This document shows, piece after piece, positions 1 through 64,000 of a stretch of DNA of 64,000 nucleotides (positions are counted from its first letter, which is position 1; each line of letters opens with the position of its first letter). The notes beneath the pieces were generated by a model. It saw nothing but the letters and a program-made list of their open reading frames with translations. It searched no databases and was not told where the DNA came from. The stretch is from Malus domestica. Lineage: Eukaryota > Streptophyta > Magnoliopsida > Rosales > Rosaceae. Both the position numbers and the translations under genes were made by a program. The DNA is taken from NCBI RefSeq assembly GCF_042453785.1, contig NC_091661.1, positions 31,983,501-32,047,500 of the forward strand, written 5' to 3'.

Positions 1-23
1 GTATATATTGATACTGTGTTTAG

Positions 24-885
24 GCTGTGGATGGAGGTGGGAATGCAGCAAAGGCAGGGCTTAAGGCAGGGGACCAAGTCCTCTACACTAGCAGCGTCTT
101 TGGTGATGAAGTATGGCCAGCAGATAAACTAGGGTTTACAAAAACTGCCATCAATGCCAAGCCAGACTCTGTTTACTTCGTTGTTAACAGGTTGCTTATC
201 TATTTCTTATTTCCTCTTAGCAGATAAATTGGTTTTGATTTAATTAATAACACTGTTTTAGATTGGAAAAATGAAGTTAGCTGTGATCATTTTTAATGCA
301 GAGGTGGTGCTACTGTAGACGTTAAACGCCTGCCAAAGTGACTGGCTCCACCTTGATTTGGATGCAAAACTAACCGAGACTCAAAAGGCAAGAGTCAATT
401 TTGTTGTCCGTATAACTTAAATTCAACTTTTAAGACATCAACTGATGTGACAGTGTTTTATTTGTTCCGTAATCTTTTACTTTCCGCGCCCTATAAATAA
501 TACTAATTGATTGATTGGACCATGAACAATTTTCAGGCTAGAGCTACTCACATATGCCTCGACTGTGGATTCATATACACATTACAGAAGCCCTTTGATG
601 AGCAGGTATTTGATTAGCTTCATTTCCCCCAATTACGAATTAGGTTAGACAAGCAGTGTACTACGTGATTTTGACGTGCATGGTAAGCAATGCATAATAC
701 TATTTCATTTGCAGCCGGATGCGTACGCATGCCCTCAATGTCTAGCACCAAAGAAGCGGTTTGCATGATACGATATTAACACCGGGAAAGCCATTGGTGG
801 CAGTTTGCCTCCGATCAGCGTTATCATTGGCCTGGTGGCTGGTCTCGCCGGCGTTTGAGCTTTGCTTGTATATGGTCTTCAATGA
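24..885 (+). pseudogene. ENH1: ENH1-like PDZ/rubredoxin gene, decayed, 5' part outside window
   Basis: The four visible exons are 24-190, 302-387, 537-605 and 715-885. They match the end of a chloroplast PDZ plus rubredoxin protein like Arabidopsis ENH1 (At5g17170, from memory). The first exon gives the PDZ-like part (AGLKAGDQVLYTSSVFGDEV). The last two give the rubredoxin iron-binding pairs CLDC and CPQC, followed by a glycine-rich membrane tail ending GLQ. The gene is broken by in-frame TGA codons at 339-341, 354-356, 766-768 and 856-858, and by one extra A in the run 366-369. Three of the stops sit where the family has Arg, so CGA to TGA by C-to-T change is likely. Introns are kept, so this is a decayed gene and not a processed copy. 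The intron after 387 begins GC, not GT. Identity is fairly sure and inactivity is very likely. Confidence 0.85.
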
Positions 886-1604
886 ACACACATTTAAAAC
901 AACATGGAGTTTTTGAGATTTAAAAGATATATTCAATAAGGGTAGTATTTTCTTTCTTGGAGAGTAATGTTAGTATCTGATTGAATGAAATTGCGGATCT
1001 ATGCGCAATATCAATATGACCTTATTTGGAGATTCAAGAACAATTTCTTATAAATTTATACTAAATAGATCTCAAGAAAAAAAAAATACTGCTTAATGTT
1101 TGGTTTGACTTGAAATTATAAAACAAGCAATTTACAAGAACAATACGTTTTGCCGTTTTGGTTGGGCTGCTTATTTTTGTTTGGCTTGGAGAAAAGGGTG
1201 AAAGTGATGACGAGACCCAAAAAAAAAAAACGTGTAAAGACAAATACAAAATTATATAAGCTAAACCGGTTCGGTATTAAGTGGAAAAATTGAAAATCGA
1301 ACATGTCATAACTGCAATAATGTTAGTGCTATCCACATATTTATTTTTACTTCTCACACATCTTTCTTAATATTCAGCTGTGAATCACATGAATTGAAGA
1401 AGATTAACGACAAAAATTAATAAGAGCATGTGAAAGATAAAAATGAACGTGTGAAAAACAATCCTATATTTATTCCCGGTTTGGTTTACCAATGTATTTT
1501 TTCGCTTTGGGCCTTTTCTTGGGCTGACATTTCACATTGGGCCTCTTGTATTTAAACGACCTTGTGAATTGTAATAGACTAAAATTACATTTTTAGCCTT
1601 TTGT
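886..1604. other. intergenic stretch
   Basis: AT-rich DNA between the dead ENH1-like gene and the first DUF1218 promoter. It has an A-run near 1076-1086 and another near 1220-1230. Two short minus-strand ORFs here are low-complexity and look non-coding. I see no conserved gene or clear transposon end. Confidence 0.6.
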
Positions 1605-1770
1605 TTACCTCTTTTAGGCGCTTTTTACTTGTCCGGTTCGGTGCTGACCCCCTGAGCTTCCCTATATAGGACATCATAATTCACGCACCGCAAACTTTAC
1701 GTCATCTCTTCTTCTTAACACTTAAGGCAAGTCACCAAAAGCTACTTTTAGCTGAACCCAGAAGCCACAG
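1605..1770 (+). promoter_or_regulatory. promoter and leader of DUF1218 copy 1
   Basis: The stretch is shared by all three tandem copies (also about 4021-4237 and 6660-6871), including the block GTCCGGTTCG and the block GACATCATAATTCACGCA. Copy 1 has a consensus TATATA at 1663-1668, about 100 bases before the ATG at 1771. The same place reads TATCTA in copy 2 (4091-4096) and TATACA in copy 3 (6723-6728). Promoter function is inferred from position and conservation between the copies. Confidence 0.55.
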
Positions 1771-3731
1771 ATGGAGAGAAAAGTTCTTCTGGTTTGCTCC
1801 GCTGTGGGACTCCTGGGGCTGCTATCTGCGGCTACAGGTTTCGCCGCCGAGGGCACGAGAATCAAGGTAAAAGCTAAAAAGCTCATCTGGGTTTTGCTTA
1901 GATCTTCTTTTCTTCACATGGGCTCGTCTAAATTTGCTTGCTTTCTGCTTAGTTATACTCCGCCCCTCTGTTTGGTTGCTGGGAAAAGTTGGGAAGTTAA
2001 GAAAAGTAGAAGAGGGATTTCATATTATTACTAACTATTCTGTTTTGTTCATCCTTGAAGGGTGCAAAGTCCAAAGTCCAAAGCTTGAAGCTTTAATTTC
2101 TTATTTGCTTTGACGAAACGGAGTTTTGTTGTTTCCACAGTTCCACTTTGCGTGTTCGAAGTTCCACTCCGAAATCTGAGGCACCTTTTATATTGTTATT
2201 TGGTACCTCAGACGGGCCAGACACGGCCCTTCTATTTGGATTAGCTTAATTGATAAAATGGCTTTTTGTTTAGCTGACTTCTACATTTCTCCCTTTCGGG
2301 AAGACTTTCGATTGTTTATAGCTCAACGTCCAAATTTCAATTCTTTATTTGATTTCAATGCTTTAACTTTCGGGCGTCCAAAATGACCGTGCGGAAGCTC
2401 ACTAGTGTAGTTTGTCAATGAAGATTTGCAGTAAATTAAAACGTGGTTTGGAAGTGTGTTAAATGTTTACCAATGCGGCTAAAAATCTTGAATTCTGTGC
2501 TTTCATTTTTTGTCCTTCTTTTGTTGCACATAATGATAATAGCTCGTTTGAACTTTAATGTCAAAAGAGTTGCGTTTGTGCAAGAATCCGAGATGGAGGT
2601 TAACGGAGAGGCTGACAGATTTACGCCTTCCTATCCATTTGGAAGTTATTGTCGATGGACCTCAATCTGTTTAGAATATGCTCACAAGTCGTCAGCTTTC
2701 AGTACGGAGTGATTGTTTAGAATATTTAAGCAAGTGCCTCTTCATGCTAAGTTTTGTTTTGTTTTTTTCCTTTTCTTCTCCGGCTTTTTCCAGTTTTGTT
2801 GGCGTTGTTTATGCTGAATGTTGTGTTACTTTTATTTCTAACCCGCAGGGTTCTCAGGTTCAATTTGTCTCGAATACTCAATGCGAATACCCTCGGAGTC
2901 CGGCTCTTGGACTTGGTGTAACTGCTGCAGTGGCTCTTATGTTAGCTCACATAATTGTAAATGTTTCAACCGGGTGCATTTGTTGCAAAAGGAGCCCCCA
3001 TCCTACCAACTCTAACTGGACGGTAGCTCTGTTCTGCTTTGTTTTTTCCTGGTAATTCTCAACTACAACTTCTTGTATCATTCACGAGGAAAATGACTAA
3101 GGCGGGTAATCCAAAAGCATGATTGGTTTGGACTATTTGGCTCTCTGGTAGGCGTAAATGCTAAACAAGATTCGTTATTTCATCGTTTTGTTATCTTGCC
3201 AGTTTCTTACCTTTCTTGTTGCTGCTGTTTTTGTTTTTCTGGTTTAAAAGCACATGCACATTATTTTTCCCACAAGAAAAAGGAAACACGTCTGTTCGAA
3301 CGATTTGAGTTGGCTTTAGCAATTTGTCTATTCGTTTCAACTGGATTAACAATGCATGTGTTTTACTCCAATCTCCACACTGGTGCAGGTTCACATTTGT
3401 TATAGCGTTTCTTCTGCTGCTCACTGGTGCCGCACTCAATGACCGACATGGTGTAGAAAGCATGTACTTTGGCAGCTACTACTGTTACGTTGTGAAACCG
3501 GGAGTGTTTGCCGGAGGTGCCATTTTGTCATTTGCATGTGTGGCACTCGGAATTGTCTACTATGTAATCTTAAATTCAGCAAAGAACGGTGATACATCAT
3601 GGGGCGGTTCTGCGCCAACTCAAGGGACAATAGCTATGGGGCAACAACTCCAGATCCCACCGCAGAGTACTACGACCCAAGAACCAGTATTTGTCCATGA
3701 AGATACGTATATGAGACGGCAATTCACATGA
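1771..3731 (+). CDS. DUF1218 membrane protein, tandem copy 1 (intact)
   Basis: Three exons, 1771-1866, 2849-3051 and 3389-3731, join to 642 bases and a 213-residue protein. It is a DUF1218 family member (the plant family that includes VCC and MWL proteins; family knowledge, not searched). It starts MERKVLLVCSAVGLLGLLSA, a hydrophobic signal-like segment. Further membrane segments lie around ALGLGVTAAVALMLAHIIV, FTFVIAFLLLLTGAAL and GVFAGGAILSFACVALGIVYYV. Conserved cysteines occur in QCEYP, GCICCKR and YYCYVVKPG. The C-terminus has the family motif EPVFVHEDTY. Members I know of are linked to vascular patterning and cell-wall lignin. It is the only one of the three local copies with both the full ORF and the usual tail, so it is the likely functional gene. 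Exact role unknown. Confidence 0.9.
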
Positions 3732-4237
3732 TACGGGGAATACATCACTAGAGTTTATGGTATGAGCCTATGATCAGTCTCTGAAGATGTAATGGTTGGA
3801 ATTCTAGGAAATGGGTTGTTTTCTGCACAATCCCTGTATTCGTTTCGTCAGTAGATTTCTTATGGTTGTATTTAATTCTGTGCATACCGTACTGTCCAAG
3901 AAACCCAATGCGTATGAATTGAATACTAGATTGATGGATTATTTAAAATTTACGAATTTTACTTGGAACTTTTTATCTAAACCACCTTGTAAATTGTAAT
4001 CGAGGAAAATTATAGTTACAATCTTTTGTTTTCTTCTGTTTTGCCGCCTTTTTACTTGTCCGGTTCGTTGCTGACGCCCCTGAGCTTCCCTATCTAGGAC
4101 ATCATAATTCACGCACAACATTCTTTACTTCTTCCCTTCTTCTTGCCTCTTCAGGCAAATCACCAAAATCTACGCCCAATAGCCAGAAACAGAAGAGTGA
4201 ATTGGAAGCTGCTTTTGGCGTAACGCAGAAGCCAGAG
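3732..4237. other. spacer and promoter between DUF1218 copies 1 and 2
   Basis: Begins with the 3' flank of copy 1. A block at about 3900-3962 (AACCCAATG, then a GAATACTAG...GGATTAT stretch) reappears right at the end of copy 3 (8935-8990), which is useful for dating the copy 3 deletion. From about 4021 it is the duplicated promoter/leader, with TATCTA at 4091-4096 where copy 1 has TATATA. Confidence 0.6.
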
Positions 4238-5238
4238 ATGGAGAGAAAAGTGCTTCCGGTTTGCTGGGCTGTGGGACTCCTGGGGATGCAATCTGCAGCT
4301 ACACGTTACGGCAACGAGCGCATGAGAATCGAGGTAAAAGCTAACTATTCGGTTTTGTTCATCCTTGAAGGGTGCAAATTCCAAAGCTTGAAGCTTTAAT
4401 TTCTTATTTGATTTCAATGCTTTTAACTTTCGGGCTTCCAAAATGACCGTGCGGAAACTAGTGTAGTTTGCCAATGAAGATTTGCGAATTTTTTCAGTAA
4501 ACTACAACGCGGTTTGTAAGTGTGTTAAATGTTTATAAATGCGATTAAAAATCTCGAATTTGAACTCACAAGAGTCATTTTTAGGTTCTAATAGCTCATT
4601 TTGAACTTTAATGTCAAAGGAGTTGCGTTTGTGTAAGAATCTGCGATGGAGGTTAACGGAGAGACTGAAAGATTTACGCCTTCTTCTCCATTTGAAAGTT
4701 ATTGCCGATGGACCTCAATCTGTTTGGAATATGCTCACAAGTCATTAGCTTTCAGTATGGAGTGATTGTTTAGAACTTTTAAGCAAGTGCCTGTTCATGC
4801 TTCTCCGGCTTTTTCCAGTTTTGTTGGCATTCGTTCAGTTTGAATTGTGGAACCGATGCTGAAATGTTCTGTTACTTTAATTTTCTACCCGCAGCTTTCT
4901 CAGGTTAAGTTTGTCACGCCTGCTCAATGTGAATACCCTACCACTCCGGCTTTTGGACTTGGTGTAACTGCTGCAGCGGCTCTAAGTTGACGGTAGCACT
5001 GTCACGCATTGCATTTGTTATGGCGCTTCTTCTGCTGCTCGCTGGTGCCGCAGTGAATGGCGGAATCAGCTACTACCGCTGTTACCTTGTGAAACCCGGA
5101 GTGTTTGCTGGAGGTGCCCTTTTGTCATTTGCAAGTGTGATACTAGGAATTGTCTCAACTTATATTCAGCAAACAACTAATCAAGGGGCAATAGCTATGG
5201 GGCAACCTCGGATCCCACCGTGGAATACTACTTATTAA
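4238..5238 (+). pseudogene. DUF1218 membrane protein, tandem copy 2 (deleted, frameshifted)
   Basis: Exon 1 (4238-4333) is open (MERKVLPVCWAVGLLG) but has unusual changes such as RYGNERMRIE in place of FAAEGTRIK. Exon 2 starts at 4895 (SQVKFVTPAQCEYP) and runs into TGA at 4988-4990. Compared with copies 1 and 3, a deletion joins the middle of exon 2 (after TAAAAL) to its end. Intron 2 is also missing, so the last two exons are continuous. The C-terminal part stays open in another frame from about 4987 to 5238 (RIAFVMALLLLLAGAAVNGG and YLVKPGVFAGGALLSFASV). The HEDTY tail is absent. Without the membrane segment and cysteine pair lost in the deletion, a working protein is unlikely. Confidence 0.85.
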
Positions 5239-6659
5239 TGCACAAAATCAGATTCATCTTGGAACAATGTAAATCGGATCACATCAACACTACTAAGTCT
5301 TGATTCATAAGCTCGGGTTTTTCCATTGATTTTGGCAGAAATGGATCAAATGAGATATTTTGGTTCATGTACTTTCTTCCTTTACAAAATTAAAAAAAAA
5401 TGTCAGAGGAGGTTGGTTGAGTATGTAAGGATCGTTCACTTCGTTAGACCAAGACCTAAGTTCGAATCTCCCTCTTGGTGAGCGATCTGTAAAAACAAAA
5501 AATGGGCCTAAGATATAGTATTATTTTAGTGAATGAGACGTAATTGAATAATTATTTATAATTGTGATATAGGGATTTTTCATAAAACCAAAATAAAAAT
5601 TGCTAGATGGGGGTTCCAACTGAAACGGTCTCCCGCATCTAACCAAACGCAGGGCCATTTCCGTCACACAAGTTTTCAACGGCTCTCCGCTTCAAGTTGT
5701 TCCATAATCCGAGATCTTATTTAGACATGGTAATTTCTTACATGAGTTGTAAGTTGGTTGTGTTGTATTTTTTTAATTTTTTTTTGTCAAACAATAATTT
5801 TTGTTAGACTAGACGTTAGTGTAGCGTAATTTGGCAAAACTTATGAAAGTTATTTGCGAGGATCTCAACAAGCTGCTACAAAGTTCCCGCACAATTTCGT
5901 TCATCACAAAATTGCTTTACAAGATGACAAAAGCTGTGTACAACCAAATCAGCAAATTAAAAAATCTTTATATATAAAGCCAAGGGCTCAATGAACAATA
6001 TTTTTTAGTGTCACAAGCTTCACCAATAAAAATTGGACAAAATGCCCTTTAAACAAAAAACTTCAAAAGCAAGCAAAAAAAAAGCATCAAATGTAACAGG
6101 GGTATTTTCATCATTTTAACAGTTTTTTTTTAATAATTAATTTTTTTTTATAATCATTAGTACCGCACAATAGGTTAGCAATAATATGATCCCATCAGTT
6201 GTTCATTAAATATTATTTTCTCTATTCTTAAACACGTTTAAAACATCTTAAGAGGCGTGTAATGCTGGTTATAAAAAATGTTTTTCGCATGCAGATAATA
6301 ATGTGATCAAATTAGTCGTCAAATGATTGTTTTTTTTTAATAAGCGATATTATTTACACTAAGGGAGGTGAGCTTAGCCTTACAATAGATTAGTAATAAT
6401 ACGATTCAATAAGTTGTTTATTAAATATTTTCTCTATTCTTAATATAAAGTTAATAAAGACCGATTTTATTATGTGAATTACTTTAATTGGTTTTGAGGA
6501 GTTTCTTCTACCATGATCTAAGATTATTCATTTACTTCAAATATTTAACTTTCATTTTGGTCAATTCACACATATATAATAAATACATTTAAAATGCCCT
6601 TCAACCAAACAGAGGCTAATGCTAGCTTAATCGAGTAAAATTATTGTTTTAACATTTAT
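5239..6659. other. intergenic stretch containing duplicated flanks
   Basis: 5280-5725 is a diverged copy of 9000-9490, the 3' flank of DUF1218 copy 3 running into the CDC20 leader. Landmarks present in both are TTGATTCATAAGCTC, CATTGATTTTGGCAGAAATGG and CACAAGTTTTCAACGGCTCTC. No CDC20 coding sequence follows here. From about 5730 to 6660 I see only AT-rich DNA with short near-repeats (TAAATATTTTCTCTATTCTTA at about 6210 and 6420). Confidence 0.6.
5405..5500 (+). repeat. tRNA-derived SINE-like sequence
   Basis: It has a pol III A-box-like GGTTGGTTGAGTA and a B-box-like AAGTTCGAATCTCCC about 45 bases later, the spacing of a tRNA-derived SINE head. A related copy lies at 9122-9215, inside the duplicated flank, so the insertion came before the duplication. 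It does not fold as a complete tRNA. Confidence 0.5.
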
Positions 6660-6871
6660 TGTTTTCCTCTGTTTTGCCGCCATTTTACTTGTCCGGTTCG
6701 TTGCGGACGTCCCTGAGCTTCCTATACAGGACATCATAATTCACGCACAACAAACTGTACGTCTTCTCTTCTTCTTAACTCTCAAGGCAAATCACCAAAA
6801 TCTACGCCCAATAGCCAGAAACAGAAAAGAGTGAGTGGGAAGCTGCTTTTGGCTGAACGCAGAAGCCAGAC

Positions 6872-8950
6872 ATGGAGAGAAAAGTGCTTCTGGTTTGCTG
6901 CGCTGTGGGACTCCTGGGGCTGCTATCTGCGGCTGCGGGTTTCGGCGCCGAGAGCACAAGAATCAAGGTAAAAGCTAAGCTCATATGGGTTTTGCTTAGA
7001 TCTTCTTTTCTTCACATGGGTTGCAATGTGTCTGTTCGAAGTTCCTGTCCGAAATCTGAAGCACTTGTCATATTGTTATTTGGTACCTCAGACGGGCCAG
7101 ACCCAGCCCTTCTATTTGGATTAGCTTAATCAATAAAATGGCTCTTGTTTTAGCTGACTTCTCCATCCTTTCGGGAAGACTTGAAACTAATATCATTTTC
7201 AGTCTAACTTTTGTAAGATCCCACGTCGTCCAGGAGTGTGGATCCTATAAGCTTTATATGTATATTCTCATTTCTACCTAGTAATGAGGCATTTTGAGAG
7301 CTCACTGGCTTCGAGTTTTATCAGAATTCAGAAGTTAATCGAGTTCGCACGAGAGCAATCCCATGATGGGTGACCCACTGGGAAGTTCTCGTCTGAGTTC
7401 CCGAAAACATGAGGGCGTGATCGGGGCTCAAAACGGACAATATCGTGCTACGACAGAGTCGAGCTCGGGATGTGGTGGGGGCCGGGCCGGGATGTGACAA
7501 CTTTGATGTCTATAATTCAACTTCCAAATTTCAATTCTTTAACTTTCAGGCTTCCAAAATGATCTTTCGGAAACTCACTAGTGTAGTTTGCCGATCGACG
7601 AAGATTTGCCTATTTTTTCAGTAAACTAAAACGCGGTTTGTACACTTGTTAAATGTTTGCAAATGCAATTAAAAATCTTGAATCTTAACTCAGAACTGTC
7701 ATTTTTAGGTTCTATCCTTTCATTTCTTTTTTTTTTTTTTTGTCTTTCTTTTGTTGCACATAATGATAATAGCACATTTGGAACTTTAATGTCAAAAGAG
7801 TTGCGTCATTTGGAACTTTAATGTCAAAAGAGTTGCGTTTGTATAAGGATCTGAAATGAACGTTAACGGAGAGACTGAAAGATTTACGCCTTCCTCTCCA
7901 TTTGAAAGTTATTGTCGATGGACCTTAATCTGTTTAGAATACGGTCACAAGTCGTTAGCTTTCAGTATGGAGTGATTGTTTAGAACTTTTAAGCAAGTGC
8001 CTCTTGATGCTAAGTTTGGTTTTTTTCTTTTCTTTTCTTTCTTCTCCGCGCTTTTTCCTGTTTTGTTGGCATCCAGTTTGAATTGTGGAATCGATGCTGA
8101 AATGTTGTGTGACTTTTATTTTCTACCCGCAGCGTTCTCAGGTTAAGTTTGTCTCGACTAGTCAATGTGAATACCCTGACACTCCGGCTTTTGGACTTGG
8201 TGTAACTGCTGCGGTGGCTCTTATGTTAGCTCAAATAATTATAAATGTTTCAACCGGGGGCAATTGTTGCAAAAGGAGGCCCCAGCCTTCCAACTCTAAC
8301 TCGACGGTAGCACGGTTATACATTGTTTTTTCCAGGTAATTCTCAACTACAACTTGTTGTATCATTCATGAAGAAAATAACTAAGGCAGCTAATACAAAA
8401 GCATGACTGGTTTGGATGGTTGGCCCTCCGACAGGCGGAAATGTTAAACAAGATTGTTGAGTTCATCGTTTTGTTATCTTGCCAGTTTCTTACTATTCTT
8501 GTTGCTGCTGTTGTTTCTCTGGTTAGAAGATGTGCATTTTTTTTTATCCTTTTGCAAGAAAAAGGAAACTTGTCTGTCTGTACAGTTCGAGCTGGGTTTT
8601 GCAACTTGTCTATCTGTTTCGGCTGGATTAACAATGCCTGTGTTTAACTCTGATCTCCACTGGGCAGGTTCGTATTCGTTATAGCGTTTTTTCTGCTGCT
8701 TGCTGGTGCCGCACTCAATCACCGGCATGGTGTAGGAAGCATGTACGCTGGCAACTACGACTGTTACGTTGTGAAACCCGGAGTGTTTGCTGGAGGTGCC
8801 CTCTTGTCATTTGCAAGTGCGGTACTCGGAATTGTCTACTATGTCAACTTAAACTCAGCAAAGAACAGTGATATGTCATGCGGCGGTTCTATCCCTAAAG
8901 GGGCAATAGCTATGGGGCAACCTCGGATCCCGCCAACCCAATGTGGATGA
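6872..8950 (+). CDS. DUF1218 membrane protein, tandem copy 3 (open, C-terminus altered)
   Basis: Exons 6872-6967, 8133-8335 and 8668-8950 join to 582 bases and 193 residues with no stop. The hydrophobic N-terminus (MERKVLLVCCAVGLLGLLSA), the QCEYP and CKR regions, the AFFLLLAGAAL-type segment and VVKPGVFAGGALLSFAS match copy 1. Differences from copy 1 include W to R at the exon 2/3 junction and GCICCK to GNCCK. The protein ends GQPRIPPTQCG and lacks the conserved EPVFVHEDTY tail. The sequence right after the stop equals the 3' flank found about 240 bases further on in copy 1, so a deletion removed the original tail and stop. Intron 1 (6968-8132) hosts a solo LTR. It may still be expressed, but the lost tail and the changed TATA (TATACA) make reduced function plausible. 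Confidence 0.75.
7212..7499 (+). mobile_element. Cassandra-type TRIM solo LTR with 5S rRNA module
   Basis: This 288-base element begins TGTAAGATCCCA and ends GGGATGTGACA. It is flanked by the perfect 5-base target duplication ACTTT (7207-7211 and 7500-7504). Inside lies 5S-rRNA-derived sequence including GAAGTTAA, CGAGAGCAATCCCATGATGG and GTGACCCACTGGGAAGTTCTC, the internal pol III promoter region. Cassandra TRIMs are the known plant LTR elements carrying 5S sequence in their LTRs. It sits in intron 1 of DUF1218 copy 3. One LTR without an interior fits LTR-LTR recombination. Confidence 0.85.
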
Positions 8951-9581
8951 ATACTAGCTGGATGGATTATATAAGATTTTCGAATTTTACATGGATGGAC
9001 TATGTCTTGATTCATAAGCTCTCATTTTCCATTGATTTTGGCAGAAATGGAGCAAATGAGATATTTTGATTCATGTACTCTCTTTCTTTGCAAAATAATA
9101 AATAAATAAATAAATGTCAACGATGGTTGGTTGAGTTAGTAAGAATCGTTCTCTTCGTTAGAACAAGACCTAGGTTCTAATCTTGCTGCCAGCAATCTCT
9201 CGTGTTGGCCATTTGTAAAAATAAAGAAAAGGGGCTAAGATGATTCAAAACTCGTGTTGGCCATTTCAATGAATGAGACATACTTGAATAATTGTTGATA
9301 TCCATAATAATTGTGATATAGGGATTTTTCATTAAAAATAAAAATAAAATTACTAGATTAGGCGTTCCAACTCAAACGGCGCAGTGTATCTCTAAGCAAA
9401 CGCAGGGGCATTTCCGTCACACAAGTTTTCAACGGCTCTCTGGGATACATAGCCGTTGCAAGTTTTCCGTAGCCCGAGATACTCTTCTGAATACAGAACC
9501 TCATTTTCCTAAACCCTAAAGCCATCCCCTTCATCTCATCGCTATATGAACCCACTGATTCAACCCATCATTATTCAGTTA

Positions 9582-9583
<2 letters not shown>
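8951..9583. other. spacer between DUF1218 copy 3 and CDC20
   Basis: The left part is DUF1218 3' flank, also present after copy 2. It contains a (TAAA)n stretch near 9097-9113 and a SINE-like copy (9122-9215). From about 9317 it becomes the upstream region of CDC20. The block 9317-9490 is duplicated at 5571-5725, so the segmental duplication reached into the CDC20 promoter or leader. Confidence 0.6.
9122..9215 (+). repeat. tRNA-derived SINE-like sequence, second copy
   Basis: It is homologous to 5405-5500: GGTTGGTTGAGTTAGTAAG followed by AAGACCTAGGTTCTAATCT. The B-box GTTCGAAT of the other copy has decayed to GTTCTAAT. It is carried in the duplicated flank. Confidence 0.45.

Positions 9584-9631
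<48 letters not shown>
9584..9631 (+). repeat. (CT)n microsatellite in CDC20 leader
   Basis: About 24 CT units in the presumed 5' leader of CDC20, about 200 bases before the ATG. Such pyrimidine tracts are common near plant transcription starts. Confidence 0.9.
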
Positions 9632-9634
<3 letters not shown>

Positions 9635-9832
9635 ATTGCAGTTCTTTGCAACGCTAAGAGATCTATCACATCACGCGCCGTCCAATTTTTCGATTTGGGA
9701 TTTCTTGAACCTAACCCTCTTTTGCAGGATTGATTTTGCAAACTAACTAATCTTTTTGCAGGATTTTTAAATTTTGCTCTTTCAATTTTTCGCATATATA
9801 CATATATTTTTTTTGTGTGGGTATTTTACGTA

Positions 9833-12003
9833 ATGGATGCAGGATCAATGAGTTCTCCATCTAACCTGAAGTCGCAGTCTAGGTGCCCTCTTCAAGAACA
9901 GTTTCTTCAGAGAAAGAATTCTCGGGAAAATGTGAGTTGTTAATTTTATACCGATAGATCGTTATTAGGGTTTAATCGATTTGATTTCGGAAATTAGGTT
10001 TTGTGTTCTTTATTAGGGCTCAATCAATTTGATTTTGGAAATTAGGGTTCTGTTGTACTTTGATTTGGATTGTTTTTATTGGTTGGAATTTCATTTCTGA
10101 ATCTCATTACCTTGTTAATTAGGGAACTTTAACGAAAAGCTCTCAGTACTGTTTACTTTATAAAAAAACCACATTTTTACACTAAAAAGTCAATCATGAT
10201 ACTATTCACTTTACCCTTTATTTTGTTCTTATCGTTAAAACTCAAAGTTTTCATACCCTTTTCATTAATTTTTCTTATTATGTTATTTTGTATGTTAGGG
10301 GTTTGGGGACCCATTTTTCTGATGTCGAATTGATTTCTGGAATTAGGGGTTCTATAATTGACCGACGTTCTGATGTGCATCGTTTGTAATTCCCAGTTGG
10401 ACAGGTTCATACCAAACAGGTCAGCAATGGATTTTGATTTCGCAAACATGATGTTAACTGAAGGTAGGAAAGGTAAGGAAAACCCAGCTGTCTCTTCCCC
10501 ATCCAGAGAGGCCTATCGGAAGCAGTTGGCAGAGGCAATGAACATGAACCGGAGTAGAATTCTTGCATTCAAGAACAAGCCACCTGCCCCTGTTGAGATG
10601 TTCCCACGCGAGTTCTCTTCTCTGCAACAGGATAAACCCACAAAGCCCCGAAGGCACATTCCTCAAGTGCGTATATTTTTTATATTCTGATCGCATGAAT
10701 ATATTTGCTTAAACTTGATTGGTTATCCTGAAAAATTGTTGTGGTGTTTAACTGACTACTAATGATTTTATGCAATATGCAGACTTCAGAGAAGACATTG
10801 GATGCTCCAGACCTTGTGGATGATTACTACCTCAATTTGTTGGATTGGGGAAGCTGCAATGTCCTCGCAATAGCTCTTGCAAGCACAGTTTATTTGTGGG
10901 ATGCTTCCCATGGTTCTACTTCGGAACTGGTCACATTTGAGGATGGAGTAGGATCTGTTACCAGCGTCAGTTGGGCTCCTGATGGGCGCCACATTGCCAT
11001 TGGACTGGACAGTTCTGAAGTACAGTTATGGGATTCGGTTGCTAAAAAGCAGGTTGGTTTGTTTGGTTGTCATTTATCCTTGGACCGGTCATCATATTCC
11101 TCTTCTGTTTTATATTACATTGTGGCCATTTTTGCTAACAGTTCTTGTCATGTTGTTTCTTTCTGTAGCTGAGAACTTTGAGAGGTTGCCACAGATCACG
11201 AGTAGGCTCTTTGGCATGGAACAACCACATTCTTACAACTGGAGGGATGGACGGTTGCATTGTTAACAATGATGTAAGAATTAGATCACACATTGTTGAG
11301 ACATACAGAGGACATGAGCAAGAGGTTTGTGGACTGAAGTGGTCAGCCTCGGGCCAGCAATTGGCTAGCGGAGGGAACGACAACCTTCTCCATATATGGG
11401 ACAGATCAGTGGCATCTTCAAATTCACCAACTCAGTGGCTTCACAGGCTTGAAGATCACACAGCTGCAGTGAAAGCCCTTGCTTGGTGTCCTTTCCAGGG
11501 CAATTTATTGGCTTCTGGTGGAGGCGGGGGTGACCGGTGCATAAAGTTTTGGAACACTCATACAGGTGCATGCTTGAACTCGGTCGACACTGGCTCTCAG
11601 GTCTGCGCTTTGCTGTGGAACAAGAATGAAAGGGAACTGCTTAGCTCACATGGGTTTACTCAGAATCAGCTCACCCTTTGGAAATACCCTTCGATGGCTA
11701 AAATTGCCGAGCTCACAGGCCATACTTCTAGAGTTCTTTATATGGCTCAGGTAATGAATCTGACAACCTTGTAATTGAATTGAGTATATAAAAGCTTTTT
11801 TTTTCTGGTTTTTTTGACAGAACACTAAATCCTCATCCTTTTATATTGTGAATTAACTGCAGAGCCCCGATGGTTGCACGGTCGCATCAGCAGCTGGTGA
11901 TGAAACACTCAGATTCTGGAACGTTTTTGGGGTCCCCGAGGTTGCTAAACCTGCTCCCAAAGCTAACCCTGAGCCCTTTGCTCATCTGAACCGTATTCGC
12001 TGA
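9833..12003 (+). CDS. CDC20: CDC20, activator of the anaphase-promoting complex
   Basis: Exons 9833-9931, 10397-10666, 10783-11052, 11169-11750 and 11863-12003 join to 1362 bases and 453 residues, the usual plant CDC20 length. The protein activates APC/C, recruiting mitotic substrates for ubiquitination at the metaphase-anaphase transition. Visible marks are the N-terminal [11 protein letters not shown], the C-box DRFIPNR that binds [24 protein letters not shown] before the propeller, and about seven WD40 blades. Blade motifs include [48 protein letters not shown] and LRFWNVFG. The C-terminus ends in the Ile-Arg tail (NRIR) that docks on the [14 protein letters not shown] and the WD details fit CDC20 better than CCS52/FZR. 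Intron 1 contains a small MITE. All splice sites are GT-AG. No lesions seen. Confidence 0.96.
10122..10275 (+). mobile_element. small MITE, copy A, in CDC20 intron 1
   Basis: About 154 bases starting GGGAACTTTAACGAAAAGC and ending near TTTTCATTAATTTTTCTT. The ends are imperfect inverted repeats (the start reads like the reverse complement of the end). A close copy is at 22298-22453. I could not fix the target duplication with confidence. The superfamily is not assigned. Confidence 0.65.
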
Positions 12004-12304
12004 TCAAGAACGTGATAAAGGGTTTAGGGTTCCGTTCAGTCGCCTTTGCACATTTACATCAGATGGAGCTGTAGTATTCTTTCTCCGAGATGCATCGCTG
12101 ATCAAGATTCAAGAACATGAGAAGTTAAACATGAAAAGGTGCATCAGATTTAATTCATCAAAAGTTGCAGACTGCATCACAGGGCAATCTCAGTCCACAT
12201 TCTTTGTACATATCCTTGTAATTATTTAGTAATGGATTTTCAGTCTCGCTTCCCGTGGATGGATGTAGGCACATTGCCGAACCACGCAACTTTTGTGTGT
12301 TTCT

Positions 12305-12343
<39 letters not shown>

Positions 12344-12532
12344 ACCTTACCTTCAAGTTTTTTTCACAGCACTTGTGGTTCTGTCATTCGAAAGAGGCGG
12401 GAATATGAATGCATCTTAATATCAAACTTGCATAAAAAATGTGGAAAATTACGGTTTCGTCTGGTAGAACACGTTATGAACCGGAAGAAATCTACAGTTT
12501 CGTGCGAGGCTGCTACTGAACAGGCCTAAGGA
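12004..12532. other. 3' region of CDC20 and spacer to gluconokinase remnant
   Basis: Presumed CDC20 3' untranslated region, then a (CT)n tract (12306-12341). No further gene is seen before the end of the minus-strand gluconokinase remnant at 12533. Confidence 0.6.
12306..12341 (+). repeat. (CT)n microsatellite
   Basis: About 17-18 CT units downstream of CDC20, in or just past its 3' untranslated region. Confidence 0.9.
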
Positions 12533-12792
12533 TTACAATTCTGAACTCTTAAATCGAAAATCAATCTTTGAATGGTCTTTACAATTTCTTGAGGAGTTAA
12601 GAGTGGCATCAACTTTAAGTATTCCTTCCGAATCATCAATCTGAAGCAACCCTAACTGAGACTGCAAAAGTGCAGGTGACATGAAATGCTTCCCTTCTGT
12701 AATTCGTTTTTCTAATCTAGCAGCCAGCACCTCTGCCTGAGCATCCAACAAGACGAACTTCACCAGACTGACACAACTTCCCGGTTTATAAT

Positions 12793-13390
12793 TGTTAGGA
12801 ATGTCGGTACTACAAGATAGAGAATGCACAAAGTAAAGTAGAAAATGGACACCAAAAATTTATGTGGTTCGGCAATTTATGCCTACGTCCACCAAACAAG
12901 GATCAATCTTCACTATATGAAAAGATGAGTACAACAAGAGTAGTCTTACCAAGCCAAAGACAAGGCTTGATGGATACAAGAAAGTAGGACACACACTTTC
13001 TATCACACTAAACTTCACTCACACAATGTGTAGTGGAACACTCTCACTCTCACTCTTGGAGTGGAACTCTAGCTTTGGACTTGATCATTTGCTACTCACT
13101 ACTCTCTTGATTTGTTGGTTCACTACAACATCACACCCATATTTATAGGTGAAGGTTTGGCATTCTACTAGTTTCTAGTGTATTCTTCAAACCTCTAGCA
13201 TAGAAAGATCTAGACTAGCCACAAAAGTGTGGCTTCTAGATCTTTCCATTTGCAACCAAGGAAGCTAGTACTCTCTAGCTTCTTCCATCAACTTAATAAC
13301 ATGCTAGAATTGTCTAGCATGCTCCAGCCATCTCTCTTGCTTACTAGAATAATCTAGAACATTGATCATGGGCTGGACCATATACCAACA
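12793..13390 (-). repeat. 3' LTR of the Copia element
   Basis: 598 bases, TG...CA ends, matching 17488-18085 throughout by eye. Its outer edge abuts the second half of gluconokinase exon 4. A start codon inside it (12829-12827) opens a frame that continues into that half. Confidence 0.95.
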
Positions 13391-13402
13391 ATCTCCCCCT
13401 CC
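13391..13402 (-). other. polypurine tract of the Copia element
   Basis: On the minus strand this reads GGAGGGGGAGAT, directly before the 3' LTR, the usual place and composition of the plus-strand primer. Confidence 0.75.
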
Positions 13403-13438
13403 AGTCCATGAGGGAGGAATTCCGATCATGACTCCAAG

Positions 13439-16400
13439 TTACCTGGAGTCCATCCCAGCAGCCTTAATGCAGAATTCCAACTTTGATTTTGTGACCACCT
13501 TTGTCAACATGTCTGAAGAATTATTATCGGTATGAATCTTCTTCAGCTGTAGCATCTTGTTCTCGATAGCATCTCTAATCCAGTGATAACGAATATCAAT
13601 GTGCTTAGTGCGTGAATGATATGTAGTGTTCTTGCTCAAATCCAGAGCACTCTGACTATCACAATAAACGCCATAATCACTTTGCTTCAAACCCAACTCT
13701 TGGAGAAACCGTTTCAGCCACAACAACTCCTTGCATGCTTCTGTAGCGGCTATGTATTCAGCCTCGGTTGTGGACAAAGCAATGCACTTTTGTAACTTGG
13801 ATTGCCAAGACACGGCTCCCCCTGCAAAAGTAAACAAGTACCCAGACGTAGATTTTCTACCATCCAGGTCACCTCCCATGTCAGCATCTGTAAATCCTTC
13901 CAAGATTGGTTTGGAACCGCCAAAGCACAAGCACATCTTAGAAGTCCCCTTCAAATATCTGAGAATCCACTTAACAGCTTCCCAGTGGTCCTTCCCTGGA
14001 TTAGAGAGAAACCTGCTCACCACACCTACTGCATGAGCAATATCTGGCCGTGTGCACACCATTGCATACATGATACTTCCTACTGCTGAAGAGTAGGGAA
14101 CAACTGCCATTTTCTCCTTTTCTTCATATGTTTTTGGACACGACTCTTTGCTCAACTTGATATGATTGGCTAAAGGTGAGCTTACCGATTTGGCTGCTTT
14201 CATGTTGAACCTTTCAAGCACCCGTTCAACATATTTTTCTTGTGACAGCCACAACTTCTTGGATTTTCTGTCACGAATTATCTCCATGCCCAAAATCTGC
14301 TTGGCTGGCCCTAAGTCCTTCATGTCAAAGGACTTAGATAACTCTTCTTTGAGCTTTTTAATCATAAAAGCATCTTGACCGACAATCAACATGTCATCAA
14401 CATAAAGCAACAAAATGATGAATTTACCTCCAGAAAATTGTTTGATATAGACACAAGAGTCAGCATGAGTTCTCTTGTACCCATTACTCACCATGAATGA
14501 GTTGAACTTCTTATTCCACTGTCTCGGAGCCTGCTTAAGACCATATAAGCTTTTCTTGAGCTTGCACACCAAAGTTTCTTTACCCTTGACTTCAAAGCCT
14601 TTGGGTTGCTCCATATATATCTCCTCTTCTAAGTTACCGTGGAGAAATGCAGTTTTAACGTCTAACTGCTCGAGCTCAAGATCCATGCTTGCTGCCATAC
14701 CAAGGATAACTCGAATGGAAGTCATCTTCACCACCGGTGAGAAAATCTCATCAAAGTCAACTCCTTTCTTTTGACCAAAACCTTTGACAACCAAACGAGC
14801 CTTGTACCTTGTCATGTTGTCGTCATTTTTCAATTTGAACACCCACTTGTTTTTCAATGCTTTTCTGCCCTTTGGAAGCTCCACCAGCTCATAGGTATTA
14901 TTCTTTAATAAGGAATCCATCTCTGACTCCATTGCCTTCATCCATTTATCACTGTCGTTATGAGCTCTGGCCTCCTCATAAGTTTCGGGCTCTCCATAAT
15001 TAGTCAACATGATATACTCTGATGAAGAATACTTGGTAGACGGTCTTCGACTTTTGCTGGATCTTCTGACCTGATCTTCATTCTCTTGCGGGGCTTGAGG
15101 CTCCCCCTGATTGGATTCTCCTTGAATCTGCTCTTCTTGACTAGGCTCCCCCTGATCAGCAATCTCATGGTCTGGCACATCTTGATCAGGCTCCTCTTGA
15201 TCAGCATTATCTGATTCTGCAGGCACTTCATTGGCAGTTGCTTCAGGGATGTCATCGTGACTTTCTTCATCTGAAGCTAATGGATCAACTCCTCTGACTG
15301 CGCCATCTGGTTGTGCCTCTTTATCCGAATCCCCAATTGTTTGATCTTCATAAAAGACCACGTCTCTACTTCGGATAAACTTCTTCTGGTATGGGTCCCA
15401 TAATCTGTAACCAAAATCTTCACCGCCATAACCAAGAAAGATGCACGGTGTAGCTTTGTAGTCTAACTTCGATCTCTGCTCTTTGGGCACATGCACAAAA
15501 GCTTTGCAACCAAACACCTTCAGATGAGAGTAAGACACATCATTACCAGTCCATACTCTCTCTGGAACATCAAGACCTAATGGTACTGATGGAGATCGGT
15601 TGATCAAATAGCAGGCTGTCCTTACAGCTTCACCCCAGAACTGCTTAGATAACTTTGCAGTCCTCAACATACACCTGACTTTCTCCATGATGGTTCGGTT
15701 CATTCTTTCAGCAACACCGTTATGTTGTGGAGTTCCAGGAACTGTCTTCTCATGACGTATGCCATGTTTTACACAATACTCTCTAAACTGGTGAGATGTG
15801 TACTCGCCGCCGTTGTCGCTACGAAGGCACTTGAGAGGTTTCCCAATTTCCCTCTCCACCATGGCATGGAACTCCTGGAATGTCTGAAACACCTGGTCTT
15901 TGGATTTCAACAAATACACCCACACCCTTCGTGAAGCATCATCAATATAAGTAACAAAATATTTATTTCTTCCAAGTGACTCGACTTCCATGGGACCACA
16001 CACATCTGAATAAACAAGATCTAACAAGTTTCCTTTCTTTGTAGATGGAACAGAAAAACTAACTCTTCTTTGTTTTCCGAATAAACAATGCTCACAAGAG
16101 TTTAACGACGTACCTTTGGCAAAGGGAATATGAGACTTCTTTGCCAAAACTTGTAGGCCTTTCTCGCTCATGTGGCCTAGCCTCTTATGCCACAAGTCTA
16201 GAGATGAGTCTTCCACAGCATTCAACTCACCTTTCAAAACCTTGGCATTTGACCGGTACAACGTACAACAAAGTCGTGCTCTTGCTACCACCATTAAGCC
16301 TTTAGTAAGCTTCAATTTTCCTTCGCCAATATGGTGATAATATCCTTGTCGATCAAGGGTACCGATGGATATCAGATTGAGACGTATATCAGGAATATGT

Positions 16401-17524
16401 CTCACATCTTTCAACATCAATTGGCAGCCGAGATTAGTTCTTAAGCAGATATCACCAATTCCAAGAATTTTGGAATAGCTTTCATTCCCCATCTTCACTA
16501 TGCCAAAGTCACCTTCTTTGTATGTACTGAAGAACTCCCGTTTGGACGTAGCATGGAAGGAAGCTCCATTATCAAAGATCCATTCAATGTCTCTGTCAGA
16601 GTTGCCCATATGCAGACATTCACCAACAGACAATATTTCTGGTACATCACCACATATGACAGCGGTGGTATTGCCAGTATCATCTTTCTTCTGATTGTTT
16701 CCTTCCCTTTGCTCTCTCTTCCAAACTCGACAATTTTTCTTCATATGGCCTTCTTTGCCACAATGGTGGCATGCACCCCTGAACCTTGACTTGGATCGGC
16801 TTGGACTCCTGCCATGACCTCTAGGCCCTCTACTCTTGCTTCTTCCGCGGTTCTCTGTGACAAATACTTGGCTGCTATCTGTGCCAGAAGTCTTTCTCCT
16901 TGTTTCTTCATTGAGCATGCTATTTTTAACATTATCAAGAGTAAGAACACCATTAGAAGCAGAGTTACTTATACTCACCACAAAGGTCTCCCAACTGTCT
17001 GGCAAGGATCCAAGTAACAAGAGCGCTTGTAGCTCGTCCTCGATCGTCATTTTCATAGTAGCCAACTGGTTGATGATATTCTGGAAATTGTTCAAGTGTT
17101 CTGCTACACTTAAACCATCCTTGTACTTCACATTGATGAGCTCTTTGATCAAGAAGGCTTTCTTGGCTGGGGTCTTCTTCTCGAACAAGGACTCAAGCTT
17201 CGTCCAAAACTCGCGAGCATTGGTTTCATTAGACACATGGTGAAAAACACTATCATCCACCCATTGTCTAATTGTGCCAATAGCCTTGCGATTCATCTTC
17301 TTCCACTCGGCATCGGACATGCTCTCGGGCTTAGCGGCATCTCCTTCAATTGGCTCATGCAAATCCTTGCAATAGAGAATGTCCTCCATCCTTGGCTTCC
17401 ATGTTACCCAATTGGAGTTGGTGAGTTTGATCATAGTGCCACTTCCTTCCATCTCGTAGTACGAGCCAACCGGGCTCTGATACCACTTGTTAGGAATGTC
17501 GGTACTACAAGATAGAGAATGCAC
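13439..17524 (-). CDS. Copia gag-pol polyprotein, intact ORF
   Basis: The open frame has 1361 codons without a stop. Its first Met lies inside the 5' LTR, before the primer site; the likelier start is Met25 (17452), just after it (MEGSGTMIKLTNSNWVTW). Domains in order: gag (UBN2-like, about 30-220), a basic RS-rich stretch, the zinc knuckle CHHCGKEGHMKKNC (about 252), the protease around D318 (WIFDNGASFH, with DNG where DSG or DTG is usual), integrase with the HHCC zinc part and a DDE core (YSDVCGP, SDNGGEY, QHNGVAER), reverse transcriptase with LLLYVDDML, and RNase H ending in TTEAEY, DSQSA and RTKHIDIRYHWIRD. The order integrase before reverse transcriptase makes it Copia. Apart from the protease variant, the catalytic motifs look intact. 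Confidence 0.95.
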   Translation of the reverse strand: MHSLSCSTDIPNKWYQSPVGSYYEMEGSGTMIKLTNSNWVTWKPRMEDILYCKDLHEPIEGDAAKPESMSDAEWKKMNRKAIGTIRQWVDDSVFHHVSNETNAREFWTKLESLFEKKTPAKKAFLIKELINVKYKDGLSVAEHLNNFQNIINQLATMKMTIEDELQALLLLGSLPDSWETFVVSISNSASNGVLTLDNVKNSMLNEETRRKTSGTDSSQVFVTENRGRSKSRGPRGHGRSPSRSKSRFRGACHHCGKEGHMKKNCRVWKREQREGNNQKKDDTGNTTAVICGDVPEILSVGECLHMGNSDRDIEWIFDNGASFHATSKREFFSTYKEGDFGIVKMGNESYSKILGIGDICLRTNLGCQLMLKDVRHIPDIRLNLISIGTLDRQGYYHHIGEGKLKLTKGLMVVARARLCCTLYRSNAKVLKGELNAVEDSSLDLWHKRLGHMSEKGLQVLAKKSHIPFAKGTSLNSCEHCLFGKQRRVSFSVPSTKKGNLLDLVYSDVCGPMEVESLGRNKYFVTYIDDASRRVWVYLLKSKDQVFQTFQEFHAMVEREIGKPLKCLRSDNGGEYTSHQFREYCVKHGIRHEKTVPGTPQHNGVAERMNRTIMEKVRCMLRTAKLSKQFWGEAVRTACYLINRSPSVPLGLDVPERVWTGNDVSYSHLKVFGCKAFVHVPKEQRSKLDYKATPCIFLGYGGEDFGYRLWDPYQKKFIRSRDVVFYEDQTIGDSDKEAQPDGAVRGVDPLASDEESHDDIPEATANEVPAESDNADQEEPDQDVPDHEIADQGEPSQEEQIQGESNQGEPQAPQENEDQVRRSSKSRRPSTKYSSSEYIMLTNYGEPETYEEARAHNDSDKWMKAMESEMDSLLKNNTYELVELPKGRKALKNKWVFKLKNDDNMTRYKARLVVKGFGQKKGVDFDEIFSPVVKMTSIRVILGMAASMDLELEQLDVKTAFLHGNLEEEIYMEQPKGFEVKGKETLVCKLKKSLYGLKQAPRQWNKKFNSFMVSNGYKRTHADSCVYIKQFSGGKFIILLLYVDDMLIVGQDAFMIKKLKEELSKSFDMKDLGPAKQILGMEIIRDRKSKKLWLSQEKYVERVLERFNMKAAKSVSSPLANHIKLSKESCPKTYEEKEKMAVVPYSSAVGSIMYAMVCTRPDIAHAVGVVSRFLSNPGKDHWEAVKWILRYLKGTSKMCLCFGGSKPILEGFTDADMGGDLDGRKSTSGYLFTFAGGAVSWQSKLQKCIALSTTEAEYIAATEACKELLWLKRFLQELGLKQSDYGVYCDSQSALDLSKNTTYHSRTKHIDIRYHWIRDAIENKMLQLKKIHTDNNSSDMLTKVVTKSKLEFCIKAAGMDSR
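17474..17485 (-). other. primer-binding site (initiator tRNA-Met)
   Basis: The minus strand reads TGGTATCAGAGC two bases after the 5' LTR, the standard plant retrotransposon site complementary to the 3' end of initiator tRNA-Met. Confidence 0.9.
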
Positions 17525-18085
17525 AAAGTAAAGTAGAAAATGGACACCAAAAATTTATGTGGTTCGGCAATTTATGCCTACGTCCACCAAACAAGGATCA
17601 ATCTTCACTATATGAAAAGATGAGTACAACAAGAGTAGTCTTACCAAGCCAAAGACAAGGCTTGATGGATACAAGAAAGTAGGACACACACTTTCTATCA
17701 CACTAAACTTCACTCACACAATGTGTAGTGGAACACTCTCACTCTCACTCTTGGAGTGGAACTCTAGCTTTGGACTTGATCATTTGCTACTCACTACTCT
17801 CTTGATTTGTTGGTTCACTACAACATCACACCCATATTTATAGGTGAAGGTTTGGCATTCTACTAGTTTCTAGTGTATTCTTCAAACCTCTAGCATAGAA
17901 AGATCTAGACTAGCCACAAAAGTGTGGCTTCTAGATCTTTCCATTTGCAACCAAGGAAGCTAGTACTCTCTAGCTTCTTCCATCAACTTAATAACATGCT
18001 AGAATTGTCTAGCATGCTCCAGCCATCTCTCTTGCTTACTAGAATAATCTAGAACATTGATCATGGGCTGGACCATATACCAACA
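17488..18085 (-). repeat. 5' LTR of the Copia element
   Basis: 598 bases, reading the same as 12793-13390. Contains the presumed promoter. On the minus strand it directly follows codon 105 of gluconokinase (...ADPNY). Confidence 0.95.
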
Positions 18086-18586
18086 ATAATTAGGGTCGGC
18101 AGATCTTAAAATTTCTCTGTATCGCTTCTGCAGAGCCGAACACCCAAGAATCACAGTTCCTCCACCGAGCAACTTGTCTCTTACACCATTTCGAAGTTTT
18201 TCAAGCCAAGGCATCCGGTCTTCTTCGGTGAGAGGGATCCCTTTACGCATCTTTTCTGATTACAGGAAGACAAAAGATCGATTAGAAACTAGAAAAGTTG
18301 GCAACATCGAATGTAAATTACACACCAGCATCCACCTTTGTTTGATTGAGGGTGGAAATCATCTGCATCTATAAAGCTAGAATTTGTCTCTCTCGCCAGC
18401 ATCTCGCCTATTGTGCTGTTGAACCACATAACGGAATGCATAAGAAGCAGAAACTACAACATTCGAAGATCGAACATAAGAAACTGCAACTTTCCTAAGT
18501 GATGCTATTTATATCTAAATCCAATCACACCAAGGCATTTGAGAAAGTCATTCGCATCCAGTGTGGTGGTGCTTCTGAAGATTGTT

Positions 18587-18706
18587 AGTTTTTTTTCCAT
18601 GTACAAGCAATATTGGGGAGGGAGCGGGAATCGAACTCAGGACCTCGCTCGGGCGCATGTAAATGCCAGTTTGATATGATGAACTCATCAGTGCTACCGT
18701 GTTACA
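18587..18706 (-). repeat. tRNA-derived SINE in a gluconokinase intron
   Basis: On the minus strand an A-box-like GTAGCACTGATGAG is followed by a B-box GAGTTCGATTCCCGC, and the element ends in an A-run (T-run at about 18589-18597 on plus). Position is between gluconokinase exons 2 and 3. Exact ends and target duplication not resolved. Confidence 0.6.
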
Positions 18707-18949
18707 TATATATTTACAGAGAAATGAAAAATAACAAAAGCTGAGATCAAAGGCTTACGATTTGCCAGCACCACTGACTCCCATGATCACAACAGCTATC
18801 CCTGTACAATTCACAACCAATAAATTTCACGAGACACGTAACTGGAAGTAAAATTCAATTTCCAAACAAACCCAGATATGAAATTCTCCAACTTCTCTTT
18901 TAAATTCAGCCAAAAGCAAAGCAATACCTCCTCCAAGAGCTGCAGCCAT

Positions 18950-19979
18950 GTTCGTCGCGCTCACCGATCAAATGGATCTACAAAGAATGCTGCTTTTTCT
19001 TCTTCCTCTTCAAGCTTCATGAATCATATGCTGGTAGAGGTTGGGTGAATTTACACGTGAAAAATGGTGCTGATGAGATATTTGGAGCGATGATATCATG
19101 CCAGCTATGGAAATGTTTGGTAACGAGCATAAAGGTTGACAATTTTGACATCACGAATCATAACCACGCATTTGGTTTGGTTTGGTTGAATTGGATTTTA
19201 CACTCGTCCTCTATGGTTTATTTTCACATTTGTCCCTTTTATATTTCTAATTTACGGGAGGAATTTTTGCTAAAATGGTTTCTAAAAGTGACATAACTCG
19301 TCACTTTGGTATCCTGAAACTTAAAATCAATAAAGTAGTCCCTAAATTGTCCACTGTCAACCATTTTATTAAATCAATCCCTCCATCTGGACTCGAGGTT
19401 GTTCATTTTAACATAGATTTTTTTACAGAAAGACCAAAATGATTATTAGTGGACAATCTCAAGAACCACTTTTATCAATTTTAAATCTCAGGAAACAAAA
19501 TGAAAAGTTATAACAACCTCACGAACCATGATTCAAATTAAACTTGTGGTGCAAGGGAGCGGATATCGTCCCATTATCACGGTTGCCAGTTGATATTATT
19601 CAAATTTCAAATTCCAAATTCCAAACTGAGTTAACGGGATAATCAGGCCATGTTTGTACAAGTTAAGGATATCATGTCGAAATTTGAAGTTAATAAGAAG
19701 TTTGTAATCGAGGATTAGAAGACTGATCCGCCTTCAACACCAAGATATGGCAATTTTACAATTCATCCTCATTCATCATCCAAGATGGGCACTTCATGAC
19801 TTAAAAAAGTACAATAATGTATTCACAAATAAACAAGAAAAATAGCGTATCATATCATCCACTAGAATCGCACGTCTAAACACAGCCGGAAAGGCCTTGT
19901 CTTTGAGAGCCATCGCCAATTAAGAACGAACACATTACCATATGGATTTTGGTTTCTTTCTGCATACAGCCAGCCAGGC
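18950..19979. other. spacer between gluconokinase and scramblase genes
   Basis: Presumed leader and promoter of gluconokinase on the left, and 3' region of the scramblase gene on the right. The middle holds an inverted-repeat element (about 19268-19548). No other gene is evident. Confidence 0.55.
19268..19548. repeat. fold-back (inverted-repeat) MITE-like element
   Basis: Arms of about 80 bases face each other. AAACTTAAAATCAATAAAGT and AAATTGTCCACT on the left (to about 19353) match the reverse complement of AGTGGACAATCTC and TATCAATTTTAAATCTCAGG on the right (from about 19459). Outer parts (AATGGTTTCTAAAAGTGAC versus CTCACGAACCATG reversed) also pair loosely. Target duplication not determined, so the ends are approximate. 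Confidence 0.6.
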
Positions 19980-22900
19980 CTATTCTCCTACTTCATAAAA
20001 TGGCAATCCCCTGGAACCGAAACAAGAACCACACGCACGCACAACACACATACAAACAAATTAGCGTGCATTTTGCAACTCTCGCTCAATAGGCAACAAG
20101 GACAGAGGCAGCAATAGTACTGAAACAGTCTACAAGACATACAGGATATAAAGAATTAAAAGAACATAGTTTTCAGGAAGTTTAGGAAATAGTCATAATT
20201 TAGGTCCCATATAGAATTTTAGCCATCTCTTTTGACTTGTGATAATCTTAGCCTAAACCCCAGCCTAACCACATCTCTCTTCCCCTTTCCTTCTCATCTT
20301 CCCAGTTCTCATCATCTCAAGTATCTCTTTTCCTTCTCATCTTTATCGATCAATCAATGATCAAAAATTAGAAATATCCGAAGTTTTATACAAACACTAC
20401 TGCAAGTTAATTGGGTGTCATACGTTCCCGTTGTTATAGACTTTTAAGTATCAAAGCTATGCTGATTGTTAATTCGTTTTCTCTTTCAATAAAACCGAAA
20501 AAGGATTGGAAGAGTTCGGAGGAGTATGTTGGGAAGTATGGTACCAGTTATGGCGGAGTTTCCATAAGTAGATCATGAAAATGGAAGTTAATCGGCACTG
20601 GGAATTATGAGACAAGTATGCTATGAAAGAGAAGGCTCTGAACTGAATAGAGTATAGAGGGGCGGGGAAGGGGAAATGACAGAAAGAAATCAAGTTTCTA
20701 ATCATTAATCTAATCATTAAGAGTATGCGAGTACTTTCAAGCAAACTTTTGGTTAGAATTATGATAAACTAAAACAGTAGGCTAAAATTATAGACAAAGC
20801 CAAAATTTGGCTATTTTTCCAAATTTCCCATAGATTTCTTAGATGGGACTATGCAAACAATGTGAAGATGACAGAAATTGGATTGCCTGAGTCTATACTC
20901 TATAGATCCGAACATTTTCTAAATTTTTATGGAACATTTTCTACATACAAAGGTCAGAGCTTACAATGAACATTCAATGAACATTCTAGCCATGGTGTCT
21001 TAAGAAATAGTCATTCGGATTTTGGCTTACCATCCACCGTGTCGTGAGAAATAGTCATTGTCCAACGATATGGCAAGAGCAACAGTTACAGCTCTCTCTA
21101 GCAGAGTCAGTGGTCGAACAACTTCCAACTCTTCAATTCTAGAAGGACCAGTAATAGAGCTGGGATCAGAACTCCCAAACCGAATCACATATTGCCCTGC
21201 ATCAGTGAAAATCTGTATGATATGGAAGTTAGTTGGTATATCTACAACATAATCTGCAAACAATGCCACATAAAATCTAATATCTTAACTGAAAAATAAA
21301 AAAATATATAAGATCTTTGGTAAAAGAATATATAGAGCATTAATCTTTTGTGAATGTTGTTGAGTCAGAGAACTATCTCAAACCCCATATGCATTTTTTT
21401 CATAGCTTGGGGGTATCTGGGTCTTCAATCCAACTAAATAATTCCCAAGGGCATGTGCACACTCTCCAATCTGGATGGCTGGCACAAACAAACGGAGGTG
21501 GCCCACAGGAGTGTACACATCCGTTCGGGATCAAATATGATACTTTATGTTTTAAAGTTTAAGAAACTAACGGAAAAAAAAAAGTCCAAATACGCGCATA
21601 AAGACTGAACTAAAATTAAAAATTCATGATTTCATAAGATCTAAGTTTACCATTAATTGCTAATCACAAGATATCTAGGTCCCTAAATGCATATTCCGAA
21701 ACATAAAATAATTTCTTCATAGGATATTGTAATGTTGTTGAAGATAAGAAAACAGACCTCAAAGCCAAAACCCCTCCACTCACGATCTATCTCACCCAAA
21801 ACTCCCCCATCAATGTCCTTCAAAGTAAAAGTCCAATGCCAGAAGCCAGGATTTTCTACAACTGCAAACTGTTTATCCCTACAACAACCATGTAGCATAA
21901 GGCAACAATGTGCAGTATGGGGCACTAATCTTGATTATATGAGGTGACACATTCTGAATTCAAATAAACACTGCATTAAAATACAATAGCATTTGGAAAT
22001 TACCCTAGGTACAAATCATACACCCTCCTCCAAAGATGCCATCGTCTGTGAACCACACCGATTTCCTAGAAATAACAGATAACCAACACTATCAACAATC
22101 TGAATGCTAATTTACATGCTCAACAATCTCTATAACTGCTTGGCGACCAACAGATAAATTATGTGAAGTTGTCCTACCTTACCATTGATCTCTACATAAA
22201 TTGAGCTGGTTATCCACCAAAAAGGCCTGCGAACCTAAATAAGAAAAATAAGGGCTCAAACTGAAATGTCAGTATAATTCAAAATGCTTTTTTTTTTGGG
22301 GAACTTTAATGAAAAGCTCCTGGTACTGTTCACTTTAACGAAAAACCATATTTTTACACTAAAAAGTCAATCCTGGTACTATTCATTTTACCCTTTATTT
22401 TGTCCTTATTGTTAAAACTCAAAGTTTTCAAGCCTTTTTCATTAGTTTTCCTTTTTTTTCCACAAAAAATAAAAAATAAATGCTCTATATCCTCCTCACC
22501 CTAAAGAGCTCATTACCCATGGCATCAGTTACAAGAGCAACAAAAGGGCGCCTGAGACGAAGCAACTGCAAAATGAAATGCAAACATCAGCACAGGAAAA
22601 CCTCTATAAGATAACATAAAACACAAGAAGCAATCAGTGGTCAAATGGAGGTAATTTTATAGTTGAATCAGCAATCAACTTTAACAAAATTAACATTCAA
22701 AATGAAGTAACTTATTAACAACGTCATGCTCAAACTGCATAACTGTACATGACAGAATATCAGCAAAAAAATTTAAAGATTGAGTTAGAAAGTACCTGTC
22801 TAGCAATAACATGACTCTGCTCACGAATCAAACCAACAGGCTACAAAAAAAAAAAGCCATTGAGTAACAGGATATGGTCCATTAGTTTAAAACCTAAACT

Positions 22901-24432
22901 TCTTATATGGGAAACGTCAAGAGAGTGCATGAACTAGAATGATTACTCACTGACTCTGGGTAGCACACATCCACTATTCCATACCGATTTTCCTGGAATT
23001 ATGTCAAATACAATTAGTAACTAGAGTACCACTAGCAAGAAGACGAACTGAAAGAGATGCCCAATAAATGTCAGATTGCGTGAAAATAACATATTCAGAG
23101 AGAGAGAGAGAGTTACTGAGATGGAGAATTCTACAAACTTTTACACGTGACTTAGTTCTCAAAATATATTTGGAATAGAAACATCAGACCTATTATATTT
23201 ATAAAATATTTTTCTGAACATTCAAGGCAAACAATTTGAGGGGGAGGGGGACAAACAGAAAGAAAACCAAGGGCTTTTAAAAGAAGTCAAGTTGACAGTT
23301 TTAGAACCAGCAAATATGGCAAGCACCAAAGCACATAATCTGATGCTTCCGGCCATGACAATATGTACATGCAAATTAGTGCAGGGAAGAACAATATTAG
23401 GGAAAAGAATCACCTGCTCAAATCCAAAAGCAAGATTTGCCCACTCTATATCCCTAGTAATCAGCAGATTTGATCTAGCAAGAAGAGGCATCACCTGGGC
23501 CTAAAAAAATAAAACGAATGGCAAGTAAGACATTTTATGTTACTCAAACTAGGCATAACAAGGAATGGCTTGGATACTAGAAGCTTGGAAAGATGAGCAT
23601 AAGTGAAAAACTGTGGCAAATAATTTTAGCATAGTAATATAAGAGAATGTCTCTATCAGCAGTAAAAATCACATTTGAGTTGCTACTCTTTAAGAGCATA
23701 CCGTAGTTAAGTTTCAACAATGATACTTACTACAAAATATTACCAGGGGGCCATGGAAATTAGGTGATTGCATCTATGTGAATAACTTAAGAGCTGTAAT
23801 CCTAAGGGCGGAAAAGAAACAGGGAGCCAAAAATTTACTTCTTCTGGAGATTCTGGCTTCAGATATCCTGAGATGGATTGGCTTGGGGGCGGTTGTGTCA
23901 TATTGGGTTCATCCTCATCATAAGAGACTGCTTGACTGAAAGGTGCACTTGGATACCATCCATAGGATGAATAATGGTACGGTGATTTTTTAATATACTT
24001 AACAGCTTTCCCTCTTCTCTTTCTTTTAGACTGTTCCATTTTCCTATCTGCAACCCAGAGCTGTACAAGGAAGTCCCTAGTCAATTCAGGATCACCGCCA
24101 GTACCAGCCTTGTGTCCAAACTGACGAGACAAAGATACCGGTCTCTGTTCAGACCACATGGAACTTCCTTTAAACTTTGAAATTACATTTCTTGCTCCAA
24201 TCAACCGCTGCTCAAAATCTTTAGCTACAGTAGCAACACAGGATCCATCCTGAGGGCATGAAGTAGCAGGTAGACTTCCTCTTTGAGACTGAAAACCACA
24301 GTGGACCCAAATGCTTTTGGTGTCTTCAATAGCATTCTGATGGGGTTTTCTGATATGACAGAATGAGGATCCACATTTGGATTTTGCCGCACAAGTTTTG
24401 TAAACCTTGGTGGAAAACCTTGTCCAATTCAT
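19980..24432 (-). CDS. phospholipid scramblase-related protein (AIM25-like)
   Basis: Ten minus-strand exons: 24432-23839, 23500-23414, 22992-22951, 22840-22796, 22565-22500, 22234-22178, 22065-22004, 21878-21758, 21212-21031 and 20010-19980. They total 1287 bases and 428 residues. The N-terminus is basic and organelle-signal-like, followed by a variable Ser/Lys-rich part to about 198. The scramblase fold then follows: MPLLARSNLLITRDIEWANL, ENRYGIVDVCYPES, GLIREQSHVIARQLLRLRRP, FVALVTDAMGNELFRV, RRPFWWITSSIYVEING, GVVHRRWHLWRRVYDLYLG, ENPGFWHWTFTL, RGFGFE, FTDAGQYVIRFG and RAVTVALAISLDNDYFSRHG. Relatives are Arabidopsis At2g04940 (from memory) and yeast Aim25; lipid scrambling activity of this branch is not established. 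The final short exon (ending GLPFYEVGE) lies past a 1-kb intron and is inferred from frame and family pattern; without it the ORF would stop at 21027. No lesions seen. Confidence 0.88.
20170..20840. repeat. inverted-repeat element in the last scramblase intron
   Basis: AGTTTAGGAAATAGTCATAA and AGAATTTTAGCC (about 20174-20227) face diverged reverse complements at about 20776-20835 (GGCTAAAATTATAGAC and GGCTATTTTTCCAAATTTCC). This suggests a degenerate terminal-inverted-repeat transposon of about 670 bases. Target duplication not found. Confidence 0.45.
22298..22453 (+). mobile_element. small MITE, copy B, in a scramblase intron
   Basis: About 156 bases closely matching 10122-10275. Shared words include ACACTAAAAAGTCAATC, CTATTCA, TTTACCCTTTATTTTGT and GTTAAAACTCAAAGTTTTCA. 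It lies in the intron between scramblase exons 5 and 6. Two copies at unrelated sites show that it is a mobile family. Confidence 0.7.
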
Positions 24433-25437
24433 CTATAATATATTACAATTTCTTGAACTGATCAAACCCGAAAGCATAAATCTGTGTATGCAGATTACGG
24501 AATCATAATTATTATAAAAACAAACATAATTAACAGAAACTAAAGAATCTTTCCATGAAATTAAGCCAAAGCAAAGAAACTAAGCTAAAAATACAATGCA
24601 TTCCAATGCTTCATAATTATAATAAAAAAAAACAAGCAGAATTAACAGAAATTAAAGAATATTTCCATGAAATTAAGCTAAAAATCACAATTAATTCCAA
24701 TGCTTCAGTAAGCTTTCTGAAGCTCTAGTTTTTATTTTCCATCGATTGTTTTCCATGAAATTACCAAAAGAAAAAAAAATGAAACTGTTGATCCCCTAGC
24801 GTCTTGTGCAAGAAACCAAAATTCAATTTAGAAAAAACCGAAACAATCGAAGAACGCAGGTCACATTTGATCGCAATAGAATTTGATCATCGTCAAAATG
24901 TTATCAAGAAACACAAAATTCTTGTTTGTTTACAGTATGGAGGAAGACGAACTCACCAGTGCAGCTCTCGCTCGCTCGCTCGCTCTCTCCGATGAGGTTA
25001 CAAAGCTTTCCCCGCTCTATCTCTCTCTGTGAACGAAAAGAGAATGACCGAAAAAGTTTCTCGAAGGGTTTGGATTCACTGTGGTATTGGACCGGGCTAT
25101 GGCAACTGTCACGTATATACCACAAAAGCTGGGCTGGCCCAGTATGGTAATTTGGGTGCCTAACATCTAAATCAACCCAACTTTAAATGGGTTGGGCTAG
25201 TCCCAGCAATGTAGGGCCATGTGAATTTTTAAAGGAGGAAATTGGAAAATTGCACTACATTTTGACACGTGCATAATTAGCACAGGAAATTGCGCTTGAA
25301 AAAGAAATAAATTCCTCTAAGCAATAGGTGAATTGTTCTGATGGTTTTCTTTAATTCAATGTGTTCTATGTTTAAATTTTTTTTCGTCCCAATAGTGTTA
25401 GTTTAGAGTAGGACTTTCATTGGTATTAAAAAATTTC
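24433..25437. other. leader/promoter of scramblase gene and spacer
   Basis: On the minus strand, a probable 5' untranslated exon around 25100-24950 ends before a donor (CTG|GTGAGTTCG at about 24950). An AT-rich leader intron would then reach the coding exon. It includes a (GCTC)n-like run at about 24967-24986. From about 25150 to 25437 it is spacer with no visible gene, ending at the second LTR element. Confidence 0.5.
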
Positions 25438-25832
25438 TGTTGTAAATATTATGTGGATGGTCCACATGAATAGTTTGTTACTATTTATGCACAGTATTTT
25501 CACTATTCATTTGTGGAAAATTTGTAAAGTGAATAGTGCTTTCTTTTGTTTATATAAAGGAAGAAGATGAATGAAGTGAAAAAAGTTCACGGGAAAGAAA
25601 GAGAGGAAGGAAGGAAGAGGAAGAGAGAGAAGGAAGAGGAAGAGAGAGAATAGAGGAAGATGAGAGGAGATAATAGAGAGAGTTATCTTTGTACTCCTAT
25701 TATTTCAGATTATAATGAAAGCATCACAGCTGCCCCGAGGACGTACTCCAGTCACACTGACTGTAGAGGAACCTCGTAAATTTTGTGTCTTGTTTCATTT
25801 ATTCCACTGCACCCACCGTCGATTTTACAACA
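25438..25832 (+). repeat. 5' LTR of the non-autonomous element
   Basis: 395 bases with a purine-rich (GGAAGGAAGGAAGAGG) block in the middle and a TATATAAAG box at about 25552-25560 followed by likely transcription start. Same sequence as 31233-31627. Confidence 0.92.
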
Positions 25833-25846
25833 CGTTATCAGCACGA
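25833..25846 (+). other. presumed primer-binding site
   Basis: CGTTATCAGCACGA follows the LTR immediately. This motif is seen after the 5' LTR in several plant Copia families (from memory) and is unlike the initiator-Met site of the other element in this window. Confidence 0.6.
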
Positions 25847-26606
25847 GAAGCTCTCATGTCAGTGGAAAGCACAACGCCACAAATCCTGTTCACCTCCTCC
25901 AGCTGGAATCTCATAGATAAGAAAAAAAATTTCATTTCATCTTCAAATCTCAGTACAATTGATTTTCTTGAAGCAACTATATATATTGTTATATGACTGT
26001 ATATCATCCTTTGCAGAAGCAAAAGAGTAAAAGACTCAAAATTTGTAAGAGAATTTGACAGCCATGTAAATAGCCTCGGAACTCCAACTTGCGGACCTCG
26101 GATTGAAATACTTTCTTCTTAAAAGTTGTTCGTCTGCTCAGTATCTACAACATATCAAAATTTCAGAAAATGTTAACGGTGCGATCGTCGCAGATGTCTG
26201 AAATACCAAACCCGTTTCCAATTTCCGCAGAAAACTGGGCAGCCACCTTATGAGTACCAAAACTCCATTTCGGTAGTTCAAATTGAAATTGTTTCTTCAC
26301 GAAAGTTGTTTGGTATCCTCTTATCCATATCATACTAAATTTTGAACTAAATCTAACGGTTTGATCTTCTCATAAGTTGCAGACACTCTTGACTCCAAAA
26401 CTTATGGGAATCGTTTCGACTTTTTCGAAACTCACCGGAAGAGGAACACCAATTGGAACTTATTGTTACTATTATTTACTGAGTAACCAAAATGACTTCG
26501 AACTGTGAAATAATAATAAAAATAAAAGGGATGAAACAAAAGAAGTGGCAGACCAAGAAAATGAAAAAGCAAAACATGAGGACTTAATCATTGCATTTTC
26601 TGTTTT

Positions 26607-26925
26607 GGCATATTTATGTGCATGGTGTTGGTTTAAAGCCCATGTCACAAGTTCTATTTATTTAAAGCAATTTATTTATAGTGGGTAGAATTATTACCCT
26701 TTGCTTTAAAGCTTTGATATTTATGTGAATGGTGCTGAATCAAAGCCCTTGTCACATGCTTTATTTACTTTAAAGCAATTTATTTACCATGGACGGTTTT
26801 ACCGCCTATTGCTTTAAGTTTTGATGGTGCTGAATTAAAGCCCTTGTCACAAGCTTTATTTACTTAAATGCAATTTATTCATTATGGCTGGAATTACCGT
26901 CTATTGCTTTAATTTATTTATTGTA
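26607..26925 (+). repeat. three tandem repeats of about 105 bases
   Basis: Units at about 26607-26716, 26719-26823 and 26824-26925 share the words TGGTGCTGAATYAAAGCCC, TTGTCACA, CTTTATTTACTT, GCAATTTATT and CTATTGCTTTAA. They lie inside the non-autonomous element in its untranslated interior. Confidence 0.75.
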
Positions 26926-26953
26926 CTTATCTTTTGTTACTATGAGTATATAC

Positions 26954-29111
26954 AGGACCTGAAGTTCCTTGATCAGATCAGAACCTGCAGTTTCTTGATC
27001 CTCATCATATAAAATAATTGGACCCGAAGTTCCATCATACAAAAGGATCTGGCATGAAGTCCCTTGATCCTGAAGATCAGGACATGAAGTTCCTAGATGA
27101 GTACCGTAAGTTTGAAGTGCCGCAGTGCCTTAACTTAATTGTAATAAAAGCCATAAGAGTCTCAGTTTACAGACTATTAAATAAGGACCAGAAGTTCCTT
27201 ATGTCCATGCTCAAAATGGTTTAGCAGAAGCCTTTATTAATCGAATGAAATTGATTTCCCGCGCTCTGCTCATGAAAACGAAATTGCCAATTTTCTACAT
27301 GGGGACATGTAAACTTTACATGATGCATTATTAATTCGGTTGAGACATGTTACCGACCATCAATACTTCTCAGTACAACTCGGGTTTGGAACCAACCAAA
27401 CATTATACATTTACGAGTTTTTGGTTGTGTTGTCTATGTGCCTGTAAGACTGCCACAACGTACTGAAATGAGGCATCATTGCAGATTAGGCATTGAAGTT
27501 GAACACCATCTATCATTCAATATTTGGAATTCTTGATTGGGGATATGTTTACCGCATGGTTTGCGGACTGTCATTTTGATAAGACAATTTTCCTGCCATT
27601 AGGGGGAGAAAATAATATCGTTCCAGAAGAACGATGAGAAAATATCATTCCAAAAGAATGATGAGAAAAGACCGTTCCAGAAGAACGAAGAGAATTTGTC
27701 TTATTTTGATTCACGAAGCAATCAATGAGAAAATGAAATATGGATAATTAAATGATACAACGAAAGTGATGAAATCATATATACTTACTGCAAATGTGCT
27801 TACAAGAATTGATGTCTCTGTTGGATAAAATAATGAGACAGTAAATGATTTATCTGTTGCACGCCTGAAGCGTGGCAGATTTTTAGACTCAAAAGGTTCA
27901 GTTATTCGAAAGAAGAATAATATGGCACTACTGAACTATTGCATTCCCGAAGCATAACTGTTGCATGCCAGAAGCATGACAGTCGCCACATGGATACACG
28001 TCCCAGATAGGACAATCCACAGACATGGGAATATTGATGTCTCATGCATGTAGCATGATAGATGTATAGGTTCCAAAGACTCAACTCCCGGAAGTGGAGA
28101 AAATCCAAGCTCTATAACGCTCAAGAGGAGGTTATGATCCACATTCTCTCAATTATGACTATCCTGGAAGAGATAGCGTCATGCCCTTGAAGAGGCAATG
28201 GATATCCAAAGAAATGAAAAGCTTTTATGCATGCGCATGCACATGAGAATATGGGATCACGGATTGATGATAACCAATGGTAATTTTGGTTTTTACAAGT
28301 AGCTACTAAATTCATCAATGAACTGTGTTAATATTGAGTCACGTTCTTTTGTTCGTCGACAAAAGAAAAATTATTGGCCAAAATGGAGAAAGGCAATTCC
28401 ATTACAATTTTGTAAGAACGTGGGCAAATGAACCTATATATATTTGAATACAATACAAATAGCCAAAAGATGTTGAACCAAGGAGGTTATATATGGGCAT
28501 TTGTAATACAGTGTAATACACTTACATGATATGACACAAGGTTGTAAACGAGTTCATATAAATGGAGAATTATATACGAAGGGTTGTGAGTCGCCCACAT
28601 CATATCTCCATAAGTAAATCCCTCAAGTATACATGGGAGCGAATTGCTCTGTATAAATTCCAAAGGAAAATGTATCATGAAGTGTAGAAAACCCTTGAAG
28701 GATTCAAATTGCTTGAAGTAAGCCTCTGAAGGGTAAAACATAAAATATGTACTCAATACCAATGGATTATATAAATTGCCTTAGTGAGTACTATCATTAT
28801 GATATTGTTGCAACATACTAAAATCTCTTGCAAGAGTCAATGACATTAAATTATAACTCTTGAAGAGTTGATGATATTAAATTGGGACTCCTGAAGAGTC
28901 TAGAAAAATTATAAAGTGTTGAAGGAATTATTGTCTCGAGCTGCAGATCGAACAATCTACCAACACGAATCTTATCCATGATATTTATGATATTAAAAGA
29001 ACCATATGGATTGAAGATTATGAGTTGAATACTCATATGATGAAGACACTAAGAATAATCATTTATCTTCGTGAGGGTAAAGATAAATTAATATTTGGTC
29101 CAGAAGTACCA
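26954..29111 (+). repeat. series of 15-18 base imperfect palindromes with a GAAG core
   Basis: At least 12 sites have the form arm, C-N-GAAG-like core, complementary arm. Examples: AGGACCTGAAGTTCCT (26954), TGGACCCGAAGTTCCA (27019), AAGGACCAGAAGTTCCTT (27183), CGTTCCAGAAGAACG (27619 and 27673), CACGCCTGAAGCGTG (27860), CATGCCAGAAGCATG (27964), CTCCCGGAAGTGGAG (28085), AACTCTTGAAGAGTT (28855), GACTCCTGAAGAGTC (28886) and TGGTCCAGAAGTACCA (29096). The core stays the same while arms change together. Function unknown. Confidence 0.75.
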
Positions 29112-29246
29112 CATCTTAGTGAAGTATATGCTTTATTGTATTTGGCACAATACATTGAATGAAATAAAGTTTATTTATTAATATCTCCAAGAAATTACAG
29201 ATATATACATACACATGAGTTAAAACAAACAAACAGGATGGAGCCT

Positions 29247-29864
29247 TCACAAAGGTTGCTCATGTGAAGCCTCAGTACTCGGAAGTACCCCAGAAGGGGG
29301 AGGCACTGGAGATTGATCATGTGGCACCCCAGTACTTAGCAAAACACCAGAAGGGGAAGGCATCAGTTGCTTTCGGAATCTAGCAACGAACCTCTGGTGA
29401 TCACTTTGAATCCGACTTTCGGATTCCTGCAGTTGGACGAGCTTTCTTTTCATGCTCGTAGAGTAACTATTTGCAAGCACGTGTAACATCCTATTCTCGT
29501 GCTTGAGCCCTCTGATCTCTTGTTTAAGACTTGCCACCTCCGCCATCAATGATTCAACTTGGCGAGTTTGAGCAAGTAGGCGTTGGCCCATATTGGACAC
29601 AGAGCCAGCACACTGAACACTGAGAGCCAAGGAGTCTTGAATGGCCGACTCTTCAGACCGTTCTGAAAGGATCTTGTTATCCCTTGGAGTGAGAAGATTC
29701 CTAGCTACCACAGTAGCGGTTATGTTATTCTTCATCATAGAGTCCCCAACCGTAAGAGGACCATTAGAAGATAAGAAGGACGGGCGCCATATATTATCCT
29801 GACGCTGCTCGTCTGTATCACTCCTAAGACTCAAATCTAAGCAAATGTTAGATGGGCAAGTCAT
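29247..29864 (-). CDS. antisense ORF of the retroelement, coiled-coil protein
   Basis: 205 codons open on the strand opposite to the element's own transcription, just upstream of the 3' LTR. The protein starts MTCPSNICLDLSLRSDTDEQ. It has a conserved-looking middle (TATVVARNLLTPRDNKILSE and SLALSVQCAGSVSNMGQRLL) and a heptad-patterned coiled coil at about residues 100-155 (RQVESLMAEVASLKQEIRGL, ENRMLHVLANSYSTSMKRKL). The end carries two copies of a Pro-rich repeat (PSGVLLSTGVPHDQS and PSGVLPSTEASHEQP). No reverse transcriptase, gag knuckle or protease motif is present. I recall similar hypothetical proteins being very common in apple-family predictions (not checked). It stays open while pol around it has decayed, suggesting selection or recent capture. 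Function unknown. Confidence 0.6.
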   Translation of the reverse strand: MTCPSNICLDLSLRSDTDEQRQDNIWRPSFLSSNGPLTVGDSMMKNNITATVVARNLLTPRDNKILSERSEESAIQDSLALSVQCAGSVSNMGQRLLAQTRQVESLMAEVASLKQEIRGLKHENRMLHVLANSYSTSMKRKLVQLQESESRIQSDHQRFVARFRKQLMPSPSGVLLSTGVPHDQSPVPPPSGVLPSTEASHEQPL

Positions 29865-31223
29865 TTTTCAGAAATGATGAAGGAAAAACAGAGGTCAAAT
29901 AAAATTTCAGAAGTGCAAGAAGGTGGAAATTTCTCAGGCAGCAATTTTCTGAGCATACCCTTGAACACAATTGATGTCTCTATAAAAGAAGAGGCAGCAG
30001 AGCCACTTGTTCAAAGATCGAAGAGGCACCGCTCTCCGAATTTCAAAAGCCAGATTTTCCTGAATAAAGTTCGTTGGCATTTTTCAGACGTAACCCAACT
30101 TTTTCAGATGTCGCGTGCAATTTTGTCAAAGATCTCTGACAAAGTTGAAAACGCGTAAATCTTACTGTTCTATTTACACCACAGTTGCTGACAAGAGTAA
30201 AAGCACAGCACCACCACTTGCTATTGAGAAATCTCTATATATGTCGACCTCTGTTCTCCATAACAAGGCAGACCCGCAACACTGCAAGAATACCTAACTC
30301 TTCCTCATCTCCGAGAATGCATCTTCAACATAGCATCTCGAAATACTCAGTTTTCTTCCTCTCCGAGAATACCTCTTCAAACATGTCACACCAGAGCAAG
30401 ATTATCACATATCTTCAGGGACCAGAGCAAGATTATCTCATATCATGCAATCTCCCTGTCATTTCCTTTGTCCTTGTTCTTGCCTACGAAGACAAGGATA
30501 AAGAAAGCAATATGTCGGAACTTCCACTCAAACTCCCGGTAAGGAACCGACTGCCTGGAACCTTTCCTGATTGCTTACCTAGTGTTGCTCTCGAGTAGTC
30601 ATCTTTAACGGTTGGAGCTGGGTCTCCAGTCACCAAGAAGTGATGAACCATTCAAGGGTTTGCATTCCTCTCCTGCATCAGGGGACAAATCCTACAAGAG
30701 AAGATGCCACACATGCATGGGGGGAAAAGCAGGGAAAATACTACTTAAGCAAGGGGAGCAAGTAAGGAAAGTAAAAATGATACATTGAAGCATGTGGAGA
30801 CAAGCGCAACAAACGCGTGCTGATTCATCCCTGACAAAACTGAAGATCACTTGCCACATGAAGCTCCTCATGGTCCAATTTCATTCAAGATCAAGCATCG
30901 AAGGTCCTTGAAGAAATCACAAGTCCGATTCAAGATCAAGTGTTCATTACTCTTGAATCAAATTCCGCTCCAGATAAAAGGAGTAAATTCCGATCTTCAA
31001 TGCTAGTCTAGCAGAAAGTCCTACAACCCAGTTCAAGAAAAAGGCTGTGGAAAGTTAACAATAAGTAAAGCAACTCTTTTAGCAATTCTTCTTACTAAGA
31101 GACTAAAGCAGAACAATCAACGATCAACCTAAATGATTTGAAATCAGGGGGAGATACTCATCAGGGGGAGCATCCAAGACAGATCAAGATTTTAACGAGT
31201 CAATCGAAGACTTGTGGCCATCC

Positions 31224-31232
31224 AAGGGGGAG
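31224..31232 (+). other. polypurine tract of the non-autonomous element
   Basis: AAGGGGGAG directly before the 3' LTR at 31233. Confidence 0.8.
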
Positions 31233-31627
31233 TGTTGTAAATATTATGTGGATGGTCCACATGAATAGTTTGTTACTATTTATGCACAGTATTTTCACTA
31301 TTCATTTGTGGAAAATTTGTAAAGTGAATAGTGCTTTCTTTTGTTTATATAAAGGAAGAAGATGAATGAAGTGAAAAAAGTTCACGGGAAAGAAAGAGAG
31401 GAAGGAAGGAAGAGGAAGAGAGAGAAGGAAGAGGAAGAGAGAGAATAGAGGAAGATGAGAGGAGATAATAGAGAGAGTTATCTTTGTACTCCTATTATTT
31501 CAGATTATAATGAAAGCATCACAGCTGCCCCGAGGACGTACTCCAGTCACACTGACTGTAGAGGAACCTCGTAAATTTTGTGTCTTGTTTCATTTATTCC
31601 ACTGCACCCACCGTCGATTTTACAACA
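31233..31627 (+). repeat. 3' LTR of the non-autonomous element
   Basis: 395 bases, reading the same as the 5' LTR at 25438-25832; followed by the target duplication ATTTC. Confidence 0.92.
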
Positions 31628-32494
31628 ATTTCATCTTTTTAGGTACGTGCACAATTTTTATGAACTTTTTTGGAGAATTGACGTAAACATTTTGTCAATT
31701 TTAATAATTTTTTAATTCGATAACCAAAACTACAAATTACTGCAATTTATAATTTAGGAAATTTTCGTAGAGTTGACGTGTATGGACTAACAGACAAGTG
31801 GCCTAGTTGAAAAGCGCAAACAACAACTCTCTAAAGAAAATAACGGAAGGTCTTAGGTTTGGTACTTTGTAAGCTATGAATTTGCTTGATCATCGTCACG
31901 AATAGGATGCAGTTCCCAATTAGCCTCATCCGATCCTAGAAATAGTGAAAAACCGTAATCTGCTATCAGTTGTCCCATTTTTCTAATGCATATGGACTAG
32001 TAATCCAATTTACTTGTAAATATATACATGGAAAATTAAAGTGCGAAAATAAAAAGTGCGTAGAAGGAATGAAATATCAGCAACTACAAATTCACGAACA
32101 TACTCCCCACCTTTTATAGCTATATGTTACTTAAATTAGTTAATGAAAGACAGCCAAGATACAAATTAACAGCCTTGTATGGAATCACATGTACATTTCC
32201 CTATGAATTCTATCTATACCTACTTCCTCCCTACATAAGCCTAGTTCCTTCAAATCCTCAGAATTCCATATCCAGCAAATATGCAGTGCAGTTGACAACC
32301 CCTCTGTTTGCTTCCATGGCTGCTTCCTCGGGCCGGTAACCCGCTTCATCCGATTATTCCAAAAGACGGCAGAAAAAGGTGGTCTTCTAGTGTCCTTGTG
32401 GGTAGTCTCGTCCAGAAATAAGAGAATAGCAGTAAAATACTGTGCTAGAAGTTTGAACTTATTGTACTCATATAACAATGTACATGTAAATCTA
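31628..32494. other. spacer, 3' side of the PWWP gene
   Basis: AT-rich DNA with no convincing gene. The part next to 32494 is the presumed 3' untranslated region of the minus-strand PWWP gene. A decayed SINE-like piece may lie around 31800-31890. Confidence 0.5.
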
Positions 32495-35400
32495 TCATGA
32501 ATTTCTCTCCTTTTCGCTATTCAATAAAATAACTGCTTTTGATGGCGGCCTATTGATCTTCTCAAGTAACCTACTGAATACTAATTTCACGGGTATGCAA
32601 GCTACGGTCTTAGCAGCCCCAGAAGACTCCGGCTTGATCAGCCCATCCCTTTGATAACTACTGCTGTCATGGTGTATAGGCTTGTTACTAAAATTCTGTT
32701 CAACGGGTATTGAAGATATAGTCCTCGTTTTCTGGCTTGACGATAGGATCACTTTCTTGGCCGCTTTTTTTGAGAACTTTCTGTCAGTGGGAAGCCGAGA
32801 GCTGTTAGGAAGGCTCCCTTTGCCCTGGCTTGCCTTGTTACTGAAGCTCCCTATATTTAATTTCTTAAATGGTGGTCTGCTTTCTTCATCTGAAAAGCGA
32901 AGGTAGTCAGCAGTTTCATCACCATCCAATGCGGATGATAAATGAGGGCGTGGGACTCGAACATTTGCTGTTCTCCTTGCTGTCCTCCATGCATGTGGAA
33001 GAGTTACAACCCCATTATTGTCAATTGCTTCACCAAATTCATCAACTGTTGAAAGAAGCGAGTTGGATGACCCATCTTCCAAGGCTTCAATTTGGATTGG
33101 GTGCCCTATTATTGCCTTCCCATTTAACTTGCTCATCAGAGAAACAATTGGAACAGGCTCCTTTTGGTAACTTGCCTGGACCTTCAAGTCAACATCTATC
33201 AAGTATTTTGGCCTCCTGCGATAACGATGACGGCCATCATATACCGGGTTAAAGCGTTCTCTTTTGATGTCCCAGTACTCGTTCCTAGCAGACCTATCCT
33301 CCCAGGTCCAGTCCTCCCAATCAATCATATTCTGACCAACACTGTTTCGACTTCTTGTTGCAGCTCTTGATGCCATGGAGTATTCATCTTCCAGTCCAAT
33401 AAACTCAGTCTGAAAATCATTACTATCGACATTAACCCTATGAGGATAATCACTAAGAGCAATGTATCACAATGTTTTAAAAGGCGAAGGCGATGCCAAG
33501 GCGTTTCATGGATAGCCCTGGCTAGGGGAAAGCCTTGAGGCGTGAGGCGATAGTCTCACGGGACCTAAAATTATTAATATATAGTCTAGTCGGAGGGTAT
33601 GTCATAGTCTAGTTGAACTTAGAGGGTGTGTCATATAGTCTAGTTGAACTTGAACTTGAACTTGGGCAGTTTCTGAAGAAAAGAAAAAACGCCCAGTCGA
33701 ATGCCTCAGGCGCGCCTCGACCGCGTCTAGGCAAGTTTAAGCCTATTCCAGCTGGGCAGAGGCGTTACATCACCGCCCAGCCTCCAAAGCTGCCTAGGCG
33801 CACCTCAAGGATCGTTTTTTAAACCATTGATGTATCAATGGAAACTTGAGATTCAAGAATAATATAGGTAAAAGCACATACCTTTTCTTCAGAATATGGT
33901 CCATAATTATAGCCTTTGCCGTAAGTTGCATCCACTGACTTTTTCGTAAGATTGCGGATATTCCTTTTCCCTTTCAACTGCCATTTGGAAACAGCTTCAC
34001 TAGCAAATAAAGGGTCATGACTATAGAGGTGAGACATATCACCGGAATGCGAGAATTCATCAGGGTCCTCATCAACCATGATTTTGTGTTCTTGTGCTTC
34101 ATATCTTCCCACTTCTGGTTCTGCAGATTGATGTACAGACAAAATTTAGAGGGTGTTCACAAAGAAGTGGCGAAGCCATCATGAACAATTGAGGCCAAAG
34201 CCAGTAAAACCAACTCAATAGCATAAAGTGCATACTCCACAAGTTATAACAACACATACTTACAAATATAAACAATAAAATAAGGTAGAATTAGGAAGGA
34301 TAGACTTCATTTACGTTAAAACAATAGACTGTAGTTCGAGTGCATACATTTAAAAGCATAATTGCCGAATCACAATCTGCACATTAAGATGAGAAACATG
34401 CTACAGATCGAATCTTCCATAGAAGATCAAAATATGCATACCAAACGTTAAAGGAGGTACATGCAAAAAGAACTCAAAATATTGCATGTAGCATATGTAT
34501 TATAAATAAGAATAATAGAGCTGAACTTCCCAACAAATATGAAGAGTGGGGCTATTTTACATCAGACAATCTAGCAACTCATAAACCATGGAATTTCAAA
34601 ATATAAAGGTAGTAAAAAGCTGAACCTGAAAGTAAAGGCATGTCTTCATCCATTTCTGGTTCGGTCTCAGATGAATCCGACTCGGACTCGGAAGTATCAG
34701 TTTCAGAAGAATCAGAGTCATCCTCTGTAAAGCCAGAAGTGTTCTCTGAAATCATGGATTCAGCATGAGGACGAGCGCCAACTGGGGAGGCTGAGCTCGC
34801 TACATGGTTTGAAGGAGACGCTTCGTACTCCAAGGATTCACCAGACTCAGCTGGAAAATATACAATTTTACTCCTCTTTGCCTTGCAAATAACTCCAGTC
34901 GACTCCACTCCTGAAATAGAAGTAGAAAGAGTAGTACTGTCAGGATGCAAGCACTGTGGGACTGCTAATTTTGCACTATTCTGCAAAACTTGAACAAGAG
35001 GACGACGTTTATCAGGTCTCTTGACCAAAATTTCATCACTCAATCCATCATGTGACCTTCTCCGTTTCTCTAAAGAATGTTTACCATTCACATGACTTGT
35101 TCTTCCCATGCCAAGACCACTGCGACTAAGAGCTGGATCAGTACCATTAAATGTGGATTTCCAAGAACCATTTGAAGCAAGAGAAGAAATTTTTCGCTTC
35201 GAAGGGGCAATTTGGAGACCAAAGTCTTGCAAGCCTCTCATCCGAGGCATGACTTCAGAATGATCATCATCACCACTCGGTTGAATCCCCTCTTTGACTC
35301 TTTCAAAAGACATAGGACTGCCTATAATGTCGTTTCTATGAGATGTATGTGACTTGGAATTTCCAAGTTTTACATTGTCAATTCCCAAACTCTCGGAAGA

Positions 35401-36756
35401 TATAACTAACTCCTTTTTCACAACACCAGATAACTTACTGTTCAAGCGTTCAGAATTTATACCTAACTTTCCTTGTTTCTTCAATAGCTGCTTCTCAAGT
35501 TCAAGCGCATGAAGAATAGCATCTTCTCGACGTGCATATTTCTCTCTTTTCTTTATAGGCATACCCTGCGCTGATTCAGCCTTCTCAATACAATCATCAA
35601 ACTCACCGCATCGAAATGCCTTAACACGCTTCGATTTTTCCAAATTGTACCAGTCACTGAAAAGAAATACCACTGAATATCATTACTATAACAGTAGGTA
35701 AAACCATAAAATCAAAGAAGGCATGAGAGTACAAGAACCAGCAAGTATGAACAGACTCCAGTTTGAATTAGACTATTCTGCGAGAATAACATAGTTAATG
35801 AAATCCATCTTAACTAATTTGTAACGAAATTTTCCGCTAGGTAGATAAGGCCAAAAGAGTCAGCAGTATGTAATCATTCTCTGGAGGCCAGAACCATTTG
35901 AAGGATTCTGCAAAATAGTTCTACATGACAACCAATTGTATGTACATTGAACACTCATTAAGTTGGCATGGAAATAATGACAGGGGACTCCATGGTACTA
36001 GTACAATGTCTCTGAGAATTCCACTGCTCTCATGATTTTACCGTTCTCCAAACACTCACCGACTAACAAATAAATTCTCAACATAAAGATATACCTTAAC
36101 AACAACAACAACAACATCATCATGAAAATATGAAAGATACAGAATTTTCGGGGCTTGGTTCTTTATCCTTTGAGAAATAACCAAAGTATTTCATGACAAG
36201 GTGTATCTAAAGGTATGCATAGAATAGGGTTTCAGTCCTGGCATTTAACATTGCATTTGATCAAGAAGAGTAGTCTAACCAAATATTTTCCATACATATC
36301 TCATCTTCAGTGTCTTTTATCCCTACAAACTTGGTTGGCCACAAAGTTGCAGTATTTCTCTGATATGGATTTCTACTTCTGCTCCAATATGTTGTGATTT
36401 GTTCAAGTAAAACAGATAAAAGCGCAATTTTTCGGCTCATTCATACAACAAAACATGATAATATACTCACTAAACTTTATTATTTTTCTAATTTCTGGAT
36501 AAACATCTAACCACAACCCAAAGTGCTAAAACTAACAAGTACATACTGAAAAGGGGAAAAAATGAGAGACATACACACTGGCGTCCTCTCTGCCTAGGAG
36601 CTTGACGGGGGTCCCAGAGCGAGGCGACGTGAGATGCGAAGTGGAGAGCTCTTCCGGGCCCACTATCTTCCCCGGCCACCACGACCCGTTCCTCCGCCTC
36701 ACCCAGACGATCGATCCTACACTGAACTCGCCCGCACCTGAATCCGTACTATCCAT
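32495..36756 (-). CDS. PWWP-domain nuclear protein (At1g51745-like)
   Basis: Four minus-strand exons, 36756-36575, 35656-34626, 34120-33882 and 33409-32495, total 2367 bases and 788 residues. The N-terminal PWWP domain reads FSVGSIVWVRRRNGSWWPG then KLLGREDASVDWYNLEKSKR across the first junction; PWWP domains bind methylated histone H3 tails and DNA. Then follow FDDCIEKAESAQGMPIKKRE and EDAILHALELEKQLLKKQGK. A long disordered Ser/Lys/Glu-rich part includes an acidic serine stretch (DDSDSSETDTSESESDSSET). A conserved C-terminal block has MIDWEDWTWEDRSARNEYWD and a basic RHRYRRRPKYLIDVDLKVQA. Start is set at MDSTDSG; an in-frame ATG eight codons earlier is possible. Telomere-box repeats lie in the leader. 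A hAT-type MITE sits in the last intron. Probably a chromatin reader; partners unknown. Confidence 0.9.
33470..33829. mobile_element. hAT-type MITE in PWWP gene intron
   Basis: 360 bases with inverted ends (CAATGTTTTAAAAGGCG and its near complement ending TTTTTTAAACCATTG). A perfect 8-base target duplication ATGTATCA lies at 33462-33469 and 33830-33837; 8 bases is the hAT signature. Inside are GC-rich GGCG/CGCC blocks and short repeats of TAGTCTAGTTGAACTT. Confidence 0.88.
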
Positions 36757-37177
36757 AACACACATAAACGCATGCACCACACACTCTCTCCTTTCTCTCT
36801 GTAGTTCTCTCGGTCGGCGAACAATGGAGGAAGTCGGAGCTGAGCTCAGCCTCCAGCAAAGAGCAGTGGGGGAAGGAAGATCCGAAGAATTACGAAAGTG
36901 GAGGGTCCAATTTGAGGGATTCGGGTTAGGGCTAGGGCTAGGGTTTCCATTCAGAATTGGGGATTTTTCATTTTTGTGTCTTATTTTATTTGTTTTTTCC
37001 GGCCTTCTTGTTTCTTTTCTCTCTGTAAAAAATAAAAAATTATATAAAATTGGAAAAATTATATAAAAAAAATATTATAATATTGGATGGTTCGGTTGAA
37101 GAAGGTGGGCTGGCTTAAGCAAGCAAACAGTGGGTCTGTGTCGTTGTGGTCTCAGTCTGTGGGGGGATAAATAATCA
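36757..37177. other. leader and promoter of the PWWP gene
   Basis: GC-richer DNA upstream of the minus-strand start. It contains the telomere-box repeat described separately and CT-rich tracts near 36781-36803. A plus-strand open frame here (36602-37066) is a shadow of the PWWP exon and its leader. Confidence 0.55.
36923..36946 (-). promoter_or_regulatory. telo-box repeats upstream of PWWP gene
   Basis: The minus strand reads AAACCCTAGCCCTAGC followed by CCTAACCC, matching plant telo-boxes (AAACCCTAA), elements often found in leaders of genes active in dividing cells. Location is about 170 bases before the start codon. Confidence 0.6.
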
Positions 37178-37593
37178 GGCATATTTGTCGGTTTATTCTC
37201 TAAATTTGTACATAATTGTTAATTTTTTCACTGAATTTTAATTTTAACTAATTATCTCTAAATTTTTATATGAATTTAACTTTTAACTAATTACTCCCCT
37301 GAACTTTTATAAATAATCAATTTCCCCTTATTATATTTTAAAATTGTTCATTCAGTTTTTTATCTTTTTTGCCGTCATACAGTTTTCATATGTTGTTTTT
37401 GTAATCAAAATGGATAGAAAATTAGATGAAATTTTTTAAAATATAACGGCAGAGCGAGATGGCTATTTATTAAAGTTCAATTGGATAATTGGTTAAAATT
37501 AAAATTCAAGAGAAAAATTAATTAAGTTAAAATTAAAATTCTGGTGAAAATTAGCAGTATCATACAAGTTCAGGGCTTATCGACAAATATGCC
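37178..37593. mobile_element. MULE-type MITE with long inverted repeats
   Basis: 416 bases. Both ends read GGCATATTTGTCG inwards, and the resemblance continues for well over 100 bases (GAATTTTAATTTTAACT on both arms). Flanks are AAATAATCA (37169-37177) and AAATAATTA (37594-37602), a 9-base target duplication with one difference, the size typical of Mutator-like elements. No coding sequence. Confidence 0.78.
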
Positions 37594-38887
37594 AAATAAT
37601 TACCACGCGGAAATCGGACGAGTTTTGGTCCCGTGGTGCCAAAAGCTATTTTATCTCGAAGACGTGGACGGTTAGATGTGTGGGCTTCTATTTTTACAAC
37701 TTCTAAACCCAATAACATTCTAGGCCCAACTGACCCAAACAAAAAATTCTTCTTGAGCATGTCACCCAAGGAACCTCATTATTATTGCTCAAGAAATATT
37801 ATGTGTTTCTGGATGAGTTGCTTTGATTGGATGTCGATGTTTAATAAGTAAGGAAAAAATAACATAGTGAAGATTTTGGAATGGAAAAAATTTGACCTAT
37901 GTCACACTATTGCACAATGTTATAAGTTTGTGTGGGCATGTGGTCCAATATCCTAGTAGATAGAGTGTTGGGTTTCTATCTATGCGTCTTGAGTTCGAAA
38001 CTTACTTCACCCCTCTTCTAAATTATTATAATAGTTTCGAACTCTCCATCTCCTCTTTATAATAATAAATTTAGAAAATTGTTTATTTGGCATGATACAT
38101 GAGATGAGTGACGTTTTTATTTGTATAAAAAATAAACACTCAACGCTCTCCAACTTCTTAGTGCAAATATATTGTTTTATCTAATAAACACTCGATTAAT
38201 TATTGATTAGGTGGAATTTTATCATTTTGTTAATTCTACACATTTAAACATCGAATTTTGATCCAACCTAATATGATCAATAGACGATGAATTGATGCAC
38301 TGAATTTTATAATTAGATGATTCGTTAACTTAACAAAAAAGTTATTACGATGAGATTATTTCCGACTTAATTATGTTTTTTCTACGTCTTTGAAGAAATT
38401 CAACAATAATTTTTTTCAAAGATACGATATTGTAAATTGATTATTAATCCTAATATGAATTCATATTTAAATTAGTGTCAATGTAATATGAACACGATTC
38501 ATTTACCATGTTAATTCCTTTTTTCATACAACGATATATTTAACAAATACGAATTTGTCATAATTTTTTCTTTCATTGGTCGAATTTATCATACTTAAGT
38601 TTTGACCATTTTCCCGTCACTACGTGAAAACTTACCCTCTCTATGCGGCGCAAGGATACGATTCACGTACCTAATAAAAAATATAATAAACAAATTTCAA
38701 ATTTCAAATCCGCGCTCTAACGGTCACAATTTCTAGGGTTGTCCAAACGTCTCTCATTGTATAAATATCCCCAATTGCTCACTTGTTTTCTCCAACGCTT
38801 CTACATCCTTCACTCTCAATCTTGTAGCCGTCTCTCTTTCAAAGACCAAAACAGCTTGTTTTGATCATCTAGGGTTTCCGCACCGCC
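37594..38887. other. spacer and promoter before the acidic-protein gene
   Basis: AT-rich DNA with one SINE (37930-38075). Near the gene, TTTCAAATTTCAAATCCGCG and TATAAATATCCCC (TATAAATA at about 38759-38766) mark a likely core promoter. The stretch TCTAACGGTCAC at about 38716-38727 resembles MSA elements (AACGG core), which drive G2/M expression. Confidence 0.5.
37930..38075 (+). repeat. tRNA-derived SINE
   Basis: A-box-like TAGTAGATAGAGTG and B-box-like GAGTTCGAAAC, spaced as in a tRNA, follow the head GTGGGCATGTGGTCCAA. A 3' part with TTATAATAATAAATTTAG follows. Ends approximate. Confidence 0.6.
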
Positions 38888-41478
38888 ATGGATTTCTCCA
38901 CCCTTTCCAGAAGAGAGCTCCAGACTCTGTGCAAGAGGAACAAACTCCCAGCCAACCTCACCAATGTCGCCATGGCTGATTCTCTCAAGAATCTCGAACT
39001 CGTAATGCTCTTATCCCCCATTTTCTTTTCCCGATTTGATAGAAAATATGTTTTAAGTTTGTATCCGTTTGGATCCGGAGAAAATTGATATGTGAAAAGT
39101 GAAATCTCTGAGATCGGTACATTTCCAGATTCAAATCTGCTGGAGATTGCTGTTCTATTTAATTTGGATTGTAGATAGCATTTTCTACATTATTTTGTGT
39201 TTGGTTGGTGAGAAAATGACCGGAAAGGGGAAATGGAAGCGATATTGACTACTTTTTCCTCTGATTCAATTCTATATAATCATCTTGAGCTGAATCGTAA
39301 TTTTATAAGAAAATTAAATTGGGGAATCAATCTACGAAATCCTGTTCTGTTTGTTAGCTGGGAATCACAGGCTTGTTTTTTATGTAAATCAATATACAGC
39401 TGATTTGATCCTATTTCCAATCAGAAAACAACGTCTAAATATTTGATTTTATATTCAAGTATTTTCTTTGCAGCCAAACAGAATGGCTGAAATTCTCTCT
39501 CATTCAATCTGACTGTTGTGCTAATTAAAATGTCAGGTGGAAGGAATTGAAGAGTTGCTGAATCAATCTCCACAGAAAACAATGAACGGTTCATTAAGTA
39601 TCCCTCGTACTGCTGGAAGAACCTCCGTTCGAAGAAAGCCGATCATTGAAGAGCCAGAAAGTTCACAGACATTGACCCGCAGTCGCCGTGGGACAAGGCG
39701 AGAAGTTGCTGAAGAGGTGGTGGACCAGGAAAAGACTGAGGTGGTGCCTAAGACTCCCGCTGCACCAAGCACCCGGAGAAGGGCTCCTGCCACTTCCGCT
39801 TGCCAGAAGATGGAGACCCAGAAGGAGACATCTTCGGTGCAGAAGAGCGTGTATAACACTAGGCGATCCGTGAGGCTGCTGGAAAAGACCATGGCTAGCT
39901 TGAGCTTGGGGTATGAAAACACTATGCCTCTTAAGATGAATGAACTTTCCACAGAAATGAACAATGATTCGGAGAAGACTGATGATTGCTCAGTTGATGA
40001 GGGTAAGTCCATTCCTCATTTGCATATCAAGTTTTCGTTACTTGTAATTTGTCATTTTTGTCAACTAAATGTATTGTTTCTCAGAAATATAGTTGGATGG
40101 AAAATCATGTTATCTGACATAGTTTGTTGGCATGGAACAGGGTCTAGTATGCAGACGGTATCGGAGGCGAGCTCAGAGAGAGTTGATGTTTCTGAAGTTT
40201 CACTGGAGAATGAAGGGCAGTTGAAAGGTGATGTGGAGGAAAATAGCAAGGCTGATGTGATTGAAGTAGATGATTTCGAGCAGAAATCCGAAGCGGAATC
40301 TGAGGTATATGAATCAAAGTCAACCTCAGATGACATTGTGGTTTCAGAAGTAATGGATGCAGCATATGACAAGAGTAAGTTTAATGACATTTTGTTATGG
40401 CCAAGATATTTGTGCATTTGACTTTATGGTTCTCAATTCAAAATTCAGGGTTCCATGTCGTTTTACTTATTTGAATCTACTTGTGGTTGCTGCAGAACCT
40501 AATGATGAAGGAACTGAAAATTGTTTGGCTGCTAAAGTTTCTGATGATATTTCTGCTGAGGACATGGACCATTTTATTGCTGCTGAGAACCCGGAAGATA
40601 ATATCACTACGGTGGAGGATCAAAATCTTGAGAATGACGGTTCTGACTCGAAATCTGCTGCTGGGGAGACTGAAGAAGTTAAGGATGTGGCTAATGTAGA
40701 AGAAGCTGCTAAGCCTAAGGCATTGACTCTGAGCTTGTCTGGTGAACAGCAGCCTATGCTTAGTGGCAAGGACTCAGTGCCAGAGGCTGATTATAACGAG
40801 AAATTCGATTTTGAATCAGACTCTGTCAAGGATGGAGATATTGAATCAGACTCCACTGAAGGAGTATTTAGTGAAGATGAAGCCACGGATGAAAACTTAG
40901 TTGAGTGTGAGGAATTTGAATCTTCGAAAACGGAATCCATGACCGAAGAAGGTTCTGATGATGACATCACTGAGGAAGGAGAAGAATTTGGTGAAGGAAG
41001 TTTGGTTGATGCTAACAATGGGAATGAAGTCGCAGAAGTCGTTGCCGTGGCAAATGTGCAAGAGATCAATAACTCTGAAGTTGATGTTTGTGTAAAAGGG
41101 GCTCCAGCTTTGGACAAGGCTCCAACACTGCCACCCTTGGAAGCTGAGCAGCTTTCGCTTCAGTTTCCCCGTCCAACTTTCTCAAAACCCGGGAAGTCTC
41201 CAAGCAAGAAGCGATCAGAAGTCACGAGCTGCATCTTTGATGACAATGAGGAGAACATTGATGATGGCAATGACAATGGAGGAGTTGAGATCAAGAGAGA
41301 CGCGGATGCCACTGGCAAGGATAGCGGGGAGAGTGAATTGGAGGCCAAGAGTCTAAGGCAGTTAAGGAAAATGCTGAAAAGTCAATTAAAGATCAAGACA
41401 GAAGATAAGACGGTAGAGAAGCCAAGAACTGCATTGCAGGAAGTACCAGAGAACCAAATGGCAGGCAGTGGGAACTGA
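38888..41478 (+). CDS. acidic (Asp/Glu-rich) nuclear protein
   Basis: Exons 38888-39001, 39537-40002, 40141-40374 and 40496-41478 total 1797 bases and 598 residues. The N-terminus MDFSTLSRRELQTLCKRNKL plus NVAMADSLKNLELVEGIEEL looks like a SAP-type helix pair for nucleic-acid or chromatin binding. A basic region (TLTRSRRGTRREV, STRRRAPATSA, VYNTRRSVRLLEK) is followed by a very acidic middle and a basic helical C-terminus (SLRQLRKMLKSQLKIK). It resembles Arabidopsis At5g17160 and At3g03130 (from memory), little-studied proteins that I recall as cell-cycle expressed. The AACGG-type site upstream would fit. Nuclear location is inferred from composition. No experimentally defined function known to me. 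Confidence 0.85.
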
Positions 41479-41904
41479 AACAGAACCACAGACAGAGAGA
41501 GAGGGGATAGAATAGTCATTTTACATGATGATTTTTGCCTCCTTAATTTTTATAGAGAATTTTTTGGGGGTTTGCTTTACTTGACATTACTTTTGAATAA
41601 TTGTGGGCAATTGTACCGGGAGATTTTCATATCAAATTGGATTTTTGGAAATTTTCTAGTCGTTCAACCTCCTCTTTTTCCCTTCTAAACTTGCATTGCT
41701 ACTTGATTCGAACGGTCTATTTTCTTTGTCGCATTTTAGCGATCATATGATATTGTTATTTAGTAGATTATAACGAACCACACTTTTAGTTAAATATTGA
41801 AATTATGACAATGTGAATAAAATTGTTAAATGATTTCGGATAAACGGGTTTCATTATCAAGCAACGATTCAAGATCGTAAAAAGAAGGGAGAATGTAGAA
41901 TGAG
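41479..41904. other. 3' region of the acidic-protein gene and spacer
   Basis: Presumed 3' untranslated region, including a GA-rich run at about 41490-41506, then AT-rich spacer up to a LINE fragment. No gene seen. Confidence 0.5.
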
Positions 41905-42432
41905 AGTCTCATAGTGATGGTGCCTGGGATGCTACTTGCCTCATTGGTGGTATAGGGGCGGTCATTCGTGACTCGACAAGGAATTTTTTGGCGGGTTTAT
42001 CTAAGTCATCCTCACATCCCCTCTCCCTCCTTGCATAAGCTTTATTGGTTAGGGAGGGCCTTGCTTTGGCATCTAGGGACTTTCAAAATATTATTATTGA
42101 GAGTGATTCGCTCCAGATTATCCAAGCTCTCTGTGCTTCCTCACTGGACCTCTCCCCTATTGGTCTCATTGTTGAGGATTCCAAAGCGATTTCTTTGGAG
42201 ATCATTGAAGTTAGCTTTACCCATATCAAACGTCAAGCAAACGAGGTGGCTCATAGACTTGCCCATTACAGTCTCTCGTCCACTACGCCTGCTTTTTGGT
42301 TTGAAGAATCTCCGAACATTATCTTAGATGTTTTATTTGAAGATTGTGTATCGGAGCTCTAATTGTTCCCTTTGATGTCATCCTCTTTCTCTCATCAATA
42401 TATCTATCGCCTTTATCCAAAATAAAAAAAGT
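41905..42432 (+). pseudogene. 5'-truncated LINE fragment with RNase H remnant
   Basis: From 41916 a frame reads DGAWDATCLIGGIGAVIRDS, is stopped by TAA at 42036-42038, then continues to 42362 with REGLALASRDFQNIIIESDS, VEDSKAISLEIIEV and FTHIKRQANEVAHRLAH. These are RNase H (RVT_3) motifs found at the end of plant LINEs and related genes. The fragment ends near TATCGCCTTTATCC plus an A-run, the usual LINE tail. Target duplication not identified. Confidence 0.75.
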
Positions 42433-43434
42433 GTTGTTTCAAGCATATTGTATCAAGGTCAAAGTTAAAATTTCCAATATTTTTATAAGAGTATGATTCT
42501 CTACCCTCCAAGTTCCTTCTCCTCATCTCCCCTCCACTCTTCAGTTTCTCTTTTCCTCTCTCTATAAAAAAAAGTTACACAAAATCTTGACATAATTTAA
42601 TCAAGGCCGTTCATAAGAAGTCGACACAAGATGTTAGAGAATCCTACAACAAGGCCCGCGGCCCAACCCTCTTCCATCGCTCACACACTGTCAATTAAAA
42701 CTTGAAAAATGAAAATAAAAGATGAGCGGGAAAAATCCACAAAAACCTGACATCTCTCAGTCCAGTCTATACCAATTTTCAAATCTCTCTCTGAGTTCCA
42801 GGTACGCTTCGATCCTGTTTCCAAAAACGATCTATAATTTCCTTATATAGTCAAATTTCAGATTAAATTTCAGGGTTTTGTATGCATTTTTGTTCATCTG
42901 TTCATTTTCCTAATATGCTTACCTTTTTCATTTAGTTGCTCGGTAAATTATTCGACGATTCATTTATTTCACTTCATTTCGCTTTGGTACCGAACACAAT
43001 TGTTTCCTTTTTGTTTTTCGGTTGGATTTTAAATGCCGATGGCAGTCCAAAAATCCATTAGGATGATTAGGGTATTTGTTTTATTTTGATTTCAGGATCT
43101 ACAAGTAGAAGAAATTATTATTTCATTTAAGCTGAAAAACGGTCCAGTTTAATTGGGTATTATTTGAATTTCAAAACACAAATTGGTTATGTTTGTAAAT
43201 ATTTATGTCAATTTAGGTTTGGTTGAGTTTGTATTTGGGAGTTGCATCAATTTTTGACTAAACCAGCTCGAAGGGGCTTCCGGAGTTAACTGGTAATCAA
43301 ACATTAGTTTTCAAATTTTAATCTCATGAATTAGTCTAATGGTAGCCGCACCGGATTGATTTTAGTACTTCTTGCGTATTTGTTTATCTTACAGGACTGA
43401 AAAGAGTAGAGATATAGAGAGGTGGGTTCAAAAG
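42433..43434. other. promoter and leader intron of the TIO gene
   Basis: A leader exon ends at about 42800 (GAGTTCCAG|GTACG), and a leader intron runs to about 43393 (CTTACAG|GACTG), leaving about 40 leader bases before the ATG. Further upstream, 42493-42650 resembles the inverted-repeat MITE family found at 52408 and 53893 (GATTCTCTACCCTCC...GTTAGAGAATCC). Confidence 0.55.
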
Positions 43435-51348
<7,914 letters not shown>

Positions 51349-52407
51349 TACAAAATGAGGCTTATTACCACTAATCAGCCGTCGACTTCACCAGAGAATT
51401 TCGAAAATGGGGCATTCAAATGCAAGAAGGTTTGCAGATTTTGAGGTAAGATGCTGTCACATTAATCCTTTGTACGTATGTATGCTTGTATATGGATCTT
51501 TGTTTAATTCATCATTCTGTTCTGTTTCCTAAATTATGTTTCTGGTTAGTTTTCCTTGCACGCCTTCACACCCATACATACATACATTGTGTAGTTCTTC
51601 CACCGAGATTGAATTCTAAACCGTGAGTTAGATTAGTTTAGAATATTGTCAAACAAAAAAGGTATCTCGTATGTCTTTAAGGCTTTGGCTCAGAAAGAGG
51701 GCATACCATATAATCCATAGATGGATTTTGAAGAGTAAAACGTAATTTTGAATTTGTCGAGTCTAGAAGCATGGATTTTGGGTTTAGGTCCTCACCACGG
51801 TTAGGTGGCAACTAATGATTTAATTTTGATAAGGTATCTGAATTTGAGTTTATAACAGGGGAAAGGGAAGGATGGTAATTGGGTCAATTAACGAACCGAT
51901 TTCTTCCCGACCTATTTACCAAAAAAAATCTGACCTTAGTATAATTAAATCTTATTTTAGTATTTCATAGAAACGAAAAGAATAAAAACTTACATACAAC
52001 GGATTGCACTATTAACGTATTATTTGTTCAATAATGCGTTATGTAGTAGTTTTTTCAGAAGTAATATTACTTTATTAAATTGAAATATGATAGTGAAAAA
52101 TAATGCGTCTTATGTAAGTTACTCAAAGTGAGAGCGACTCTTGTGGGTTTCCCGTACGGTTAGGTGGTGTGGTTGATAAGATAACGTCTCAAATGCCGCG
52201 TCCCGAATTGAGCGGTCGCGAGAGTACATGGCCATCGTACAACTTTCGAGCTCCTGAGAGACGCGTTGCATTCTTTTTCTTCTTTCTTTTTTATTTTTAT
52301 TTTTATGGTAAAATTCTTTCTTTTTTTTTTCTTTTTTTTTAATATGTTGGACTTCAAATTCGTGGGAAAGTGGGGGCCATGTGTGTACATGCTGGTGTAT
52401 TTTTTTA
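51349..52407. other. 3' region of TIO and spacer
   Basis: Presumed TIO 3' untranslated region, then AT-rich spacer with T-runs at 52319-52341. A minus-strand ORF near 52119-52481 is mostly Lys/Arg from A-runs and is not believed. Confidence 0.5.
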
Positions 52408-52607
52408 GGAGGCAGATTCTCTGCCCTCCTATTTTTCGTGCCCTCCTGTTTTGTGTGGTCATGGTTAAGCCACGTTAACATTTTATATTATTTTTCTATA
52501 GAGATAATAAGACAAAAAGGAATAGTAATATAAAATGTTGACGTGATTTAACTGTGATCATACAAACAGAAGGGCATGAGAAGTGGGAGGATAGAGAATC
52601 TGCTTCC
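52408..52607. mobile_element. 200-base MULE-type MITE
   Basis: Ends GGAGGCAGATTCTCTGCCCT and, reversed, GGAAGCAGATTCTCTATCCT. Arms of about 85 bases also share AACATTTTATATTA. Perfect 9-base target duplication ATTTTTTTA at 52399-52407 and 52608-52616 (low complexity, so slightly weaker evidence). Non-coding. Confidence 0.8.
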
Positions 52608-53892
52608 ATTTTTTTAAGAGAAAAACTTGGACAAGTCTCTTTGATTTTGATAGTTTTAGGATAGAAGACGGTCAGTTAAACTAAAATGTAAATAACGTGA
52701 CTATTTTTAGTATTATGGTTTAATGGTATTTTTTATTATTTGTAAATGAAAGATCTCGATTTTTGCTTAAGGTAAATTTGAACTATGTTACTACTAGCTT
52801 ATTGTAAGGCTTAAATCACTCTCCTTAGTCTAACACTCTCTTACTTCTTAGTATAGATAATCTGTTAAAAGAAATACAAGTGACATGAACATTTCTATTT
52901 CAATCTCGTTCGTTAGTTATTAAAAATTCATGGTTTTTCATAAAAAAAAAAATTGGTGGTCGCTTGCCATTAAATTTGATATACAAAATTACGATTAAAC
53001 ATTAAAAATACATATTTAATAAAGAAATATTTGCTACTTAATACTACGGTTAGTGATATTTCTCTTCACTTGTAAGTGAGATGTTTTAGGTTTAATCATC
53101 GCCAAATGTGAATTTGAATTACATTATTGCTAACTCTTTGTGAGACTAAACCAACGGCCTTCTTTTTGATATTGTTAATATCGTTTGTTCAAAAAATAAA
53201 AAATAAAAAAATATTTGATTTCAAGTCTAAGGATAATGATTATTTCTTGGTCGCTTGCCCAAGAAAACATTTAAGCTCGTTATAAGCCGCTGAGCAAAAC
53301 GTCACATTTTGAGTCAAATCCACTTCAATAAAGAAGATTTTTCGATGTGCTTAGAATACAGAGTGAAGTAACTTATATCATTATACAATTTGAATGACAC
53401 TAAAAATAATTTTTTTCATTGTATATTAACATATTGTGTTCAATCACATGTTTCAACCACATAGAAAAATCTCTATTTCAGCTGTTTGAAGTGGTCCCCA
53501 CAGTATTTACCACTATAGTTCTCATTCAATATTGCAAGACGTTAGGCGTACCAAATTTCTTTGGCTATCAATATTTTTTTTAATAAAGATAAAATACGAA
53601 AAATAATTTGTACATATTTTTTTGTCATTCTATATAGTGTTTGTTAATTTTCTTTTAATTCATTCGATATGTTAAAATAAGAAAGTTTGTGTATGAATTT
53701 AAAATAATGCGCTGCCTGAAATCACATCTCTAAACTATCATTTGACGAGCAAAACATATGCTTAGCATAGTTTGATATCTCATGCATACAAAATTATGTT
53801 TATATCAAACTTGAGACCTTTCGTAATTAAATAGAGTTTGGAAGTTGCTAGTGTAGCTTGTTTTTTTTTTCTTAAAGGGAATTTTGGGGGTA
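52608..53892. other. gene-poor AT-rich spacer
   Basis: No gene recognised. Two diverged SINE-like pieces may be present (about 52735-52850 and 53050-53165). Both have a GTAAGTGAGA or AAATGAAAGA head and a TTTAATCATC or TTTGAACTAT stretch where a B-box would be. Too decayed to call firmly. Confidence 0.45.
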
Positions 53893-54060
53893 GGATTCTC
53901 TCTTCTTCATATTCTCCTTTTCTCCTCTTCTTTCTTATTTGAAGGTCACGATTAAGTCACGTCAGCATCTTGTGTTAACTTCTTTAGAGAGAAAAAAACA
54001 AAGAGGAAAAATGAAAGAGGAGAGAAGGACAGTGAGGGAAAAAGATTTGAAGAAGAGACT
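53893..54060. repeat. inverted-repeat MITE, relative of the 52408 element
   Basis: GGATTCTCTCTTCTTCATAT on the left faces, in reverse, GAATCCTAGTCTCTTCTTCA. The internal words GGTCACGATTAAGTCACGTC match GGTCATGGTTAAGCCACGTT of the 52408 element. A further related half-copy starts at about 54117 (AGGATTCTCTCCTC). Ends approximate. Confidence 0.5.
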
Positions 54061-54386
54061 AGGATTCTTGATGTTTTACATACAACAATCTCTGACGGTT
54101 TGATCTATGGAAGATACTAGGATTCTCTCCTCTTTTTTTCTTCTCTTGTTCTCACCCACCCTCAAGATTTCATCTTGTTTTTGCATCCTTGTAGAGAGAG
54201 AGAAAAAAAAAGTAAAATAACTGTGAGAGGAGAAGAGAGAGGGGAGAGGAAAAAGGAGTGAGAGTCTCTTTTAGGAATGGAGAGATTTTGCAGTGTGATT
54301 GGTACACAGGATGATACACCACATGTTACTGTATAAATAGTAGGATATGTGTGCTAAAAAGTTAATAACTTAAAAATAAAATTTTT

Positions 54387-55699
54387 GGGTTAATCTCAGT
54401 TTACTACTTTGAAGTTTTATGGTTTTCAACATGAAATTTTTTTCATCCCAAAGTCATACCTCAAGTCTTAATTTTGGGACAGTTTCATACATCCGTTAAG
54501 TTTTCTGTTAACTGATGATGTGGTGTACATGTAGCGTCACGTGTCAATATGAGTTCCACGTGGATATTAAAAATAATTAAAAAAAAAAACCCAACCCGTC
54601 TTCTGCCTCGCACCAACCCCTTCCATTCCTTCTTCCCTCTGCAACCCGCACCCTCTCCCCCAATCTTCCTTCACCACCAAAACCAGTCTCCCCCAAACAA
54701 AATTTACACTACTCGTTTCAGTTGTTTAAATACATCAAATTACCGTTGAACCTATACCTCTTTGTCGGCGAAGTCTCAGATCTACTTCTCCCTCTCCAAC
54801 ATTTCCCCCCAAATTCCAGACCCTAATTCTCATAAACCGTCGCAGAGACCTCCATTGCCCTCAATCCGCTCTGCTTCGCACTCTCCCGACGCTGATAGCG
54901 GTGTCAGTGTGAGGCTTTTGAAGTAATTTAGCTCCAATTTCAGTTCACCACTGCACGAATTAGGGTTTTTGGATGTTCGCCGCAGATGGTGAGGAGACGT
55001 GAGAGACTAGGTTTTATACGGAAGAATGCAGGCATCGTCGCAGAGCTCTGCGGCTCAGCCGGAAGTGATATTGCAATGGCTTCAGAAGGAGAAACTTAGG
55101 GAGGCTGCTAGTGCGGCAGAGACCAGGGAGGTCGCGCTGCAAGAGAGGGACTTGGCGGTAAAGGAGGTGGAGAAATTGAGGAACATTGTAAAAAGACAGA
55201 GGAAGGATTTGAAGGCCAGAATGTTGGAGGTTTCGAGGGCAGAGGCCGAACGGAAGAGGATGCTTGATGAACTCTCTAAAAAAAGGTTTGAGCCTTTTAA
55301 AAAATAATTTGTATACTCCAGTACATGATTTGGTTGGGGTGATATGGTTGGAGGGGTGTTGTCGGGAGTTTTTGGGGTGGGTGGGAGTTTCTGGGGGTTG
55401 GGGTATCGGAAGTGCAGAGGTCTGTTGTTCAAGAAGACGCCCATTTTTTATTTTTTGTGATTTTGTATTTTTTAAATTATTTTTAATATCCACGTGGGAC
55501 TCATATTGACACGTGACACTTAGTTATTGTCCACGTGTACACCACTTCATCATTTAACATAACTTTTAACGGAAAACTTAACGGATATATGAAACTGTCC
55601 CAAAATTAAGACTTGAGGTATGACTCTGGGATGAAAAAAACTTCATGTACCAAATGTTGAAAATCACCAAACTTCAGGGTAGTAAACTGAGATTAACCC
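54387..55699. mobile_element. Pack-MULE carrying a host gene fragment
   Basis: 1313 bases. Long inverted ends of about 195-230 bases (54387 to about 54580, and about 55471-55699) both begin GGGTTAATCTCAGTTTACTA and share TTAATTTTGGGACAGTTTCA and CACGTGGATATTAAAAATAA. The target duplication is AAAATTTTT, 9 bases and perfect (54378-54386 and 55700-55708), as expected for Mutator-like elements. No transposase inside. The interior (54590-55470) is GC-richer than its surroundings and holds gene-like leader sequence plus a 93-codon ORF matching part of augmin subunit 5, so it is a gene-capturing (Pack-) MULE. Confidence 0.92.
55026..55307 (+). pseudogene. AUG5: captured augmin subunit 5 (AUG5) fragment
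   Basis: A 93-codon ORF inside the Pack-MULE. Residues 1-22 ([20 protein letters not shown]) look like the N-terminus of AUG5/HAUS5. The rest ([54 protein letters not shown]) looks like its internal coiled coil, joined with the intervening protein part missing. AUG5 is a subunit of augmin, which recruits gamma-tubulin for microtubule branching in spindle and phragmoplast. The fragment keeps the start codon and possibly the parental leader, so it could be transcribed. It may be a chimeric small protein, an RNA-silencing source, or inert. Family match is from memory; the parent gene is not in this window. Confidence 0.7.
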
Positions 55700-57655
55700 A
55701 AAATTTTTCACCATTCTTATTAAAACACGTGTTATATCACTTGTATTCCTGTTACAACTAAAAATTTCTTATAGGAATGCAGTAAAAAAGTGAGTAAATA
55801 TTTAAGCGTCAGAAAAGTGGGAACACAATTCGAAGATCGGATCTGATAAGCACTCGTACTTATCATCCTATAGCAGACAGCTACTCCGCACTGGGGAAGA
55901 CAATGACAGATTGACTGGTAGATAATAAATTAGATTCTCGATAGCTTTGAAATACAAAATTATTTATTGATGGGAAAAGTGAAAAGTAGTGGGACCACAA
56001 CTGAAATGCGAAAAAAGAAAAAGAAGAAAATAGTGGGAAGTAAATTTAGTAATAAAGTACGAGGTAGGGTAGGGTAACGTGGCGGGCTTGAGTCGGATTT
56101 TTCCAAATATTCAAATCCGAATTCTCGTCTGATCATCTTTATGAGGATTATAGGGATTCGTGAATAATATCCATTCATTATATATCGTGAAGTTATAAAT
56201 TATTTTAAATATTTTTATTTAAAATTAAATACAAATAATACTTGACAAATATTAACTGCAGGATGTACGATAAACGAACACGATTTAGAGATCCCTAGAA
56301 TTCTCACCAAAAGGATCCGGAAGGATCCTGTTGGCAAATATTCCTCATACTATTTGTAAAAATTTACTATAGTAAATATTGTTAACAAGACGTAAAATAT
56401 AGGTGGTGATATTTACACTCATTTTTATTTTTTACTTAATTTTGTTAATTTTTATATTTTAATCTTCTTATTTGATTTGACGGTTAAGAATTAAAATGAT
56501 GTATAATAAGTAAAAAGAGTATGTAAATAGTACCACTCAAGAAAAATCACAAAGTACTGTAATAAAATAGAAGTGAGTGCAAGAACGAGTACTTGGCACC
56601 CCGGGTTTAATAAAATAAAAATATATTTGTGTTGGCATGTATTTAGTTTATTAATATTTAAGGGTGGTGTACTCACATGATATAGTCCACATAATTTAAA
56701 AAATATATATATATATATATTTTTTTTTTTTAAATCTCCCAAAGTAGGGAAAATTACTTCATGAGTTTCACATTTTTTGTTCATAATTTTCTACGAGCTA
56801 CTCTTGTTCTCGAAAATTTGAAGTTTGAATAAATTGTCCTCGCATAATTGTGAGTTAAATGTTTAGTAGTTAAATTTGTAAACTGTGATTTCCATCGCTA
56901 CCTTCCATAAAAAAATGGTGGTCCTTTTTCATTTCTCACGTTTTTTTGTCTGAAATAATTTTTTTATTTTAATTTTATGGGTGGCCTTATATTCCGAAGA
57001 AAAAGAAGAAAAAATAAAAAGGGTAATCGCATTGTGCTTAAAGTGGCGAGGGAGCAACATGTGACACATGGTTTTGTATGTTTTCCAAGGATAATTTATG
57101 CAAGGCGACATCTATAGTCACGCTATCTTATCACCCAAATACTTTCTACACAAAAATGGACATCTATATTCATGCTATCTTAACAATGAGACTCTTTCGC
57201 AAATTATATGGCATTTATAACACCGAAAAAAATTGTGTTTGGCTTGAGGTCGCGTTAAGATTGAGTGAATATATTGGGTAGCGTGAAATACTAAGACTGT
57301 TGAGCTTCACACGGATAATCTACATAAGGTCCAATTAAATATTAACTGACAGTAGCGAGACATGCCTCAGTGATAAAATCAATTGATAGTAACGAGACAT
57401 GCGTTTAATGATAAAATTAATTAACAATAATGAAAGTAGCCTAAGGTCTCAATTGAGATTCTATGTATAAAATCTCTTGATGTTATGATCTGAAACAACA
57501 CGATGCATTCTCACGAACACTACTAACAAATATAAATTCAAACTTAGTCACAAAAATCGACGTATTATATTGGTCATTGAGTACGATGGTTGTAGGTGGT
57601 AATGAAGGACAGTACAAAGGTCCCAATAGACAATGATTCAATTGCGACAAAAAAG
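55700..57655. other. gene-poor AT-rich spacer
   Basis: No recognisable gene. Contains a short (AT)n run at about 56701-56720 followed by a T-run, and assorted low-complexity ORFs. Part of the long gap between TIO and the TOPLESS-related gene. Confidence 0.5.
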
Positions 57656-57986
57656 CAATCACATGGATTGCGGACACAAAGTCTCTCTCTCTCTCTCTTT
57701 CTCATGCACACATGCATGTAGGTGTACACTTCTTTTTCTTTATGATCGGTAAAGAGCACAAAAGCTTATATTAGGGAGACTTGGAATGCGATCAGATAGA
57801 CATTAATAATGTATTTCTATGTAAGTAGAAATCGTATATTAATAAATTTGAAAATTAATAAGATCTTAGTTAATAAATATTAATAACTAAGAACCTGATG
57901 ATATTACCTCTCAATCCTCACCGATCAATGCAATTGTCAATTGTCAATTGCTATTACTTAAAGCAATCACATGGATTGCGGACACA

Positions 57987-58041
<55 letters not shown>

Positions 58042-58231
58042 GCACACATGCATGCATATGTACACTTCCTTTTTCTTCATGTTTGGTAGAGATCGCAAAA
58101 GTTTATATCAGAAAGACTTTGAATGCGGTCAGATAGACATTAATAATGTATTTCATTCAATATAGGTAGAGACCGTATATTAATAAATATGAAAATTAAT
58201 AAGATCTTAGTTAATAAATATTAATAACTAG
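57656..58231 (+). repeat. direct duplication of about 240-270 bases around a CT tract
   Basis: 57656-57893 and 57963-58231 share ATCACATGGATTGCGGACAC, a CT run, CATGCACACATGCATG, GCGRTCAGATAGACATTAAT and AAGATCTTAGTTAATAAATA. The CT run is short and broken (about 10 units) in the left copy and 50 bases in the right one, showing slippage after the duplication. Confidence 0.85.
57990..58039 (+). repeat. (CT)25 microsatellite
   Basis: Uninterrupted 50-base CT tract in the right unit of the local duplication. Confidence 0.95.
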
Positions 58232-59640
58232 GCAATACTAATTTTCCATGATATTACATTATCAATTGCTATTATATAACGACAAGCTAGCTTTATTTAC
58301 AGTTTTACACTACTGAGATTTGTATTTAAACAATCTTATAGTTCAATTTATACTACTGAGATCTCTCAATCATTTTGTTCATCCGTCATTCTCATGATTT
58401 TCAATTGATTTGTATACATAAAATTATATATTAAAATGAACTAAGGCATACTGACGAGGGAAAACAAATTTAATTAATTAAAAAATGACCATATATTGCT
58501 TTGGTTTTATTTTTTGTTGAGGTTGACTAATGAAAGCTTGTGTGTTTGATCCACTATGGATGGCTAGCAATAGGATATATGTTGTAAATTGCATTATTTT
58601 TAACGTATCGTTCGTTGCCAACTATTAGTCTCGATCAAATAATTTAATCGAACTTCTTTCTTCCATCCCTTTCGTTTTCTGCTAAAGATATACGATGGGA
58701 AAGACGAATTCCCACGTAACTTTGAAGGTCACCTTTCATCATTTTCAATCACAAAAAGGTTCAAATTTAATATGGCCTTTACATTATGCAAAGTGGATGT
58801 GATGTTTATGGTCGAAGGTATGCACATATTTTCTTTCATCAATAAATATACTATAATAAGTGGACAAAAAATATTTGAATTTAAGCGCAAGTAGACATAT
58901 AAATTGTCCTAATCAACTAATTTAACTTACTTTTTGTCATGAAAGTTTACTTGGTTGCTTAAATTTTTTATGATTCAGGTACAATAGAATTATGCAACCA
59001 CGACAAATCAGTCACAAGTTGGTAGGGAACTCCTCACAAGTAGATATTGAAATGAAGATTCAAACTCAAATGCAAACTATAAAACACTGACCTAATACAC
59101 ACATACTATGAAATTTTATATGAACTTAAACTCACTAGCCATCCACTATTAGATATATATCTATATATCTATATATCTATATAAAGGACGTTGCTATACG
59201 TACGCTCATATTTACTTCTTAAACACTCTTCATCAAAATCTATAATTTAATATTTTTTAATTCATTTAACTTAACGGTTAAAAATTTAAGAAAAATATAT
59301 GAAAAGTAAAACAAAGAGTGTTGATAGCACACTCTCGTACATGTGAGCCAAAACCGGATTAGAAGTGTTGAAATTGAAGTTGTTTGAATTAAAGTGGCAA
59401 AATTGGAAGGGAAACCAAATGAAGACTGCCGACCTGAATGAGGCCTCTCTCTCTCTCTTTCTGCGCTTTGGAACAATAAAACAATTAAATCCATCACTTC
59501 CACGTATCAAATGTTACCGTTGGAATGCTCGTTGGTAGCCACACAAAAGTTAAAACCAAACGTCAAACATTTTCCGATGGTTTGTCAGCCATTTGACCAA
59601 TCAGAAGACGAGCTCAGGCAGTGCAACGGTGGACCCTCCT
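58232..59640. other. spacer upstream of the TOPLESS-related gene
   Basis: AT-rich, with a small (TATATC)n array at about 59152-59182. No gene recognised. The part from about 59500 probably belongs to the promoter of the TOPLESS-related gene. Confidence 0.5.
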
Positions 59641-60056
59641 GCATTCCATCATTTCCGCCTCGCCTAGGGTTTCCTGTCGTGTACTGGCTCTAGTCACTAC
59701 AGTCCAATATAGATCAGTGAGAAAGTCAGGTAGAGAGAGAAAGAGAAAGAGAGAGCACATAGAGAGATAATGGGAGAGAGACAGAGGGATTACGTGTTGT
59801 ATATAAACATAAATGGAAAACATTAAAAAAAATGATGGAAAAGACTGTGAGAGAGGAGAGAGGAGAGAGGAGAGAGGAGAGAGAGAGAATGCCCCAGAAA
59901 AAGCACAAAACAGCACAGCCTCTGTCTTTGTCCTACAAAGAGAAAAAAGTATATAAAGATATAGAAAGAGAAAGAGACAGATACAAAGTAAATATTTTTA
60001 GAGAGAGAAAGTAAAGGGTTGTTGCAGAGTTTAGTAGGCACAGCACGCACATAGAG

Positions 60057-60093
<37 letters not shown>

Positions 60094-60703
60094 AGGAAGA
60101 ACAAAAGAGCTTCAGAAATAAACCCTAACCCTAGAAAAATGTTTCATTTTGCTTCCTTCTGGTGACCCAGTAAGGCTCTGTTATTTTTCTCTCAGCTTTG
60201 ATTTACATGCCATGTGAAGGAAGACAGATTTCCACTGTAATTTGTGAAATCCCAGCTCCATATTTGTTCTTTGTGTTTAATTTACGCTGCCACATGTGAG
60301 TTTGTGCTAAATGTTGGATCTTTATTGTAGAAGCTGAAATTTAAGGCTTATTGGGGGGTTTATCTCAACTGGGTTGCTTGAAGGAGTGATATTCTGGCCT
60401 TGTTTTTTATTTGGGTATTTTGTGCCTTTTACTTGTGGAATTTTTCTGGATGTTTTTCTGGAGATCGAGGTATTTAGAAATTTAGATGATTGTGGGTTCT
60501 CTCTCTGCATAACTTGGTGGTTTGAGATAAAGCTTCTTACTTTGCACCAGAAGTGAGGTGAAGACGAAGAAATAGACTCTGGGAGTTAAAGGCTTCTCAT
60601 TGTCTGTTTGGATCCCGGTAGTGGTTCGGGTTGAACCCAAATAAATTGCAGTTGATTTTACTTTCCGATCTTTGCGCTGGAGCGGTTAGGATTACCGGGG
60701 GCA
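59641..60703 (+). promoter_or_regulatory. promoter/leader of the TOPLESS-related gene
   Basis: Rich in (GA)n blocks: about 59735-59765, 59848-59890 (GAGAGGA repeats) and 60054-60091. GA blocks lie near transcription starts in many plant genes. A long leader likely runs to the ATG at 60704. A leader intron is possible but I could not place it firmly. Confidence 0.5.
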
Positions 60704-63700
60704 ATGTCTTCGTTAAGCAGGGAGCTAGTATTCCTGATCTTACAGTTCTTAGATGAGGAGAAGTTCAAGGAAACAGTTCATAGGTAAGTGTGGTTACGCA
60801 GTACTGTTTTGTTCTGCTGAGGAAAATTTGGGGAAGAGAAGATTGGAAAACGTACCTGTCTACTTTCGGGTTTTTGTGTTGTTTTGAGTATTATGGCCTA
60901 TACGAAGCGTACCAAACAAAAATGCCGGTTTGAAGCCAGCCTTACATGTTGCAGAGTGGTGGCTTGCTCTATGGTTTGCATTTGTCTTTTTCTTCCCCGC
61001 GTTCCTCAGCAGAAAAATGGAGCAAGATAAATTGGGTTTAAACGCAATATTAATGCCATGTCCTTGTATGTAATGTGCTTCTTTTTGACATTTAGGCTTG
61101 AGCAAGAGTCTGGTTTTTTCTTCAATATGAAGCATTTCGAGGACCAAGTCCAGGCTGGAGAGTGGGATGAAGTTGAGCGCTATTTGTGTGGCTTCACTAA
61201 AGTTGAAGACAACCGGTATTCAATGAAGATTTTTTTTGAAATTAGGAAGCAGAAGTATTTGGAAGCTCTTGACAGGTGAGGTTCATAACTATCGCTTTTG
61301 ACATTGGTGAACGTGTGGAAGTTGATGCAAAGAGCTGAATTTGTGATTGATTGACTGTGCCAAATTTCATACCAAATTGATGTGATAAATGCAATTAAAA
61401 CGGTTATGGGTTTCTGGTGGTTGTTTAATCAAAGGATAGAAATAATGCTGAGCCGTGTCGGTTTGTAGTGCTGTAGAATTTGATCTCAATAATCCTTTAC
61501 GTAGCTATTTGATTAGTTAACTTAATTTTCGTTTCCTCCTTTCAGGCAGGATAGGGCAAGGGCTGTTGAGATTCTTGTGAAGGACCTTAAGGTTTTTTCA
61601 TCATTTAATGAGGAACTTTTCAAGGAGATCACCCAGTTGCTTAGTCTTGATAATTTTAGGTATTCTTGTTTTCCTCTGTTGCTTCTTTGTTAACCTGGAG
61701 GTTTGCCTTGTATTTGGCCCTGATTCTTTCTATTGGTATCACATCATCAGGCAAAATGAGCAGCTTTCCAAGTATGGAGACACAAAATCGGCTCGAAATA
61801 TCATGCTTATAGAACTTAAAAAGCTCATTGAGGCGAACCCATTATTTCGTGATAAGCTTGCATTCCCAGCCTTCAAAAGTTCGCGTCTTCGAACGTTAAT
61901 AAACCAGAGGTCATTCTCACATCTCCTGTTAACTTATTTTGTGCAAGTTTGTCATTAACCTGTGATCACCTCTTTTTATACAGGGTTTTGGTTATGCCAC
62001 TAGATGCCTGATAATCCTGTAGCGAGTGTCCTCTTTTGGATTGTAGGATACATTTGCAATTGCTAATTGATAGATAATTACTGAGTGATCTGATCAATAA
62101 CATTTTGCCAATGCCAATGTTGGATGTCCACAGTCATTTCACATTTATTAATAAGGAACTGATTTCCTGATATTTTCTTTCACTTCTGATGAGAGAACTT
62201 TTGAAGCTCATTTCCATATTTGAATTTTCAGTCTCAATTGGCAGCACCAGCTTTGCAAGAATCCCCGTCCAAACCCTGATATTAAAACACTATTTATGGA
62301 TCATTCTTGCACTCCAACTGCTAACGGATCTCGTCCACCACCCACAAATAGTCCCCTTGTAGGACCAATTCCAAAGGCTGGCGCATTTCCTCCTATTGGT
62401 GCCCATGGTGTAAGTTGCACCTAATTATCTCCATAAGAGAGTGCAACAATTTCTAACAGTACTTGGGATTGACTATTTATCATTGTGCAGCCATTTCAAC
62501 CCGTTGTCTCCCCATCTCCTGGTGCCATTGCTGGGTGGATGTCAAGCACTAATCCTTCTTTGCCCCACCCTGCTGTTCCAGCAGCTCCTCCTGGTATGCA
62601 GCCTTCTAGTGCAGCTGCTTTCTTGAAGCACCCAAGGACCCCTACAGGTGTTACAGGGATTGATTATCAATCAGCTGATTCAGAGCACTTGATGAAGCGC
62701 ATTCGCACTGGCCAAGCTGATGAGGTGTGACAAGAAACAATGTTTTATGCAAGCTCAATTACCATGTTTTACTTGTAATAAGCACTAAGATCTTGCTCCC
62801 CCTTCTTCTAGTACAAATAATGACGAAAATACCTACGCTCACCATGGTCTTTCAGGTGTCCTTTTCTGGTGTGATGCATAATTCCAATGTCTATTCGCAA
62901 GATGATCTTCCTAGGGCTGTTGTCCGTACCCTTAGTCAAGGATCTAATGTGATGAGCATGGACTTCCATCCACAACAGCAAACTATTCTTCTAGGTTTGT
63001 ACTTGGATATAGTTTGATCACCAGTTGTTTTTTTGGTTCATTTTTCTGAAGTTTTCAATTATTTTGTTTGTAGTTGGAACAAATGTTGGTGATATCAGCC
63101 TCTGGGAAGTAGGGTCCCGGGAGAGGTTGGTACATAGGCCTTTCAAGGTTTGGGATATACAAACTGCGTCAACACCATTGCAGGTATTGTATGTTATGGT
63201 TTTATAGGACTTGTTACTTGCTTTCCTGTTATCTATATCGTCAGTAATGAGTTACATGATGGGGTTGGGTCTATCAGAAACTCATAACCATTGTTCAAGG
63301 AAGATATAATTTTGAGTCTTATTCTTATGATATTTTCACCAAGACCAGGGTAGTTGACACCTTGAACTAAACTTTGGTACAATAAGTATATTGATCTAGA
63401 AGATCAACTGATTGTACTTTAAAATCATTTCCTGATTCAGACAGCTCTGGTGAATGATGCTGCAATATCAGTGAATCGTTGTGTATGGGCACCAGATGGA
63501 CTTATGTTGGGTATGTACACTCCTGATGGAAGGAGACAAATAGTTAGCTTTTTTTTGTGAGATAACATTGATGACCTGCCTTTTACATTTCCCAGGTGTT
63601 GCATTCTCTAAGCACATTGTTCAGATATATAATTACAATCCAACTGGAGAACTGAGACAACATTTGGAGGTAAGCTTGTACTTCATATAATTTTTTCCTA

Positions 63701-64000
63701 GGGGCAATGACAAGGTACAAGTTATTGATTATTTGTCTCATCTTTTAGATTGATGCTCATGTCGGCGGTGTTAATGACATTGCATTCGCTCATCCCAACA
63801 AGCAACTGTGTATTGTCACGTGTGGAGATGATAGAGTGATTAAGGTGAGCTGTAAGACTTGATGTGGTTTCATACTTGGAAGAGATTTGGGGTCCCTGGT
63901 TATAACCATCTGTGCAACAGGTATGGGATGCTGTAGCCGGACGCAGACAGTATACATTTGAAGGCCATGAAGCTCCTGTGTATTCAGTGTGCCCTCACTA
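60704..64000 (+). CDS. TPR: TOPLESS-related transcriptional co-repressor, 5' part
   Basis: Exons 60704-60783, 61096-61275, 61546-61659, 61751-61909, 62232-62409, 62491-62724, 62856-62994, 63074-63183, 63441-63510, 63596-63669, 63749-63844 and 63921 to beyond the window end; 478 complete codons precede the cut exon. N-terminal LisH (SSLSRELVFLILQFLDEEKF) and CTLH (GFFFNMKHFEDQVQAGEWDE) form the TPD that binds EAR motifs of repressors such as Aux/IAA. Then come SLNWQHQLCKNPRPNPDIKT, a Pro-rich linker, and the first WD40 blades (LVGTNVGDISLWEVGSRERL, IVTCGDDRVIKVWDAV). Linker details (IDYQSADSEHLMKRIRTGQA) suggest the TPR2/TPR3 branch. Acts in nuclear repression with histone deacetylases. Continues past 64000. 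Confidence 0.95.

Follow-up and report, generated by a model that had tools for sequence, protein, structure and literature searches.

Positions 54387-55699 of the window, by which we mean the whole stretch of 64,000 nucleotides of Malus domestica DNA that was analysed, located on contig C1 of a 651-Mb, 19-contig assembly, hold a 1313-bp element whose interior resembles the start of a gene for augmin subunit 5 (AUGMIN5, or AUG5). This locus raises the question of how part of a host gene came to lie between the ends of a mobile element, and of whether the reading frame that is open within it matters. The element has inverted ends and target duplications, a donor gene, deletions relative to that donor, and a second copy with the same junction. 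We consider it very probable (about 0.88) that it is a non-autonomous Mutator-like element (Pack-MULE) that acquired one continuous stretch from the 5′ end of the AUGMIN5 gene on contig C17, suffered two losses, and was then moved or copied.

Ends, target duplications and related elements

The arms of the element (Table 1) measure 199 nt on the left and 232 nt on the right, which are long terminal inverted repeats (TIRs) of the kind that characterizes MULEs. Aligned end to end, they share 199 common columns with 14 mismatches, in addition to 34 gap columns, and they can be divided into four aligned blocks of 41-83 nt that are each 83-95% complementary. The duplicated sequence is within the 9-11 bp range of MULE target sites. 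Given that it consists only of A and T, it is weak evidence when taken alone, and the duplications found throughout the family (see below) add support. GC content is 0.46-0.52 over the cargo and 0.23-0.39 in the flanks, as measured in 200-base windows. Thus, the inverted ends, the perfect 9-base duplication and the GC-richer interior that an earlier note had described are all borne out.

Arms, family-like subterminal stretches and AUG5 cargo together account for almost the full 1313 bp, and a sequence comparison that sought an origin for positions 55343-55369 found none. As is characteristic of Pack-MULEs, none of the transposase-domain matches listed falls inside the element. To its left, purine- and pyrimidine-rich stretches at window positions 53891-54262 contain several short inverted and direct repeats, and possibly represent the remnant of another mobile element. 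The left neighbour is a protein kinase exon (PF00069, window 44764-45105) and the right neighbour a TOPLESS-related exon (PF21889, window 61608-61955), and the element is probably intergenic between these two genes.

Table 1. Features of the element and its target site, in window coordinates.
Feature	Position	Strand	Remarks
Left 9-bp target-site duplication, AAAATTTTT	54378..54386	.	0 mismatches to 55700-55708
Left terminal inverted repeat (GGGTTAATCTCAG...)	54387..54585	+	Three gaps of 9-12 bases make it shorter than the right arm
Subterminal C-rich stretch	54586..54693	+	Partly like the family: 82% to L022 (element positions 214-310)
Cargo, upstream/5′ leader of AUGMIN5	54694..55025	+	Parent C17:5182170 onward; 27-bp deletion at about 54992/54993
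93-codon ORF	55026..55307	+	AUGMIN5 codons 1-22 joined to exon 1 codons 112 onward; tail and stop in intron-1 sequence
Junction of 267-bp in-frame deletion at 5-bp repeat AAGGA	55086..55090	+	Alignment to donor
Cargo, start of AUGMIN5 intron 1	55286..55342	+	Predicted boundary
Right subterminal G-rich stretch	55343..55467	+	Matches family member L019 from 55370 on
Right terminal inverted repeat	55468..55699	-	Arm alignment
Right 9-bp target-site duplication, AAAATTTTT	55700..55708	.	0 mismatches to 54378-54386

A genome search with the right arm yielded 42 matches, listed from the best 40 of 2130 first-look candidates. From 30 loci, we removed three that repeat other loci (L018, L031 and L042), two whose second arm is cut by the locus end (L020 and L041) and four with no second arm (L030, L036, L037 and L038). 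Together with a further element found in L032 and with L011, which replaces L018, the remaining 21 loci form a set of 23 two-armed candidates. Duplications of 9 bp are perfect in 20 of these, carry one mismatch in two, and are missing from one (L043). The search for duplications covered a range of end offsets, and for L011 and L021, where an 11-bp duplication with one mismatch scored highest, the perfect 9-bp duplication was used. All 20 perfect duplications are different and A+T-rich.

Nine interior types were distinguished by blastn between the trimmed interiors of the 22 elements other than L043. One interior is shared by five elements, another by three, a third by two (with four more sharing it in part), and the AUG5 interior by the window element and its sister; five elements have single interiors and one has none. 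Interior GC content is 0.46-0.56 in every element that has an interior (21 of 22). As the earlier note had anticipated, other copies of the ends carry different cargoes, and the AUG5 interior is not family-wide, which the note had named as a refuting condition, being present in one of the 21 other elements compared.

A Pfam search of two ORFs from other family members gave no match. The cargo of L028 (positions 1800-2930, or C16:9851086-9852216) matches three consecutive pieces of C9:8215598-8216674 with 87-100% identity. These pieces lie approximately 150 and 475 bp apart on C9 and are joined in L028 as if introns were missing, which is what might be expected of an intronless capture or the capture of an intronless retrocopy; a 91% copy of L028 is located at C5:9945330-9946440. 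This match to a C9 locus suggests that the family has captured sequences besides AUG5.

The genome contains at least 151 matches to MULE transposase domains, many of them within frames that are 600-800 codons long. An autonomous counterpart with these ends did not emerge, as no transposase match lies within 10 kb of a TIR match among the matches listed (the best 150 of 482 and the best 40 of 2130, respectively). Mobilization would presumably depend on a MULE transposase encoded elsewhere in the genome.

The donor gene and the two internal deletions

The interior of the element aligns with C17:5182170-5183110 and, less closely, with C9:4771682-4772618. Identity to the cargo is 94% for C17 versus 87% for C9 in the coiled-coil part, and 87% versus 81% in the leader part, where the alignment to C17 contains gaps. 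Because C17 is the closer relative in both parts, and a tree agrees, we assign the role of donor to C17 AUGMIN5. The alignment of the 3′ cargo piece with this gene extends over 257 columns at 94% identity, covering exon 1 and sequence beyond. Thus, the cargo is a fragment of an identifiable host gene that is not a transposon, as is typical of Pack-MULEs, and the proposal of a Pack-MULE with AUG5 cargo is upheld by the ends, the duplication and the existence of a close donor for both the 3′ and the gapped 5′ piece.

We take the C9 and C17 loci, which the analysis itself identifies simply as two related loci, to be homoeologues from a genome duplication. Both exhibit matches to the HAUS5 profile in a row, from profile positions 1 to 643, with gaps at approximately 284-309 and 487-512 for C17 and 284-361 for C9; stops occur inside several matches, which may span introns. 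On this basis, both genes are taken as complete. Exon 1 matches the PDB entry ‘AUGMIN subunit 5’ with an E value of 3.4e-70. Partial HAUS5 matches downstream of the C9 gene (C9:4806763-4807626 and C9:4884550-4886453), for which no exon-1 match is listed, are apparent local duplicates. The donor is devoid of MULE ends, as a blastn search with the whole element matched only the cargo in the 9.9-kb stretches surrounding the two genes (L009 and L010). A genome search with the cargo alone returned five candidate places, all of which were scored, and these comprise the two genes and three elements (the window element, L011 and L016), with no further AUG5 captures.

Pack-MULEs prefer the 5′ ends of genes. 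In the present case, the cargo begins 359 bp before the AUGMIN5 start codon and ends approximately 55 bp past exon 1, where the boundary with intron 1 is predicted from a GT that follows the exon-1 match to HAUS5 and from the location of the next match at C17:5183404. Given that the cargo spans the leader and extends past the end of exon 1, it was captured from genomic DNA.

Two stretches present in the donor are missing from the cargo: one of 27 bp, from the leader, and one of 267 bp, from exon 1, which corresponds to 89 codons removed in frame directly after codon 22. If a deletion were placed at random in the same stretch, microhomology of 5 bp or more, as seen at this junction, would occur with a probability of 0.006-0.009. 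The deleted 267 bp are open coding sequence in the C17 donor, have a counterpart in the C9 gene, and are matched by the Arabidopsis AUG5 protein, and therefore they are not an intron. Capture of a spliced transcript, as suggested by the clean join, was rejected because the missing sequence is coding and the cargo passes the end of exon 1.

The simplest account is that the cargo represents one collinear genomic stretch, composed of upstream and leader sequence, exon 1 and the start of intron 1, that carries two internal deletions; a single template switch within the donor is an equally admitted form of this account. The earlier note had instead viewed the cargo as two separated pieces, a description that gives way to one stretch with an in-frame deletion at a short repeat. 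An explanation closer to that description, and mutually exclusive with a single stretch, is that the leader and the first 22 codons were captured and the coiled-coil stretch was added separately as a second filler. A clean join at 5-bp microhomology is also produced by template switching, according to the available text of PMC8277862, and switching between two donor points in one repair event would blend the single- and double-capture views. However, the two parts retain the order and orientation of the donor, are nearer to the same homoeologue, and lie just 267 bp apart there. Moreover, the loss of 27 bp from the leader indicates that small internal deletions happened, and one capture followed by deletion involves fewer events. 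Two separate captures are thus considered unlikely.

We therefore favour a history that begins with a MULE taking one continuous genomic stretch across the 5′ end of C17 AUGMIN5. Capture might have proceeded by repair-type template switching, which fits the microhomology at the internal junction, and the accessible part of PMC8277862 presents a model in which Pack-MULEs acquire sequence through gap filling with template switching. Two short stretches of cargo would have been lost, either at capture or later but before the element was copied. The 267-bp loss between 5-bp repeats would have retained the frame by chance, which is about a one-in-three event. The finished element would then have moved or been copied, giving rise to two copies with different 9-bp target duplications.

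A further copy and a second capture

The second copy, L011 (C17:30595123-30596283), is 97% identical to the window element over 1129 bp, carries the same two deletions and junction, and is flanked on both sides by the 9-bp sequence TTAATTTTA. Given the shared junction and the separate duplication, the finished element was evidently moved or copied after capture. The first base of L011 is unlike that of the family, and its left arm is approximately 150 bp shorter by loss (1161 versus 1313 bp overall).

Over the shared leader and exon sequence, 6 of 316 columns differ between the two copies, 20 of 315 between the window element and the C17 gene, and 39 of 343 between the C17 and C9 genes. From this ranking, the capture is younger than the C9/C17 split and clearly older than the split between the copies, where the dating is relative only and draws on 315-343 columns. 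The judgement of the earlier note that the element is fairly young, which was made from the similarity of the arms, is consequently not supported for the capture.

Another element at C17:6198540-6199859 (L016, positions 941-2260) has a perfect 9-bp duplication, TTTTAAATA; in the right arm and in a left-arm piece of 73 nt, it is approximately 70% identical to the window element. Its cargo consists of 489 bp of AUG5 5′ sequence that groups with the C9 gene in unrooted trees (ultrafast bootstrap 100, FastTree 0.98). Nine columns join C9 and L016 against the rest and one joins C17 and L016, a comparison that is likewise unrooted. The L016 cargo starts 81 bp further in than that of the window element, unless its left part was lost to the adjacent insert, and ends elsewhere, within the segment that the window element has lost. 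The reading frame is closed after 48 codons. The insert, located between left arm and cargo, is retroelement-like, with repeats visible in its sequence and what we take to be a primer-site motif. We considered whether damage to a copy of the window element could have produced L016, and rejected this on the basis of its C9-grouping cargo, its retention of part of the deleted region, its other breakpoints and its own duplication.

The start of AUGMIN5 has thus been captured by MULEs with related ends on at least two occasions, and both the C9 and the C17 gene have served as donor. No report of one gene captured from both homoeologues was found in the available portions of the literature searched (PMC13317346, PMC11197308, PMC8277862, PMC12748588, PMC3310237 and PMC4858842), which takes in few subscription papers; in the accessible part of PMC11197308, Pack-MULEs occur only in a reference. 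It is conceivable that AUGMIN5 has a capture hotspot at its 5′ end, a promoter-proximal region in which open chromatin, fragility or GC skew might recruit MULE repair, and that an augmin micro-peptide is expressed from the in-frame, domain-deleted ORF, but we give this combined proposal barely any credence.

The open reading frame and known Pack-MULEs

The start codon and 93-codon ORF described in the earlier note are present, and the predicted product is AUG5-like as claimed, matching the Pfam HAUS5 profile (E 2.1e-12) and, with a best E value of 1.3e-21, three PDB sequences that bear the name AUGMIN subunit 5. One hypothesis is that the ORF is a functional micro-gene, with a putative product of 93 residues that would bind to the coiled coil of AUG3 and exert a dominant-negative effect as an augmin peptide. 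The frame is open with the parental start codon and leader in place, the retained part matches AUG5 residues 110-173, and, according to the accessible text of PMC12748588, the augmin of Arabidopsis contains a long parallel coiled coil made up of AUG3 and AUG5. A putative peptide without residues 23-111 of the N-terminal region but with the stretch that follows them might, in principle, interfere with augmin. The ORF is open in both the window element and L011, and element-side dN/dS point estimates fall below 1 (0.36-0.8 over four tallies).

However, the element branches carry 9 replacement and 5 or 6 silent changes, which does not differ from neutral expectation (p 0.37 for 9:5 and 0.23 for 9:6), whereas the gene branches are constrained (4 replacement to 9 silent, p 0.001). 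The four element tallies of 9:5, 9:6, 8:6 and 6:2 correspond to p values of 0.366, 0.233, 0.136 and 1.0. The numbers involved are small. Codon 3 contributes two replacements, one from each copy, junction codon 22 is left out, and codon 72, which is ambiguous, is treated as a silent change of the element in the 9:6 tally and of the genes in the 4:9 tally. The contrast is weakened by the fact that element and gene ratios are not significantly apart (p 0.15). Purifying selection on the ORF was not detected in any of the four tallies with their few changes, and dN/dS estimates below 1 leave room for weak constraint. In simulations of 87 codons with 9, 12 or 14 substitutions and no indels, the frame remains open with a neutral probability of 0.45-0.59. 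Furthermore, the frames of the two copies end at different stop codons beyond exon 1, and the frame of the other capture, L016, is closed early. Thus, the suggestion that the frame was kept as a sign of function is not supported by these comparisons. A functional micro-gene appears highly improbable, and the ORF is most likely a neutral by-product. Antisense ORFs of 120 codons (window 55082-55444) and 159 codons (55014-55493) on the minus strand over the cargo exceed the sense ORF in length, and are likely due to chance in GC-richer DNA.

The element may instead be a candidate small-RNA source, whose transcripts would feed 21-24 nt RNAs against AUG5. The long, 94%-identical alignment with the donor over exon 1 and beyond is favourable to such a role, but the cargo is present in one orientation only, and we regard the idea as rather doubtful. 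Nothing in the analysis shows that the captured piece is active, and both a dominant-negative and a small-RNA action are hypothetical.

This one assembly contains the donor, its homoeologue, both copies of the element and a second capture that arose independently, which makes the order of events directly readable: the gene pair was duplicated, the gene start was captured from C17, the in-frame deletion took place (possibly at capture), and the element transposed. That related MULEs repeatedly took the start of one gene also provides a testable case for how Pack-MULEs choose donors, and if such repetition proves common genome-wide, donor choice would not be random.

The Pack-MULEs of rice, maize, Arabidopsis and tomato, as described in the available portions of PMC3310237, PMC4858842 and PMC8277862, share with this element the 9-11 bp target-site duplications, long TIRs, a GC-rich fragment of a host gene, the lack of a transposase, and copies with distinct duplications. 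It appears to differ from them by the two independent captures of the same gene, one per homoeologue, and by a cargo with two internal deletions, one of them in frame. PM-ZIBP of tomato is likewise a Pack-MULE in multiple copies that carries one host-gene fragment and has A+T-rich duplications, although tandem TIRs are not seen here, and the accessible text of PMC3310237 gives 14 copies for PM-ZIBP versus two here. New junctions within captured cargo are also found in the chimeric MULE-derived genes of Oryza, but the ORFs of those genes derive from two or more parental genes, according to the available part of PMC4858842, whereas here a single gene supplies both parts. This kind of element is therefore well known, being an ordinary Pack-MULE with a clean donor, and the unusual point appears to be that one gene was captured from both homoeologues.
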